Of a stretch of DNA of 48,955 bases, positions 1 to 48,955 are shown piece after piece (within the stretch, counting starts at the first letter, position 1; each line of letters begins with the position of its first letter). Both the position numbers and the translations under genes were made by a program. Source of the DNA: a virus; IMG/VR virus record IMGVR_UViG_3300034685_000104, positions 1 to 48,955 of that record; one strand, 5' to 3'. The notes beneath the pieces are model-generated. The model saw only the letters and a program-made list of their open reading frames with translations. It was not told the origin of the DNA and searched no databases.

Positions 1-88
1 GGTAAAAAAATTGAGGCAAGGTTTAAAAATACATTGTTAAATACTATATATTATATAAAATAAAATAATAAAATTGGAGGAATTAAAA

Positions 89-571
89 ATGTTAAAATTT
101 AAAAAATACGATGTAGAGAATCTGTTAGGGGAATTGCAGGACGACGAACAAGTCCTTGACCGCGTGTTAGATGTGGCTGGTGATGTTGAAATTAGAGAAG
201 CAATAACAGAGACAGCTGATTCATCGGTCAGTATATGGAACAATGTATTATTTGAAGCTGTTCCAATACTGTATAATAGTGGCAATTATGATGATGTTAT
301 ACAAGAATATGGCGATGCTGGAGACTTAATCAAAAACATTGGACAAGCATGGTACTATTATACCGAGCGGCAAATTTATAATAACTTTGACGAGATAGTG
401 TTTAACTATGCAGTTAGAATTATTCAAGATCGCTATCCAGAATTTGTAGACAAAATAAAAGTCAGCGATCTAGCACTAGCACTAACAAATATTGATGATG
501 GAAACAAGTTCGCAGATATCGAATCCATCGTTGATGAATTGGTGGAATGGATAAAAGGAGGTGATCAATAA
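89..571 (+). CDS. Hypothetical acidic protein, paralogue of the gene at 1582
   Basis: No known domain is recognised. The protein has 160 residues and is acidic. Its N-terminus (MLKFKKYDVENLL) is nearly the same as that of the gene at 1582, and the two share the layout of a Tyr/Asn-rich middle followed by a 'YPE-VDK' segment, so they look like a duplicated pair. The ATG at 89 is chosen because TTGGAGG lies just upstream; the earlier in-frame TTG at 74 is inside that ribosome binding site. A TTGACA-N17-TATAAT promoter for the next gene starts right after its stop codon. Function unknown. Confidence 0.75.
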   Translation: MLKFKKYDVENLLGELQDDEQVLDRVLDVAGDVEIREAITETADSSVSIWNNVLFEAVPILYNSGNYDDVIQEYGDAGDLIKNIGQAWYYYTERQIYNNFDEIVFNYAVRIIQDRYPEFVDKIKVSDLALALTNIDDGNKFADIESIVDELVEWIKGGDQ

Positions 572-574
572 TAG

Positions 575-603
575 TTGACAATATAACTATTATATAATAT
601 AAT
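575..603 (+). promoter_or_regulatory. Sigma-A type promoter (TTGACA-17-TATAAT)
   Basis: TTGACA at 575-580 and TATAAT at 598-603 are both perfect consensus with a 17-nt spacer. It drives the gene at 699 through a leader of about 90 nt that holds alternative hairpins. Confidence 0.75.
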
Positions 604-631
604 TCTAGTATACAAGACTTATTAAAGAGTA

Positions 632-671
632 GGTTTGCCGTGTACCTGAGCAAATCGCCAAAACACGGCAA
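632..671 (+). promoter_or_regulatory. Leader RNA with two mutually exclusive hairpins
   Basis: TTGCCGTGT (635-643) pairs perfectly with ACACGGCAA (663-671), 9 bp. An alternative 7-bp helix pairs GGTTTGC (632-638) with GCAAATC (650-656) using one G-U pair. The two helices share bases 635-638, so only one can form at a time. This is the layout of an attenuator or RNA switch ahead of the gene at 699. No known riboswitch class is recognised. Confidence 0.4.
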
Positions 672-698
672 TATAAAATAAAATGGAGGTTTTATCAA

Positions 699-1199
699 AT
701 GGCTAAGGATAAAATTAATTATGCATATACTTGTTACAGGTATGCATCGGAATCGTTCAAGGCATATGTTATAATCGGTAACAAAAAGATGATGTTTAAT
801 TTAGATTATGATATGCGTAACCAGTTGGGATATTGGGCAATATGCGGTCAAAGCAAAAAAGTAATAGATGAATTAAAAAGAATTTATCGCAAGAATACAC
901 AAATAAATAATAATAAGATTTGTTATGGTGTGTTTGAGTTAAACGACAAGTATACATATCGTTATATTAGACAATTACAAGCTAATAAATACGATATGCA
1001 ACAAAAGCTGGTGGCATATAAAACATTTAAACAATATTTTGAGGCTAGGAATTGGGAAATAACAGAGTACACGCAAGGTATACTTGACGGTAGTTATAAT
1101 ACTATAGAACGTCAAGATGTAAAAAGAAAGCTAGATAAAAATAGAATATTTGAATTAAAACTTGTTAATCAAAATAACGTTTTACAGGAGGTAAAATGA
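699..1199 (+). CDS. Hypothetical protein
   Basis: A 166-residue basic protein rich in Lys, Tyr and Asn with no domain I recognise. Translation starts at the ATG preceded by TGGAGG. It follows the strong promoter at 575 and a leader with alternative hairpins, so it is probably expressed early and may be controlled at the RNA level. Its basic character contrasts with the acidic neighbours and would suit nucleic-acid binding, but that is only an inference from composition. Confidence 0.7.
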   Translation: MAKDKINYAYTCYRYASESFKAYVIIGNKKMMFNLDYDMRNQLGYWAICGQSKKVIDELKRIYRKNTQINNNKICYGVFELNDKYTYRYIRQLQANKYDMQQKLVAYKTFKQYFEARNWEITEYTQGILDGSYNTIERQDVKRKLDKNRIFELKLVNQNNVLQEVK

Positions 1200-1200
1200 C

Positions 1201-1494
1201 ATGGTAGAATTGCAAGAACCAAGATTGCCCAGCGTATTTAAGAACGCTAGGTTGGTACGTGTAGGCAAGGTATCTATTCACTCTATAGTCGATTTTTATA
1301 AGGCTATAGGTTGGAATGGAAAAAGTGATGTAAACACCGCGAAAGTGGTTGTTAATCCAGCATTTGCCGATCATTTATTTGCTAATTGTATATGTAATGG
1401 TGGCGATCCGTTGGTATGGCTATTGAATAGTCCAAATCAAGACAGCCATATACCATATGGTGTGGCCATGCTCCTTGAAGGGTGGCAAGAATAA
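1201..1494 (+). CDS. Hypothetical protein
   Basis: A 97-residue protein whose ATG follows the stop of the 699 gene by one base; the ribosome binding site (AGGAGG) lies inside the end of that gene, so the two are probably translationally coupled. It contains two Cys close together (CICNGG) and ends in a hydrophobic stretch plus 'EGWQE'. No family recognised. Confidence 0.65.
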   Translation: MVELQEPRLPSVFKNARLVRVGKVSIHSIVDFYKAIGWNGKSDVNTAKVVVNPAFADHLFANCICNGGDPLVWLLNSPNQDSHIPYGVAMLLEGWQE

Positions 1495-1516
1495 ATAAAA
1501 ATTTTTGTGTAGGGTT

Positions 1517-1548
1517 TATAATATAGAGTATCAAAACTCTATATTATA
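1517..1548. repeat. Inverted repeat in a leader, copy 1 (12-bp arms)
   Basis: TATAATATAGAG (1517-1528) and CTCTATATTATA (1537-1548) are perfect complements around an 8-nt spacer. A near copy with a different spacer sits at 3184-3215, also just before an AGGAGG-led gene. The left arm contains a TATAAT hexamer. It could be an operator, a promoter -10 region or an mRNA 5' stem-loop. There is no T-run typical of a terminator. Confidence 0.55.
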
Positions 1549-1581
1549 GATACATAAATAATAAAATTGGAGGGAAGAAAA

Positions 1582-2058
1582 ATGTTAGAATATAAAAAAT
1601 ACGATGTAGAGAATCTGTTACAGGGACAAGATGATGCCATGATGTGCGATGAGGTGGCATTTGAATATGAAGGCTATATAGAGGACGCGATAAATACAGT
1701 TGCGGATTTGTACGTAAGTATATATTCACATAAATTGTTTAACAATCTTGAAAAATTGTATAACGCTGGGTTTTACAATGAGGCAATAGGTATTGTAGAC
1801 TTTAGCGGTGATATACTTAAAGATATACAAAACGCATGGTATATGTATAATGAATATATTTTAGACAAAAACAGAGAAACTATTTTGTATAACCATGCAA
1901 TAAAATATATAAAGGATCATTACCCAGAATATGTGGATAAATTGACTGATGATGATGTAGCCGACATTTGGGATGTTGCATGTAACATGTATTTATACGA
2001 TTTTGAAGATATTGAACAAACAGTAAAAGATTTTATTATAGAGAAGGTGAAAATATGA
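1582..2058 (+). CDS. Hypothetical acidic protein, paralogue of the gene at 89
   Basis: A 158-residue acidic protein. The first 13 residues (MLEYKKYDVENLL) and the later 'YPEYVDKL' segment match the gene at 89, which marks a duplication. The ATG at 1582 lies 9 bases after TTGGAGGG; the in-frame TTG at 1567 is part of that site. The stop overlaps the next start by four bases (ATGA), indicating translational coupling with the gene at 2055. No known domain. Confidence 0.75.
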   Translation: MLEYKKYDVENLLQGQDDAMMCDEVAFEYEGYIEDAINTVADLYVSIYSHKLFNNLEKLYNAGFYNEAIGIVDFSGDILKDIQNAWYMYNEYILDKNRETILYNHAIKYIKDHYPEYVDKLTDDDVADIWDVACNMYLYDFEDIEQTVKDFIIEKVKI

Positions 2059-2384
2059 AGATAATTAACTTAACACCTCACGATATCAATATCTTGACAG
2101 ATGCTGGGGATATAACAATCCCAGCATCAGGTCAAGTGGCTAGGTGCGCAACGACAAGACAAACTATAGATGTTATTAATATTAATGGTATCAATGTTAA
2201 TATTAATAAGACATTATATGGTACTGTTGACGGATTGCCAGATCCTGCGCCAGATACATTGTATATAGTATCTGCTTTAGTGGCCCAAGCTGCTAAAGAT
2301 AGGCAAGATTTGGTTATACCAGATGATTCTGTCAGAGATGACCAGGGTAAGATCATAGGGTGTAGGGCATTAGCAAGAGTGTAA
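2055..2384 (+). CDS. Conserved phage protein of unknown function
   Basis: A 109-residue protein with the layout 'INLTPHDI', then 'PASGQVARC', then 'YGTVDGLP', 'YIVSALVA' and finally 'RDDQGKIIGCRALA'. I recognise this pattern as a widespread small phage family without an assigned function. Its start overlaps the end of the 1582 gene. Its stop is only five bases before the tmRNA-like RNA gene at 2390, so that RNA is probably released from the same transcript. Confidence 0.75.
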   Translation: MKIINLTPHDINILTDAGDITIPASGQVARCATTRQTIDVININGINVNINKTLYGTVDGLPDPAPDTLYIVSALVAQAAKDRQDLVIPDDSVRDDQGKIIGCRALARV

Positions 2385-2389
2385 AGATA

Positions 2390-2468
2390 GGGGCTGGAAG
2401 GTATCGACGGAGTGAAAGGCCAACGTGCAAAACTCCGGACCGGGGTTCGATTCCCCGCAGCTCCACCA
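2390..2468 (+). ncRNA. Miniature tmRNA-like RNA (tRNA-like domain only, 79 nt)
   Basis: The 5' end GGGGCTG (2390-2396) pairs over 7 bp with CAGCTCC (2458-2464), including a G3-U70 wobble, the alanyl-tRNA synthetase identity element. CCA is encoded (2466-2468) after discriminator A2465. A perfect T-arm follows (CGGGG 2441-2445, 7-nt loop TTCGATT, CCCCG 2453-2457). There is no D-stem or anticodon arm; instead 'TATCGACGGAGT' leads into a 6-bp helix, CGGAGT (2408-2413) with ACTCCG (2432-2437), matching the D-loop/helix-2 junction of ssrA RNA. Normal tmRNA is about 350-400 nt with a tag reading frame and pseudoknots. Here all of that is replaced by an 18-nt loop (2414-2431). The flanking genes are 5 and 19 nt away, so the ends would need RNase P and 3' processing. 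Both tmRNA ends are present, which argues against a simple attachment-site copy of ssrA. Confidence 0.8.
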
Positions 2469-2487
2469 AAAAATAAGGGGTGATATT

Positions 2488-2853
2488 ATGTTAAAAATTG
2501 ACATAACAGAATATAAAGATACGTTGATGCGTAAACACAGCGGATATGTCGCCGCTTTGGGACCATGGAAAGAATATGGTAAAACCAAAACAGAAGCTAA
2601 AAATAATTTACAGGAGGCTTTAAATTGGTTTATGGAAATAACGCAAAGCGATTTGCCGCTTGTAGTACATGCTTGCGATAGTATATTTGTATTATCATAT
2701 ACGTTTTATGGACTAGAAATCAAACGTATAGATGCAAATAATAAAGATTGCGGGGTGGAGTTTATGGGGCGTATTACACTACAAGAAGCTATTGCAAGGT
2801 TCCAAAATATAGTTGACCAGTATATTGATGCAGTAAATTATATTCAAGGGTGA
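2488..2853 (+). CDS. Hypothetical protein, possibly HicB-like
   Basis: A 121-residue protein starting at the ATG after AGGGGTGAT. The first half (LGPWKEYGKTKTEAKNNLQEAL) resembles the short alpha/beta fold of HicB-type antitoxins, in which a sheet carrying a G-rich turn is followed by 'T..EA...L..AL'. No HicA partner is next to it and the DNA-binding C-terminus is not evident, so the family call is weak. It is the first gene after the tmRNA-like RNA. Confidence 0.55.
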   Translation: MLKIDITEYKDTLMRKHSGYVAALGPWKEYGKTKTEAKNNLQEALNWFMEITQSDLPLVVHACDSIFVLSYTFYGLEIKRIDANNKDCGVEFMGRITLQEAIARFQNIVDQYIDAVNYIQG

Positions 2854-2857
2854 TAAT

Positions 2858-2983
2858 ATGTTATTGCAAAAGATAATTACAGTATCAATACTTATAATCA
2901 CACTATATGGTTTATATAATACAGCCAAAGATATTATACGGTTGTATTATGACAAAACTTCTATATTTTGGAAAGAAGATTAA
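2858..2983 (+). CDS. Small single-pass membrane protein
   Basis: A 41-residue ORF (ATG 2858, TAA 2981-2983) with AAGGGTG just upstream. Residues 3 to about 20 form one hydrophobic segment, followed by a charged tail (YYDKTSIFWKED). It begins 4 bases after the previous stop and ends 2 bases before the next start, so it fits the operon spacing. Function unknown. Confidence 0.5.
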   Translation: MLLQKIITVSILIITLYGLYNTAKDIIRLYYDKTSIFWKED

Positions 2984-2985
2984 AA

Positions 2986-3165
2986 ATGACAGAATTACAA
3001 GATTTTCTAATTAGAAAGGCGGTGCAGGATTTACTAGACAAACAAATTGTGCTAAAATTATATTATGCAATTGTGGATGGTATATTATGCCAAGACATCA
3101 ATTTAGGCAATATATGGCAAAATTATGATAAATATATAAACGAATATCAAAATAATAAACAATAA
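2986..3165 (+). CDS. Hypothetical protein
   Basis: A 59-residue protein starting at the ATG after GAAAGAAGA; an in-frame TTG at 2968 would overlap the previous gene. It is mostly helical by composition and ends with a polar NNKQ tail. No domain is recognised. It ends this small operon, and the inverted-repeat leader at 3184 begins 18 bases later. Confidence 0.55.
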   Translation: MTELQDFLIRKAVQDLLDKQIVLKLYYAIVDGILCQDINLGNIWQNYDKYINEYQNNKQ

Positions 3166-3183
3166 ATATTTTTATGCAGGGTT

Positions 3184-3215
3184 TAAAATATAGAGCGTTG
3201 AGACTCTATATTATA
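3184..3215. repeat. Inverted repeat in a leader, copy 2
   Basis: TAAAATATAGAG (3184-3195) and CTCTATATTATA (3204-3215) pair except at one position, with an 8-nt spacer (CGTTGAGA) that differs from the copy at 1517. The downstream context (ATTATAGATACA, then an AGGAGG site) is also shared with copy 1, so the two leaders are related and the spacer is the variable part. Confidence 0.55.
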
Positions 3216-3250
3216 GATACAAAATAAAAAATATTTAGGAGGAATTAAAA

Positions 3251-3688
3251 ATGGCAAATAAAGAAACAGCATTTGTATTGGATGATGGTGATCGCTATAC
3301 ATTTTTTATAGCGCATACAAGGGATGGAGCGAAGGTACTGGCTGCAACTTGGGACAATGGGACAACATCGGATACTATATGGACAGCGGATAGTACAACT
3401 ATTCCTGAAGATATAGAAGATGCACAATATGCAATAGATAATTATGATTGGGCTATCAACCAATCAAGCGAGCTGTTAGAGAACATGAAACATTTTAATT
3501 TATATTGGAAAAATGATTCTGTTGAAATGGTAGATTTCTTAAACAATGGAAAGGTGGAAGGATGGTTGTCCGCGGGCCTTGTTGTTATTGATGATGAAGA
3601 TAATGATGGAACGGCTGTATATGTTGATACGAGCATTGATGGTGATTTTATAGACTTAGTAGAACAATATGGACTGGAATGGGAATAG
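3251..3688 (+). CDS. Hypothetical acidic protein
   Basis: A 145-residue, strongly acidic protein with many Asp and no Cys. It is led by AGGAGG and the inverted-repeat leader at 3184. The middle contains 'AQYAIDNYDWAINQSSELLENMKHF', predicted helical, and the end is a Asp-rich 'DDEDNDGT' stretch. It belongs with the other acidic proteins of this cluster. Acidic DNA-mimic proteins are one possible role for such genes, but nothing specific supports this. Confidence 0.7.
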   Translation: MANKETAFVLDDGDRYTFFIAHTRDGAKVLAATWDNGTTSDTIWTADSTTIPEDIEDAQYAIDNYDWAINQSSELLENMKHFNLYWKNDSVEMVDFLNNGKVEGWLSAGLVVIDDEDNDGTAVYVDTSIDGDFIDLVEQYGLEWE

Positions 3689-3700
3689 GAGGAAATAAAA

Positions 3701-4166
3701 ATGTTAAAACTGAAAAAAGAAAACATGATGGATTTAGCGGATTATATTATGTTAAACGATTTGGCCGAATATATTTCGCAACAAGGTTTGCACGAAATAA
3801 TTCAGGAAGAGGAACAAAAAGGCATGTTCGGCAATGTATTTGTAAACGTCAAAATAGACGATGAACCAGTAGTTATTGAGTATATGAACAATGGTACATG
3901 TTTTTTTTGAAGATGGTGAAGATTTGTCAGATTATAAGCTTGATGATATAGAGTTTTATACAAATGTTAGTTATCAGATACCCGATGGTGAATGGGTAGA
4001 ATATGATTGGACAGATAATGTCGAATTTAGCGACGATGATGACGCATTGGACTGGGTGGGCGATTTTGACAAGGAAGCAATAGCTAATGCGTTTAAGTTG
4101 AACAGTGGAACAGCTAATGCGCCATGGGCGGGGTTAGAATCTATATATTTAGTAGCCGAAGATTGA
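3701..4166 (+). CDS. Hypothetical acidic protein split in two frames at a T8 run (possible programmed slippage)
   Basis: The first part (ATG 3701, led by AGGAGG) runs 69 residues to a TGA at 3908-3910. A second open frame covers 3891-4166 and continues the same acidic style (FEDGEDLSDYKLDDIEF). The frames meet at eight consecutive T (3901-3908). Losing one T, or adding two, in the transcript joins them into one protein of about 154 residues. The second part has no ribosome binding site of its own, which favours a joined product. The next gene has its own AAAGGAGG. Alternatives are a sequencing error in the homopolymer or a true frameshift mutation. The N-terminus (MLKLKKENMMDL) loosely echoes the 89/1582 paralogues. 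Confidence 0.6.
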
Positions 4167-4180
4167 AAGGAGGTATCACA

Positions 4181-4636
4181 ATGACAAGAGAACAAGCTAA
4201 GGAATTGCTGGAAACAGCCAGAGAATCATTGGCAAATAGTGGTTATCCGTTGATATATAAATATGGAGATAAAATTAATATATCACGGGGAGACAATTTA
4301 GGAATTGCCGAGCCAGTATATAACCATCGGGCAGAAATATTGGTTAATACCGATGAGTTGAAAGATTTGTTAAATCCATATGAATATGATTTTGATGATG
4401 CTGTAGAGCATTTGATTGAAATTGTAGACAATGCGGGAGATGACAGCGATACAATATATTTGTGTGATTGGGATGGAGCGGTTGTTGTACACGATGTTGA
4501 AAGTGATGCTGTATACGAATACGCAAGCTGGAGAGATATTCCGGCAGATTGGGATTTTGGGTGCGATATAGAAGAAGTTGAAGTTATAGAAGTAATTGAT
4601 GGTGTAGCTCATATATGGGGACATAGACAGATATAA
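4181..4636 (+). CDS. Hypothetical acidic protein
   Basis: A 151-residue acidic protein. The ATG at 4181 is 7 bases after AAAGGAGG; an earlier in-frame start at 4124 lies inside the previous gene. The sequence has a helical N-terminus (REQAKELLETARESL), a central region rich in Asp/Tyr and a C-terminus with 'EEVEVIEVIDGVAHIW'. No family is recognised. Confidence 0.7.
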   Translation: MTREQAKELLETARESLANSGYPLIYKYGDKINISRGDNLGIAEPVYNHRAEILVNTDELKDLLNPYEYDFDDAVEHLIEIVDNAGDDSDTIYLCDWDGAVVVHDVESDAVYEYASWRDIPADWDFGCDIEEVEVIEVIDGVAHIWGHRQI

Positions 4637-4650
4637 GGAGGCGTTGTTAT

Positions 4651-4860
4651 ATGGAATACAAAGGGTTGATGATAAAAAAGGTTAAAGACCAATATATATT
4701 GTGCACTGGTAAACCTAATAAATGGGAGGAACTAAAGGAGGGTGAAATATATATAGGTGATATTATTGGGTGGTTTGAATCATGGGAGGATGCTAATATC
4801 ATGAAAAAAATAATAGATGAATGTTATCCACCATGTGATTATGTGGAAAATAATATATAA
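4651..4860 (+). CDS. Hypothetical protein
   Basis: A 69-residue protein led by AAGGAGG. It opens with a beta-like 'YKGLMIKKVKDQYILC' stretch and has two Cys near the middle and end (ILCTG, YPPCDY). It has the look of a small alpha/beta phage accessory protein. Function unknown. Confidence 0.6.
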   Translation: MEYKGLMIKKVKDQYILCTGKPNKWEELKEGEIYIGDIIGWFESWEDANIMKKIIDECYPPCDYVENNI

Positions 4861-4912
4861 TAAAAATAAAATTTAGCGGCACATGAGCTACAACGTGGTG
4901 CAAGAAAGGCAT

Positions 4913-5197
4913 ATGATGAGAATAAATTTTTTACCGCAAGATAAATTATTAGGGTACAACCATGCAGACCTAGGCATGATAGGAGATTTTTACGTTGATT
5001 ATATTGAAGGCGAATTAAAAGGCCAAAATTGGTGTGCATATGGTAAATTTATTCCATTAATTTGTGATAATATTGACAATACATGTGTATTACATTTTTG
5101 TCTTGAACCAGAATACGCTATAAAAATTGACGGTACACAAAGTGCTAAAGACATTTTTTGGTGTCCATGGATTAATTGGAGATTAGAATATAAATAA
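4913..5197 (+). CDS. Hypothetical protein
   Basis: The frame opens at 4883 without a ribosome binding site. The start is placed at the double ATG (4913/4916) because AGAAAGG lies just before it, giving 93-94 residues. The protein contains several Cys and Trp (NWCAYGKF, FWCPWINW) but no clear metal-binding spacing. No family is recognised. Confidence 0.5.
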   Translation: MMRINFLPQDKLLGYNHADLGMIGDFYVDYIEGELKGQNWCAYGKFIPLICDNIDNTCVLHFCLEPEYAIKIDGTQSAKDIFWCPWINWRLEYK

Positions 5198-5256
5198 AAA
5201 ATATGAAAAATAAATTGTGCATATGTACTTATAAAATATATAAGGAGGATTATACA

Positions 5257-5880
5257 ATGGTGGTAACAAGACCATATTTTGTATTAGCTGTTTTTAATCC
5301 GGCAAGCGTACAGGTCACAGACGGGACAAAATTCAAATATAATGGTTATTTTGAATATAATTGCGTTGATAAGCTTATTGTAAATATTAATCCATATAAT
5401 AGCCATATTATGATACATGTTATAAATAAAACAGAACCTAATATGACTCATGATATTCGTTTGAATAGCACAGTACATTTTTATAACACTAACACATATC
5501 CAGATAAACAACTGGGTATTAAGAGTGAAAATTATGAGGTTGGGTGCATTGTGACAGGTGGCCCGCAAAGCGAAATTCACAAAGCTGATAATAAGATTAT
5601 AACTAAAACACAAAATGTAAAGTGCGATAATTGTATGTATGGTTATAAGAAAAATAATATATACGGGTGCGATAATAAACACGTGCAGACCTGTACAGGT
5701 CAGGCATGTCAATATTATCAACCAATTCAGGTAGACTATTGCCAATATTGCGGTGAACATATCCATAAAGGTATGACAGAGCATCAATATTGGGTAGGCG
5801 ATGCAATGTTCCCGTATGCGGTGTGCTCGCCAGAATGCCAACAAGAGATGCTAACAAAAATTTCATTGTGGAGGCGATAG
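5257..5880 (+). CDS. Cysteine-rich, probably zinc-binding protein
   Basis: A 207-residue protein. ATG 5257 is preceded by AAGGAGG; the in-frame ATG at 5203 lacks a site. The N-terminal 120 residues are beta-rich with no motif. The C-terminal 90 residues hold many Cys: CDNC, then CDNK and CTGQAC, then CQYCGEH with a later CSPEC, consistent with two or more zinc sites. The last pair resembles a short treble-clef or MYM-like finger. A role in nucleic-acid or protein binding is plausible but not shown. Confidence 0.65.
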   Translation: MVVTRPYFVLAVFNPASVQVTDGTKFKYNGYFEYNCVDKLIVNINPYNSHIMIHVINKTEPNMTHDIRLNSTVHFYNTNTYPDKQLGIKSENYEVGCIVTGGPQSEIHKADNKIITKTQNVKCDNCMYGYKKNNIYGCDNKHVQTCTGQACQYYQPIQVDYCQYCGEHIHKGMTEHQYWVGDAMFPYAVCSPECQQEMLTKISLWRR

Positions 5881-5881
5881 T

Positions 5882-6088
5882 ATGAATCCAGCAGCATTTG
5901 CATTATTAACCATGGTATTATTATGGAGTATGATTGAACCTGCGCTGGGGTTAATTATATCGGCAACGAAACATAGTAAGAATATGCAGGGTCCAAAAGT
6001 AGACCCGATTTTACAGATAAACAGCGTGAGCAGGTATACACAAACTAATACAAAGGAGGATAAAAATGTACAGTACGATATTAGATGA
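5882..6088 (+). CDS. Small membrane-anchored protein
   Basis: A 68-residue protein with one hydrophobic segment at about residues 4-28 followed by a polar tail. Its ATG is one base after the previous stop, with GGAGGCG inside that gene's end. Its last 23 bases overlap the recombinase start at 6066, so the two are coupled. Function unknown. Confidence 0.5.
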   Translation: MNPAAFALLTMVLLWSMIEPALGLIISATKHSKNMQGPKVDPILQINSVSRYTQTNTKEDKNVQYDIR

Positions 6089-6962
6089 TTATAAAATGTA
6101 TTTAGTTGGTGTTAATAAAAGTGACAATACCATTAAACAATATATACAAGATATAGCATCGTGGTATTCGTATATGGCCAACAATTATTTTGCGATTGAC
6201 TCATTAGCGTTAAAAGACGTCACAATAGATCATATTTATGCATGGTTATATAAATTATCGCAAGACGGATGCAGCGCTTCTACAAGGCGTAGAAAGATTG
6301 CGTCTTTAAGATCGTTTTTTGCATATTTGCATATGCGTAAGATTATAGATAACAATATAATGCAGGATATCGATGCGCCTAAAATAGATAAAACCATACC
6401 AAGGTACTTCACCATAGAACAGTGCCGACAGCTTATTGATAATATCAAAGGGCGCAACATGGTGCGAGATAGACTGATAGTAAGCTTATTGCTTACAACC
6501 GGCATGAGACTATCTGAGCTTGTGTCTATTAATGTTGGTGATATAAAAGATGGGTATATTGTTATCAAAGGGAAGGGAGGGAAAGAGCGTAATGTATATT
6601 TAAGCGATAACATGGTTAAACAGTTAGCAGATTATACGCAGGGCTGCACCGATCCGAACAGGCCGCTGTTTGTGTCAGAAATCGGCAATCGCATATCTCA
6701 TGATGTGGTTGAACGTATCGTAAAGAACGCAATAGGTCGAAGCGGGTTAAATATAGAGAACAAACGCGGCGTTGCTGTTCATACTTTACGACATACATTT
6801 GCGACACTGAATTATCAGAGTGGCAATATGGATATCAGACAGTTGCAGGAAATTTTAGGACATAGTAATATATCCACAACGCAAATATATACACATGTTG
6901 ATAGCAATGCTTTAAAAACCGCAGTAAATCGCAGTCCGTTGGATGTTGTTGCAACGATTTAA
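6066..6962 (+). CDS. Tyrosine recombinase of the XerC/XerD type
   Basis: A 298-residue site-specific recombinase, the usual Xer length. The N-terminal SAM-like core-binding domain covers about residues 1-100 (SDNTIKQYIQDI, STRRRKIASLRSFFAYL). The catalytic residues are visible: Arg in TGMRLSEL, Lys in KGKGGKER, His-x-x-Arg in HTLRHTFAT, His in LGHSNIST and the Tyr nucleophile in QIYTHV. The ATG at 6066 follows AAGGAGG. It could act in phage integration or in resolving genome multimers. A second, more integrase-like tyrosine recombinase is encoded at 34736 on the other strand, so the division of labour is unclear. Confidence 0.9.
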   Translation: MYSTILDDYKMYLVGVNKSDNTIKQYIQDIASWYSYMANNYFAIDSLALKDVTIDHIYAWLYKLSQDGCSASTRRRKIASLRSFFAYLHMRKIIDNNIMQDIDAPKIDKTIPRYFTIEQCRQLIDNIKGRNMVRDRLIVSLLLTTGMRLSELVSINVGDIKDGYIVIKGKGGKERNVYLSDNMVKQLADYTQGCTDPNRPLFVSEIGNRISHDVVERIVKNAIGRSGLNIENKRGVAVHTLRHTFATLNYQSGNMDIRQLQEILGHSNISTTQIYTHVDSNALKTAVNRSPLDVVATI

Positions 6963-6998
6963 TAAAAACAGAATTTTATAAATATTTTTATAAAACTA

Positions 6999-7026
6999 TT
7001 GACAATGATATTGTTTGTGTTATAAT
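6999..7026 (+). promoter_or_regulatory. Sigma-A type promoter (TTGACA-16-TATAAT)
   Basis: TTGACA at 6999-7004 and TATAAT at 7021-7026 with a 16-nt spacer, 37 bases after the recombinase stop. It reads into the small genes at 7086 and 7151. Confidence 0.7.
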
Positions 7027-7085
7027 AACATTATAAAGGGCATATAAAATAATTATATACAAAAGAAAGGAGATAAAAAGTATTC

Positions 7086-7169
7086 GTGATACAGAAATTA
7101 GAGGAACTGATGAAGGAGGGACGGCGCAGGCAAATAAATGTTAATACAATTTGGCGTGGTGGGGATTAA
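7086..7169 (+). CDS. Short peptide upstream of and overlapping the 7151 gene
   Basis: A 27-residue ORF starting at GTG 7086, with AAAGGAG about 13 bases upstream. It is Arg/Lys-rich (MKEGRRRQINVN) and ends 'WRGGD'. Its stop lies inside the next gene's start region, so ribosomes finishing it could restart at the TTG of 7151. It may be a leader for coupling, or the N-terminal piece of a frameshifted gene. Confidence 0.35.
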   Translation: MIQKLEELMKEGRRRQINVNTIWRGGD

Positions 7170-7684
7170 CACAGGCAGAAATAAAGATATTAAAAGAAGA
7201 AAATATAGAATTTCAGCACAACGATATGTTAAAACACGATATAGCACTATTGCGTTTGCCAAAACGCATTGTACGTATCGAAGATGCGGAAGTAGTCTTT
7301 GATATCAAAAGAGTACAGCGTGAGGTGCGATATTTGGTGACAGACAGGAATGGTATACAGAAATTAGTACCGTTTAGAGATTCTGATATGCTAATTAAGG
7401 CTACAGAATATGGTACTAAAAGCAATAAAAAACACTTGGATAATCCATCACATGCCATACAAGCGGCCATGTATAATAATAATGTTCGCTGCGAGGGCAT
7501 TGATTTAGAAAGAATCACTGTTAATGATATTAGGCGTAGTCGGCTGATATGGCTATTATCAAGACCAGAATATGATATCGTGACAGTAGGGGCATTGTAT
7601 GGTTTCAAGAATTATAGTGGCTTAACATGGCTACAATATATTGCGAAGAAAAAGTATCACATAACCGATGACACACAAAAATGA
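7151..7684 (+). CDS. Hypothetical protein
   Basis: A 177-residue basic protein. No ATG with a ribosome binding site exists in this frame. The frame opens at TTG 7151, overlapping the 7086 ORF, so the start is uncertain. It carries 'LTQAEIKILKEENIEF' (helical, resembling a winged-helix or MerR-like N-terminus), then a beta-rich middle and a helical C-terminus. A DNA-binding role is possible. The coding end forms the left arm of the long inverted repeat at 7656-7703. Confidence 0.6.
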   Translation: MAWWGLTQAEIKILKEENIEFQHNDMLKHDIALLRLPKRIVRIEDAEVVFDIKRVQREVRYLVTDRNGIQKLVPFRDSDMLIKATEYGTKSNKKHLDNPSHAIQAAMYNNNVRCEGIDLERITVNDIRRSRLIWLLSRPEYDIVTVGALYGFKNYSGLTWLQYIAKKKYHITDDTQK

Positions 7685-7703
7685 TGTGTCATGGTTATGT
7701 GAT
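7656..7703. repeat. Long inverted repeat at a gene end (19 paired bases, one bulge)
   Basis: ATCACATAACC-G-ATGACACA (7656-7675) pairs with TGTGTCATGGTTATGTGAT (7685-7703) apart from one bulged G. The 9-nt loop contains the stop codon of the 7151 gene. There is no T-run on either strand, so it may stabilise mRNA 3' ends or end transcription weakly in both directions. Confidence 0.55.
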
Positions 7704-7778
7704 ATAATCGCAGTATCAGTGTAATTATAGAAGTATAACATAGCAATATATTGGTATTTGGTGATCATAAAATATTCA

Positions 7779-7807
7779 TTGACAACTATTTCAGTATATG
7801 CTATTAT
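7779..7807 (+). promoter_or_regulatory. Promoter of the LexA-controlled gene (TTGACA-17-TATTAT)
   Basis: TTGACA 7779-7784 and TATTAT 7802-7807 with a 17-nt spacer. The LexA box at 7815 starts 8 bases after the -10 element and so covers the start of transcription, the usual position for repression. Confidence 0.7.
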
Positions 7808-7814
7808 ATCAGTG

Positions 7815-7828
7815 CGAACATATGTTCG
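7815..7828. promoter_or_regulatory. LexA/DinR (SOS) box
   Basis: CGAACATATGTTCG is a perfect palindrome and fits the Gram-positive SOS box CGAAC-N4-GTTCG exactly. It is the only such site I found in the window. Host LexA should repress the 7854 gene until DNA damage. Confidence 0.8.
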
Positions 7829-7853
7829 GATTTGTATAACGGGAGGATAAATC

Positions 7854-8096
7854 ATGATTGAAGATTTATATGATAGTGGAATTATTAACTTTTCGCCCGA
7901 AGAACGCGACAACGTTCTACAGGAATTATTGTCTGCTGGTTATTATGAAACATGTCATGGGTATACATTTAGCGGATGTTTGGTTACGTTTTTGTTTAAT
8001 GCGCAAGTATATAGAGATGCTACCCTGCTTACTGATAAATGTTTTGGATGGTTGGATTTATTGTGTGTGGACCCAAATACTATCGTTTCCACGTAG
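7854..8096 (+). CDS. Small protein under SOS (LexA) control
   Basis: An 80-residue acidic protein led by GGGAGG. No family is recognised. It contains a helical N-terminal part (SPEERDNVLQELLSAGYYETCHG) resembling a small winged-helix unit, followed by a more hydrophobic half. The promoter and perfect LexA box upstream suggest it is made after DNA damage, which could coincide with prophage induction. Candidate roles are an antirepressor, an SOS modulator or a replication switch. This is inferred from regulation alone. Confidence 0.65.
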   Translation: MIEDLYDSGIINFSPEERDNVLQELLSAGYYETCHGYTFSGCLVTFLFNAQVYRDATLLTDKCFGWLDLLCVDPNTIVST

Positions 8097-8115
8097 GCCG
8101 TGTTGCAACGGCTAC
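8093..8115 (+). terminator. Hairpin after the SOS gene
   Basis: GTAGGCCGT (8093-8101) pairs with ACGGCTAC (8108-8115) with one bulged G and a 6-nt loop, directly at the stop codon. The downstream T-run is weak (ACTTTGC, then AATATTTTATG), so termination may be partial. Confidence 0.4.
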
Positions 8116-8149
8116 TTTGCAAAAATATTTTATGTTCTAAAAATAATGC

Positions 8150-8178
8150 TTGACAATCAAACCATCATATGATATAAT
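8150..8178 (+). promoter_or_regulatory. Shared-sequence promoter, copy 1 (SSB/ATPase operon)
   Basis: TTGACA 8150-8155 and TATAAT 8173-8178, spacer 17. The whole stretch from about 8141 to 8200 is nearly the same as at 15481 and 25561. The spacer contains the palindrome ATCATATGAT, a possible operator. Confidence 0.8.
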
Positions 8179-8226
8179 TATAATATAGGGGATAGATAAA
8201 ATTTTAACTTAAGGAGTGTTTAACTA

Positions 8227-9135
8227 ATGTTGGAAAAATGTAAAGGTTCTTTTAGAGTGGCTGGTATCATTAGAGGCAAAGACAATCCAAGTAACAACAA
8301 CGGATATAAAGAAGGTGAATTTACAGACAAGAATGGCAAAGTGCGGAAATATCGTAGCATAAGATTTTTAGTACAGACATCACCAACCAATATTATACCA
8401 GTAGAATTATTTGGGTCTGAAAGGGATACTGCTGTCTTATATAATCGCCAAACAAAGGTATCGAAAAAAGTAGCATGGGGAATACGCCATAACAAACCAG
8501 ATGAAGGTTATAGTCTGATTATTCCTGAATATGACTTAGTCAAAATAATTCATGAGTCGTTTCATGATGGTGATAGTGTTGTAGTAATTGGGGAACCTCA
8601 ATTTAGCCAATATGTCAATAAAAATGGAGATACTGTTCCGCAAACACGTTATATTATTAGACAAATGTATAAGGCAACTAACGATATAGATTTTAATAGT
8701 CCAAATTTTAAGGAAAATAATAGCTTTTCGCAAGATATTATAGTTGATACTATGGAAATTGATGGTGATAAGCTATATATTCATGCTTATATTACGGACC
8801 CATATAAGAGTACAGTGGCTACTACTATGGTCATCGAAGCAACAAAGGATCAAGCATTTGCTCGTAACATGCTGGAGTTACAATCTGGTGACAAAATTAG
8901 GGTCAATGGTATCATTCGCAATGAACAAATTGTTGAAAATATACAAGTCGATGATGGATGGGGCACAAAAGAGAAGGTGGCTACACGTATCTATCGAGCG
9001 ATGGAGGTAACAGGCGCTAATCCAGACACACTAGAACATAATAAATATACACTTGATGATTTGTTTGGTGTTAAAGAATCGCAAGATAATAACTCTGACT
9101 GGTTATTTAGTGATGAAAATACGTTACCATTTTAA
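8227..9135 (+). CDS. Single-stranded DNA-binding protein (OB-fold, phage type)
   Basis: A 302-residue protein, first in its operon. It has beta-rich segments typical of OB folds (CKGSFRVAGIIRG, then GDSVVVIGEPQF, then GDKIRVNGIIRN) in two halves. The acidic C-terminal tip ends 'DENTLPF', matching the acidic-then-Pro-Phe tip with which SSB proteins recruit partners. It would coat single-stranded DNA during replication and recombination. It sits directly before the RecA/Sak4-like ATPase, a common pairing in phage recombination modules. Led by AAGGAG and the promoter at 8150. Much longer than bacterial SSB (about 170 residues). Confidence 0.75.
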   Translation: MLEKCKGSFRVAGIIRGKDNPSNNNGYKEGEFTDKNGKVRKYRSIRFLVQTSPTNIIPVELFGSERDTAVLYNRQTKVSKKVAWGIRHNKPDEGYSLIIPEYDLVKIIHESFHDGDSVVVIGEPQFSQYVNKNGDTVPQTRYIIRQMYKATNDIDFNSPNFKENNSFSQDIIVDTMEIDGDKLYIHAYITDPYKSTVATTMVIEATKDQAFARNMLELQSGDKIRVNGIIRNEQIVENIQVDDGWGTKEKVATRIYRAMEVTGANPDTLEHNKYTLDDLFGVKESQDNNSDWLFSDENTLPF

Positions 9136-9157
9136 GAAAACAAGGAGGATATGATTA

Positions 9158-10093
9158 ATGGGATTATTTCAAAAACCGCAAAAGGAAAAAAGAGGTGTCA
9201 AGATATTAGTCTATGGCAATTCGGGTGTTGGCAAGAGCTGGTTTGCTTTAACATTTCCAAGATGCGCTGTAATTGATACAGAAGATGGGACAGTTCACTA
9301 TGTTGACAATCCTAATATGGCGTTGCGTTTAGTTACGACATCGGCTAAAGAGATTGAAGATGCAATTGATGAATTGTCTAGGCAATATTTTAATGATATA
9401 GATACAGTTGTACTAGACAGTGAAACCAAAATGTATGAAAACCTGCAACATTCAGGGTTAGTGGTTGTGGAGCGTAGAGCCAGAGAAAATGGGCGTAATC
9501 CATTTAGCGAAGGCTTATCGCAGCGTGAGTGGGGTAAGATTAAATTAGTGCATAAACGTATTAATGCTAAATTAATTAATCTTGCCGCAAAAGGCAAAAA
9601 TGTAGTAGTTACTGCTCATTTATCAGAAGAAAAAACACATGTTGGAGACGAGTGGGTTAAAGTTGGGGAAAAATACGACGGTGTGAAAGGGCTAGATTTT
9701 GATTTTGATATAGTAATAAAACTTGTATACGATAAAGAACAGAATCGTAGATATGCTGTTGTAGAGAAAGACCGTACCCGTTTATACAATATTGGTGACG
9801 AGATAGACAATCCATCATTCGATAACTGGAAGGCAATATTTGAAGAATCAGCCAATGCGCCAGTGGGAGACATTGATTTAAACAAGGGTGTTGAACAAGA
9901 TACGACACAGTTTGACGATGTGGAGCTAGAAAATTTGATTACAGAAATTAAAGCTGTTGCCAATGAGAAAGCGTCTAATGGCAAAGCAAAACAAGTGATG
10001 GATATATTAACTAAATACAATGTGCAAAATCCCAATATGTTAACTGATGCTGGAATTGCAAATAATGTATTGTCAGAAATAAGCCAATTGTAG
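9158..10093 (+). CDS. RecA-fold ATPase, Sak4-like (phage recombination)
   Basis: A 311-residue ATPase led by AAGGAGG. Walker A is GNSGVGKS (about residues 21-28), with a Walker-B-like 'DTVVLDSE' near residue 90. The body fits the single-domain RecA/Sak4 family ('AAA_24'), which anneals or exchanges DNA strands together with a phage SSB. The C-terminal part (after about residue 235) is a separate, helical region. Together with the SSB gene just upstream and the nucleases at 18903 and 33525 it would form the phage recombination system. Confidence 0.8.
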   Translation: MGLFQKPQKEKRGVKILVYGNSGVGKSWFALTFPRCAVIDTEDGTVHYVDNPNMALRLVTTSAKEIEDAIDELSRQYFNDIDTVVLDSETKMYENLQHSGLVVVERRARENGRNPFSEGLSQREWGKIKLVHKRINAKLINLAAKGKNVVVTAHLSEEKTHVGDEWVKVGEKYDGVKGLDFDFDIVIKLVYDKEQNRRYAVVEKDRTRLYNIGDEIDNPSFDNWKAIFEESANAPVGDIDLNKGVEQDTTQFDDVELENLITEIKAVANEKASNGKAKQVMDILTKYNVQNPNMLTDAGIANNVLSEISQL

Positions 10094-10139
10094 TATAGGG
10101 CAAACCCTATACTACAGAATCATAATTTAGATTATGATA
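10089..10139. repeat. Two adjacent hairpins after the ATPase gene
   Basis: GTAGTATAGGG (10090-10100) pairs perfectly with CCCTATACTAC (10105-10115) around CAAA, spanning the stop codon. A second perfect 8-bp hairpin, ATCATAAT-TTAG-ATTATGAT, lies at 10120-10139. No T-run follows. They may mark an mRNA processing or stabilising site between operon parts. Confidence 0.5.
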
Positions 10140-10157
10140 ATTGAAAGGATATATAAT

Positions 10158-10250
10158 ATGTTGTTTATATTAGGTATAGGAATAGGATTTCTCTTTGGGT
10201 TTACTGTTGCTGCGTTGTGTGCTGCTGCGGGGCGTAATGAGCACGATTAG
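10158..10250 (+). CDS. DUF3789-like small membrane peptide
   Basis: A 30-residue ORF led by GAAAGGA. It is one hydrophobic, Gly-rich segment (IGIGFLFGFTVAALC) followed by 'AAAGRNEHD'. This matches the DUF3789 pattern found in phages and mobile elements (membrane helix, then AAGR-E/D). Function unknown. The stop overlaps the start of the 3D-domain gene. Confidence 0.6.
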   Translation: MLFILGIGIGFLFGFTVAALCAAAGRNEHD

Positions 10251-10800
10251 AAAACTTGTATCATATTGTTTACTTGTTTTAGGATTATTTATATTATTAC
10301 TGATGATGGAAAAAACGCAGCATACAATACCAATTCAATTGCCTAAAATAGAAACACGGCAGGAATTTGTCAGCCGCATACAAAACGAAATGCCAGATAT
10401 TAATGTAAAAGAGGAGCCTGCGGTGCAAGCAACACCAGTTCAGCCAATACAGCCTGTGCAGAATCAACCCAAACCGAAGAAGCAACCTGCTCAACCAAGC
10501 AGAGAAGAGACGCGGTACGATTTTATTGCCGAGGTTACGGCTTATACCGCGTATGATGAAGGCATGAATGGCAAAGGTATAACAGCAAGTGGAGTAAAAG
10601 CCCGTCCGTATCATACAATTGCCATGAGTAAAAAATACCCATTCGGTACAAAAGTTAAGATAGAAGGCTTCGATTGCGTGTTTGTGGTTGAAGATCGTGG
10701 CGGGGCAATAACGGGCAATGATATAGATATATTTATGGCTACAAAACAAGAAGCATTAAATTTTGGAAGAAGAAATTTGAAAGTTAAGATCATAAAATAG
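10237..10800 (+). CDS. Membrane-anchored 3D-domain protein, putative peptidoglycan lytic transglycosylase
   Basis: A 187-residue protein whose ATG (10237) overlaps the preceding peptide gene. Residues 1-25 are a signal anchor, followed by a Pro/Gln-rich linker (about 50-85). The C-terminal 3D domain (about 90-185) has 'VTAYTAYDEG', 'GITASG', 'IAMSKKYPFGTKVKI' and the three-Asp signature in 'VVEDRGGAITGNDIDIFM'. 3D domains occur in RpfB/YabE/MltA-type enzymes that cut glycan strands of the wall. It may aid lysis or wall remodelling. Its place beside recombination genes rather than the lysis/tail block is unusual. Confidence 0.8.
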   Translation: MSTIRKLVSYCLLVLGLFILLLMMEKTQHTIPIQLPKIETRQEFVSRIQNEMPDINVKEEPAVQATPVQPIQPVQNQPKPKKQPAQPSREETRYDFIAEVTAYTAYDEGMNGKGITASGVKARPYHTIAMSKKYPFGTKVKIEGFDCVFVVEDRGGAITGNDIDIFMATKQEALNFGRRNLKVKIIK

Positions 10801-10808
10801 GAGGCAAA

Positions 10809-11195
10809 ATGGAACAGACTGTAATAAAACATATACCTGTAGAATGTGTTGAAATACAGTGCGATAGATGTAAAGGAACAATATATTTATATGAAGCAAC
10901 TGATTTTAACCGTAAAGAGTTAAAACAAGAAGATTGGTTATTTTATCATGGTAAACATAAGTTGTTTAGACGTATACGCTATGAAAAAGCGGAAGAGGTC
11001 AAAAGGCTTTCGAATGCAATAGTACGTAGGCGTATATATCCTAAAAGAAGATTTATCTTTTTTAACAACATTGAAGTAATATGTCCAGATTGTATGGAAA
11101 TATTAAGAAGTTATACTGGGAAGATTCGTACAACTAAATATCGTATGGAATATCGACCGACATATGACAAGACCACAGAAATACCATATGTTTAA
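10809..11195 (+). CDS. Hypothetical protein with a split zinc-binding motif
   Basis: A 128-residue basic protein led by AGGAGG. A first pair, CDRCKG, lies near residue 18 and a second pair, CPDCME, near residue 97, consistent with one zinc site formed from distant parts. The region between is Lys/Arg-rich. No family recognised. It ends at a probable terminator hairpin just before the tRNA gene. Confidence 0.6.
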   Translation: MEQTVIKHIPVECVEIQCDRCKGTIYLYEATDFNRKELKQEDWLFYHGKHKLFRRIRYEKAEEVKRLSNAIVRRRIYPKRRFIFFNNIEVICPDCMEILRSYTGKIRTTKYRMEYRPTYDKTTEIPYV

Positions 11196-11261
11196 AACGT
11201 TCTTTAAAGGCATCGTCTCCTGATCTAGAGCGTTTTATATATGCGGAGATTATATCTCCGC
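11193..11261 (+). terminator. Two hairpins upstream of tRNA-Thr (probable terminator plus tRNA leader hairpin)
   Basis: AAAACGTTCT (from about 11194) pairs with AGAGCGTTTT (ending about 11237) with one G-U pair and is followed by ATAT. A perfect 8-bp hairpin, GCGGAGAT-TAT-ATCTCCGC, occupies 11243-11261, three bases before the tRNA. The first probably ends the protein operon and the second may guide tRNA 5' processing. Confidence 0.5.
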
Positions 11262-11264
11262 TAT

Positions 11265-11338
11265 GCACCTGTAGTTTAACGGTAGAACGTTGGATTTGTA
11301 ATCCATTAATTGGAGTTCAAGTCTCCACAGGTGCTCCA
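11265..11338 (+). tRNA. tRNA-Thr (anticodon UGU)
   Basis: A complete cloverleaf: acceptor GCACCTG/CAGGTGC (7 bp), D-arm GTTT/GAAC, anticodon stem with loop TTTGTAA (anticodon TGT, reading ACA), T-arm TGGAG-TTCAAGT-CTCCA, discriminator T and encoded CCA. The first anticodon-stem pair is a T-T mismatch. The ACA codon is frequent in these AT-rich genes, so the tRNA probably supports phage translation. Confidence 0.9.
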
Positions 11339-11367
11339 TAGAAATTATCAAAGAAAGGGTATAAATT

Positions 11368-11533
11368 ATGGATGATAAGCAAGTTATTGTTATTTTAAGA
11401 GAAGGCGATGATCTAACTATTCAGCACTGTCACAGAACAATATTTGCGAGATACATTACAGTTAGCGTTGAATAGACGGATGCGGGATGGTAATGAACAG
11501 ATAACTACAGATACAGAACCATCTGACGACTGA
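11368..11533 (+). pseudogene. Small phage gene broken by a frameshift
   Basis: Frame 1 starts at ATG 11368 (AGAAAGGGT upstream) and stops at 11475 after 35 residues. From about 11421 a second frame continues to TGA 11533 with 'EQYLRDTLQLALNRRMRDG', which looks like genuine coding sequence. Joining them (MDDKQVIVIL..., then ...LALNRRM) gives a plausible protein of about 55 residues. Either the gene is inactive, shifts frame, or contains a sequencing error. No slippery run is evident. Confidence 0.5.
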
Positions 11534-11593
11534 GCAGAAAGCTTTATAACTGGTGGTGTGGAGTAGTCACTAATTTTATAGGAGGAATTTATC

Positions 11594-11815
11594 ATGCTGA
11601 TAAAAAGTCAAAATAATAAATGGTTATTGGATACGGCTGGGATATGTCTTGAAATTACTCCTAATACGTCGTATCAGATTGTTGCATATTCTTTAGCTAG
11701 TGATAACGAAACATTTATCTTATTAGGAGCATATGAATCCATGGCGCGTGCAATAGAAGTGCTGGATGAAATAGCCAAGTTTGACGGCTATGTATTCTAT
11801 ATGCCACAGGAATAA
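11594..11815 (+). CDS. Hypothetical protein
   Basis: A 73-residue alpha/beta protein led by AGGAGG. The pattern 'LIKSQNNKWLLDTAGICLEITPN', then 'ILLGAYESMARAIEVLDEIAKF' (beta strands then a helix that ends in a conserved-looking A-VLDEI) is like many small phage proteins of unknown role. The gene directly precedes the 11829 gene by 13 bases. Confidence 0.6.
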   Translation: MLIKSQNNKWLLDTAGICLEITPNTSYQIVAYSLASDNETFILLGAYESMARAIEVLDEIAKFDGYVFYMPQE

Positions 11816-11828
11816 GGAAAGGGAAACA

Positions 11829-12101
11829 ATGGATAACAATATGAATCAGATTATCATAGATTTGCGAGAATTGGGCGATGCACTCTATAGACAGCCTACG
11901 GATTGGCCTGGTTGTGGCGATACATGTTATAACGCTGCAGAGCTTATTGAGTCAACGCTTGTTAAACAGGACAAGACAGATAACCAAGTTGATAAAATAA
12001 TAATGCGAGATCCAATGGTTGTAGCTATTGTTAATATTAATAATTTAAACATAGTCAAAGAATTTTGCAATGCGCACGGTTTGGAGTTCATTGTATTATG
12101 A
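11829..12101 (+). CDS. Hypothetical protein
   Basis: A 90-residue protein. ATG 11829 follows AGGAAAGGG; the frame opens earlier at 11781 within the previous gene. It has a helical first half with a 'WPGCGDTCYNAAELI' segment and an alpha/beta second half. Its stop overlaps the next start (ATGA), so the two are coupled. Confidence 0.55.
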   Translation: MDNNMNQIIIDLRELGDALYRQPTDWPGCGDTCYNAAELIESTLVKQDKTDNQVDKIIMRDPMVVAIVNINNLNIVKEFCNAHGLEFIVL

Positions 12102-12421
12102 AACATTTATTATATCATATTTCTGATGCATGGCACTTGCTTATCAATGGAGTACGCAATTTATTTAATTGGTTACCAGTTATATGGTACGACTCTGATA
12201 TAGATTATTGGTATTTCCTGGCTCTTTTGAAGCATAAGCTAAAGAACATGGCCAACTATTTTGAAAAATACGGTCATGCTGCTGATAGTGATAAGTATGC
12301 GACAGAGATCCGCCAATGCATTGCTTATATAGACGCTATTTACTTGGGCGAAGGAGAACAGGAGAATATTGACAAATTGTGTGACACAATTAAACAAAAT
12401 TTAACTGAATGGTGGGATTAA
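12098..12421 (+). CDS. Conserved phage protein of unknown function
   Basis: A 107-residue, helix-rich protein. ATG 12098 overlaps the preceding stop, with TTGGAG upstream; an in-frame ATG at 12065 lacks such a site. 'LPVIWYDSDIDYWYFLALLKHKLKNMANYF' resembles a common phage/plasmid family with Asp-x-D-x-D and a following K-L-x-x-M helix. The function of that family is not known to me. Confidence 0.6.
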   Translation: MKHLLYHISDAWHLLINGVRNLFNWLPVIWYDSDIDYWYFLALLKHKLKNMANYFEKYGHAADSDKYATEIRQCIAYIDAIYLGEGEQENIDKLCDTIKQNLTEWWD

Positions 12422-12422
12422 C

Positions 12423-12821
12423 ATGGAATATAAAGATATAAACATTATTTTGAAACCATGTAACAACGGAGATATAGTTGGAGATTGTTTGAATTTGTCG
12501 GAGACAGACTTTGCTATGAATAATAGTAATAAGTTAAATGATGATAGCAACAAACAGGTTGATATATCGCTAGATATACACCATGATGTAGTTGAACAAA
12601 TTAGTATTAATTACGATAAAGAGACCGACACCATATATATCAGTTTTGGACAACCGCGTCCATCGTATGGTGAAGAAGATACACCAGGCATTGTTGTATT
12701 AAGAGATTTAGAAAACGACGAAATAACTGGAATAACAATGTTAGATTTTCAAAAGAAATTGGAAAAACATCCAATCGGTAAGCTTTTGTTGGAATATATG
12801 CAAAACACATTGAATATATAG
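12423..12821 (+). CDS. DUF2283-domain protein
   Basis: A 132-residue protein. The C-terminal 70 residues match DUF2283: 'NYDKETDTIYISF', a gap, 'GIVVLRDLENDEITGITMLDF'. The N-terminal 55 residues are Asn/Asp-rich and unassigned. DUF2283 proteins are small beta-rich proteins of unknown role, often near toxin-antitoxin or phage genes. The ATG follows GGTGGG at the end of the 12098 gene. Confidence 0.75.
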   Translation: MEYKDINIILKPCNNGDIVGDCLNLSETDFAMNNSNKLNDDSNKQVDISLDIHHDVVEQISINYDKETDTIYISFGQPRPSYGEEDTPGIVVLRDLENDEITGITMLDFQKKLEKHPIGKLLLEYMQNTLNI

Positions 12822-12831
12822 GAGGTACAAA

Positions 12832-13038
12832 ATGCGTACAGCGAAGGTTTTATATAATGGACAATGGGTAAAAATGTCATTTGTTGATCTGAAAAAGGGT
12901 GACATCTTCCAGTTATATGAAGAAGATGGATCTATTGTTGCAGATGATGATGGCAATGATACTTGGATAGCTACTGGTGATCTGGTTCTTGTAGATGATG
13001 TATACGGTATTTATGGCAAAGCGTATCAAATTGCATAG
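12832..13038 (+). CDS. Small phage protein of unknown function
   Basis: A 68-residue acidic beta-rich protein led by AGGAGG. 'DLKKGDIFQLYEEDGSIV' followed by 'TWIATGDLVLVDDVYGIYG' is a pattern I recognise from small phage proteins, with GD-turn spacing reminiscent of an SH3-like barrel. Function unknown. Confidence 0.6.
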   Translation: MRTAKVLYNGQWVKMSFVDLKKGDIFQLYEEDGSIVADDDGNDTWIATGDLVLVDDVYGIYGKAYQIA

Positions 13039-13077
13039 AATTGCTTCATACAGTAATAGAAAGAAGGACATATAATT

Positions 13078-13383
13078 ATGTTATGTGGATCAAATTATGA
13101 TATTAATTCAACGACTCTTGGCAATAACGTCATTGCCGAAGCAGAACAGTTTGCTTATATAGCGGATAATATAGCGTCAAGGTTATTTGCGGAAGGTAAA
13201 ACAGATAAAGCAACACAAATTCATGATGCTGTTGGCGATTTGAACGATGCTATATATAGTATGTCTACAAACATGCAGGTAAAACCTTGGTCGACTACAT
13301 TTAGTCGCGATTATACGATTGATAGAGAATCTCATAGTGTGTATGCAGCTATGCGATCTGTGCGCGCAATGATTAAGAGATAG
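13078..13383 (+). CDS. Hypothetical protein
   Basis: A 101-residue protein, mostly helical, led by GAAGGA. It contains 'AEQFAYIADNIASRLFAEGKTDKATQIHDAVGDLNDAIYSM', which would form a helical hairpin. No family recognised. The small ORF at 13400 follows 16 bases later. Confidence 0.6.
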   Translation: MLCGSNYDINSTTLGNNVIAEAEQFAYIADNIASRLFAEGKTDKATQIHDAVGDLNDAIYSMSTNMQVKPWSTTFSRDYTIDRESHSVYAAMRSVRAMIKR

Positions 13384-13399
13384 AAAGGTCAATATTTTT

Positions 13400-13555
13400 A
13401 TGAGGTTGAGCGATGAACAAATAATAGATATGAAGGAATATTTCACGCGTTGTAAAAAAGGTAATATATCGTCGTTGGTTAGCAAATTATCAACAGACGG
13501 CCTCGATCTGATTGAGACCATAGAAGCTTTGCAAAAAGAATTGCGTCAACCTTAA
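13400..13555 (+). CDS. Small hypothetical protein
   Basis: A 51-residue ORF with AGAAAGG about 10 bases before its ATG. The sequence is helical and charged ('LSDEQIIDMKEYFTRCKKG', then 'LDLIETIEALQKELRQ'). It is the last coding gene before the structured RNA element at 13587. No function is known. Confidence 0.5.
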   Translation: MRLSDEQIIDMKEYFTRCKKGNISSLVSKLSTDGLDLIETIEALQKELRQP

Positions 13556-13586
13556 TAGAAGGGGGATGGACAAATATTATTGTTAA

Positions 13587-13707
13587 CTACCCACCTCTGA
13601 AGATGTAGGCTTGTAAAAGTCTTATTGTTAGAATAATCTTATAAGAAAGGAGGAAACCCGCTCATATCACCACTAAAGTAGCGGTTTCCTCACGGGTAAA
13701 GATTATT
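13587..13707 (+). ncRNA. Structured RNA element resembling an IscB/HEARO or IS605-type guide RNA, no nuclease gene
   Basis: The element begins ACTACCCACC (13587 on) with a hairpin in which CCCACCTC pairs with GATGTAGG (13591-13608, two mismatches). GGCTT-GTAA-AAGTC (one G-U pair) follows. An outer 9-bp helix AATAATCTT (13632-13640)/AAGATTATT (13699-13707) encloses an 11-bp helix AGGAAACCCGCT/AGCGGTTTCCT (13651-13662/13680-13690, one bulge). TACCC at the 5' end can also pair with GGGTA at 13694-13698, a possible pseudoknot. The opening matches the element at 14719. ACTACCCACGAC-type hairpins are typical of IS200/IS605 and IscB (HEARO) ends, and the element is followed by ATGA, the flank reported for HEARO insertions. 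No ORF of that kind is attached. Confidence 0.5.
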
Positions 13708-13757
13708 ATGAAGTATTTATTTATATAAATTCAAAATAGCTCGCAAAGGAGTAGATT

Positions 13758-14348
13758 ATGCAAACATTAGAAGATGCTGAATTTGGTACGTTATTTTCTC
13801 AAAATAATTTGCCCCAGCTTGTATGTTTAATAGGCGCTAGTGGTACAGGCAAAACAACTGTTGCAAAAGAGTTGGCTCAGCAAGGGTACAATGTTATCCA
13901 ATCATATACCACACGGCCACCACGTGGCGATGATGAGTGGGGACATATATTTACAGACGAGTCTATGTATCAGCAGCATAAGCAACATGGCATTATCATG
14001 GCGGAGACCTTGTTCGATGGGCATTATTATTGGGCTACAAAAGAACAATATCGCGGACATGATATATCTATTTACGTAATAGACCCGTATGGAGCGAGTC
14101 AACTGCAATACACTGTATTTGACGCAAGAATCATCACTATTGCATTATATGCATCAGCCAGTGTGCGTATGGAACGAATGCTTAAACGAGCCAATGCTAT
14201 AACGCAAGACGATATAAACAAGGTATATCAAAGATATGCTCATGATGCGGAGAAATTCAATTGTATTAAGTGCGATTATGTAATTAATGCAGATAGAACT
14301 ATAGAAGATGTAGTCGGCGATATTAATAACATCATATGTTTTGAATAG
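13758..14348 (+). CDS. Guanylate kinase-like nucleotide kinase
   Basis: A 196-residue P-loop kinase led by AAAGGAG. The P-loop GASGTGKTT is near residue 28, followed by the GMP-binding-like 'SYTTRPPRGDDEWGHIF' and 'YWATKEQY', which correspond to the guanylate-kinase patterns S-x-T-R-x-x-R and Y-x. The C-terminal helical lid region ends 'CDYVINADRTIEDVVGDI', as in Gmk. It probably phosphorylates (d)GMP or another dNMP for phage DNA synthesis. It stands alone, between RNA-like elements and not in the nucleotide operon at 25.6 kb. Confidence 0.75.
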   Translation: MQTLEDAEFGTLFSQNNLPQLVCLIGASGTGKTTVAKELAQQGYNVIQSYTTRPPRGDDEWGHIFTDESMYQQHKQHGIIMAETLFDGHYYWATKEQYRGHDISIYVIDPYGASQLQYTVFDARIITIALYASASVRMERMLKRANAITQDDINKVYQRYAHDAEKFNCIKCDYVINADRTIEDVVGDINNIICFE

Positions 14349-14394
14349 GGGTATATTCCCGACGGCATTTCATAGCATATAGAAAGGAATTCGT

Positions 14395-14616
14395 ATGTCT
14401 TGGATCGCAACTGTTTTAAGTTTGACTGGTAATCTGCTAGTTAACAAAAAGCGGGTTGAAGGCTTCTATGTTTGGATACTCAGCAATATCCTGTGGGTTA
14501 TTATAGCGTTCAAAACGCCTAATATGGCACAAGTGGTGTTATTTATATGTTATTCTATACTGAATATCCATGGCATTATTTCGTGGAAAAGGAGCACGTA
14601 CAATATTGAAAAGTAA
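14395..14616 (+). CDS. Small multi-pass membrane protein, PnuC/YgjV-like
   Basis: A 73-residue protein with two to three hydrophobic helices and the pattern 'GNLLVNKKRVEGFYVWILSNILWVI', then 'AQVVLFICYSILNIHGIISWKR'. This layout (G-N-x-x-x-x-K-K, W-x-x-S-N, G-x-x-x-W) is shared with small phage membrane proteins related to half of a PnuC-type transporter. Led by GAAAGGA. A channel or transporter subunit role is inferred. Confidence 0.6.
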   Translation: MSWIATVLSLTGNLLVNKKRVEGFYVWILSNILWVIIAFKTPNMAQVVLFICYSILNIHGIISWKRSTYNIEK

Positions 14617-14749
14617 TATAGTTAATATAATACGTCAAATCAGCAATAATATTAAGTATCGATTAGCTGTTTTGTATGTTAATATGCATACTAAAGATGT
14701 TTGTATTGAGGGGAATGAACTACCCACGACTAAAGTCGTAGGCTTGTAA
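14606..14749 (+). CDS. Short ORF running into an inserted hairpin element
   Basis: A 47-residue ORF starting at TTG 14606 (or ATA 14603), with GGAG at 14591, overlapping the end of the 14395 gene. Its last residues (NELPTTKVVGL) are encoded by the ACTACCCACGAC hairpin, so the original gene was probably truncated by insertion of that element. The first 35 residues are helical and basic and show no known domain. Confidence 0.35.
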   Translation: MKSNIVNIIRQISNNIKYRLAVLYVNMHTKDVCIEGNELPTTKVVGL

Positions 14750-14785
14750 AAAGCCTTAATTGACTAGACCAAGGCATAATGCCTA
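14719..14785 (+). ncRNA. Second IS605/IscB-type hairpin element
   Basis: AACTACCC, then a perfect ACGAC-TAAA-GTCGT hairpin, then GGCTT-GTAAA-AAGCC (14741-14755), then GGCA-TAA-TGCC near 14773-14783. The first two hairpins correspond one to one with those at 13591-13620. Where the second hairpin has G-C here, the 13.6-kb copy has G-U, which fits an RNA read from the plus strand. The region 14786-14880 shows no further strong structure. On the minus strand the first hairpin also reads like an IS605 right end (ACTTTAGTCGTGGGTAGTTC), so orientation is not settled. Confidence 0.45.
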
Positions 14786-14893
14786 CGTTATCCGCATCAT
14801 AGCACCTGCAAATATTATCTAACAAAGGGGTATAAATCATATGTGATACAAAATGCACTGCCCAACCAGCAGGCCAGATAGGAGGGTTTATGT

Positions 14894-15223
14894 ATAGATA
14901 AAATCAGTAGTATCATTATGGCAATAATCTGTATTATAGTCATCATAGCTATGGCAATGATTTCAAACCCGTCATGGCACGGTTATATTACTTGGATGCA
15001 GGATTTTGCCGAGCGGGAAATGGCAAAAGAAATCAATGGGGACTCTCCACTGCATTTATTCACTAATGGAATGTCCAGCGATATAATAAGCGAATATCTG
15101 CATACATCAACAGAGTTTTCCAACTATCTGGTATTCAGCTTGTACAGGACAGATTTCCCAAACGGTTATATAACCGCACTTGGACTATTCGGCCATTTTG
15201 TATATCTTATACATTCCAATTGA
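14894..15223 (+). CDS. DUF4359-like membrane-anchored protein
   Basis: About 110 residues. An N-terminal anchor (IMAIICIIVIIAMAMI) is followed by 'NPSWHGYITWMQDF' and a C-terminal 'NYLVFSLYRTDF' ... 'GLFGHFVYL'. This order (anchor, NPS-x-x-x-Y, then N-Y-L-x-F-S-x-Y and G-x-F-G-x-F) matches DUF4359, a small family of unknown function. The only good ribosome binding site is GGAGGG at 14881-14886, which points to the ATA at 14894. The first ATG (14918) is 31 bases away from it. The gene lies between the hairpin element at 14719 and the tnpB relic at 15280, so it could be cargo of a decayed element. Confidence 0.6.
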   Translation: MDKISSIIMAIICIIVIIAMAMISNPSWHGYITWMQDFAEREMAKEINGDSPLHLFTNGMSSDIISEYLHTSTEFSNYLVFSLYRTDFPNGYITALGLFGHFVYLIHSN

Positions 15224-15279
15224 TGTTAAAAAGCTTTGTACGTTCGTGACTTCAGTCATGAGTAAAGAGCTGTATCATG

Positions 15280-15396
15280 AATAACAGTAACAAAACAAGT
15301 ACGGCAGGAACTGTCGGATTTTAAGCCTGTGGAGATGGAGGTTACGAAATCGATGAAACAGGAATCCTATTACTTTAGTAATGGGAGGTTCAAGTT
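15280..15396 (+). mobile_element. Relic of an IS200/IS605-type tnpB end with its guide-RNA-like right end
   Basis: Codons in two frames give the typical TnpB C-terminus: 'TSTAGTVGF' then, after one extra base in TTTT (15319-15322), 'KPVEMEVTKSMKQES'. The DNA then forms the usual right-end hairpin CCTATTAC-TTTA-GTAATGGG (15366-15385) and ends GGTTCAA (15387-15393). In active elements this part is the 3' end of the omega RNA and the next bases act as guide. The rest of tnpB is missing and no tnpA is present. A further hairpin, CGTGAC-TTCA-GTCATG, lies at about 15245-15260. Together with 14719 this may bound a decayed element of about 0.7 kb. Confidence 0.6.
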
Positions 15397-15487
15397 GTCA
15401 ATTCCAGTATTGTTATTGTTGCTTGGCATAACAGAATATTTTTTGTATAAAACCTATAAATAGGTGTGTATAAAATTAAAATAATGC

Positions 15488-15516
15488 TTGACAATCCAAC
15501 CATCATATGATATAAT
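15488..15516 (+). promoter_or_regulatory. Shared-sequence promoter, copy 2 (replication operon)
   Basis: TTGACA 15488-15493, TATAAT 15511-15516, spacer 17. It is nearly identical to the promoter at 8150 from about 10 bases upstream of -35 to 10 bases past -10, including ATCATATGAT in the spacer. Confidence 0.8.
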
Positions 15517-15548
15517 TATAATATAAGGGTATAGAAAGGGGATAGAAT

Positions 15549-15818
15549 ATGTTTGAAGTAGGCGATAAGGTTAAGTTTGGCGATCAGGTGTATACAGTAA
15601 TACAGGTATCTGATAATGCAATTCTTATAGAAGTCAATGTAGTCGATGATAAAGGATATAAAGTAAAGTGGCCGCAATGGGTCAGTACTGATGTGGTTGA
15701 ACCAGTTAATAAGCCAAAACGGAAAATACAAGTGAATAAAGACAAAGAAGTTGATGTTGAACTTGGGGTATTGCCAGACAGCGCAGAACAAGATATAACA
15801 GGCGATGCTGATGTCTAA
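15549..15818 (+). CDS. Hypothetical protein, first gene of the replication operon
   Basis: An 89-residue protein led by GAAAGGGG. It starts with a short SH3/KOW-like beta segment, 'VGDKVKFGDQVYTVIQVSDNAILIEV', followed by 'VKWPQWVSTDVVEPV' and a basic-then-acidic tail. The stop overlaps the next start. It probably helps replication by position only. No family recognised. Confidence 0.6.
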   Translation: MFEVGDKVKFGDQVYTVIQVSDNAILIEVNVVDDKGYKVKWPQWVSTDVVEPVNKPKRKIQVNKDKEVDVELGVLPDSAEQDITGDADV

Positions 15819-16377
15819 ATGTGTGTATTGCCATAGCGAGATTGCGCCAAATGATCTAGTGCAAGTTCCAAAACGTAATCGTCAGGGTGTAATTTATCTT
15901 CGCCCTGACGGGCAGCCAATATGCGCGCCCTATCATAAACGGTGCTATGAATTTGTATCACAAGAACATAAAGAAAAAGACGCTTTATATCAATATATCC
16001 AAGATAAGTATTTTTACAAAATGATTCCTCATGAAATGTATACAAGTATGAGCGACCTGCGCAATGGTAATACGTATGCTAACAAAACTCGTCGATATGC
16101 AGGGTATAGCTATGATACCATATTGGCCTGCTTAAAAAGTTTAGAACCGTATTTATCTAAGCGTATGTCGCAAATACAATTTAAGAATGACGTTGCAAAA
16201 TGCAGATATATTATGAAAGCTATACAGGGAAATATAGATAGTTTTAGCAAACAATACGAGCAAGATAAATTGAAACAATCGGTACAGACACCAGATACTA
16301 ATATAGAATTTGTCGATAATACAAATTATGTTCAAAATGTACAAGATAATATAGATTATGAACATATGTTTGATTGA
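15811..16377 (+). CDS. Zinc-finger protein preceding DnaB, possible helicase-loading factor
   Basis: A 188-residue protein. ATG 15811 is preferred over 15805, whose upstream region is poorer. The N-terminus has a CVYCHSE pair and a later 'CAPYHKRC', which would form one zinc site. The remainder is helical, with Lys/Tyr-rich segments and a Gln/Asn/Asp-rich tail. It lies immediately before the helicase gene, whose start it overlaps, a common place for a loader or organiser. No loader motif (Walker A) is present, so this is only a suggestion. Confidence 0.6.
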   Translation: MSKCVYCHSEIAPNDLVQVPKRNRQGVIYLRPDGQPICAPYHKRCYEFVSQEHKEKDALYQYIQDKYFYKMIPHEMYTSMSDLRNGNTYANKTRRYAGYSYDTILACLKSLEPYLSKRMSQIQFKNDVAKCRYIMKAIQGNIDSFSKQYEQDKLKQSVQTPDTNIEFVDNTNYVQNVQDNIDYEHMFD

Positions 16378-17867
16378 AGGATGTGGTAGCTATTATCCAA
16401 GATATTGCGACTGAATCACTGGTACTCGGTATTATTTCACGTGAACCACAGTTACTAACAGAATATATAGAATTGATTAACCCTGAGGAAGATTTTACAG
16501 ATAATAATTTACGTTTTTTATATACAATATTAGCTAATGCTTTCCTTAATCACGACGTGGTTGACGCTACTGCAATTAATATTGAAGTAAGCAAGCTAAC
16601 ACGTGAACAGCAAGAGATGTTTAATAAGCTTGGCGGCTATGATACGTATAAGCGATTAATGGATGTTGCACACGTACAACAGTCGTTGCAACCGCTGTAT
16701 AATCAACTTAAAACTTATACACTGCTGCGGGAACTTGATAAACGTGGATTTAACGTATTGCCACATATTGACAAGTTAATTACCTTGACACCTGATCAAA
16801 TACTAAAATCATATGAAATGCAATTAGCACAAGTAGGTAGTCAGATTAAAAATGTGCATGACAGTATTCCTATAGGGGATGGCATGACAGAATTTTATGA
16901 ATCCCTAAAGGCTAATCCTGATATTGGATATCCATTACCATTTCCAATAGTCAATACATTGGCCAGAGGATTGAGGTTAGGTAAGGTATATGCGAGTGGT
17001 ATGCATTCAGGGTACGGTAAAAGTCGTGAGGCGGCATATATATTGACGTTTACAAGTATTGTTAACCATGTGCCTGCCCTAGTTATTGTTAACGAGCAAG
17101 ATGAAGAAGAATGGCGCAGCATGTTACTAACCTGTGTGGTCAATAACGTGTTTGCACCTAAAACAGGAATCACAATAGATGAAGATACAATATTAATGGG
17201 TAAGTGCAATGCGGCAGAAGATAAAATATGCCAAGAAGCCGCTAAGTATATAGAAGAAAATAGTAAGATACAATTTATAGAAACTGATGTATATGATTAC
17301 ACAACGTTAAAAATATTACTAAAAAAGCACAAGTTACGCGGAATTAATTTTGCAATTATAGACACATTTAAACCATTTCGCAAAGGTAATGCAGGTATGG
17401 ATTCATGGGAAAAATTTGTAGCAGCGTCAGAAGAACTAAAGCGCATAGTAGGAAGTGAGAAAAAGGGTGGCCTTAATATGTGTTTATGGCTCACGTTTCA
17501 GCTCACTGATGAAAGCTTGATGAATAAGATACTAAATTCATCAAGTATTGCTAGTGGTAAACAAATTAAGCACAACCTTGATTTTCTCAAAATGTCAAGG
17601 CAACTGGATTATGATGATAAACAAAAAATACAATGCAGGATTTATCAGCCAGGCAATCCATTTAATAATCAAGTAATTAATCTTGATATGCATAAAGACT
17701 ACTATTTATGTGTTATTGACAAAAATCGTGGTGGTAAAGACCACAAGGAAATTATATATGAAGTTGATAGGGGCAAAGTCATATTTAAAGAGTTAGGATG
17801 GGCAACCAGATACCAAGCTACCGCTAAAGAAAATATATCCGAAGGTAAAGAAGATACCGCCGAATAA
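16374..17867 (+). CDS. dnaB: Replicative DNA helicase, DnaB family
   Basis: A protein of about 497 residues. The N-terminal DnaB domain (residues 5-105) shows 'ESLVLGIISREPQLLTEYIELINPEEDF'. The RecA-like motor carries Walker A GYGKS (near 220), Walker B 'INFAIIDT' (near 325) and the conserved C-terminal 'CVIDKNRGGKD' arginine-finger-like region. It unwinds the phage template 5'-3' and works with the Toprim primase encoded next. The start is uncertain: TTG 16374 overlaps the previous stop, GTG 16383 is too close to AAGG, and an ATT at 16392 sits 11 bases after it. Confidence 0.9.
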   Translation: MKDVVAIIQDIATESLVLGIISREPQLLTEYIELINPEEDFTDNNLRFLYTILANAFLNHDVVDATAINIEVSKLTREQQEMFNKLGGYDTYKRLMDVAHVQQSLQPLYNQLKTYTLLRELDKRGFNVLPHIDKLITLTPDQILKSYEMQLAQVGSQIKNVHDSIPIGDGMTEFYESLKANPDIGYPLPFPIVNTLARGLRLGKVYASGMHSGYGKSREAAYILTFTSIVNHVPALVIVNEQDEEEWRSMLLTCVVNNVFAPKTGITIDEDTILMGKCNAAEDKICQEAAKYIEENSKIQFIETDVYDYTTLKILLKKHKLRGINFAIIDTFKPFRKGNAGMDSWEKFVAASEELKRIVGSEKKGGLNMCLWLTFQLTDESLMNKILNSSSIASGKQIKHNLDFLKMSRQLDYDDKQKIQCRIYQPGNPFNNQVINLDMHKDYYLCVIDKNRGGKDHKEIIYEVDRGKVIFKELGWATRYQATAKENISEGKEDTAE

Positions 17868-17881
17868 TTAATATATAATAG

Positions 17882-18892
17882 ATGGGTGGTGAGGTCTTGC
17901 TGGCCAGTGATGTTAAGCGGCAACTTGATATTGATAAGGCGCTTGGGTTGCTTGAGTATCTTGGTTGCCAACATATTACAGTACATCGCGGCCAGATACG
18001 ATGCTCTAACCCTGATGGAGATAATCCTAACGCGGTATGTGTATATACTGATAAGTGGAATGTTAATGATTATACACGTCCAGAATTTATGCATAATTAT
18101 GCATACAAAGACATTGTTTCTTTTGTGCAATATACAAAAAATTGTGGGTTCACACAAGCAATAGATATTATATGTCAAGTATGTGATATAGCGTATATAT
18201 CGCAAGATGACGGGGTTCCAGAGATTTTAAAATGGTTAAATTTTGTAGAAAATAACAAAAAAGATGATTTCAATAAAATGACTATTTTACCTGAAAATAT
18301 ACTCACACAATACATCAAAATACCACATATTATATGGTATAATGAGGGTATTTGTTGCAATACCCAAAATAAATTTGAGATTTGCATAGATATAGATAGT
18401 GAGCGTATAGTTATTCCTATTCGTGATGAATTTGGCCAATTAGTAGGTGTGAAGGGCAGGGCAATAGATAATATAGAACCTAAATACTTGTATCTATATC
18501 CTTGTCCTAAATCACAAATATTGTATGGGTATTATCAAAACCAAGATGCAATTACCAAACAGCATGAGTGTATTGTGGTAGAAGCCGAAAAATCTGTATT
18601 AAAGCTAGATTCTTTTGGTTATCACAACGCAGTTGCGATTGGAGGGAAGGAGTTATCAGATGCTCAGGCAGAAAAATTATTACGGATGAATGTTGACATA
18701 GTATTTGCGCTCGACCAAGATGTAACTGACGAAGAATTACAGAGTAATATTGATAAACTCAAATTACCTGTTAATATTACAAATATTTACACTATAAAAG
18801 ATGAATGGGGATTATTACAGAGTAAAGAATCGCCTTGCGATAGAAAAGATATATGGGAAATATTATACAAAAATTTTAAACAGAAAGTATGA
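17882..18892 (+). CDS. DNA primase with Toprim domain
   Basis: A protein of about 336 residues. The N-terminal part has one Cys pair region (HRGQIRCSNPDGDN), a reduced counterpart of the primase zinc-binding domain. The Toprim domain (about 235-300) shows the Glu in 'CIVVEAEKS' and the Asp-x-Asp in 'FALDQD'. It would make RNA primers for the DnaE polymerase at 30.4 kb. The length is much shorter than DnaG (about 600), and no helicase-binding C-terminus is visible. The start is unclear: the only site, GGTGAGG, is inside the frame and points to TTG 17897 or CTG 17900. Confidence 0.8.
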   Translation: MGGEVLLASDVKRQLDIDKALGLLEYLGCQHITVHRGQIRCSNPDGDNPNAVCVYTDKWNVNDYTRPEFMHNYAYKDIVSFVQYTKNCGFTQAIDIICQVCDIAYISQDDGVPEILKWLNFVENNKKDDFNKMTILPENILTQYIKIPHIIWYNEGICCNTQNKFEICIDIDSERIVIPIRDEFGQLVGVKGRAIDNIEPKYLYLYPCPKSQILYGYYQNQDAITKQHECIVVEAEKSVLKLDSFGYHNAVAIGGKELSDAQAEKLLRMNVDIVFALDQDVTDEELQSNIDKLKLPVNITNIYTIKDEWGLLQSKESPCDRKDIWEILYKNFKQKV

Positions 18893-18902
18893 GGTAAAAG
18901 CA

Positions 18903-19673
18903 ATGAATTTTCCACAAGAACATATATCGGTGACACAAATTAATATGTATTTACGATGCCCAGCACAGTATTATTTTCGGTATGTGGAGGGATTAAAAAT
19001 ACCCCCGTCTGGGGCATTGACATTGGGTAAGAGTGTGCATGAAGCATTTGAATACAATTATTCACAAAAGATAGATACTCATGAAGATTTACCTGTTGAA
19101 GATGTTAAAGAAGTTTTTGCCGATGTGTTCGATAAAGGTGCGGCAGAAACACAATTTACAGAAGATGAAAAACCTGGGGAACTGAAAGATACTGGTGTAG
19201 CTATTGTAGATTTATACCAGCGTACTCATGCGCCTATGATTCAGCCTGTTGCAGTTGAAAAAGAGTTCACTATTATTATACCAGAAATTGCTGAAGATGT
19301 GCCTCTACTGGGGTATATTGACTTAGTAGACGACAAACAACAGGTAATAGACCATAAAGTATATAAAAAAACTCCTACAGACAATCATGTGCAAACTGAT
19401 TTACAATTGTCGGCTTACGCATTAGCCTATAATTATTTATACGGTGGAGTCCCCGTTAAGTTAGCATTAGATTGTTTAGTTAAAACTAAACAGCCTAAAA
19501 TTATTCGTATGGAAACATACAGGACACAGACTGATATAAACCGATTTATTAATACGGCACACGGTGTCGTAAATAGTATAAAAAATGAAATATTCTACCC
19601 GAAAGAACAAGATAATTTTTTATGTTCGCCCAAATGGTGTGGATATTGGGGTCAGTGTCATAATCGTTTCTAA
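18903..19673 (+). CDS. Cas4/RecB-like PD-(D/E)XK nuclease with iron-sulphur Cys
   Basis: A 256-residue nuclease. ATG 18903 is chosen because GAGG lies just before it. The active site is visible as His in 'LGKSVHEAFEY', Asp in 'LGYIDLVD', the Asp-x-Lys part in 'VIDHKV' and the Q-x-x-x-Y of 'QLSAYALAY'. One Cys at the start ('YLRCPAQYY') and three at the end ('CSPKWCGYWGQC') match the four-Cys Fe-S cluster of AddB/Cas4 nucleases. It probably resects DNA ends for the phage recombinase at 9158. No other CRISPR gene is near, so Cas4 here is a fold comparison, not a CRISPR call. Confidence 0.85.
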   Translation: MNFPQEHISVTQINMYLRCPAQYYFRYVEGLKIPPSGALTLGKSVHEAFEYNYSQKIDTHEDLPVEDVKEVFADVFDKGAAETQFTEDEKPGELKDTGVAIVDLYQRTHAPMIQPVAVEKEFTIIIPEIAEDVPLLGYIDLVDDKQQVIDHKVYKKTPTDNHVQTDLQLSAYALAYNYLYGGVPVKLALDCLVKTKQPKIIRMETYRTQTDINRFINTAHGVVNSIKNEIFYPKEQDNFLCSPKWCGYWGQCHNRF

Positions 19674-19736
19674 ATATATGTTTCAATACAAGTATCAGAT
19701 ATATAAATACAACTATTAGAACAAGGAGAGTGTAAT

Positions 19737-20123
19737 ATGCAACTTTTAATCGAATTACTATTAGGTGTTGGCGTTATATTCGGTATATATGCTACATTTT
19801 ATATTCACCTATTAATGCAAAAATCAACTATAGAAATTGAAATAATTAGCAATCAAAACGTTAGTCAGTTAGTTGACGACACTGTTGATAATATTCGTTT
19901 GCTTACGGAAGATATTATAGCTCAACTGGTGCAGGAGCGTAAAATACGCATTGAAACTGCGTCTGGGACCAACATATTAACGCAATTATCCCCGCAAATT
20001 TGCCATATGGTGCAATGCCAACTAACCGAATATATGCGAAATATATTAGCCATTAAGTTCACTGACATTGATGGCCTAATTCAGTCTATTGTCGCATCTT
20101 CAATACAAGAGTATTTATATTGA
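19737..20123 (+). CDS. Membrane-anchored hypothetical protein
   Basis: A 128-residue protein led by AAGGAGAG. Residues 3-30 form one membrane helix; the rest is soluble and helical, with 'DTVDNIRLLTEDIIAQLVQERKIRIETA' likely to coil. No family recognised. It stands between the nuclease and the first methyltransferase gene. Confidence 0.6.
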   Translation: MQLLIELLLGVGVIFGIYATFYIHLLMQKSTIEIEIISNQNVSQLVDDTVDNIRLLTEDIIAQLVQERKIRIETASGTNILTQLSPQICHMVQCQLTEYMRNILAIKFTDIDGLIQSIVASSIQEYLY

Positions 20124-20136
20124 TTGGGAGACAACA

Positions 20137-21015
20137 ATGTTAGAATTAAATCAAATTTATAATATGGATTGTTTACATGGATTACAACAATTGTTAGACA
20201 ATAGTATTAATTGCATAGTCACATCACCTCCGTATTATGCTCTAAGAGATTATGGTATTGATGGTCAAATTGGATTAGAGAGTTCGCCAGAACAATATGT
20301 AGATCAATTGGTTCAAATTTTTCGTGAAGCAAAACGTGTGTTACGTAAAGATGGCACGTTATGGTTAAATTTAGGAGATAGTTATTGTGGCACAGGAGGA
20401 TTAGCAGGTTATAAGCGGAAAGATTTAATAGGTATTCCATGGTTGGTTGCGTTCGCTTTGCGCAATGACGGCTGGTATTTACGGCAGGACATTATATGGC
20501 ACAAGCCCAATGCAATGCCATCATCTGTTAAAGATAGGTGTAATACAGCTCATGAACATATATTCTTATTGGCCAAATCTCCTAAATACTATTTTGATTA
20601 TGTAGCTATACAAGAACCAGCGGCATATGATGGCCGACACGATACAAAAATGCACGGAAGTAGTAAATACCATACATCTATTATGCCAGATGGTCAACAA
20701 CAGAAACTTGCGAATAGGGGGCATGAACGTTGGCAATGGAAAGATGGCGTACCAGTGCGTAACAAGAGATCGGTATGGAGTATTCCAACGAGGCCGTTTA
20801 AAGGCGCACACTTTGCAGTATTCCCGGAAGCATTGGCAGAGCTATGTATATTAGCAGGATGCCCAGAAGGTGGAGTTGTACTTGACCCGTTTATGGGTAG
20901 TGGTACAGTTGCTGTAGTAGCGCAAAGGTTACACAGGAATTATATAGGCTTTGAAATTAACCCAGAGTATATTGATATTGCTAATAACAGACTAGCTAAA
21001 ACGTTTCTTAATTAG
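20137..21015 (+). CDS. DNA methyltransferase (N4-cytosine or N6-adenine, beta class)
   Basis: A 292-residue enzyme; ATG 20137 follows GGGAG. The catalytic motif TSPPYYALRDY is near residue 28 (order: motif IV first, the beta class). The SAM-binding motif DPFMGSGT lies near residue 252, followed by 'NYIGFEINPEY'. The SPPY form is usual for N4-cytosine enzymes and some N6-adenine enzymes. There is no restriction enzyme gene nearby, so it probably shields phage DNA from host restriction. Confidence 0.9.
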   Translation: MLELNQIYNMDCLHGLQQLLDNSINCIVTSPPYYALRDYGIDGQIGLESSPEQYVDQLVQIFREAKRVLRKDGTLWLNLGDSYCGTGGLAGYKRKDLIGIPWLVAFALRNDGWYLRQDIIWHKPNAMPSSVKDRCNTAHEHIFLLAKSPKYYFDYVAIQEPAAYDGRHDTKMHGSSKYHTSIMPDGQQQKLANRGHERWQWKDGVPVRNKRSVWSIPTRPFKGAHFAVFPEALAELCILAGCPEGGVVLDPFMGSGTVAVVAQRLHRNYIGFEINPEYIDIANNRLAKTFLN

Positions 21016-21101
21016 TACTATTTTGTGGTTTACAGAGTTGTAGGTTATCAGAGTGCAAATCTCTGCAAATGTTCTATGTAACTTCGAATGGGGGTATTAA
21101 A

Positions 21102-21947
21102 ATATATTTTGATTCTTTACAATTAGTTAAATCTCCACTTAACTATACTGGCGGTAAGTTTAAGCTGTTACCACAAATATTGCCACTATTCCCAGAGCAT
21201 ATTAATATTTTTTATGATTTGTTTGGTGGTGGATGTAATGTTGCGATTAATGTTAACGCAAATAAGATTGTTTATAATGATGGAAACAAATTTATTGCTG
21301 AATTAGTCCAATATTTAGCTACTTGCGATGTTGATAAGGAATTAAATATAATCGACACGATCATCCAGCAATATAATTTAGGTAAAAACACTAAAAAAGA
21401 ATATTATTATTTTCGAGACATGGTCTATAATCAAAACCCATCACCAAGGTTATTATTTATCTTATCATGTTTTTCTTTAAACTACAGTATTAGATTTAAT
21501 CGTAGTGGCTTGTTTAATCAATCTTGTGGCAATAGAAGTTTTAGTCAAAACATGCGAGATAGATTTAAGCAATTTAATTATGCTGCTAAATGCAAAAATA
21601 TAGAATTTTATAATAAGGATTTTACAGAATTTAACCAATTCAATCAAGATGATTTTGTGTATCTTGACCCTCCGTATTATCCAACTGTAACCGCCTATAC
21701 AGAAAATAACAATTGGACTATAAATGATGAAATGCGTATGTATCAATATTTGGATATGCTTAATACACAACATGTTAAGTTTGCTTTGAGTAATGTTTCT
21801 GTGTATCGCGATAAAGGAAACACGGTATTAAATGAGTGGGCAAAACAGTATATAGTCCATAATCTTGATTTTGCTTATACAAATAATAACAGTCACCGCA
21901 AAAATAACACTGCGTTTACGCAAGAAGTATTAATCACAAATTATTAG
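21102..21947 (+). CDS. Dam-like (D12 class) N6-adenine DNA methyltransferase 1
   Basis: About 281 residues. SAM motif 'NYTGGKFKLL' near the N-terminus, 'FYDLFGGGCNVAIN', and catalytic 'YLDPPYYPTVTAY' (about residue 188) are the Dam/DpnM pattern. The frame opens at ATG 21069, which has no ribosome binding site. The only site, GGGGG at 21090-21094, is 7 bases before ATA 21102, which would give a start close to the conserved 'KSPLNYTGG'; I therefore place the start there with reservation. It targets adenine in an unknown short site. Confidence 0.8.
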   Translation: MYFDSLQLVKSPLNYTGGKFKLLPQILPLFPEHINIFYDLFGGGCNVAINVNANKIVYNDGNKFIAELVQYLATCDVDKELNIIDTIIQQYNLGKNTKKEYYYFRDMVYNQNPSPRLLFILSCFSLNYSIRFNRSGLFNQSCGNRSFSQNMRDRFKQFNYAAKCKNIEFYNKDFTEFNQFNQDDFVYLDPPYYPTVTAYTENNNWTINDEMRMYQYLDMLNTQHVKFALSNVSVYRDKGNTVLNEWAKQYIVHNLDFAYTNNNSHRKNNTAFTQEVLITNY

Positions 21948-21956
21948 GAGGTATGT

Positions 21957-22817
21957 ATGGCATCTAAGAGATTACGTTCACCAATTTGGTGGTTTGGAGG
22001 GAAGGGAAAGATGGTAGCCAAGATTTTACCTTTATTACCACAGCATAATATATATGTTGAGCCATTTGGTGGCGGTGCTAGTATATTACTGGCGAAAGAG
22101 CCATCTAAAGTTGAAGTATATAATGATTTAGATAGTGGGTTAGTAAACTTTTTTCGAGTGTTACGCGATAAAGAAAAGTTTGAACAATTTTATCAAAAAG
22201 TATGTTTAACACCATATAGCAGAGAAGAATATTATTTTTGTCGTGATACATGGCAAAATATTGATGATGAAATTGAACGTGCATACAGGTGGTTTGTAGT
22301 AGCAAGGATGAGCTTTGGTGGTGATTTTACAAGTGGTAATTGGGGATATGTTGTTACAACTTCGTGCCGCAATATGGCTGGTCCATGTTCGTCGTGGTTA
22401 TCTACTATTGATATGTTGCCACAGGTTAGCGATAGATTGTTACGCGTGCAAATTGAGAATAACGACTTTCGCACAATATTCAAAACATATGATACACCAG
22501 AAACATTATTTTATTGCGATCCCCCATATATACCAAATACCAGAAAGGGTGGCAAATATCATTGTGAAATGACATTACAAGACCACGAGGAATTGATTAA
22601 TATATTGCTTAATCTAAAAGGCAAAGTAGTACTATCGGGATATAATCATCCATGTTATACAGTATTAGAAGATAATGGATGGCAACGCATTGAATTCCAA
22701 ACAGCATGTACCGCGGCAGGCAGAACTAGAGGTACAGGTATTTTAGGGAAAGGTTCAGCCAAACAAAAACAACCACGCACAGAAAATATCTGGTTGTCAC
22801 CAAATTGTGGTGCATAA
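21957..22817 (+). CDS. Dam-like (D12 class) N6-adenine DNA methyltransferase 2
   Basis: A 286-residue enzyme led by AGGAGG, 10 bases after methyltransferase 1. It has 'PIWWFGGKGKMVAKILPLLP', 'YVEPFGGGASILL' and catalytic 'YCDPPYIPNTRK'. The insert and C-terminus (ACTAAGRTRGTG) differ from the first enzyme, so it probably recognises a different site. This adds to the anti-restriction set. The stop codon overlaps the left end of the structured RNA element at 22814. Confidence 0.88.
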   Translation: MASKRLRSPIWWFGGKGKMVAKILPLLPQHNIYVEPFGGGASILLAKEPSKVEVYNDLDSGLVNFFRVLRDKEKFEQFYQKVCLTPYSREEYYFCRDTWQNIDDEIERAYRWFVVARMSFGGDFTSGNWGYVVTTSCRNMAGPCSSWLSTIDMLPQVSDRLLRVQIENNDFRTIFKTYDTPETLFYCDPPYIPNTRKGGKYHCEMTLQDHEELINILLNLKGKVVLSGYNHPCYTVLEDNGWQRIEFQTACTAAGRTRGTGILGKGSAKQKQPRTENIWLSPNCGA

Positions 22818-22911
22818 AATTATTTTGTTCACAAAAAAATTTTTAGGCTGTAAGAATGGCTTGAAATAGCCATTCTACAGTACGAATTTCATTATAAAAT
22901 CTGAATTTTAT
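22814..22911 (+). ncRNA. Two-hairpin repeated RNA element, copy 1
   Basis: Hairpin 1: CTGTAAGAATGGCT (22848-22861) pairs with AGCCATTCTACAG (22868-22880) with one bulged A and loop TGAAAT. A conserved single-stranded linker (about TACGAATTTCA) leads to hairpin 2: ATAAAAT (22894-22900), loop CTGA, ATTTTAT (22905-22911). The same layout is at 43890-43987, with near-identical hairpin 1 and linker. ATAAAATTATTTT marks the left end of both copies. It fills the only long gap between the methyltransferase and PP-loop genes. No known RNA class is recognised. Confidence 0.6.
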
Positions 22912-22929
22912 TACAAAAGGAGTGTTGTT

Positions 22930-24183
22930 ATGCAACCAATTTTTAGTGAATATATCGCATTTCTAAAAGACAATGGTATAGACATTGGGTTACGCGAAGG
23001 ATATCTGTGGCAAAACAGATTGTATATTGAAGGTTTTGATAAAAATGGTAAAATGCAAAATTTTGGTAGGCTACATGTTGATGATGATTTTAAGATAACA
23101 TATAAACAGAAGAAATCAATTAATTATGACAAATTAATGTCTTGGGATGACTTAGTTCAATTTAATATTGACCGACTAAAACAATTAGAAGCAGACAGTA
23201 TAGAGGCCGTAAAATATTTGCTAGATCAATATGCAGATTATAATAAGTATATTTGTCACAGTGGTGGTAAAGACAGTACAGTATTAACCAATATTGTACG
23301 CAGCGTAGATCCAACTATACAAATTATGTTTAATAATACATCAAACGAATCTGCTGACACCTATAAGTTTATTAAATCTTTTGATAATGTTTGGATAGTA
23401 AATCCTAAAGAAGGATTTTGGCAATGGATAAAAAGGAGTAACTTTGTTCCGAGTCAACATAGCAGAGGGTGTTGTGCTAAATTTAAGCATGAATTGACTA
23501 CTAAAAATTTAGATACTCATAAAGAATATCTTTTATTTATGGATGTGCGTAATTCAGAGAGTAAAACAAGAGCAGATTATACTACTGAATATAGATATTC
23601 TTATTATCCAGAAAACTGGATGGCCGGACTACCAATTAGGCAATGGGACGAATTAGATATATGGTTGTATATATTTTATCAAAATTTAAATTTTAATCCA
23701 ATGTATAGATACGGATATAAACGATGTGGTTGTGTTGTATGTCCATTTTTAACGCATCTTGAAGATGCGTTAAATCGATACTGGTTCCCTAAAACTATAG
23801 AACGATGGAACCAATTACTAATTGATTATTTTACATCGAAGGAATTATGGATAGCCTTACATTGTACTTTACAACAATTCCTGAATGGGGGTTGGAAATT
23901 AGGCGTATTTACCAACGAACCGTCCGATAAAGTAATACAAGAATTTGCGGAATATAAAGGATTAGATTATCAGGTTGCTCAAAGATTTTTCAATCATACA
24001 TGTATTGAATGTGGTAAAAAGATTAATAGAAGTCAAGTTATAGCTATGAATCTTAAACTTAATGGTAGACAAACTAATATATTTTATTGCAAAAAATGCT
24101 TAAAAAAACAATATGGTATGGATGAAAACACATGGAATAAATATGTAGAAGATTTTAAACGACAAGGATGCGACTTATTTTAA
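22930..24183 (+). CDS. PAPS reductase/DndC-like PP-loop protein with zinc ribbon
   Basis: A 417-residue protein led by AAAAGGAG. The PP-loop SGGKDST is near residue 114, as in CysH and DndC. Cys-rich sites follow: 'RGCCAKFKHE' and 'RCGCVVCPF', suggesting an Fe-S cluster like that of DndC. The C-terminal 60 residues form a zinc ribbon (CIECGKK ... CKKCLKK). It may activate sulphur or another group for nucleotide or DNA modification, but no other dnd gene is here. Phages often carry CysH-like genes of unknown role. It lies among four DNA methyltransferases, so a modification role is attractive. Confidence 0.75.
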   Translation: MQPIFSEYIAFLKDNGIDIGLREGYLWQNRLYIEGFDKNGKMQNFGRLHVDDDFKITYKQKKSINYDKLMSWDDLVQFNIDRLKQLEADSIEAVKYLLDQYADYNKYICHSGGKDSTVLTNIVRSVDPTIQIMFNNTSNESADTYKFIKSFDNVWIVNPKEGFWQWIKRSNFVPSQHSRGCCAKFKHELTTKNLDTHKEYLLFMDVRNSESKTRADYTTEYRYSYYPENWMAGLPIRQWDELDIWLYIFYQNLNFNPMYRYGYKRCGCVVCPFLTHLEDALNRYWFPKTIERWNQLLIDYFTSKELWIALHCTLQQFLNGGWKLGVFTNEPSDKVIQEFAEYKGLDYQVAQRFFNHTCIECGKKINRSQVIAMNLKLNGRQTNIFYCKKCLKKQYGMDENTWNKYVEDFKRQGCDLF

Positions 24184-24208
24184 CCTTAATTTTAACAAGT
24201 ATTAGGGG

Positions 24209-24988
24209 GTGAAAATTATAGAGTTCACATCTTGGTTTCTAAACATATATTTTCAAACTGATTATGGCGTTATAATCAATGATGATTGTTTTAATATATT
24301 CCCATATATACCTAATAAAAGCATAGATTTAATACTAGCAGATTTACCTTACGGTACGACAAAGTGTAAGTGGGACAGTATATTACCGTTAGATAAGTTG
24401 TGGGAACAATATGAACGCATTATTAAAGACAATGGAGCTATAATATTATTCGCTAAGCAACCTTTTACTAGCCAATTAGTTAATTCCAATTTGCAATTAT
24501 TTAGATATGAAGCTATTTGGCAAAAAGATAAAGGAACGGATTTCGGCAACGCTAATCGCAAGTTTTTAAACGCACATGAGAATATATTGTTTTTTTATAA
24601 ACATCAACCAACTTATAATATTCAATATTTGCATGGTGAACCTTATATTAAAAAGAATTATAGAAATAATAACGACGAAGATTTAAATTTTAAATCAGAC
24701 AATTCAGGCTTATGGGTCAATGATGGCAAAAGAACACCAACAACAGTTTTGAAATTTGCCAGAGATAATATACATTATAAATCTAATTTGCACCCTACAC
24801 AAAAGCCTGTTGCATTGCTTGAATATCTAATTAAAACATATTCTAATCTAGATGATTTGGTATTAGACAATACAGCGGGCGTATGCACAACAGGTGTTGC
24901 GGCAGAGAACACAAACAGAAGGTGGATATGCATAGAGAAAGAAATTGAGTATTGCCGAAAGGGTAAAGATAGGTTTATAACACAATAG
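24209..24988 (+). CDS. DNA methyltransferase with degenerate SAM motif
   Basis: About 259 residues. It has catalytic 'LADLPYGTTKCKWD' and a late SAM region 'LDNTAGVCTTGVAA'. In related enzymes this reads LDNTMGSGTTGVA, so the second Gly of the G-x-G has become Cys and activity is uncertain. 'HPTQKPVALLEYLI' is typical of this family (beta-type, N6-adenine). The start is unclear: GTG 24209 lies within the only site (AGGGGG, 24204-24209), and ATA 24218 is 8 bases after it. Confidence 0.75.
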   Translation: MKIIEFTSWFLNIYFQTDYGVIINDDCFNIFPYIPNKSIDLILADLPYGTTKCKWDSILPLDKLWEQYERIIKDNGAIILFAKQPFTSQLVNSNLQLFRYEAIWQKDKGTDFGNANRKFLNAHENILFFYKHQPTYNIQYLHGEPYIKKNYRNNNDEDLNFKSDNSGLWVNDGKRTPTTVLKFARDNIHYKSNLHPTQKPVALLEYLIKTYSNLDDLVLDNTAGVCTTGVAAENTNRRWICIEKEIEYCRKGKDRFITQ

Positions 24989-25001
24989 ATCGGAGTATGC
25001 A

Positions 25002-25235
25002 ATGCAGAATTCATATAGATATTTTGCAAATACAGAATGTCAATTTTTCCCATGCCATGATATAGATACGCTAAATTGTTTATTTTGTTATTGTCCACTA
25101 TACAATTATGAGTGCCAAGGAAACTATATCATATTATCCAACGGTATTAAGGATTGCAGTAATTGTAATTTACCGCATGTAGAAAATGGTTGCGATTATA
25201 TAATAGATTTTTTGATGCATAAAGTTAAGATATAG
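25002..25235 (+). CDS. Cysteine-rich small zinc protein (PF04071/COG2158-like)
   Basis: A 77-residue protein led by CGGAG. Residues match the cysteine-rich small domain: 'YRYFANTECQFFPCHD', 'CLFCYCPLYNYECQGNY', 'KDCSNCNLPH', giving about nine Cys with paired spacing. Cellular members are often found near cobalamin genes. Here it is followed, about 0.8 kb on, by a B12-type ribonucleotide reductase, so a link to metal or cofactor handling is possible but inferred. Confidence 0.75.
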   Translation: MQNSYRYFANTECQFFPCHDIDTLNCLFCYCPLYNYECQGNYIILSNGIKDCSNCNLPHVENGCDYIIDFLMHKVKI

Positions 25236-25245
25236 GTTTAATTCA

Positions 25246-25316
25246 GATAATTAGGTATATTGTTCTAATTATCATATGTAAGTATAGCATGGTATGGATA
25301 TAGAATTCATACTATG
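25246..25316. repeat. Hairpins in the gap after the cysteine-rich gene
   Basis: GATAATTAG (25246-25254) pairs perfectly with CTAATTATC (25265-25273). A second hairpin, CATGGTATG/CATACTATG (one G-U), lies at about 25289-25316. No T-run follows, so termination is uncertain. From 25317 to 25356 I see nothing further. Confidence 0.45.
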
Positions 25317-25356
25317 TTTGCGTTTGCCCTCCTTGTACCATGATTTTTATGGATAA

Positions 25357-25524
25357 AACATTAATTTTATATTTATTAGCGCAGATGCCAAAAACTTTGA
25401 CACGGCAATATTTGATAATACCGACATAGTGCTGTTTAATACCGCATATTTAAGCCACTCGGTCTATGATAAGGCAATGAACGAAATAAGAAAACGGAAT
25501 TTGCCAATAAAATATGTAAAGTAA
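25357..25524 (+). pseudogene. Fragment resembling a DUF2325 C-terminus
   Basis: An open frame without ATG or ribosome binding site encodes 'FDNTDIVLFNTAYLSHSVYDKAMNEI', then 'RKRNLPIKYVK' and a stop. The order (hydrophobic strand with a D-I-V, then S-H, then K-A helix and a final strand) resembles the end of DUF2325 proteins, which are about 100 residues. An internal stop at 25354 cuts it off upstream. It is probably a decayed gene in the gap before the promoter at 25568. Confidence 0.45.
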
Positions 25525-25567
25525 CACCATTTTGTTAATAATGTTTTATGCTTCACTAAAATAACGC

Positions 25568-25596
25568 TTGACAATCAGAGTATCGTATGATATAAT
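25568..25596 (+). promoter_or_regulatory. Shared-sequence promoter, copy 3 (nucleotide operon)
   Basis: TTGACA 25568-25573, TATAAT 25591-25596, spacer 17. The flanks match the promoters at 8150 and 15488, but the spacer palindrome is changed (ATCGTATGAT), which may alter repressor affinity. Confidence 0.8.
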
Positions 25597-25639
25597 TATA
25601 CTATAAGGGATAGATAATATTTAGAAAGAAGGTTCAAGT

Positions 25640-26047
25640 GTGCAGAAAAGGGTTTATATCGCAGGACCATTAAGCGGATTACCGACTGGTATAGTCAACC
25701 AGTATCGCACCAATATCAAAAACACATTAGCTATGTATGATATATCATTTATTGATCCATTGTGCGGGTTTGATATTGATAACCCAGAACAATATGATCC
25801 ACAACTAATTTTTGTTTCTAATAAGTACCAAATCAATATTTCCGATATATTATTAGCAGATTTTACGTTACCCGAGGCCAAAACTAGTATTGGTACTCTT
25901 GGAGAGGTTATATATGCTCACACTATTGGTAAATTAGTTATTGCTATTGGTGATGTCCAGCAGTTAAATCACCCTTGGTTAATAGGGAATATAGACATCA
26001 TATCAGATAACTTAACCGAGGCTTGTGAATATATATCAATTTTATAA
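25640..26047 (+). CDS. Nucleoside 2-deoxyribosyltransferase-like protein
   Basis: A 135-residue protein starting at GTG 25640, with AGAAAGAAGG upstream. It shows 'VYIAGPLSGLP' at the N-terminus, 'QINISDILLADFT' and 'SIGTLGEVIYAHTIGKLVIAI', which is the pattern of the deoxyribosyltransferase/DNPH1 fold (substrate-binding D and catalytic E in G-T-x-x-E). It could exchange or remove bases of deoxynucleosides and recycle host DNA, and it heads the operon with ribonucleotide reductase. Confidence 0.8.
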   Translation: MQKRVYIAGPLSGLPTGIVNQYRTNIKNTLAMYDISFIDPLCGFDIDNPEQYDPQLIFVSNKYQINISDILLADFTLPEAKTSIGTLGEVIYAHTIGKLVIAIGDVQQLNHPWLIGNIDIISDNLTEACEYISIL

Positions 26048-26062
26048 GTGTAAGGAGGAAAT

Positions 26063-28687
26063 ATGTATAAGATTAATGATGTAGCAATGAATTTGCTCAA
26101 ACAAGATTATCTGCTAGATGGTGAAACACCCGAACAAATGTTTATGCGTGTGGCGAAAACTATTGCTCAAGCAGAAAAAGAAGAAGATCGGGAATATTGG
26201 ACAAAACGTTTTTATGATACGATGATAGAAGGTTATTGGATTCCCGCTACTCCATTTTTGATGAACGCTGGGCGCAATAATATGTTCAGTTCGTGTTTTG
26301 TTATCGGCCAGATTGAAGATGACTTAAACTCAATATTTGATGTAAATAAGCGTGCTGCTAATGTGACCAAAATGGGTGGCGGCATCGGGTTAAACGTCAG
26401 CCGATTGCGCGAAGAAGGCGCACCTATAGGTTCAACAGGCGGTAAATCATCCGGCCCAGTATCATTTATGAAAATATTCAATACTACGCTAGATGTTGTC
26501 ATGCAAGCAAGACGTCGCGGTGCAGGTATCATAGTAATGGATGTATACCATGCCGATATCAAGAAGTTTATTACCTGCAAACAAGATCACAAAGACATAA
26601 CTAACTTTAATCTGAGTGTACTTGTAGATGATAATTTTATGGATGCTGTTGTGAATGACAGAGATATTGATCTGCGTAGTCCTTTAGGGTATGTGACCGA
26701 AACCGTTAAAGCGCGTAATATATTCAAAATGATAACAGACAATGCGTATAGACACGCAGAGCCAGGAATTATTTTTAAAGATGTTATTAATCGCGACAAT
26801 CCCACCTTAGATGTGCTTGGACCAATTGATTCAGTAAATGCCTGCGTTACGGGCGAAACGATGGTTTTAACTGATAAAGGATATGTCCCGATAGCCCAAC
26901 TTGCTGGTAAGACTACTAATGTTTGGAATGGTTATGAATTTTCCACAGTTGTGCCACAGATTACAGGATATAATAAACAAATATATTGTATTTATTTTGA
27001 TAATGGGAAAATTTTGCGCTGTACTGATTATCATAAATTTTATATACAAGATGGATGTAATACGGTATGCAAGCAAGCTAGAGAATTAGCAGTTAGAGAT
27101 ATGATTGCACCATTTGCATTACCAGATGGCCAAGTATGCGATGATATCAGTATTATAGATATTAAGATCGAACCCGATCTATGCGATGTTGTGTACTGCT
27201 TTAATGAACCTAAGAGGCATAGAGGATGCTTTAACGGAGTAGTAACGGGCAACTGTTCTGAAATTCCATTATATAACAATGAAGCTTGTAACTTATCTGC
27301 AATTAATTGGGAAATGTTTATCAAGAATAAAAGGTTTGATACGGATAAACTTGATTATATAGTTGAGACAATTGTAAGATTTTTAGATGATGCTATTGAA
27401 GTTAATAACTATCCGGATAATATTATCAAGGAGGCGGTTTTAAGGACTCGTAAACTCGGCATAGGCAACATGGGTGTCCATGGCGCTTTAATACGCATGA
27501 ATTTTGAATACGATTCACCGGAAGGTCGCAAAGTTGCTACGTGGTTACAAGAACGCATTACTAATACGGCTATTGCGTATTCTTCTAAGCTGGTTACAGA
27601 ATTCGGGCGTGATTTGCCGTCTGCATGGTATGGTAGCACGTATGAGAAACAAGGTGTGCCACTTCGCAATTTATCTGTTACAAGCGGTCAACCTACTGGT
27701 GCGACGCAATTACTACTATCAGAAATATGCGGTAGTAGCGGCATAGAACCTATATATTCTCTCGTTACAAGGCGTAATATACGCGGTGAAATGGTGACTA
27801 TAATCAATTCGACGTTTAAGGATATAGGTACACAGGAAGGTTGGCTGACAGACGACGTTATTAAGCAGATTATAGACAATAATGGGAGCTGTCGCGGCAT
27901 AGATGCTATTCCAATAGACATGCGATATTTATTCAAGACGGCGTTGGAAATTTCATGGCAAGATCACGTGTTAATGCAGGCTGCTATACAAAGACATATG
28001 ACCAATGCGATTTCTAAGACAATTAATATGCCTTCCAGTGCTACAGTCCAGGATGTGTGGGACGCATATCTTATGGCGTGGCAAAACGGATGCAAGGGGT
28101 GTACTGTGTATGTAGACGGGAGTCGAGACAATCAAGTGTTGAATACAACAAAGACGGATACAAAATCGCAACAAATATTACAGCGTGGGTATGTCACACC
28201 TGCTGCCGATATAGCTAAAAGCGTGAGATATAAACTCAGTACTGGATGCGGTACGTTATATTGTAATGTATCTTTTGATGATGAAGGCAATATAACAGAA
28301 ACATTTATCGAATCGGCCAATGGCGGATGCCAAGTATTTACAAAAGCAACTAGCAGGCTAATATCACTAGCTTTACGTGGTGGTATACCGCTTGAAAAAG
28401 TTATAGACCAATTGGTATCCGCGGGAGCATGTCCTGCGTATCAATTTGCAAAAGGTAAAGGCGAACAAGTTAGCCCTGGTAAATCGTGTGCATCGGCTAT
28501 CGCTAATGTGCTAAAGGGTTTATCCAAACAACACAAGCAATTGGACAATGTCCCAAATGTTGTTCATGATATACCAAATATAGGACCTATTAATGATAAC
28601 GGCAAATGCCCTGAGTGTGGCACTGTGCTTATACACGAGTCTGGATGCGTACAATGCCCAGATTGTGGATGGAGTAGATGTAATTAA
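26063..28687 (+). CDS. nrdJ: Class II (adenosylcobalamin-dependent) ribonucleotide reductase with mini-intein
   Basis: An 874-residue precursor led by AAGGAGG; about 737 residues after splicing. It has 'PATPFLMNAGRNNMFSSCFV', 'KMGGGIGLNVSRLR', 'NLSVLVDDNFMDAV' and 'CSEIPLYNNEACNLSAINW', typical of the catalytic barrel of NrdJ/NrdA. The single C-terminal zinc ribbon (CPEC ... CPDCG) and lack of a small-subunit (nrdB) gene nearby favour class II. It reduces ribonucleotides to deoxyribonucleotides and would feed phage DNA synthesis with ThyX. The intein interrupts the segment before 'CSEIPL'. Confidence 0.88.
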   Translation: MYKINDVAMNLLKQDYLLDGETPEQMFMRVAKTIAQAEKEEDREYWTKRFYDTMIEGYWIPATPFLMNAGRNNMFSSCFVIGQIEDDLNSIFDVNKRAANVTKMGGGIGLNVSRLREEGAPIGSTGGKSSGPVSFMKIFNTTLDVVMQARRRGAGIIVMDVYHADIKKFITCKQDHKDITNFNLSVLVDDNFMDAVVNDRDIDLRSPLGYVTETVKARNIFKMITDNAYRHAEPGIIFKDVINRDNPTLDVLGPIDSVNACVTGETMVLTDKGYVPIAQLAGKTTNVWNGYEFSTVVPQITGYNKQIYCIYFDNGKILRCTDYHKFYIQDGCNTVCKQARELAVRDMIAPFALPDGQVCDDISIIDIKIEPDLCDVVYCFNEPKRHRGCFNGVVTGNCSEIPLYNNEACNLSAINWEMFIKNKRFDTDKLDYIVETIVRFLDDAIEVNNYPDNIIKEAVLRTRKLGIGNMGVHGALIRMNFEYDSPEGRKVATWLQERITNTAIAYSSKLVTEFGRDLPSAWYGSTYEKQGVPLRNLSVTSGQPTGATQLLLSEICGSSGIEPIYSLVTRRNIRGEMVTIINSTFKDIGTQEGWLTDDVIKQIIDNNGSCRGIDAIPIDMRYLFKTALEISWQDHVLMQAAIQRHMTNAISKTINMPSSATVQDVWDAYLMAWQNGCKGCTVYVDGSRDNQVLNTTKTDTKSQQILQRGYVTPAADIAKSVRYKLSTGCGTLYCNVSFDDEGNITETFIESANGGCQVFTKATSRLISLALRGGIPLEKVIDQLVSAGACPAYQFAKGKGEQVSPGKSCASAIANVLKGLSKQHKQLDNVPNVVHDIPNIGPINDNGKCPECGTVLIHESGCVQCPDCGWSRCN
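26843..27253 (+). other. Mini-intein in the ribonucleotide reductase
   Basis: Residues 261-397 of the precursor (137 residues). Block A begins at Cys ('CVTGETMVLTDKGYVPI'), block B has 'TDYH', and the end is 'FNGVVTGN' before the extein Cys ('CSEIPL'). The usual penultimate His is Gly, as occurs in some inteins. There is no room for a homing endonuclease (LAGLIDADG is absent). Splicing would yield an unbroken reductase. Confidence 0.85.
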
Positions 28688-28723
28688 AAATTTAAATAAT
28701 TAAGAAAGGACAACGTTATATTT

Positions 28724-29317
28724 ATGAATCCAGAAGAAAAAGTTATGGTTGTTCCTGCTCAATCATTAGCATTTAGATATAGGACTGATAAAGTATCAGA
28801 TTTATTATTTAATATTAATAAAAATATTAAATATATGCGACGTGGCGATGTCGAGCATGATTATAATTATTTACAAATTATACCATATTGTGTCATTCTA
28901 GATAATGCTACTAATAATATATTTGTTACACATCGTGTCAGCGGTGGAGATGATAGATTACTGAATCAATATTCCCTCGGAACGGGGGGTCATATTAGAG
29001 AGCCAGAAACAATTTACAATGGAATATTGCGCGAACTTAATGAGGAAGTGGGCTTAGGATTTAATGAATATGATATAAATGTACTCGGTACTATTCAGTC
29101 TGCTATAACTGACGTTGATAGAGTGCATTTAGCCGTAGTATGCATTATTGAACCAGAACAATCATATATCAGTAAGATTCAGTGCTTAGAAGATGAGCTA
29201 GAGGGTCAATGGATGACGTTAGACGAAATTGGTGCTATATATGACAAATTAGAATCGTGGTCGCAAATAGTATATAGTGCCTTTCGTGAATATAATGACA
29301 CACTGATAGGTGATTAA
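28724..29317 (+). CDS. Nudix hydrolase
   Basis: A 197-residue protein. The Nudix box (GHIREPE ... RELNEEVGL) fits the full G-x5-E-x7-R-E-U-x-E-E-x-G-U motif at about residues 88-110. The first 70 residues are an unassigned extension ('VPAQSLAFRYRTDKVSDLL'). It cleaves a nucleoside diphosphate linked to another group, for example to remove damaged dNTPs. It belongs to the nucleotide operon. Confidence 0.9.
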   Translation: MNPEEKVMVVPAQSLAFRYRTDKVSDLLFNINKNIKYMRRGDVEHDYNYLQIIPYCVILDNATNNIFVTHRVSGGDDRLLNQYSLGTGGHIREPETIYNGILRELNEEVGLGFNEYDINVLGTIQSAITDVDRVHLAVVCIIEPEQSYISKIQCLEDELEGQWMTLDEIGAIYDKLESWSQIVYSAFREYNDTLIGD

Positions 29318-29318
29318 C

Positions 29319-29555
29319 ATGTCTAAACAGTATCAAGATACTGAAGCATATCAGAAATGGTACCAGGCACACGAAGAAGCTGGTCGCCTGTGCCACAAAT
29401 GCTGGTTTCTTTGGGCCGATAGAAACAGTGAAGTGCTGTGTATCGATAATATATGCACTGATGAAAATAGCGATACCTACGGTTCGTTTATCCCAGTCAG
29501 CTATTGTACAACATGCGACATGTATTTCCCTGCACATCAAGAACGGAGGAAATAA
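29319..29555 (+). CDS. Small zinc-binding protein
   Basis: A 78-residue protein. ATG 29319 follows AGGTGA and the Nudix stop by one base. It has two Cys pairs, 'CHKC' and 'CTTC', plus two single Cys between them, and a helical start ('YQDTEAYQKWYQAHEEAG'). This suggests one zinc site. No family is recognised. Confidence 0.6.
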   Translation: MSKQYQDTEAYQKWYQAHEEAGRLCHKCWFLWADRNSEVLCIDNICTDENSDTYGSFIPVSYCTTCDMYFPAHQERRK

Positions 29556-29559
29556 TAAT

Positions 29560-29754
29560 ATGGGCAGAGCTAAAAAACCAAAAAGATTACAGGCCACATA
29601 CATTGAGGGCAAACCATACTGCCCTCAATGTAAGACCAGGCATTGGGACGTTATTAAAGGCGGACTTGCTGATAATAATGAACATGGCATGTTCAAATTT
29701 GAAGGTAAATGCCGTGACTGTGGCAATATAATAATATATTGCAATAATATATAG
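29560..29754 (+). CDS. Small zinc-ribbon protein
   Basis: A 64-residue protein whose ATG (29560) follows GGAGG; earlier in-frame codons lie within the previous gene. It is basic at the start (MGRAKKPKRL) and has 'CPQCKTRHWD' and 'CRDCGNII', a zinc ribbon. It may bind nucleic acid. Function unknown. Confidence 0.65.
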   Translation: MGRAKKPKRLQATYIEGKPYCPQCKTRHWDVIKGGLADNNEHGMFKFEGKCRDCGNIIIYCNNI

Positions 29755-29764
29755 GAGGCATGTT

Positions 29765-30385
29765 ATGCAGGTTGAACTGATAGATGCGAACACTCATGGT
29801 TTAGAAACTGTAATAAAAGCATTAAATAAATGCCGCAATAAGGAATGTACTGAACAAACAATTAAACGGTGTATACGCAATAACGAATTAGCATGTTTAG
29901 AGTTTTGCTGGTTTGCGTTTGAGATAAAAGATATTTCGCGTGTTGTGTTAGCTGAAATAACACGACACAGACATTTTAGTTTTATGGTTGAAAGCCAAAG
30001 ACATGTAGAACCAGATATGTTTATAGTGCCACATTCTATATATGCGAACGCTAATTTGATAGATTCATATAATGCATTTATAGGTCAATCTCAAATCCTA
30101 TATGATGCCTTATTGGATAATGGTATACCTAAAGAAGATGCGCGATATGTACTGCCAAATGCAACAGCAACTAATATGGTGGTTGCTGGTAATGGTAGAG
30201 CATGGTTTGAATACTTGCAAAAACGCTTATGCCAAGCCAAAGTTCAGCCAGAACACTTTAACTTGGCTTTTAATATATGGCAAATATTAATGAAAGATTA
30301 TAGCTGTATTTTTGGGTTCGCAACACCATGTCTAACGTGCAATAATCAGTGCAAATATGCACAAGAAACTACCTTAACTAAATAA
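29765..30385 (+). CDS. thyX: Flavin-dependent thymidylate synthase ThyX
   Basis: A 206-residue enzyme led by AGGAGG. The ThyX motif is present as 'RHRHFSFMVESQR' (R-H-R-x7-S), at about residue 67. It methylates dUMP to dTMP using FADH2 and methylene-tetrahydrofolate, which yields tetrahydrofolate directly. The length is near the usual 210-250. It completes the dNTP set with the reductase and the kinase. Confidence 0.92.
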   Translation: MQVELIDANTHGLETVIKALNKCRNKECTEQTIKRCIRNNELACLEFCWFAFEIKDISRVVLAEITRHRHFSFMVESQRHVEPDMFIVPHSIYANANLIDSYNAFIGQSQILYDALLDNGIPKEDARYVLPNATATNMVVAGNGRAWFEYLQKRLCQAKVQPEHFNLAFNIWQILMKDYSCIFGFATPCLTCNNQCKYAQETTLTK

Positions 30386-30408
30386 GACAACTAATGGTAT
30401 AGAAAGGT

Positions 30409-33400
30409 GTGGTATATACGGTACACCTACATGCTCATTCATGTTATTCATTATTAGATTCAATATCCCGATTAGAAGATATAGTATCTAAAGTCAAAGA
30501 GCTAGGTCATTCATCCATAGCTCTTACTGACCATGGTAACGTGTATGGCGCAATTAAAATGTATAAACTATGTAAAAAATATAATATTAAATTTATTTAT
30601 GGTTGTGAGTTTTATATATGTGATGATATTAAAATTCATGATAAAAATAACCGTTATTCACATTTACTTGTATTAGCTAAGAACGAAACTGGCAGGCAGA
30701 ACCTGAATATTTTGCTTACTAAAGCGCATTTAGAGGGTAAATATTATAAACCACGCATTGATTTTCAACTCCTGCAACAATACCATGAAGGTCTGGTTAT
30801 ATCGTCGGCGTGTATGGCTGGCGAAATATCAAGAGCATTATTGGCTAATAATTTAGATTTAGCAAGAAGTATTGCAAACCAATATAAACAAGTATGGGGT
30901 AATGATTACTACCTAGAAATACAAAGCCATACAGACCCTGTACAGCAACAACTAAATCAGCAAATTGTAGCATTAGCTAAAGATTTAGGCATACAATGGG
31001 TAGTTACTACAGATAATCATTATGTTAATAAACAAGATCAAGAAATTCATAATATATTTGTCAAAATAGGAGAAGCGCGTGAAGCTGGCGAAACATACAA
31101 TGACTGTTATTTACAAAGCGAAGATGAAGTACGGTCAATTTTAGCAACGCACTTGCCTATAGAAGATATTGATGCAGCAATCAATAATACAGATGTTATT
31201 GCATCAAAGTGTAACGTTGATATACCGTTATCGCCCCCTATTATGCCACATATAGATATACCCGCCAAATATCCGTCTGAAATGGAATATTTAAAAGATA
31301 TATGTCGCAAAGGATGGCTTGACCGCGGTATTCATAAACTAAACAAAGAACAACAACAAATTTATTTAGACAGGTTGCTATATGAGTTTAATGCCATCGA
31401 CAAAATGGGATTTGCGGGTTATTATTTACTGGTATATAGTTATTCTAATGCTGTACAGCGTCGTGGCATAGCCAGAGGGAGTAGTGGTGGTTCGTTAGTA
31501 GCGTATTTAATGCATATAGTAGATATAGACCCTATTAAATATGGTTTATATTTTGAACGTTTTATAGATGTATCTATGTTAGATGCATTAGAACAAGGCC
31601 AAATTAAGCCAGAAGAAATAAAAGTACCTGACGTAGACCTTGACTTTGGTGTACTGGACAGAGAAAAGGTATTACAACATATAGTCAATCAATATGGTGC
31701 AGATAGAGTTGTTAGCATAGGCCAATTCACATATATGCAAGATAAATTGTCTATTAAAGATATAGGGCGTGTATTAGATATACCGTATGCCGAAACAGAT
31801 GCCATAAGCAAAATGATTGACGATTATGGTATAGAAGAAACAATAAACAAATACGCCAGACAATATCCGAAATTATTTAAATACGCTAAAGCAGTGTCAG
31901 GACTACCGCGTAGTTTTGGCGTACACCCGTCGGGCAAAATTATAGCTAATCGCGATATGGAATATTATAACGCTGTTGGCGAAAATAACGGTGAACTAGT
32001 GTTGCAGTGCGATATGCACGATGCAGAAGATTTAGGATTGGTTAAAATTGATTTGCTAGGTCTGCGTACGTTGGATGTTATATATGACACGCTGGCAATG
32101 ATACACAAAGATTACAATTATATTTCGCCACTTAATATTGATTTTAATGATTCGGAAGTATGGAATATGTTTTGCCAAGGCGACACCAGCGGTATATTCC
32201 AATTTGAAAGTGGTGGTATGCGTCAAGTGCTCAAAAAGATGCAGCCAACATGTATTGATGACCTTGCTGTAGCCAATGCGTTATATCGGCCAGGGGCAAA
32301 AAGATATATTGACAATTATATAGCACGTAAACATGGGGAAGAAACGTATAGTTATATTCACCCAGACCTAGATCCTATATTAAAATCTACATTTGGTATT
32401 ATCGTATTCCAAGAGGAATTAATTGATATAGGCAGATTGGCTGGCCTACGTAACCCCGATAACTTACGCAAAGCTTGTGCAAAAAAGATACCTGAACTCA
32501 TGGATCAGATTAAACCTGAATTGCAAGAAGGACTGTTAAAGAGCGGATGGACAGACGACCAAATTGAGCAATTGTGGAATGATATGCTGGATTTTGCAAA
32601 GTATTCATTCAATCGTGCTCATAGCTACGCATATGCTATTACAGCATATATTACAGCTATGCTGAAAGTGCATCATCCGGTAGAATTCTTTTGTGCCTTA
32701 TTAAACTCGTATGCTGGCAAATTTGATAAAATTTCAGAGCATGGGATTGATATAATTGAACATAAAATTACGTTTTTACCAAGCTCATATAAAAAGTGCT
32801 CCGCGTTATGTACAGTAGATAATAATGCTATTCGTTATGGTATCGGATTGATTAAGCATTGCAACATCCAAATTGCCGACGAATTGCAGAAAATCAGTAA
32901 CAAACAATATAGTAATTTTATAGATTTATTAGTAGATATTATAGAAAATACCAAGATTAATACCAAACAATTAAAAATACTGATTACTTTAAACTTTTTT
33001 AGTGAATTTGGACACAATGGTAAATTACTCAATATATTTAATAAATTTACAGAACGATATAAAACAACTTATGTTGATAAAACTAAACGAAAACGACTGG
33101 AAGAAATTAGACAATATGCACAAACACTTGATGATAAACCATTGCCAATACAGGAACAGATCATAGCTGAAATGGAATATCTCGGCTATGTGCAAACTAC
33201 AGCTCAAAGCCTTGGCCGAGAATACGCAATGATAACAGATATTAATACTAAATATACGCCCAGACTAAATGTAGTATTGCTATGTAATGGCGAGTCAAAA
33301 GTATATAAAGTCAAAAGAGACATATTGTATGGAAATCCAACACACGATAATCCGCAAGTGCGGCTGTTGGTTAATAAATATGACATTATACGCATTAACA

Positions 33401-33510
33401 ATATTTATGAAAGACCAAAGGTTTATAAAAAAGATGAGGAATGGGTGGAGACGGGTGATATAGATGAATATATATCATCGTTCGCTATTGTGCAAAAATA
33501 TAGTGTATAG
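30409..33510 (+). CDS. dnaE: DNA polymerase III alpha subunit, DnaE type
   Basis: About 1030 residues. The PHP domain opens with 'VHLHAHSCYSLLD'. The palm catalytic Asp are in 'VPDVDLDFG', followed by 'VHPSGKII', 'IFQFESGGMRQVLK' and 'ANALYRPGA'. The fingers and HhH region follow and the tail is shortened compared with E. coli DnaE (1160). It is the replicative polymerase of the phage. The reported GTG 30409 is only one base after AGAAAGG; ACG 30418 lies ten bases after it and would give M-V-H-L-H-A-H-S, the normal DnaE N-terminus. The start is therefore uncertain. Confidence 0.9.
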   Translation: MVYTVHLHAHSCYSLLDSISRLEDIVSKVKELGHSSIALTDHGNVYGAIKMYKLCKKYNIKFIYGCEFYICDDIKIHDKNNRYSHLLVLAKNETGRQNLNILLTKAHLEGKYYKPRIDFQLLQQYHEGLVISSACMAGEISRALLANNLDLARSIANQYKQVWGNDYYLEIQSHTDPVQQQLNQQIVALAKDLGIQWVVTTDNHYVNKQDQEIHNIFVKIGEAREAGETYNDCYLQSEDEVRSILATHLPIEDIDAAINNTDVIASKCNVDIPLSPPIMPHIDIPAKYPSEMEYLKDICRKGWLDRGIHKLNKEQQQIYLDRLLYEFNAIDKMGFAGYYLLVYSYSNAVQRRGIARGSSGGSLVAYLMHIVDIDPIKYGLYFERFIDVSMLDALEQGQIKPEEIKVPDVDLDFGVLDREKVLQHIVNQYGADRVVSIGQFTYMQDKLSIKDIGRVLDIPYAETDAISKMIDDYGIEETINKYARQYPKLFKYAKAVSGLPRSFGVHPSGKIIANRDMEYYNAVGENNGELVLQCDMHDAEDLGLVKIDLLGLRTLDVIYDTLAMIHKDYNYISPLNIDFNDSEVWNMFCQGDTSGIFQFESGGMRQVLKKMQPTCIDDLAVANALYRPGAKRYIDNYIARKHGEETYSYIHPDLDPILKSTFGIIVFQEELIDIGRLAGLRNPDNLRKACAKKIPELMDQIKPELQEGLLKSGWTDDQIEQLWNDMLDFAKYSFNRAHSYAYAITAYITAMLKVHHPVEFFCALLNSYAGKFDKISEHGIDIIEHKITFLPSSYKKCSALCTVDNNAIRYGIGLIKHCNIQIADELQKISNKQYSNFIDLLVDIIENTKINTKQLKILITLNFFSEFGHNGKLLNIFNKFTERYKTTYVDKTKRKRLEEIRQYAQTLDDKPLPIQEQIIAEMEYLGYVQTTAQSLGREYAMITDINTKYTPRLNVVLLCNGESKVYKVKRDILYGNPTHDNPQVRLLVNKYDIIRINNIYERPKVYKKDEEWVETGDIDEYISSFAIVQKYSV

Positions 33511-33524
33511 GAAGGATTATAGTT

Positions 33525-33896
33525 ATGTCTGAACAACCTATTGACAGGAGCAGGCTAGGTAAGCGTAGTAAAGCAAAAGGGAGGACTGGTGAAAACGAGG
33601 TTGTAAAAATTCTGCAAAATAACGGAATACAGGCCGAACGTATTCCGTTGTCAGGTTCTCTTAAAACACAAAAATATAGTTGCGATGTTGTAATGGGAAA
33701 TGGTAAACGTATAGAAGTAAAACGTCGTAAGAATGAGTTAGCCACAATACAAAAATGGCTAAATGAGGACGAAAACAGCAATTATGTATTCTTTCGTGCC
33801 GACAGAGGAAAATGGATTGTCATTATGGATATAGATGAATTTATAGAATTAGCTTCTAATACAGCCCCGAAAGGAGATAGAGAAGCTTGTCGGTAG
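33525..33896 (+). CDS. Hjc-like PD-(D/E)XK nuclease, putative Holliday-junction resolvase
   Basis: A 123-residue protein led by AGGAAGGA. It has 'RTGENEVVKIL' (Glu), 'YSCDVVMGNGKRIEVKRRK' (Asp and Glu-x-Lys), which is the catalytic pattern of Hjc/HJR-type nucleases, plus 'RIPLSGS'. It probably cuts branched DNA at the end of replication or recombination. Its length matches Hjc (about 120-140). Confidence 0.85.
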   Translation: MSEQPIDRSRLGKRSKAKGRTGENEVVKILQNNGIQAERIPLSGSLKTQKYSCDVVMGNGKRIEVKRRKNELATIQKWLNEDENSNYVFFRADRGKWIVIMDIDEFIELASNTAPKGDREACR

Positions 33897-34075
33897 AATT
33901 ATTACAAACTAATCCAATAACACGTGTAATAATTAATGGTGTAGAATATACGTATGATACAAACAATAAAGTGTTCAAACGATATGACGATAAATCTAAA
34001 ATGTGGGTAACAGTACGCTTTAATAATAATGATATAGATAATAATTATATATTACAGTTATTAGCAGCCAAATAG
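33887..34075 (+). CDS. Small hypothetical protein, last gene of the plus-strand operon
   Basis: A 62-residue beta-rich protein. TTG 33887 is preceded by AAAGGAG at 10 bases, and it overlaps the previous gene by 10 bases. 'RVIINGVEYTYDTNNKVFKRYDDKSKMW' looks like a small beta meander. Its stop lies in the loop of the terminator at 34064. Confidence 0.55.
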   Translation: MSVELLQTNPITRVIINGVEYTYDTNNKVFKRYDDKSKMWVTVRFNNNDIDNNYILQLLAAK

Positions 34076-34091
34076 GGCTGCTATTTTTTTT
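34064..34091 (+). terminator. Rho-independent terminator of the plus-strand genes
   Basis: GCAGCC (34064-34069) pairs with GGCTGC (34076-34081), with the stop codon in the 6-nt loop, followed by TA and eight T (34084-34091). Confidence 0.85.
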
Positions 34092-34101
34092 ACTTGACAT
34101 G

Positions 34102-34130
34102 TTGACTTTTCATATGTACATGCGTATAAT
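34102..34130 (+). promoter_or_regulatory. Promoter leading into a tRNA-like fragment
   Basis: TTGACT 34102-34107 and TATAAT 34125-34130, spacer 17. Transcription would begin just before the tRNA-like 5' half at 34149. Confidence 0.55.
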
Positions 34131-34148
34131 AGATAATGCACTGACTAC

Positions 34149-34178
34149 GGGGCAGTAGTTCAGCGGGAGGACATCCAC
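34149..34178 (+). tRNA. 5' half of a tRNA-like sequence (partial)
   Basis: GGGGCAG, then TA, a D-arm GTTC-AGCGGGA-GGAC, A, and TCCAC fit tRNA positions 1-31. The sequence then changes to TATAGTTTTGCACCCC, with no anticodon loop, T-arm or 3' acceptor. A promoter lies just upstream. It could be a tRNA gene cut by insertion of the element whose recombinase tail lies at 34090-34347, or part of an attachment site. The same bases also form a small ACTAC/GTAGT hairpin, so the call is tentative. Confidence 0.35.
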
Positions 34179-34378
34179 TATAGTTTTGCACCCCTACAAT
34201 TTGTAAATATTTTTCTATATCCATATTCAAAGTAATATCTATATTATCCTTATAAACGACTATTTTATCAATAATAAAGCTCAACATAGATTTTTGTGTA
34301 TCAATATCAGCCTGATTAAATTTATCTTCCCATAAGGTGTCATAATTTTATCCTCCAATTATTATACTTTTGCACACT

Positions 34379-34407
34379 ATTATATAGCTAATAATCTTAA
34401 TTGTCAA
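34379..34407 (-). promoter_or_regulatory. Minus-strand promoter (TTGACA-17-TATAAT)
   Basis: On the minus strand TTGACA (34407-34402) and TATAAT (34384-34379) are perfect, spacer 17. It reads toward the recombinase remnant through GGAGG and the ATG at 34343. It lies right after the terminator of the late genes. Confidence 0.7.
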
Positions 34408-34444
34408 TAAAAAACGGGTTGTCAGCATACACCAACAACCCGTT
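34405..34444 (-). terminator. Rho-independent terminator of the minus-strand tail operon
   Basis: AACGGGTTGT (34413-34422) pairs perfectly with ACAACCCGTT (34435-34444). On the minus strand the stem is followed by a run of six T. It lies 15 bases after the stop of the XhlA-like gene. Confidence 0.85.
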
Positions 34445-34458
34445 ATATAACACATTTG

Positions 34459-34722
34459 TTATTTTATGGCAAAATTAAGTATAACAAAAAGTATACTTAT
34501 TCCCGATATAACTATAGATAGAATTTTAATTGCCCCAGCTAATTGTCCAGCAATTCTTTCTGTAGCTCTTGCTGTTTCTTCCACCTTTGTCCTCAAGCCA
34601 TTATAATCTCTAATTAACGTACGTGTTTCTGCCATTTCTGTACGCATTTCTGATATGTCGGCTTTGACCTCTTGCAGCATTTCAAAGAGAGATTTATTAT
34701 CATACCAATTGTTTTCTTCCAT
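34459..34722 (-). CDS. XhlA-like holin-associated membrane protein
   Basis: An 87-residue protein with a helical, coiled N-terminus (ISEMRTEMAETRTLIRDYNGLRTKVEETARATERIAGQL) and one C-terminal membrane helix (residues 66-85). This is the haemolysin XhlA layout. XhlA-type proteins support holins during lysis. It is the last gene of the minus block, ahead of a strong terminator. No separate amidase or holin is seen in the window. Confidence 0.75.
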   Translation of the reverse strand: MEENNWYDNKSLFEMLQEVKADISEMRTEMAETRTLIRDYNGLRTKVEETARATERIAGQLAGAIKILSIVISGISILFVILNFAIK

Positions 34723-34735
34723 ATGTCTGTACCTC

Positions 34736-35719
34736 TTATAATACGAATTGATTAGGGTCTATCCTAAAAATCTTACTTAATGAATCTTCTTTGTGTTCCA
34801 TGATATAGTTTTTAGTTGTTCCAGGGTCAGAATGATTTGCCAATACTTGTAAATCGCTAAGGTCAACTTTAATTCCATATTTGTTATTGCCAGTTGACAG
34901 ATTTTCTAAGCGTGAATGGCGCAGAGAATGTGGGTTAAATTTAATTTGTGTGTTAAGCAATTGAGTTAAAATACGAGACATATAACGGCACCAATAGTCA
35001 GGCGAACCATAACCGCACACTTCTTTGCTGCCGTCTTTTTTAACTTTAACAAACAGTTCCTCAATATCATCGTCCCCGCGTTGTTTTAAATACTCCCTAA
35101 TAATATCCTGCGTATCTTGGTCATAATATAACCTGAATTTTTTGCCACGTTTGCCGACTACCATGTTTGTTGTATAACCATCAAGCAATCCGTTTTTCAA
35201 TATTTGCAGAATTTCGTTCTTACGGCCTGCCGTAATATATGATAACATTAAATACATAGCAACAAGCAAATTATCGCGTCTAATAAGCTCATCACGCAAC
35301 ATATATATCCATTCATCTTTTAAAAATACAATTTCTTTAACCGGGTCTTTAGGCAACCCTTTTATTGTATGTGCCACATTATTTTGATAATCTATCTCAT
35401 CATCTTCTTCAAAATAACTTAAAGCAGAACGTAAACAACTTGCCAATCTATTAATTCTAGCATTTGACATACCCATATCTTGGAATATCAAAACCAATTT
35501 GCGTATATCTTTACGTGTTAATTCGAGTAAACTTTTATTATCAAAATGCCGATATAATAATGTGACAATAATTCTCATGTCATGTTCGTACTGATATATA
35601 GTTTTAGGGCGCTTACCTTGCGCCCTTTTTTCATCTAAAAAGTCTTGTATCAACGCCTTGTTTTCACGTGATACTTTAGTTTGGAATTCATCAGGATTGA
35701 CTATCTTGTTTTGTGCCAT
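34736..35719 (-). CDS. int: Tyrosine integrase
   Basis: A 327-residue recombinase. ATG 35719 follows AGGTGATAATA; an ATA-type extension to 35728 is less likely. Catalytic residues: Arg in 'TAGRKNEIL', His-x-x-Arg in 'HSLRHSRL', His in 'LANHSDPGTT' and Tyr in 'TKNYIMEH'. The core-binding domain lies in the first 130 residues. It probably integrates the phage. It lies on the opposite strand from the Xer-like gene at 6066, next to the tRNA-like fragment at 34149 that may relate to its site. Confidence 0.9.
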   Translation of the reverse strand: MAQNKIVNPDEFQTKVSRENKALIQDFLDEKRAQGKRPKTIYQYEHDMRIIVTLLYRHFDNKSLLELTRKDIRKLVLIFQDMGMSNARINRLASCLRSALSYFEEDDEIDYQNNVAHTIKGLPKDPVKEIVFLKDEWIYMLRDELIRRDNLLVAMYLMLSYITAGRKNEILQILKNGLLDGYTTNMVVGKRGKKFRLYYDQDTQDIIREYLKQRGDDDIEELFVKVKKDGSKEVCGYGSPDYWCRYMSRILTQLLNTQIKFNPHSLRHSRLENLSTGNNKYGIKVDLSDLQVLANHSDPGTTKNYIMEHKEDSLSKIFRIDPNQFVL

Positions 35720-35840
35720 TATTATCACCTAATTTGGCTTGTAATTCATCTACGACAACTTGCAGTGCTGCAATTTGTACGGCCTGTTGTCCTATAATCA
35801 TCTGTAATTTCTCTATTATTTTATTTACATCTACATCCAT
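35691..35840 (-). CDS. Small coiled-coil protein
   Basis: A 49-residue ORF with AAGGGAG before its ATG. It is one long helix (IIEKLQMIIGQQAVQIAALQVVVDELQAKL) with heptad-like spacing, then a polar tail. It lies between the tail gene and the integrase, whose start it overlaps by 29 bases. Short coiled-coil proteins at this place are common in phages. Confidence 0.6.
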   Translation of the reverse strand: MDVDVNKIIEKLQMIIGQQAVQIAALQVVVDELQAKLGDNNGTKQDSQS

Positions 35841-35846
35841 AAATTG

Positions 35847-38006
35847 CTAACTCCCTTCTTGTATATTATCCATCTGAATCCATCGCGTATCTTCGTGTTC
35901 AACACGACGTCCGACCACTAATATATCGACTGTTTTTGGTATATCGGAATGTACTATAAATTTATCATATTGTTTACTCATAACTCCTACCCCATTATTA
36001 TTTTCTATAAATACCGAATAGTCATATAAAGCTTGCGCAGTTTTGTCGTCTAGTAATATTTCATTGTCACCTGCTATTAGCGATACATTGCGCATTATAT
36101 CAGCTATTAAAATTTCCGGAGCATCAATAGGCGACATACCTAAGTTTACACCATCAATAACAATACTACCGCCAGTTTTGGTACCATCGGAATTAAACCT
36201 ATGCTTTACAGTGCCACCAGCATAAATCGCTACATTCCCGCTAGAATCTATAGATATATAATCGCTTGTTGATTGTTGTAAACGCAATATTCCACTAGTA
36301 GTATCAATACGACAACCATATGAACCAATATATATTTGATCAGAATTATGACTTCCGTATAAATAATCTGTATATATATTATTACTCCGTAAATGCGTAC
36401 TCCCTAGAGTTCCATATACAGTAACGTCCCCACTACCGTCATATCCAACTATAGCAAGTGTATTTCCAAATGTTGCTACTTTTGGTGCGCTGTTTGATGG
36501 CCCAAACTGTAAAACTCCTCCAATACCACCATAATCTTTATATAATATAATATTCTTACCCACATTCATATCACCAGTTGCATATATGGTGACACCAGTT
36601 AATGTTATACCTGTTAGTGTTCCAGTAGTAATATTACTAGCATTTATATTTGTAACATTAACAATACTTGCATCAAGCGTGCCTCTAATGTATGCTGCAT
36701 CAACATGAATCCCATTAGTATCAATGTAATTAGTAGAATTAATGCTAATTTTTTTATTTACACCATCAATTACAATAGGACTACCAGAACCAACCGTTAC
36801 AGTACCAATAAACTTACCATTGTTGCCACCTATTGTTGGAGATATTACGCTGGTACCGTCGATAAACGTACCACCAACATACTGTCCGTTGACCAGTTTA
36901 TTAAGGTTTTCAGGTGCACTATCCCATTTATCTTTATTATTAGTTACAGTGTCTGACGTTTGTGACGAATCAGCTAAAATTGATTCAATAGTTTCCATTG
37001 GGTCGCCGATCTCGAGTTCACATTGCCATGGTTGTAATACATTGTATTTATAGCGGATAATTCGCACATGCGCACCGTCTGGTGATAACTCTGGATCATA
37101 TATATCGACAATATGACCGATATCAAATATTTCGTGTTCATACCCAGGTAATGTACGCACATCTACAATACTGACCTTATAATTAACGCGGGGCTTTGAT
37201 AATTTAGCTAAATCTTCTATGGCTTTGTTTTTGAGTTCTGTTTGATTGTCAATATCAGGATATTGCATGATATCCTCTAATACCTGATCGGTATACTGGT
37301 AGTTCTCTAAATATAAGATGCCGTTATTAACGTTAGCAATATTCAAATCCTCTTTACCAAACGGATATAATCTGGTAGTTATATTGCAATCTGTGGTACG
37401 AGTAATGGATTTCTCATTTTTAGCATATTGTATACGGAATCCAGTATAAGGTTGCCACGCATCTTCGCTGCGTAGGCTCACAGTGTGTGCGAAGCTGTCC
37501 CAAACTAAATATCCGCCCCATATTTTTTGCACCTCATTTATATTAGCAAGGGTAGACAATTTTTCTGTTTCTAAGTCATGAATATCGCTACTGTCAACAG
37601 ACCCAACGGTCCAATCAGTATTTTGCAACAGTTTGGATAGTACTGTATACGCACTTGACGATAGAATAGTTACAATTAATTCGCCAACTGGTGTCCCTGC
37701 GGGGGGGATGCTTGGAAAATTTTTGCTTAATAATATCCAACTTTCCTCAGCTTGCACTGTTCCCCACACAGTACGCCCTTCACGCGTGTGTTCAATTGCA
37801 GACTCGTTTAGTATTATAAAATCTTTTCCATCACATTCGATAACATTCTGTGGAGTAATATATTGCCATTTACTGCTGCTTAATGGGAGAGAAAATGACA
37901 ACGTACATGGGCCATTGAGCTGTTTGTCTATCCATACATCTTTTAGATTATCGGATTCCGGAGTAATATATGCTAAAGGCAGTCCATCGTGTTTGATTAT
38001 TAACAT
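35847..38006 (-). CDS. Tail protein (prophage endopeptidase-tail/baseplate type)
   Basis: A 719-residue protein. ATG 38006 is preceded by GGGTG; ATG 38018 is less well placed. The N-terminal 350 residues resemble the tail-associated structural proteins of siphoviruses ('GPCTLSFSLPLSS', 'NVIECDGKDFIILNE', 'VSIVDVRTLPGYEHEIFDIGHIVDIYDP'). The C-terminal half is a repetitive beta region (GTLTGITLTGVTIYATGDMNVGK), as in fibre shafts, ending in a small globular part. It probably forms the tail tip or connects Dit to the adhesins. Confidence 0.75.
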   Translation of the reverse strand: MLIIKHDGLPLAYITPESDNLKDVWIDKQLNGPCTLSFSLPLSSSKWQYITPQNVIECDGKDFIILNESAIEHTREGRTVWGTVQAEESWILLSKNFPSIPPAGTPVGELIVTILSSSAYTVLSKLLQNTDWTVGSVDSSDIHDLETEKLSTLANINEVQKIWGGYLVWDSFAHTVSLRSEDAWQPYTGFRIQYAKNEKSITRTTDCNITTRLYPFGKEDLNIANVNNGILYLENYQYTDQVLEDIMQYPDIDNQTELKNKAIEDLAKLSKPRVNYKVSIVDVRTLPGYEHEIFDIGHIVDIYDPELSPDGAHVRIIRYKYNVLQPWQCELEIGDPMETIESILADSSQTSDTVTNNKDKWDSAPENLNKLVNGQYVGGTFIDGTSVISPTIGGNNGKFIGTVTVGSGSPIVIDGVNKKISINSTNYIDTNGIHVDAAYIRGTLDASIVNVTNINASNITTGTLTGITLTGVTIYATGDMNVGKNIILYKDYGGIGGVLQFGPSNSAPKVATFGNTLAIVGYDGSGDVTVYGTLGSTHLRSNNIYTDYLYGSHNSDQIYIGSYGCRIDTTSGILRLQQSTSDYISIDSSGNVAIYAGGTVKHRFNSDGTKTGGSIVIDGVNLGMSPIDAPEILIADIMRNVSLIAGDNEILLDDKTAQALYDYSVFIENNNGVGVMSKQYDKFIVHSDIPKTVDILVVGRRVEHEDTRWIQMDNIQEGS

Positions 38007-38008
38007 GT

Positions 38009-39085
38009 TTACACCCATCTTTCTCTATATGTGATTGTTACTGCCGCTGGATCGACGCCCTGTATTGTAACAACGTTATCACCAGGTATAAGTTTAGAAT
38101 CAATACCGTCAACATAGCCAACCACATTGTTATCGCCAATATATGCCGTAAGATTGTGTGTATCAACATTCAATATATCACCATCTAATATAGAATGACT
38201 AAATACAATAAATTGGTTATTTATTTTAATAGATATAGTAGAATTCGCAGGCCCACAAATTGTTATTAACATAGGACATGCAATATTTCCATTATTAACA
38301 ATAACACCATCACCGATATGTGTTTGAGTGAATGTTGCATATATATACGGGTCATTCATTTTAAACGGTATAGTCACTTCAAATCCGCTTGGGTATTGCA
38401 CTAAATCAATTTGCCCACTATATTTGACATAATGCACTTTCTGATAATCGTCTGCAAATATCAACGTTTTATTACCCATTGATGGATTTAAAGATTGAGC
38501 CATCTGTCTTTTTAATGCATTAGTACGTTCTGCATTGTTAGATTCTATAATACCATGTAAATTGATAGCGCGAGCAGCATAATCAGTACCAAAATCTAAT
38601 TCACCATGTCGCCCAGGAATTGTTTCAACATAATCTTTAGTAGACGGCATTATATCAAGTCTGTAATCTGACATAATATACATACCAAATGGATATAATA
38701 TTCCGTCGGTAGTTATAACATAATTAGCCGCAACACCTGTACCATATATATCAGCAACTGCACTCACAACGTAAGGATACACATATAATACACGCCGCGT
38801 ATTAATTGTTAACATAATATTTGCAGTTAACTGCAGCATATTAGTGCGGCGTATACGTTGATATATTATATCCTGAACATTGGTGTTGCTGGATATTAGA
38901 CTATTCCCAAATACAGATTTAATAATTTGAATATCACACAATGTATTGCTTGCTAATAATGCATGACTGACCATTTTGACAGATGTATTGCAAACTATAA
39001 TCGAGTTACTTGTAATATTACTTTGGACTGTTTGGAACGATGTATCATTGTACATCGCTCCATTATATACATAACTATTATACAT
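38009..39085 (-). CDS. Distal tail (Dit)-like protein 1
   Basis: A 358-residue protein. The C-terminal 230 residues match those of the gene at 42049: 'RLDIMPSTKDYVETIPGRHGELDFGTDY', 'YPSGFEVTIPFKMNDPYI', 'GDNVVTIQGVDPAAVTITY'. This is the Dit/phage tail component pattern. The N-terminal 120 residues are unusual: a repeated Asn/Ser/Thr-rich region ('NGAMYNDTSFQTVQSNITSNSII'). Dit proteins form the hexameric ring at the tail tip. The stop overlaps the next gene region by a few bases. Confidence 0.75.
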   Translation of the reverse strand: MYNSYVYNGAMYNDTSFQTVQSNITSNSIIVCNTSVKMVSHALLASNTLCDIQIIKSVFGNSLISSNTNVQDIIYQRIRRTNMLQLTANIMLTINTRRVLYVYPYVVSAVADIYGTGVAANYVITTDGILYPFGMYIMSDYRLDIMPSTKDYVETIPGRHGELDFGTDYAARAINLHGIIESNNAERTNALKRQMAQSLNPSMGNKTLIFADDYQKVHYVKYSGQIDLVQYPSGFEVTIPFKMNDPYIYATFTQTHIGDGVIVNNGNIACPMLITICGPANSTISIKINNQFIVFSHSILDGDILNVDTHNLTAYIGDNNVVGYVDGIDSKLIPGDNVVTIQGVDPAAVTITYRERWV

Positions 39086-39119
39086 AGCGTTAACAGTATA
39101 AAACTGTTATTTCACCGCC

Positions 39120-39260
39120 TTATTGTTGAATTGGATAATCATCTCCTGTTATCTCTTTATATTGTTCAGGCGTTATTACACCTTTTTTAACTGCTACAGC
39201 CACCATTTGTTTATTCCACAGCCCTCTATCATAGTTTTTCTTTATCATCTCGTATGTCAT
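39120..39260 (-). CDS. xkdX: XkdX family protein
   Basis: A 46-residue protein led by AGGAGGTG. It has 'YDRGLWNKQMVAVAVKKGVITPEQYKEITGDDY', the full XkdX pattern known from PBSX-type prophages next to tail-fibre genes. Its role is unknown, but its presence in the tail region is typical. Confidence 0.9.
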   Translation of the reverse strand: MTYEMIKKNYDRGLWNKQMVAVAVKKGVITPEQYKEITGDDYPIQQ

Positions 39261-39271
39261 TGTTACACCTC

Positions 39272-39619
39272 CTATACATCGTCAGGCATTGATATTAAAT
39301 TTTGGAATTCCAATGCAGACGCTATTCTTTCTTCGGCAGTAGGTTCGGGTGCAGGCGGATTTTCCTCGAAGTCTGATATAGCGTCCAGCACTTCTTGGTC
39401 TGTCATATCATCTGTAATCGGTGCCCCTTGCTGCTTATACATAGCCTTTGTAGCCTCGAATTCCATAAACACACTCATGGATATTGGGTTATCGGCTATC
39501 ACCCACTTTATGCCGGCGATAGCCGATGCGGGAAATCTCTCATGTACCTGCTGGGGGGTTAATACCTCTCCTATAGGTGTAACTAGATTATCTGTACCGT
39601 TCCATATTTTGTAACGCAT
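39272..39619 (-). CDS. Hypothetical tail-region protein
   Basis: A 115-residue protein. ATG 39619 follows GAAAGGAAG; the frame opens earlier without a site. The first 70 residues hold 'LVTPIGEVLTPQQVHERFPAS', and the rest is a Pro-rich acidic segment. Such proteins precede XkdX in many PBSX-like tail operons. Function unknown. Confidence 0.6.
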   Translation of the reverse strand: MRYKIWNGTDNLVTPIGEVLTPQQVHERFPASAIAGIKWVIADNPISMSVFMEFEATKAMYKQQGAPITDDMTDQEVLDAISDFEENPPAPEPTAEERIASALEFQNLISMPDDV

Positions 39620-39621
39620 AA

Positions 39622-40788
39622 TTAAAAACTTCCTTTCTTGTATTTGATATATCCTGTAATAGGGCAAGCAACTGTTAGAACTGTATTTGCTGATGTAGTA
39701 GTTTCTGTGTCGGAATTTAATTTATATTTGCTGCCTGCTGTTATGGTAAATATAAATGGTAAATAGTACGCATCTACTGCTGCTGAATAATTGCTAGCAT
39801 AACCACCACCAAACAGTGCATAATTACCAACTGTGGTAGCTGCCAAATAATACCTTCCAATCGACAGTGCAGTCGGTGTAGTGCGTGTGAGTGATGTATC
39901 GTACGCATCTACTGCTGCTGAATAATTGCCAGTATAACCACCACCAAACAGGGCATAATTACCAACTGTGGTAGCTGCTAAATCACGCCTTCCAACCGAC
40001 AGCGCAGTAGGTGTAGTACGTGTAAGAGATGTATCGTACGCATCTACTGCTGCTGAATAATTGCCAGCATAACCACCACCAAACAGGGCATAATTACCAA
40101 CTGTGGTAGCTGCCAAATAATACCTTCCAATCGACAGTGCAGTCGGTGTAGTGCGTGTGAGTGATGTATCATATGCATCTACTGCTGCTGAATAATTGCT
40201 AGCATAACCACCACCAAACAGTGCATAATTACCAACTGTGGTAGCTGCCAAATAATACCTTCCAATCGACAGTGCAGTCGGTGTAGTGCGTGTGAGTGAT
40301 GTATCATATGCATCTACTGCTGCTGAATAATTGCTAGCATAACCACCACCAAACAGTGCATAATTACCAACTGTGGTAGCTGCCAAATAACACCTTCCAA
40401 CCGACAGCGCAGTCGGTGTAGTGCGTGTGAGTGATGTATCGTACGCATCTACTGCTGCTGAATAATTGCCAGTATAACCACCACCAAACAGGGCATAATT
40501 ACCAACTGTGGTAGCTGCTAAATAACGCCTTCCAACCGACAGCGCAGTCGGTGTAGTGCGTGTGAGTGATGTATCATATGCATCTACTGCTGATAAATTA
40601 CTACTCACATACCCCCCGCCAAACAGGGCATAATTACCAACTGTGGTAGCTGCTAAATAACGCCTTCCAACCGACAGCGCAGTCGGTGTAGTGCGTGCTA
40701 TGGACGCATTAGGCGGCATATAGTTATCGTATGTTATAGTTGCATATCCACTCCCGCCGCCATGTCTTGATATAATTCCTTCTGCCAA
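39622..40788 (-). CDS. Kelch-like repeat protein, putative tail adhesin
   Basis: A 388-residue protein starting at TTG 40788, with AAGGTGG upstream. Residues 32-346 are seven nearly identical 45-residue repeats (TTVGNYALFGGGY ... VDAYDTSLTRTTPTAL ... GRRYLA), which fits a Kelch/galactose-oxidase type beta-propeller with seven blades. The last 40 residues are a beta tail. The variable residues fall at two places in each repeat. The gene lies in the adhesion region, so it probably binds the host surface. Propellers of such uniform blades are uncommon. Confidence 0.75.
   Translation of the reverse strand: MAEGIISRHGGGSGYATITYDNYMPPNASIARTTPTALSVGRRYLAATTVGNYALFGGGYVSSNLSAVDAYDTSLTRTTPTALSVGRRYLAATTVGNYALFGGGYTGNYSAAVDAYDTSLTRTTPTALSVGRCYLAATTVGNYALFGGGYASNYSAAVDAYDTSLTRTTPTALSIGRYYLAATTVGNYALFGGGYASNYSAAVDAYDTSLTRTTPTALSIGRYYLAATTVGNYALFGGGYAGNYSAAVDAYDTSLTRTTPTALSVGRRDLAATTVGNYALFGGGYTGNYSAAVDAYDTSLTRTTPTALSIGRYYLAATTVGNYALFGGGYASNYSAAVDAYYLPFIFTITAGSKYKLNSDTETTTSANTVLTVACPITGYIKYKKGSF
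39751..40695 (-). repeat. Seven tandem 135-bp repeats within the Kelch-like gene
   Basis: The DNA units are almost identical (for example TAATTACCAACTGTGGTAGC recurs in every unit), with variation concentrated in a few codons. This points to recent duplication or gene conversion between the units. Confidence 0.85.
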
Positions 40789-41634
40789 TTATCTCACCAC
40801 CTTGATTTGTATTGGCAAACTAACAGTAGGTTTATCAGTAGCATATAGTGTAATAGAATTAGCCGCTGTTGTCACACGATAAATATAGCCCCATGCCTCT
40901 ATACGCGCCTCATCGGTAGCATATGTGCCGCTCATAACAACATCAATTATAGGGGTATCAGTAGCTAATATGCCTGTTACGGTTTGCGTTTTTGTATATG
41001 GTGCGGCGCTTCCATTCCATGTAGTATCAAGTGTAGTAGTATACACTACAGTTGTAGCTGCACCTATATCCGCAGGAGATAACGCATCTGTACCACCCGT
41101 AGCATGATTAGACACATGGTTAAAATCGGTTATCTGTGCGCGCGTATGGGTGTGAACACTTAAAGCATGACCACTATGAGGGGCAGCCGCATCAATATGT
41201 GTTTTTGCATTAGTAAGCGTTGTATCAGGAGCATCCCACCAATTAGTTTTTCCAGTTATAGATTTAATGCGATTGGTTAACCAGCTTAATATTTGTAATA
41301 ATGTACCGTTTCCAGGACTAGACGGCGATTGCGTTTGGTTAGGAGACAATACTTCCAAACTAGACACCAATTCAGTAATCGAACCAGCAGTTGGCCTATT
41401 TTCTACTATAGTTCCGTTATTATGACTACTTGCTGTTGTATTTTCAACAGCACGTGTAACAGTTAAAGTATTAGCATTAACACCTGTTACTTCCATAATT
41501 TCGTCGTCAATAGAAATTCTAAATGGGGGTGAAGGGAAAGCCGATGCATCAGATATAGCAAAACTAGTAGCGGTGTTCGTTATATTTTGTGTAAGAATTG
41601 TGCGCGCATTGTTAGCAGCGTTTAATCTTGACAT
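40789..41634 (-). CDS. Tail fibre/baseplate protein
   Basis: A 281-residue protein led by GAGGTGG. The start 'ISIDDEIMEVTGVNANTLTVTRAVENTTASSHNNGTIV' resembles phage tail protein modules that begin fibres. The middle has a fibre-type 'HTHTRAQITDFNHVSNHATGGTDALSPADIGA' (typical of collar/fibre joints) and the end is a beta-rich unit. It lies before the Kelch gene, which it may hold. Confidence 0.7.
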   Translation of the reverse strand: MSRLNAANNARTILTQNITNTATSFAISDASAFPSPPFRISIDDEIMEVTGVNANTLTVTRAVENTTASSHNNGTIVENRPTAGSITELVSSLEVLSPNQTQSPSSPGNGTLLQILSWLTNRIKSITGKTNWWDAPDTTLTNAKTHIDAAAPHSGHALSVHTHTRAQITDFNHVSNHATGGTDALSPADIGAATTVVYTTTLDTTWNGSAAPYTKTQTVTGILATDTPIIDVVMSGTYATDEARIEAWGYIYRVTTAANSITLYATDKPTVSLPIQIKVVR

Positions 41635-41646
41635 AATTTGCCACCT

Positions 41647-42033
41647 CTAGTCTATACTGATTGTTAACTGCCCGGCAGGTATAATCAACTGATCGGAGGC
41701 TAATATTACTTTACTGACTGCTAGTGGACCATAATACAATAAATTACCACCTGTTGCAGCGTCACGAATACCAACATATGCCACAGTTCCCCAGTCGGCA
41801 GTAGCTAATGGAAACACAATATCCGCACTATTACTTACTGCACCATTTGACGGGGCGCTAAATGTAGTACTTTTTCGCGTATACCCGCCACCACTAATCT
41901 CTGTCCCCGTGTCTGTTTCGTTAGGATTAGTAGAATATAATGCTACATATACTGTCGTAGGTGGTGTATATGCGACATTGCGTAAAGTCAAATTCAGTAT
42001 TTTCTCTTCTAAATAATTACTCATTCCAGCCAT
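41647..42033 (-). CDS. Conserved phage tail-fibre-associated protein
   Basis: A 128-residue protein led by AGAAAGGA. The pattern 'YVALYSTNPNETDTGTEISGGGYTRKSTTF', then 'IVFPLATADWGTVAYVGIRDAATGGNLLYYGPL' is a well-known small phage structural family. It probably forms part of the baseplate or fibre base. Confidence 0.8.
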   Translation of the reverse strand: MAGMSNYLEEKILNLTLRNVAYTPPTTVYVALYSTNPNETDTGTEISGGGYTRKSTTFSAPSNGAVSNSADIVFPLATADWGTVAYVGIRDAATGGNLLYYGPLAVSKVILASDQLIIPAGQLTISID

Positions 42034-42048
42034 AATATCAATTCCTTT

Positions 42049-43869
42049 CTAAATCCATTGTTCTGTATACTCAATAGTAACATTTTGTGGTGATACACCT
42101 GTAATATTAACATCATTATCACCAAGGCGTAGTTGTATAAAATCCCCATTAATATCTTTTAAAACATTTCCACCAGCGACTTTAGCTGTCATTTTGTCTG
42201 TATCAATTATTAATGTTTGCACATCACTTAAGGTAGCATTATAAGTGATGCTCTGATCACCAACAGTAATTGTCACAGGTTGAGATGTTGGGCCTGTTAC
42301 GTTAATAATTATAGGACATTCTATATTACCACTATTAGTAATTACACCGTTACCAACATGCGTTTTAACTGTTGTTGATTTAATGTAAGGATCACTCATT
42401 TTAAGCGGTACAGTAAAATCAAGCGCATGTGGATATTGTATTGAATCCATTTGTCCACTATACTTTATATAATAAACCTTGTCTAAATCATCACTAAACA
42501 CTAGCGGTTGCGGACCGTTTTTAGGCGTGAAGTATTGCACAAGTTTACGTTTAAAGGCATCACGTAGTTCTGGGGCAATATCAATAACACAGTGCAACTC
42601 TAAAATTCTAGAATCTAATCCCGTTCCCGCATCATATTCGCCATCTACTAGTGGTACACTTTCCGTATAATCACGCGTTCTTGGCAATAATTCAACCCGC
42701 GTATCACGTGTTACGATCGCACCAAGCGGCTGCAAAACATTATTGCCATCTACATAAAATACAGTTTTTACAGGCTGGTTTATAGTATCAACACCATGAC
42801 CGTTATCGCTAAAACTTCCTTCATATAACCCTAACACATTATCAAAATTAAGTTTAGCAGTAGTATATTCGTCTATTGGTAGTGGCTGACCACTTGCATA
42901 CGCAGCAGCGATTTCAGCATCAGTGCGTGCTATATTGGATATACGGAGGTCATCATGTTTAAACATACCGTTTGAATTACTACCAACAAATAATCGTGTA
43001 ATATTGATATCACTATATGTCGACTGTGTTAGGTATGATCCATCTAAATATAATCGTACAAAATTATTCGTTTTTGACCATGTAAAGGCAACATGATGCC
43101 ATTCGCCAATATTCCATGTTAAATTATCGAGTCCAGCCAACCAATGATTATTAAATACTAATTGATACATATCGCCATCATTTATATATAATAAGAACCC
43201 GCCATTCACATGATTTGGAACCGTCATAATTAACGCTTTATCGCCTTGACCTGCATTCAATCCAGTAGGTAATGGCTGTAATTTGTACAATGGAGATATC
43301 CATTGTTCTATCGTACCTTCAGACGAATTGATTGTATTACTTGGTATCTCTAAAACTTCACTAGCACGTACAGCTTGTGTTGTACTGTCATTCACATATA
43401 TTACCGATGTAGCATATGGTTTTGCTTCAAACTGTATATCATCCCAATAGCCATCGCTAACACCATTTAATGTACTGTATATTCTTATTCTAGCCTGTGT
43501 AGTATTCGCTGGTGATGTCGCTGTAACAGCCTTACGTGTCCATACTGTTTCCGCAAAAGGTATTACGTATGGCGCTAATACATTGTTCCCACTGTCTAAA
43601 AAATCAATAGACATATATTGCGTACCACTGACTATTTTACAAAATGCAGATAACGTATATTTGGTATCAGCTGTTGCTGCTACAGTTTGTGATATTGTGG
43701 CCGATATAGTGTTACTGGTATCGTTAATACGTATAGCATAACTGCCAAAGTGTTTTTCGGTAGATTGAACTGTAACAGCACCACTTACAATCCACGCATT
43801 AGTATTGCCAGTTTCAAAACTAGCATTTTTGATTAAGTTTTTTGTTCCTTCTTCGATTAAAATAGGCAT
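42049..43869 (-). CDS. Dit-like tail protein 2 with carbohydrate-binding and LamG-like domains
   Basis: A 606-residue protein led by GGTGAG. N-terminal (about 5-165) is a CBM-like jelly roll ('NLIKNASFETGNTNAWIVSG'). Next (about 170-330) is a LamG/concanavalin-like domain ('IEQWISPL', 'GEWHHVAFTWSKTNNFVRLYLDG'). The C-terminal 240 residues match the Dit-like part of the 38009 gene ('VELLPRTRDYTESVP', 'LDFTVPLKMSDPYI'). It looks like a Dit carrying host-sugar binding modules ('evolved Dit'). Confidence 0.8.
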   Translation of the reverse strand: MPILIEEGTKNLIKNASFETGNTNAWIVSGAVTVQSTEKHFGSYAIRINDTSNTISATISQTVAATADTKYTLSAFCKIVSGTQYMSIDFLDSGNNVLAPYVIPFAETVWTRKAVTATSPANTTQARIRIYSTLNGVSDGYWDDIQFEAKPYATSVIYVNDSTTQAVRASEVLEIPSNTINSSEGTIEQWISPLYKLQPLPTGLNAGQGDKALIMTVPNHVNGGFLLYINDGDMYQLVFNNHWLAGLDNLTWNIGEWHHVAFTWSKTNNFVRLYLDGSYLTQSTYSDINITRLFVGSNSNGMFKHDDLRISNIARTDAEIAAAYASGQPLPIDEYTTAKLNFDNVLGLYEGSFSDNGHGVDTINQPVKTVFYVDGNNVLQPLGAIVTRDTRVELLPRTRDYTESVPLVDGEYDAGTGLDSRILELHCVIDIAPELRDAFKRKLVQYFTPKNGPQPLVFSDDLDKVYYIKYSGQMDSIQYPHALDFTVPLKMSDPYIKSTTVKTHVGNGVITNSGNIECPIIINVTGPTSQPVTITVGDQSITYNATLSDVQTLIIDTDKMTAKVAGGNVLKDINGDFIQLRLGDNDVNITGVSPQNVTIEYTEQWI

Positions 43870-43889
43870 TTTCTCACCTGCCTTTGTCG

Positions 43890-43987
43890 ATAAAATTATT
43901 TTATTAACACAAAAGATTTCAAGTTGTAAGAATGGCTTGAAATAGCCATTTTATAGCACGAATTTCACGATAAAATCGTTATTTTAT
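43890..43987 (+). ncRNA. Two-hairpin repeated RNA element, copy 2
   Basis: Hairpin 1: TTGTAAGAATGGCT (43924-43937) pairs with AGCCATTTTATAG (43944-43956), loop TGAAAT. The linker ACGAATTTCA is as in copy 1. Hairpin 2: ATAAAAT (43970-43976), loop CGTT, ATTTTAT (43981-43987). The changes from copy 1 turn C-G or G-C pairs into U-G or G-U pairs, which stays paired only in a plus-strand RNA, although the neighbouring genes are on minus. Its right end overlaps the stop of the 43984 gene. Confidence 0.6.
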
Positions 43988-44232
43988 AATGTAATTTCAA
44001 CGTCGGCCATCTGACGCGCCTTGAGTATAGCATCTACTCTCTCCCAAAAAACTGCTATATGATTAGCAACCGCCGCTTGCAGACTTGCTTCATCGGTGAA
44101 TTCGCTTGCTTCTATGCGGATAGGCTCGGTGAAATATATTTCTGTTTCATCATCGCTTTTTACAATGGCGGTGCTGTTGAGAGCGCCTGTTGAATCTGCT
44201 GTGAACGGGTTAGGGTCAAATATTATTTTCAT
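43984..44232 (-). CDS. Small hypothetical tail-region protein
   Basis: An 82-residue protein; ATG 44232 follows AAAGGTGATAATC. The sequence is acidic, 'FDPNPFTADSTGALNST', then a helical C-terminal half ('FTDEASLQAAVANHIAVFWERVDAIL'). No family recognised. It lies between two sugar-binding tail genes. Confidence 0.55.
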   Translation of the reverse strand: MKIIFDPNPFTADSTGALNSTAIVKSDDETEIYFTEPIRIEASEFTDEASLQAAVANHIAVFWERVDAILKARQMADVEITL

Positions 44233-44245
44233 GATTATCACCTTT

Positions 44246-45688
44246 CTAATCTATTAATTGTAATGATACGTCGTCAAAGTAAGCGGTACACGTCCCATAT
44301 GTGCCTAGCAGCGGCTGAACATAATACGTATTCGCGTCTGTAGTAAATATATTTTCGACCACTTGATTATCCGACGTGGGCTTAACAACATTTCCCAGCA
44401 CAGTGCTATTATATAATAGTAAATCTTTAAATGCAGGTTGTAGATATGGCGTATTATTGCCGTCGACATATCCGCTTAATCTAGCCTTTAGTTTGTACGT
44501 ATTGTTAGGCAAAACTTTAATTGAGTATGTTCCTTCTTGCCTTGCCGCTTCAACAGCAACACCACTTGCTTCTGTAGCTATGCGTTTTATTCTGCCATTC
44601 TCATAAACAGAGCCATTCTTAAGATTCCATGCAGTGCTCCCATTATCAAACCCACCATTTACCACCATCTCGGCGTTCATATTGTCGAATATGGCATTCG
44701 CTGCCTCCACTGTGGTAATAACATTGTTTCGGTACAATGTTACACTTTCAATGAATGAATTGCTTTCCAATCCAACTGTATTCAACGATAGCGTATTAAA
44801 TCCAGCTATGGATGGTTGTGTAGTTGCTGTTGCGCTTATTGTAGTTCCGTTGTTCAATCTAGCATATAAATACGTATTATTACCAGCACGTGTTAATACT
44901 ATCTTAATGATCTTGTATCTAGCATGCTGTATTGCCGGTAGCTCAACATATGTCCATGTGCTACCTATTCTTTGTGCTGCTTGGATAATGCCACCGTTAT
45001 TTTCCAATATACGTATTTCTGAATTTAAGCTTGACAGCCGCATCCATACAGCACCGCCTGATGGTACATTAGTATACTCAAAGTTTGGCGCAACCGCAAA
45101 TGATATGCTAAATGTATCAGACAGTGGCTCAATAGCTAATCCTTGAGCATCAGCAGCTCTAGGTAAATCTGTAAACGTACTGCATGTGTTAGCGGATTCA
45201 AATTGAACATTTCTATACCATACCGTGCCAGCATCTCCAGCAGTGCTAGCACGTGCACGCAAAACTATTCGTGCTTTAGCTGCGTTTGAAGGTGGCGTTA
45301 TGTTTTCAGTTCGATGTAATTTCCAATATGTGGTGGGGTCTTGAAGGCTCAGGGTGCTTTGGCTTATAACAGCGTCAGATATATCAAGCCACGTTATATA
45401 TATATTGTTTTTGAATGTGCCTGCCAAAACGATACCGCGCGAAAGTACCTGAAAACTATATACTGTGGACGGAGATACTGTAATAATGGGGGTGCTTATA
45501 GCAGCAGTACCTACAGCAGTGCTTGCTGTAATATCTATTTTTTGTGCGTTATCATCAATTGAAAATACAGCTGTTATGCCAGCATCGTACCACGACGTAA
45601 AGCCATCAACGCGACCGTTTCCATCACTATCTGTATTCATTTTACTTGAAAATACTGGCGTACAAGCTCTTTCAATTAAAACTGCCAT
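44246..45688 (-). CDS. Tail protein with carbohydrate-binding-like modules
   Basis: A 480-residue protein led by GAGGAAG. It has an N-terminal CBM-like jelly roll (about 10-165; 'ITVSPSTVYSFQVLSRG', 'ARIVLRARAS'), a central beta-sandwich with a LamG-like pattern (about 180-320), and a C-terminal CBM_4_9-like module ('VVNGGFDNGSTAWNLKNGS'). It probably helps attach to host surface sugars. The start (MAVLIERACTPV) resembles that of the 42049 gene (MPILIEEGTKNL). Confidence 0.65.
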   Translation of the reverse strand: MAVLIERACTPVFSSKMNTDSDGNGRVDGFTSWYDAGITAVFSIDDNAQKIDITASTAVGTAAISTPIITVSPSTVYSFQVLSRGIVLAGTFKNNIYITWLDISDAVISQSTLSLQDPTTYWKLHRTENITPPSNAAKARIVLRARASTAGDAGTVWYRNVQFESANTCSTFTDLPRAADAQGLAIEPLSDTFSISFAVAPNFEYTNVPSGGAVWMRLSSLNSEIRILENNGGIIQAAQRIGSTWTYVELPAIQHARYKIIKIVLTRAGNNTYLYARLNNGTTISATATTQPSIAGFNTLSLNTVGLESNSFIESVTLYRNNVITTVEAANAIFDNMNAEMVVNGGFDNGSTAWNLKNGSVYENGRIKRIATEASGVAVEAARQEGTYSIKVLPNNTYKLKARLSGYVDGNNTPYLQPAFKDLLLYNSTVLGNVVKPTSDNQVVENIFTTDANTYYVQPLLGTYGTCTAYFDDVSLQLID

Positions 45689-45717
45689 TATCTCACTTCC
45701 TCAATAAAATCAATATT

Positions 45718-46557
45718 TTAGGTTGCATTTTTTGTACCTAGAGACCAATAACGTGGTATATTACTATTGACCAATGTATAGTCAATGTTATACGCCTCGC
45801 TATTACGGGAATATATCATGTTTAAATCGCTAACAATGTCTGTCAAATTGGATTGTAACGGTAAGATTGGATAATCGGGTAAATTAGGTATTATGATTTG
45901 AACACCAATTGGTGCATTCCCAAAATATTCAGTACGCGTTTCAATAGCCAGATAGGACAGAGTAGCATCGCCTGACAATGCATAACTTACTGTATTAACA
46001 CCACTAACAACCGCAGGATAATTACCACTAATAGTGCTGCTAACAAAGTTTTTCTCTACTTTTTGCCTTATACAATCAATAGTTACTATATCGGACAACG
46101 TTAACGAATTGTTATAAGTTAGTGTTTGATTATTTATAGTAATAGATATGCCGCCTGTTGAATTTGTCCCTTTAAAAATAATACGTAAATGATTATCAAT
46201 ATAATCAGGTAAATAAAAATTATAACTAGTATTCTCCGAAAATAACAGTATATCGTTAGCAATGTCGTCGTATTGGCTATAACACAAATTATTTACTAGC
46301 GGCCAACTAACGCCAACCTTTTGCACAGTAACATCGTCAGCAGAACACTTTGTACCCATATTCCAGAAACGAGGTATATTACTATTAGCTATACTATAAT
46401 CTAAATTATACGCTTCACTATTACGTGTAAACGGAGAAGCAACAAACAAAATTACAAAAACATTGTCAAATAAACCTATATTGTCGAAACGAGGGGTATT
46501 AGCGGGCGTTTGTACCCCATCTTGTGTATATGCAATCGAATTACGTGTAAAACCCAT
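45718..46557 (-). CDS. Tail-region protein with repeated TRNSEAYN motif
   Basis: A 279-residue protein. 'TRNSEAYNLDYSIANSNIPRFW' occurs near residue 43 and 'SRNSEAYNIDYTLVNSNIPRYW' near residue 248, and the N-terminus ('FTRNSIAYTQDGVQTPANTPRFD') is a related third copy. This phrase usually opens phage LamG-type tail proteins. The middle is a beta domain. Led by AGGCG. A structural or adhesin-related role is inferred. Confidence 0.6.
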   Translation of the reverse strand: MGFTRNSIAYTQDGVQTPANTPRFDNIGLFDNVFVILFVASPFTRNSEAYNLDYSIANSNIPRFWNMGTKCSADDVTVQKVGVSWPLVNNLCYSQYDDIANDILLFSENTSYNFYLPDYIDNHLRIIFKGTNSTGGISITINNQTLTYNNSLTLSDIVTIDCIRQKVEKNFVSSTISGNYPAVVSGVNTVSYALSGDATLSYLAIETRTEYFGNAPIGVQIIIPNLPDYPILPLQSNLTDIVSDLNMIYSRNSEAYNIDYTLVNSNIPRYWSLGTKNAT

Positions 46558-46566
46558 ATATAACGC

Positions 46567-47034
46567 CTACGTAATCGTAATTTCCAATGTAACTATCCAT
46601 ATTTCGCCCGCTACTTTAACACCTTGATTGGATACCAGTCTGTTTAATGATATATTCCCATTATCAACAGTGAATTCGTTCCACGTAAAATTTCCATTAT
46701 TCGCATCGAACACGGCCCTAAAAATAACTTTTTGATTAGAGCCGTATATCGGGTAACCATATTCCATACGAGCGTATGCTTTATTAGTTCCTTGTAACCC
46801 TGTTTGTGAAGCATTAGCTGCAGCACTTCCATCACCTACACCAATACGTGCATTATAATAATCAAACAGTACAACAGAACCCCCACATAAAGTACTAAAT
46901 ATAGTATTAACACCCGTATTCAATAATAAATTACCTCTGATGCACACAGTATCATAGGGGCTATTTGTCTTATAGCCCCATATATCTTTATATTTTTCAA
47001 TTGTCCATACCGGACACCACACACCATGATCCAT
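46567..47034 (-). CDS. Conserved tail-region structural protein
   Basis: A 155-residue protein. ATG 47034 is used; TTG 47040 would overlap the tape-measure stop. The pattern 'ARIGVGDGSAAANASQTGLQG', then 'FRAVFDANNGNFTWNEFTVDNG' is a known small phage structural family found near fibre genes. It follows the tape measure directly. Confidence 0.65.
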   Translation of the reverse strand: MDHGVWCPVWTIEKYKDIWGYKTNSPYDTVCIRGNLLLNTGVNTIFSTLCGGSVVLFDYYNARIGVGDGSAAANASQTGLQGTNKAYARMEYGYPIYGSNQKVIFRAVFDANNGNFTWNEFTVDNGNISLNRLVSNQGVKVAGEIWIVTLEITIT

Positions 47035-47036
47035 TA

Positions 47037-48955
47037 TCAAGAAATACCACCAGCTCTCATAACATTTTTTGCAGCCCTTGTTAAAGTGCGCCCTATAATG
47101 TCAACATCTAGTTCGTCATCCAAGTATGTGTTTTCGGACCTGAACATAGTGTCAATATTAATAGCGGGAGTTTGATTATTGCCAGACAACTTATTGAGCG
47201 AATTCGTTGATAACACACCGATTAGCGTTTGTAACTGTTTAGATAAATTAGGTGGGAATATCAGCTCGCCAGGTTTTAGTTCTGCAATACCATATGACAT
47301 AGTTAATGCTCCGGTATGTGCTTTAGGAATCACCAACACTTGCCCTGGTCGAATCAGATTTGGGTTACTGCCAATCAGTTTTTTATTTGCTTCATATATT
47401 TTTTGCCATGTAGTTTTATATTTAGCGGCAATACCACTTAATGTATCACCAGCTTTAACAGTATACTTGGTTTGGACAGGAGCCGTAGGTTTTGCAGGAG
47501 CAGGGGCAGGGGATGTTGGCTGTGACGGGGCGGGAGTAGGCGTAGGTTGTGCAGGAGCAGGGGCTGGCGGCGCAGCTTGTTGTCCTGCTTCAGACGGGCT
47601 AATACCAGGAATAACTGCCATAGCCTCTCTGGTTTTTTGAATAATTTCATCAAGAGTATTTTTTATACCGTCTAAATTCCCACTATTAAAACCATCAATC
47701 AATGCCTGCATCCATTTCATACCCATTTCAAGCCAGTCATCTTGATATGTTGCCGCATCGGATATAATATTCATATTGGTATCATTAAACGCATTTTCAA
47801 TATCCTGCAATGCATCTTCTACTATCTTTTTTTGTTCGTCCGCTTTTTGTTGTATATCATCAATTTCATCTTGTAACTGTTTCCTGCGGTCTTGACGCGC
47901 CCACTTTTCTTGTTGATTCCGCCACTGTATGTTTTCTTCTTCTATCTGTTTTTGAATGTCTGCAATAGCTTCCAGATGCTCTTTACCAGTACGTATCTGA
48001 TGATATTGTAATTCTTCATACAGTTCCTGTAATTTCTTATTGTGTTGGCGCTCAGATTCTTCTCTGTCGGCGGCAGTCTCTTCTTCGTCGAGTTCGTCTA
48101 ATAACTTTTGACGAATAGCTATCTCTTTATCAGCAGCAGCCTGTATATTATCAATACGCTTCTTATTAGCCTCACGCACTTTATCCAGTTGTTCTTCTAG
48201 CAATTTACGATTAAGACTAAATAATTCTTCTTGTAATTTTTCCTGTTCTTTAACAGTACCTTTCCACTCTTTAAGAAGCTTTTGGTAAAATTCAATTTGC
48301 TGTTGTGTATTCCAACGTCCCATTGCGATCTGGTGTCGCGCTGTTTCCATGGCCTTATCAGCTACATCATCATAAAACTCCTGAATCTGATTGCTGGTTT
48401 TGTTATATAATTCAATTTGGGCATCGTATATACTATTTTGGATATCTGTTGCTTTGTTTTGCAAATCTTCCCAATTACTAATAAGCTGCTGAAACAGCGC
48501 TTTGCGATCTTCATATGCCTGTTGGTCTTTTTCCGATTTAAATGTTTTTGTGGGGAACATTTGTTCAAATCTTTTTTGGATATCGATTTGACTCATGCCG
48601 ACAAAATTAAACCCGAACGTCTTTTGAAACTGCGCTTGTACTTGGTTCTGTAAATTAAGAGTATTTTTATAATTAGTTTCCAACACAGCAATACGTTTTT
48701 TTTGCTGATCCAACAAGGTGTTTTGGAGCTTAAGAGCCTCCGCTAAACTGTTTTTATCACCTTTTGCAAGCAGCATTTCTATTTTTTTAGCTGTAGTTTC
48801 AACCAAATCATCTTGTTCTTCTAAACGTCTGTTAATTTCTTTAAGCGCTGTTTGATATTTGTCAGCCGCCTTCATTTCAACGGTATATGTCGGAGTAGAT
48901 GTTTTAGTGCCGCTAGTTTTAGGCGTTTTGGTTTTAGGAATTTTGGTTTTAGGAA
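47037..48955 (-). CDS. Tape measure protein, C-terminal part with LysM domain (5' end outside the window)
   Basis: The frame is open to the window edge; before the internal ATG (48875) it continues as a repeated P-K-T-K-type linker, so the gene is truncated on the right. The first about 400 residues are a long coiled coil ('NQVQAQFQKTFGF', 'LLEEQLDKVREANKKRIDNI'), typical of tape measures. Next is a Pro/Ala-rich linker and a LysM domain ('YTVKAGDTLSGIAAKYKTTWQKIYEANK'), which binds peptidoglycan. The last 90 residues are helical. It sets tail length and may aid wall passage. It is the first gene seen in the minus tail operon. Confidence 0.85.
   Translation of the reverse strand, partial: PKTKIPKTKTPKTSGTKTSTPTYTVEMKAADKYQTALKEINRRLEEQDDLVETTAKKIEMLLAKGDKNSLAEALKLQNTLLDQQKKRIAVLETNYKNTLNLQNQVQAQFQKTFGFNFVGMSQIDIQKRFEQMFPTKTFKSEKDQQAYEDRKALFQQLISNWEDLQNKATDIQNSIYDAQIELYNKTSNQIQEFYDDVADKAMETARHQIAMGRWNTQQQIEFYQKLLKEWKGTVKEQEKLQEELFSLNRKLLEEQLDKVREANKKRIDNIQAAADKEIAIRQKLLDELDEEETAADREESERQHNKKLQELYEELQYHQIRTGKEHLEAIADIQKQIEEENIQWRNQQEKWARQDRRKQLQDEIDDIQQKADEQKKIVEDALQDIENAFNDTNMNIISDAATYQDDWLEMGMKWMQALIDGFNSGNLDGIKNTLDEIIQKTREAMAVIPGISPSEAGQQAAPPAPAPAQPTPTPAPSQPTSPAPAPAKPTAPVQTKYTVKAGDTLSGIAAKYKTTWQKIYEANKKLIGSNPNLIRPGQVLVIPKAHTGALTMSYGIAELKPGELIFPPNLSKQLQTLIGVLSTNSLNKLSGNNQTPAINIDTMFRSENTYLDDELDVDIIGRTLTRAAKNVMRAGGIS

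Follow-up and report, generated by a model that had tools for sequence, protein, structure and literature searches.

Tag-less mini-tmRNAs of phages, a family that probably blocks or replaces host tagging of stalled proteins

Positions 2390..2468 (+ strand) of a virus record of 48,955 bases, the whole of which was analysed here as the window, hold a mini-tmRNA gene of 79 nt that consists of the tRNA-like domain only and ends in an encoded CCA, as indicated by the Rfam tmRNA model (RF00023), a family covariance model (R1) and the fold. The gene is one of a family of 103 distinct sequences (the window's included), which fall into 62 groups of less than 80% identity and come from viral and phage records. 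Its kind is already known, i.e., the phage "TLD only" tmRNA, previously from one phage as far as the excerpts of the cited articles go, and we consider that the family probably blocks or replaces host tagging of stalled proteins.

The mini-tmRNA gene and its surroundings

RF00023 matched 2390-2468 at 65.9 bits (E 1.5e-23; gathering score 47) in an alignment that runs from the first to the last model position (1-374), with 18 nt standing for 312 positions of the model; R1 gave 75.2 bits, the window gene being 1 of its 18 training sequences. The first-pass annotation had proposed here a 79-nt miniature tmRNA with a complete tRNA-like domain and no tag frame, to be checked with tmRNA models, and the end-to-end match above the gathering score bears it out together with the fold. 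The parts it listed (acceptor with G3-U70, T arm, CCA, the hinge with a 6-bp helix, 18-nt loop) are likewise those on which sequence, alignment and fold agree.

All parts lie on the + strand. The 5' acceptor strand GGGGCUG (2390..2396, G3 = 2392; sequence and fold) is followed by the D-region GAAGGUAUCGA (2397..2407; sequence and alignment to the tmRNA consensus), which stands in place of the tRNA D arm, is unpaired in the fold and ends in UAUCGA (hinge UAUCGAC). By analogy, it is a putative SmpB-contact region, such contact being a general tmRNA feature (PMC3985003; this and the other articles are drawn on as excerpts). The hinge helix of 6 bp joins CGGAGU (2408..2413) to ACUCCG (2432..2437), both assigned by the RF00023 alignment, the fold and covariation, and the 18-nt closing loop between them (2414..2431; alignment and fold) occupies the place where the pseudoknots and the tag reading frame would be. 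Further downstream come the T arm (2441..2457; 5 bp, 5/5, with a UUCGAUU loop, by alignment and fold), the 3' acceptor strand CAGCUCC (U70 = 2462) and then the discriminator A73 (2458..2465; sequence and fold), and finally the encoded CCA (2466..2468; sequence). The acceptor forms 7/7 pairs including G3-U70 (2392/2462), with A73 in place, and the UCGAC hinge, the GGAC linker and the T arm are all in register with RF00023. The gene shares with the bacterial one-piece tmRNA (ssrA, RF00023) the acceptor with G3-U70, the hinge, the T arm and the CCA, but differs in being without pseudoknots, resume codon and tag frame: the loop is 18 nt only, and the pseudoknot ring is absent from 2390-2468. Only a weak second hairpin of 2 bp is predicted in this loop, which is among the weaker loops of the family.

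A tRNA-Ala reading was rejected, as there is no D arm, a hinge helix stands instead of the anticodon arm, and ARAGORN, run on the window, called neither a tmRNA nor a tRNA at 2390-2468; a permuted or two-piece tmRNA was rejected because the loop closes the hinge at this locus. A structural search found 1 occurrence in the window and 0 in 200 windows shuffled by two-base blocks. The expected stems do form upon folding, as had been anticipated, but the energy is unremarkable (z -1.23; 21/200 shuffles fold equally well), and since single-sequence folding was not significant, covariation was used instead. An identical mini occurs in a 77,064-base record (locus L040), with 99.96% identity to the window over 2,735 nt.

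The gene begins 5 nt past the stop of an ORF of 109 aa (2055..2384, +; PHROG match phrog_30542, function unknown) and ends 19 nt ahead of the ATG of one of 121 aa (2488..2853, +; from the ORF list, no PHROG match), spacings first given from the letters and now confirmed. It is part of a string of small genes and is framed by two copies of an 82-nt leader with an inverted repeat (1487..1568, +, and 3154-3235, 79% identity), a probable promoter/operator region that would bound the mini-tmRNA unit. This transcription unit is presumed to be headed by the gene at 1582..2058 (+), whose acidic product (158 aa from ATG, pI 4.2) is a weak candidate for an Ocr-like anti-restriction protein, judged by its charge and by a match to phrog_2568 (E 2.3e-5, obtained with the longer form from TTG 1567); Pfam returned nothing for it at E 0.1. 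The leader end and gene start of two Ocr-like genes (40-127 and 1533-1620) are 86% identical over 88 nt, and the products of 89-571 and 1582-2058 are weakly Ocr-like paralogues that may be DNA mimics against restriction. Very acidic small proteins (pI 4.1-4.2) are encoded at 89-571, 1582-2058, 3251-3688, 3891-4166 and 4181-4636. The window also contains a perfect sigma-70-type promoter at 575-603 (TTGACA, 17 nt, TATAAT), with an ORF (699-1199) after a leader of ~90 nt, and two different tyrosine-recombinase/integrase genes (6066-6962, +, and 34736-35728, -).

Family size and covariation of the stems

Pattern scan 1 of viral contigs gave 42 stretches and the looser scan 2 at least 120. A parser demanding at least 6/7 acceptor pairs and at least 4/5 T-stem pairs was passed by 131 of 160 viral and phage loci; left out of the counts are L043, which is the stretch of the window itself, L032, removed by hand, and L054, L061 and L120, which were dropped because a longer ARAGORN tmRNA overlaps them, perhaps wrongly in the case of L061. 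Without CCA, the 103 family members measure 65-95 nt (78-80 nt in 77 of them), and CCA is encoded by 26 of the 103. The shortest relatives (L069, L102 and L046 6815-6878) have 64-65 nt without CCA; in L069 and L102 a 5-nt loop closes the hinge and there is no second hairpin. Two similar mini-tmRNA genes lie ~67 kb apart in one 136-kb virus (record G047; L122, L311, L312).

Model R1, trained on 18 sequences, reached at least 41.4 bits in 96 of the 100 sources searched, a count in which the training sequences are included, as is L054, which ARAGORN calls a full ssrA; its low end overlaps, the weakest minis scoring 41.4-41.9 bits vs 42.8 and 41.2 for the best matches that are full ssrA or tRNA-Ala. 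RF00023 matched above the gathering cut-off in 39/40 mini-bearing records. The regular-expression parser halts at the first GGAC and misses minis that the model finds, e.g., L003, L010, L011, L019 and L027. UCGAC and GGAC were fixed by the search patterns, so their invariance is no proof, and exceptions occur among the model matches (BRock and Alone3).

Several BLAST matches were set aside as non-minis, namely PaMx31, QDWS359, Rb1 and Tunturi_4 (permuted full tmRNAs), GMA2 (a full one-piece tmRNA), Ab1-TPeters (a tRNA) and those in Mycobacterium cluster K phages, which resemble ssrA attachment sites (PMC10865867, on K1 phages); the Lacusarx region examined held tRNAs only. In Tunturiibacter phage Tunturi_4, an annotated RF-1 domain peptide chain release factor (L321 1122-1883), ArfB-like by size, adjoins the permuted full tmRNA, and the pair is perhaps a phage ribosome-rescue cassette. 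Gordonia phage GMA2 has an Rfam Pistol ribozyme (L322 1842-1898, 56.8 bits) within a tRNA array.

A MAFFT alignment (A1) of 56 of the 62 representatives, six odd-sized or doubtful ones having been removed by hand, misregistered the acceptor 5' strands and was replaced by A2, i.e., 18 sequences hand-picked among the 23 representatives whose D-region has 7 nt. In A2, two-sided changes are seen at 17/23 pairs and 92.6% of the cells are paired, vs 70.1% when shuffled and 37-53% when slid; of the five values observed, none is attained in any of 500 shuffles. Across the 62 representatives, pairing holds for 334/372 cells of the first six variable hinge pairs vs 126-169/372 when slid by 1-3 nt, a count made without a hinge filter (the first stem counts omitted representatives with fewer than 3 hinge pairs). 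The T stem is paired 5/5 in 105/105 sequences (at least 4/5 was a search condition); acceptor and T-stem pairing was preset by the search, and the evidence there is the variety of pair types, not the percentage paired. Within the capsid group, for instance, the acceptor changes in a compensatory manner between L015 (GGGGCUG/CAGCUCC) and L030 (GGGGAUG/CAUCUCC). A second loop hairpin of at least 3 bp is possible in 53/62 representatives (shuffled loops: mean 35.1, maximum 46), and a 3-bp hairpin with a four-base loop in 34/62 (shuffled: mean 12.4, maximum 23).

All three outer stems show strong compensatory change and, judged by this comparison of sequences, the structure is under selection. The first-pass annotation had looked to related phages for the same layout with covarying stems, and the 103 distinct sequences with their strong covariation provide just that. 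It is hardly credible that the mini is a degenerate, non-functional relic of a tmRNA: one copy in a bacterial genome (G107) does have a broken acceptor pair and no A73, but compensatory changes and an invariant G3-U70 extend over 62 diverged groups, and the window copy has perfect stems.

G3 is found in 103/103 distinct sequences, though A3-U70 was also scored as paired; where several D-region lengths were possible, the parser favoured the one giving G3-U70. A search pattern with a non-U base at 70 found 0 stretches in the collection, and the U form at least 120; U70 was required by scan 2 but not by scan 1, and G3-U70 is present in all 26 distinct sequences from scan-1 loci. Acceptor pairs 4-6 show four or five pair types each. 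Given that G3-U70, the G-U pair being an established alanine identity element of tmRNA (PMC3985003), is invariant while the neighbouring acceptor pairs vary, alanine charging appears to be selected in the family, and delivery by EF-Tu would then matter to the phage.

Genomic placement and occurrence

The placement of the mini differs by lineage, i.e., in tRNA arrays, with replication genes, with structural genes or, in the window, in an early-type operon. At least two tRNA genes are present at 11/60 loci scanned (L001 and L006, both among these loci, share one identical mini) and 18-28 at four loci, and in five Streptomyces phages the mini is one of the genes of the tRNA array. Neighbour clusters were made from ORFs of at least 90 aa no more than 4 kb from the mini at 103 loci, one or two members per named cluster being scanned. 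A major-head-protein cluster follows the mini at 14/103 loci (median distance 123 nt), a portal-protein cluster contributes 9 ORFs that start downstream (median 58 nt), and a DnaB-like helicase cluster is downstream at 8 loci (median 249 nt). The members point in the same direction as the mini in the protease (19/19), portal (19/19), terminase (15/15), capsid (14/14) and helicase (8/8) clusters; shorter antisense clusters in the ORF list were taken for putative shadow ORFs. When the closest mechanically called ORF of 50 aa or more is taken, whether it is real or not, the agreement in strand is weaker, with 44/60 representatives upstream and 32/58 downstream.

The 14 loci with head-protein genes downstream, the 9 portal ORFs and the order in isolate phiPsal1 (prohead protease, two small ORFs, mini, capsid gene) would suit a cis-acting tRNA-like element, i.e., an RNase P/Z processing signal or a leader of the downstream gene, e.g., the major capsid gene. 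We regard this as quite improbable, since the position varies by lineage and since alanine identity and the tmRNA hinge, needless for a processing signal, are conserved. Moreover, in the capsid group a hairpin and T run precede the mini in 9/13 aligned loci and a TANNNT box ends exactly 6 nt 5' of G1 in six loci (both by eye), and these would suggest a separate mini transcript, a further point against an element acting in cis. TANNNT is found 4-8 nt before G1 at 21/102 loci vs 5-7 at shifted positions; a terminator scan of L015 was not above chance.

R1 was also run (strict filters, E ≤ 1e-6) on 398 genomes of the phylum to which a Terrilactibacillus genome belongs, 398 of that of a Vibrio and 396 of that of an actinomycete, and matched 5, 6 and 10 genomes of the respective sets at 23 places. 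True minis were present in 2/1,192 bacterial genomes (L287 and L286), the other 21 places being ssrA or tRNA-Ala. The contig of L287 also bears terminase, portal and head genes. The mini of G107 (L286/L327), with its broken acceptor pair and lost A73, is a decayed one of 80% identity to the window's, and the bacterial order of G107 may be a host group of the window phage. GTDB contigs contained at least 119 pattern stretches, of which 6, measuring 86-93 nt and differing from the mini layout, pass the acceptor test; at those 119 loci ARAGORN called 102 tmRNA genes, and nothing in 18 loci. Isolates with a mini are the Streptomyces phages LuckySocke, GiJojo, pSt2308, BRock and Alone3, the Pontimonas phage phiPsal1 and the Stenotrophomonas virus Jojan60. 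An SmpB gene was found in 0/51 records (49 with a mini; many are fragments), so host SmpB would be used.

Phage attachment cores copy the 3' end of ssrA only. An integrase attachment site or a captured host ssrA fragment, the former also raised by the first-pass annotation, is in keeping with the two tyrosine-recombinase genes of the window and with matches in 23/24 genomes of one bacterial order, the best of which cover 40-44 nt of the 3' part of the mini at 91-93% and are ssrA in the five loci inspected. However, the 5' half is present as well, with acceptor, D-region and hinge strands in folding register, and the acceptor strands co-vary: the acceptor reads GGGGGUG/CACCUCC in five compared ssrA genes and GGGGCUG/CAGCUCC in the mini, a difference in both strands (that order may not be the host's). 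The 103 sequences are, furthermore, diversified, and many lie amid structural or replication genes. An attachment site alone cannot explain the mini-tmRNA, and we accord this origin a very slight probability.

Possible roles in ribosome rescue

The first-pass annotation knew of no phage tmRNA this short, a statement that has to be withdrawn, as PMC4131195 lists "Mycobacterium phage DS6A (TLD only)". The DS6A RNA is likewise phage-encoded, barely more than a tRNA-like domain and without a tag (PMC4131195, PMC11915505), but it belongs to a different phage and is likened to the window RNA by description, not letter by letter. Among the literature matches listed and in the excerpts, no phage besides DS6A is named with such an RNA, and the family size, the charging constraint and the placement by capsid and portal genes or in tRNA arrays are absent from them. 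Mitochondrial and plastid forms of tmRNA without a coding sequence have been described (PMC11915505), and these, the plastid one of ~65 bp, share the tag-less tRNA-like domain (PMC11915505, PMC3985003) but differ in serving housekeeping, not infection, and in that the mitochondrial genes are usually permuted. The truncated tmRNA of Neubauer 2012 (via PMC8363625) is similarly without pseudoknot ring and tag part, but is a Thermus tmRNA fragment made for crystallography; with SmpB and EF-Tu, truncated tmRNA binds the ribosome (PMC8363625).

We think it fairly probable that the phage tmRNA reduced to the tRNA-like domain is an alanine-charged decoy that sabotages host trans-translation. The mini would be processed at its 5' and 3' ends, here out of the operon transcript, be charged with alanine by the host AlaRS and bind host SmpB and EF-Tu-GTP. 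Ala-mini would then move into the vacant A site of ribosomes that have stalled, or the mini might merely sequester SmpB; since it offers neither a resume codon nor a tag, it would keep host tmRNA away, and stalled phage chains would thereby escape SsrA tagging and degradation. The engaged ribosomes could be cleared otherwise, i.e., by drop-off, host ArfA/ArfB-type factors or peptidyl-tRNA hydrolase. This accords with the complete fold, the compensatory change across diverged phages, the invariant G3-U70 and the run of genes that the mini shares with the weakly assigned Ocr-like anti-restriction gene. Outside experiments point the same way: strong inhibition of tmRNA is reported for a similar molecule whether or not it can be charged, with SmpB titration as a possible cause (Mao 2009 via PMC4131195), and in E. 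coli the endogenous tmRNA is inhibited by the DS6A form (PMC11915505), so among the functions guessed at first, decoy and SmpB sink are the ones that find support. That a phage tmRNA may counteract host tagging has also been suggested (PMC5648845).

Three observations fit such a blocker less well. The fixed G3-U70 makes charging seem important to the phage, yet the reported inhibition needed none, so SmpB titration by itself leaves the invariance unexplained. A full-length tmRNA match (77588-77979, 94.2 bits) coexists with a mini (46486-46567) in one 123.6-kb virus (record G031), an unexpected combination if the mini simply blocks tmRNA. A position within tRNA arrays suits a translation helper equally. 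The T arms of the two G031 RNAs (L064/L310 and L309) are one loop base apart.

The main rival is a tag-less rescue, in which the charged mini would take over the stalled chain, add one alanine and, aided by SmpB, bring about release without a degradation tag, sustaining phage translation when host tmRNA is scarce. It would be the more striking if shown, and draws on the same G3-U70 invariance, which implies selected charging, on the 11/60 loci with at least two tRNA genes and the Streptomyces phage arrays, and on tag-less mitochondrial tmRNAs, which persist alongside SmpB and are thought to be still helpful on incomplete mRNAs (PMC11915505). We nevertheless consider it rather unlikely: canonical release is impossible without a stop codon, an RF-1/ArfB domain was found in 0/42 mini-bearing records (many of them fragments), and the sole reported test showed inhibition of tmRNA (PMC4131195, PMC11915505).

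A wider proposal, which we put forward tentatively and with more doubt than confidence, is that alanine-charged, tag-less tmRNAs form a large class specific to phages, one that reprograms ribosome rescue in the course of infection. With host SmpB and EF-Tu, these RNAs would free or park phage chains with at most one alanine added, and depending on the lineage they would be made as a separate transcript upstream of the major capsid gene or as part of the tRNA set.

Whatever the mode of action, a tmRNA form that the cited excerpts name from a single phage is a gene family of wide distribution among phages and, as judged from covariation, under strong structural selection, one that ARAGORN overlooked in the window and that is annotated as tmRNA at the mini locus in none of the seven isolate records. 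The isolates carrying a mini make deletion tests possible, and the family suggests that many phages may manipulate the ribosome-rescue and protein-tagging system of their hosts.
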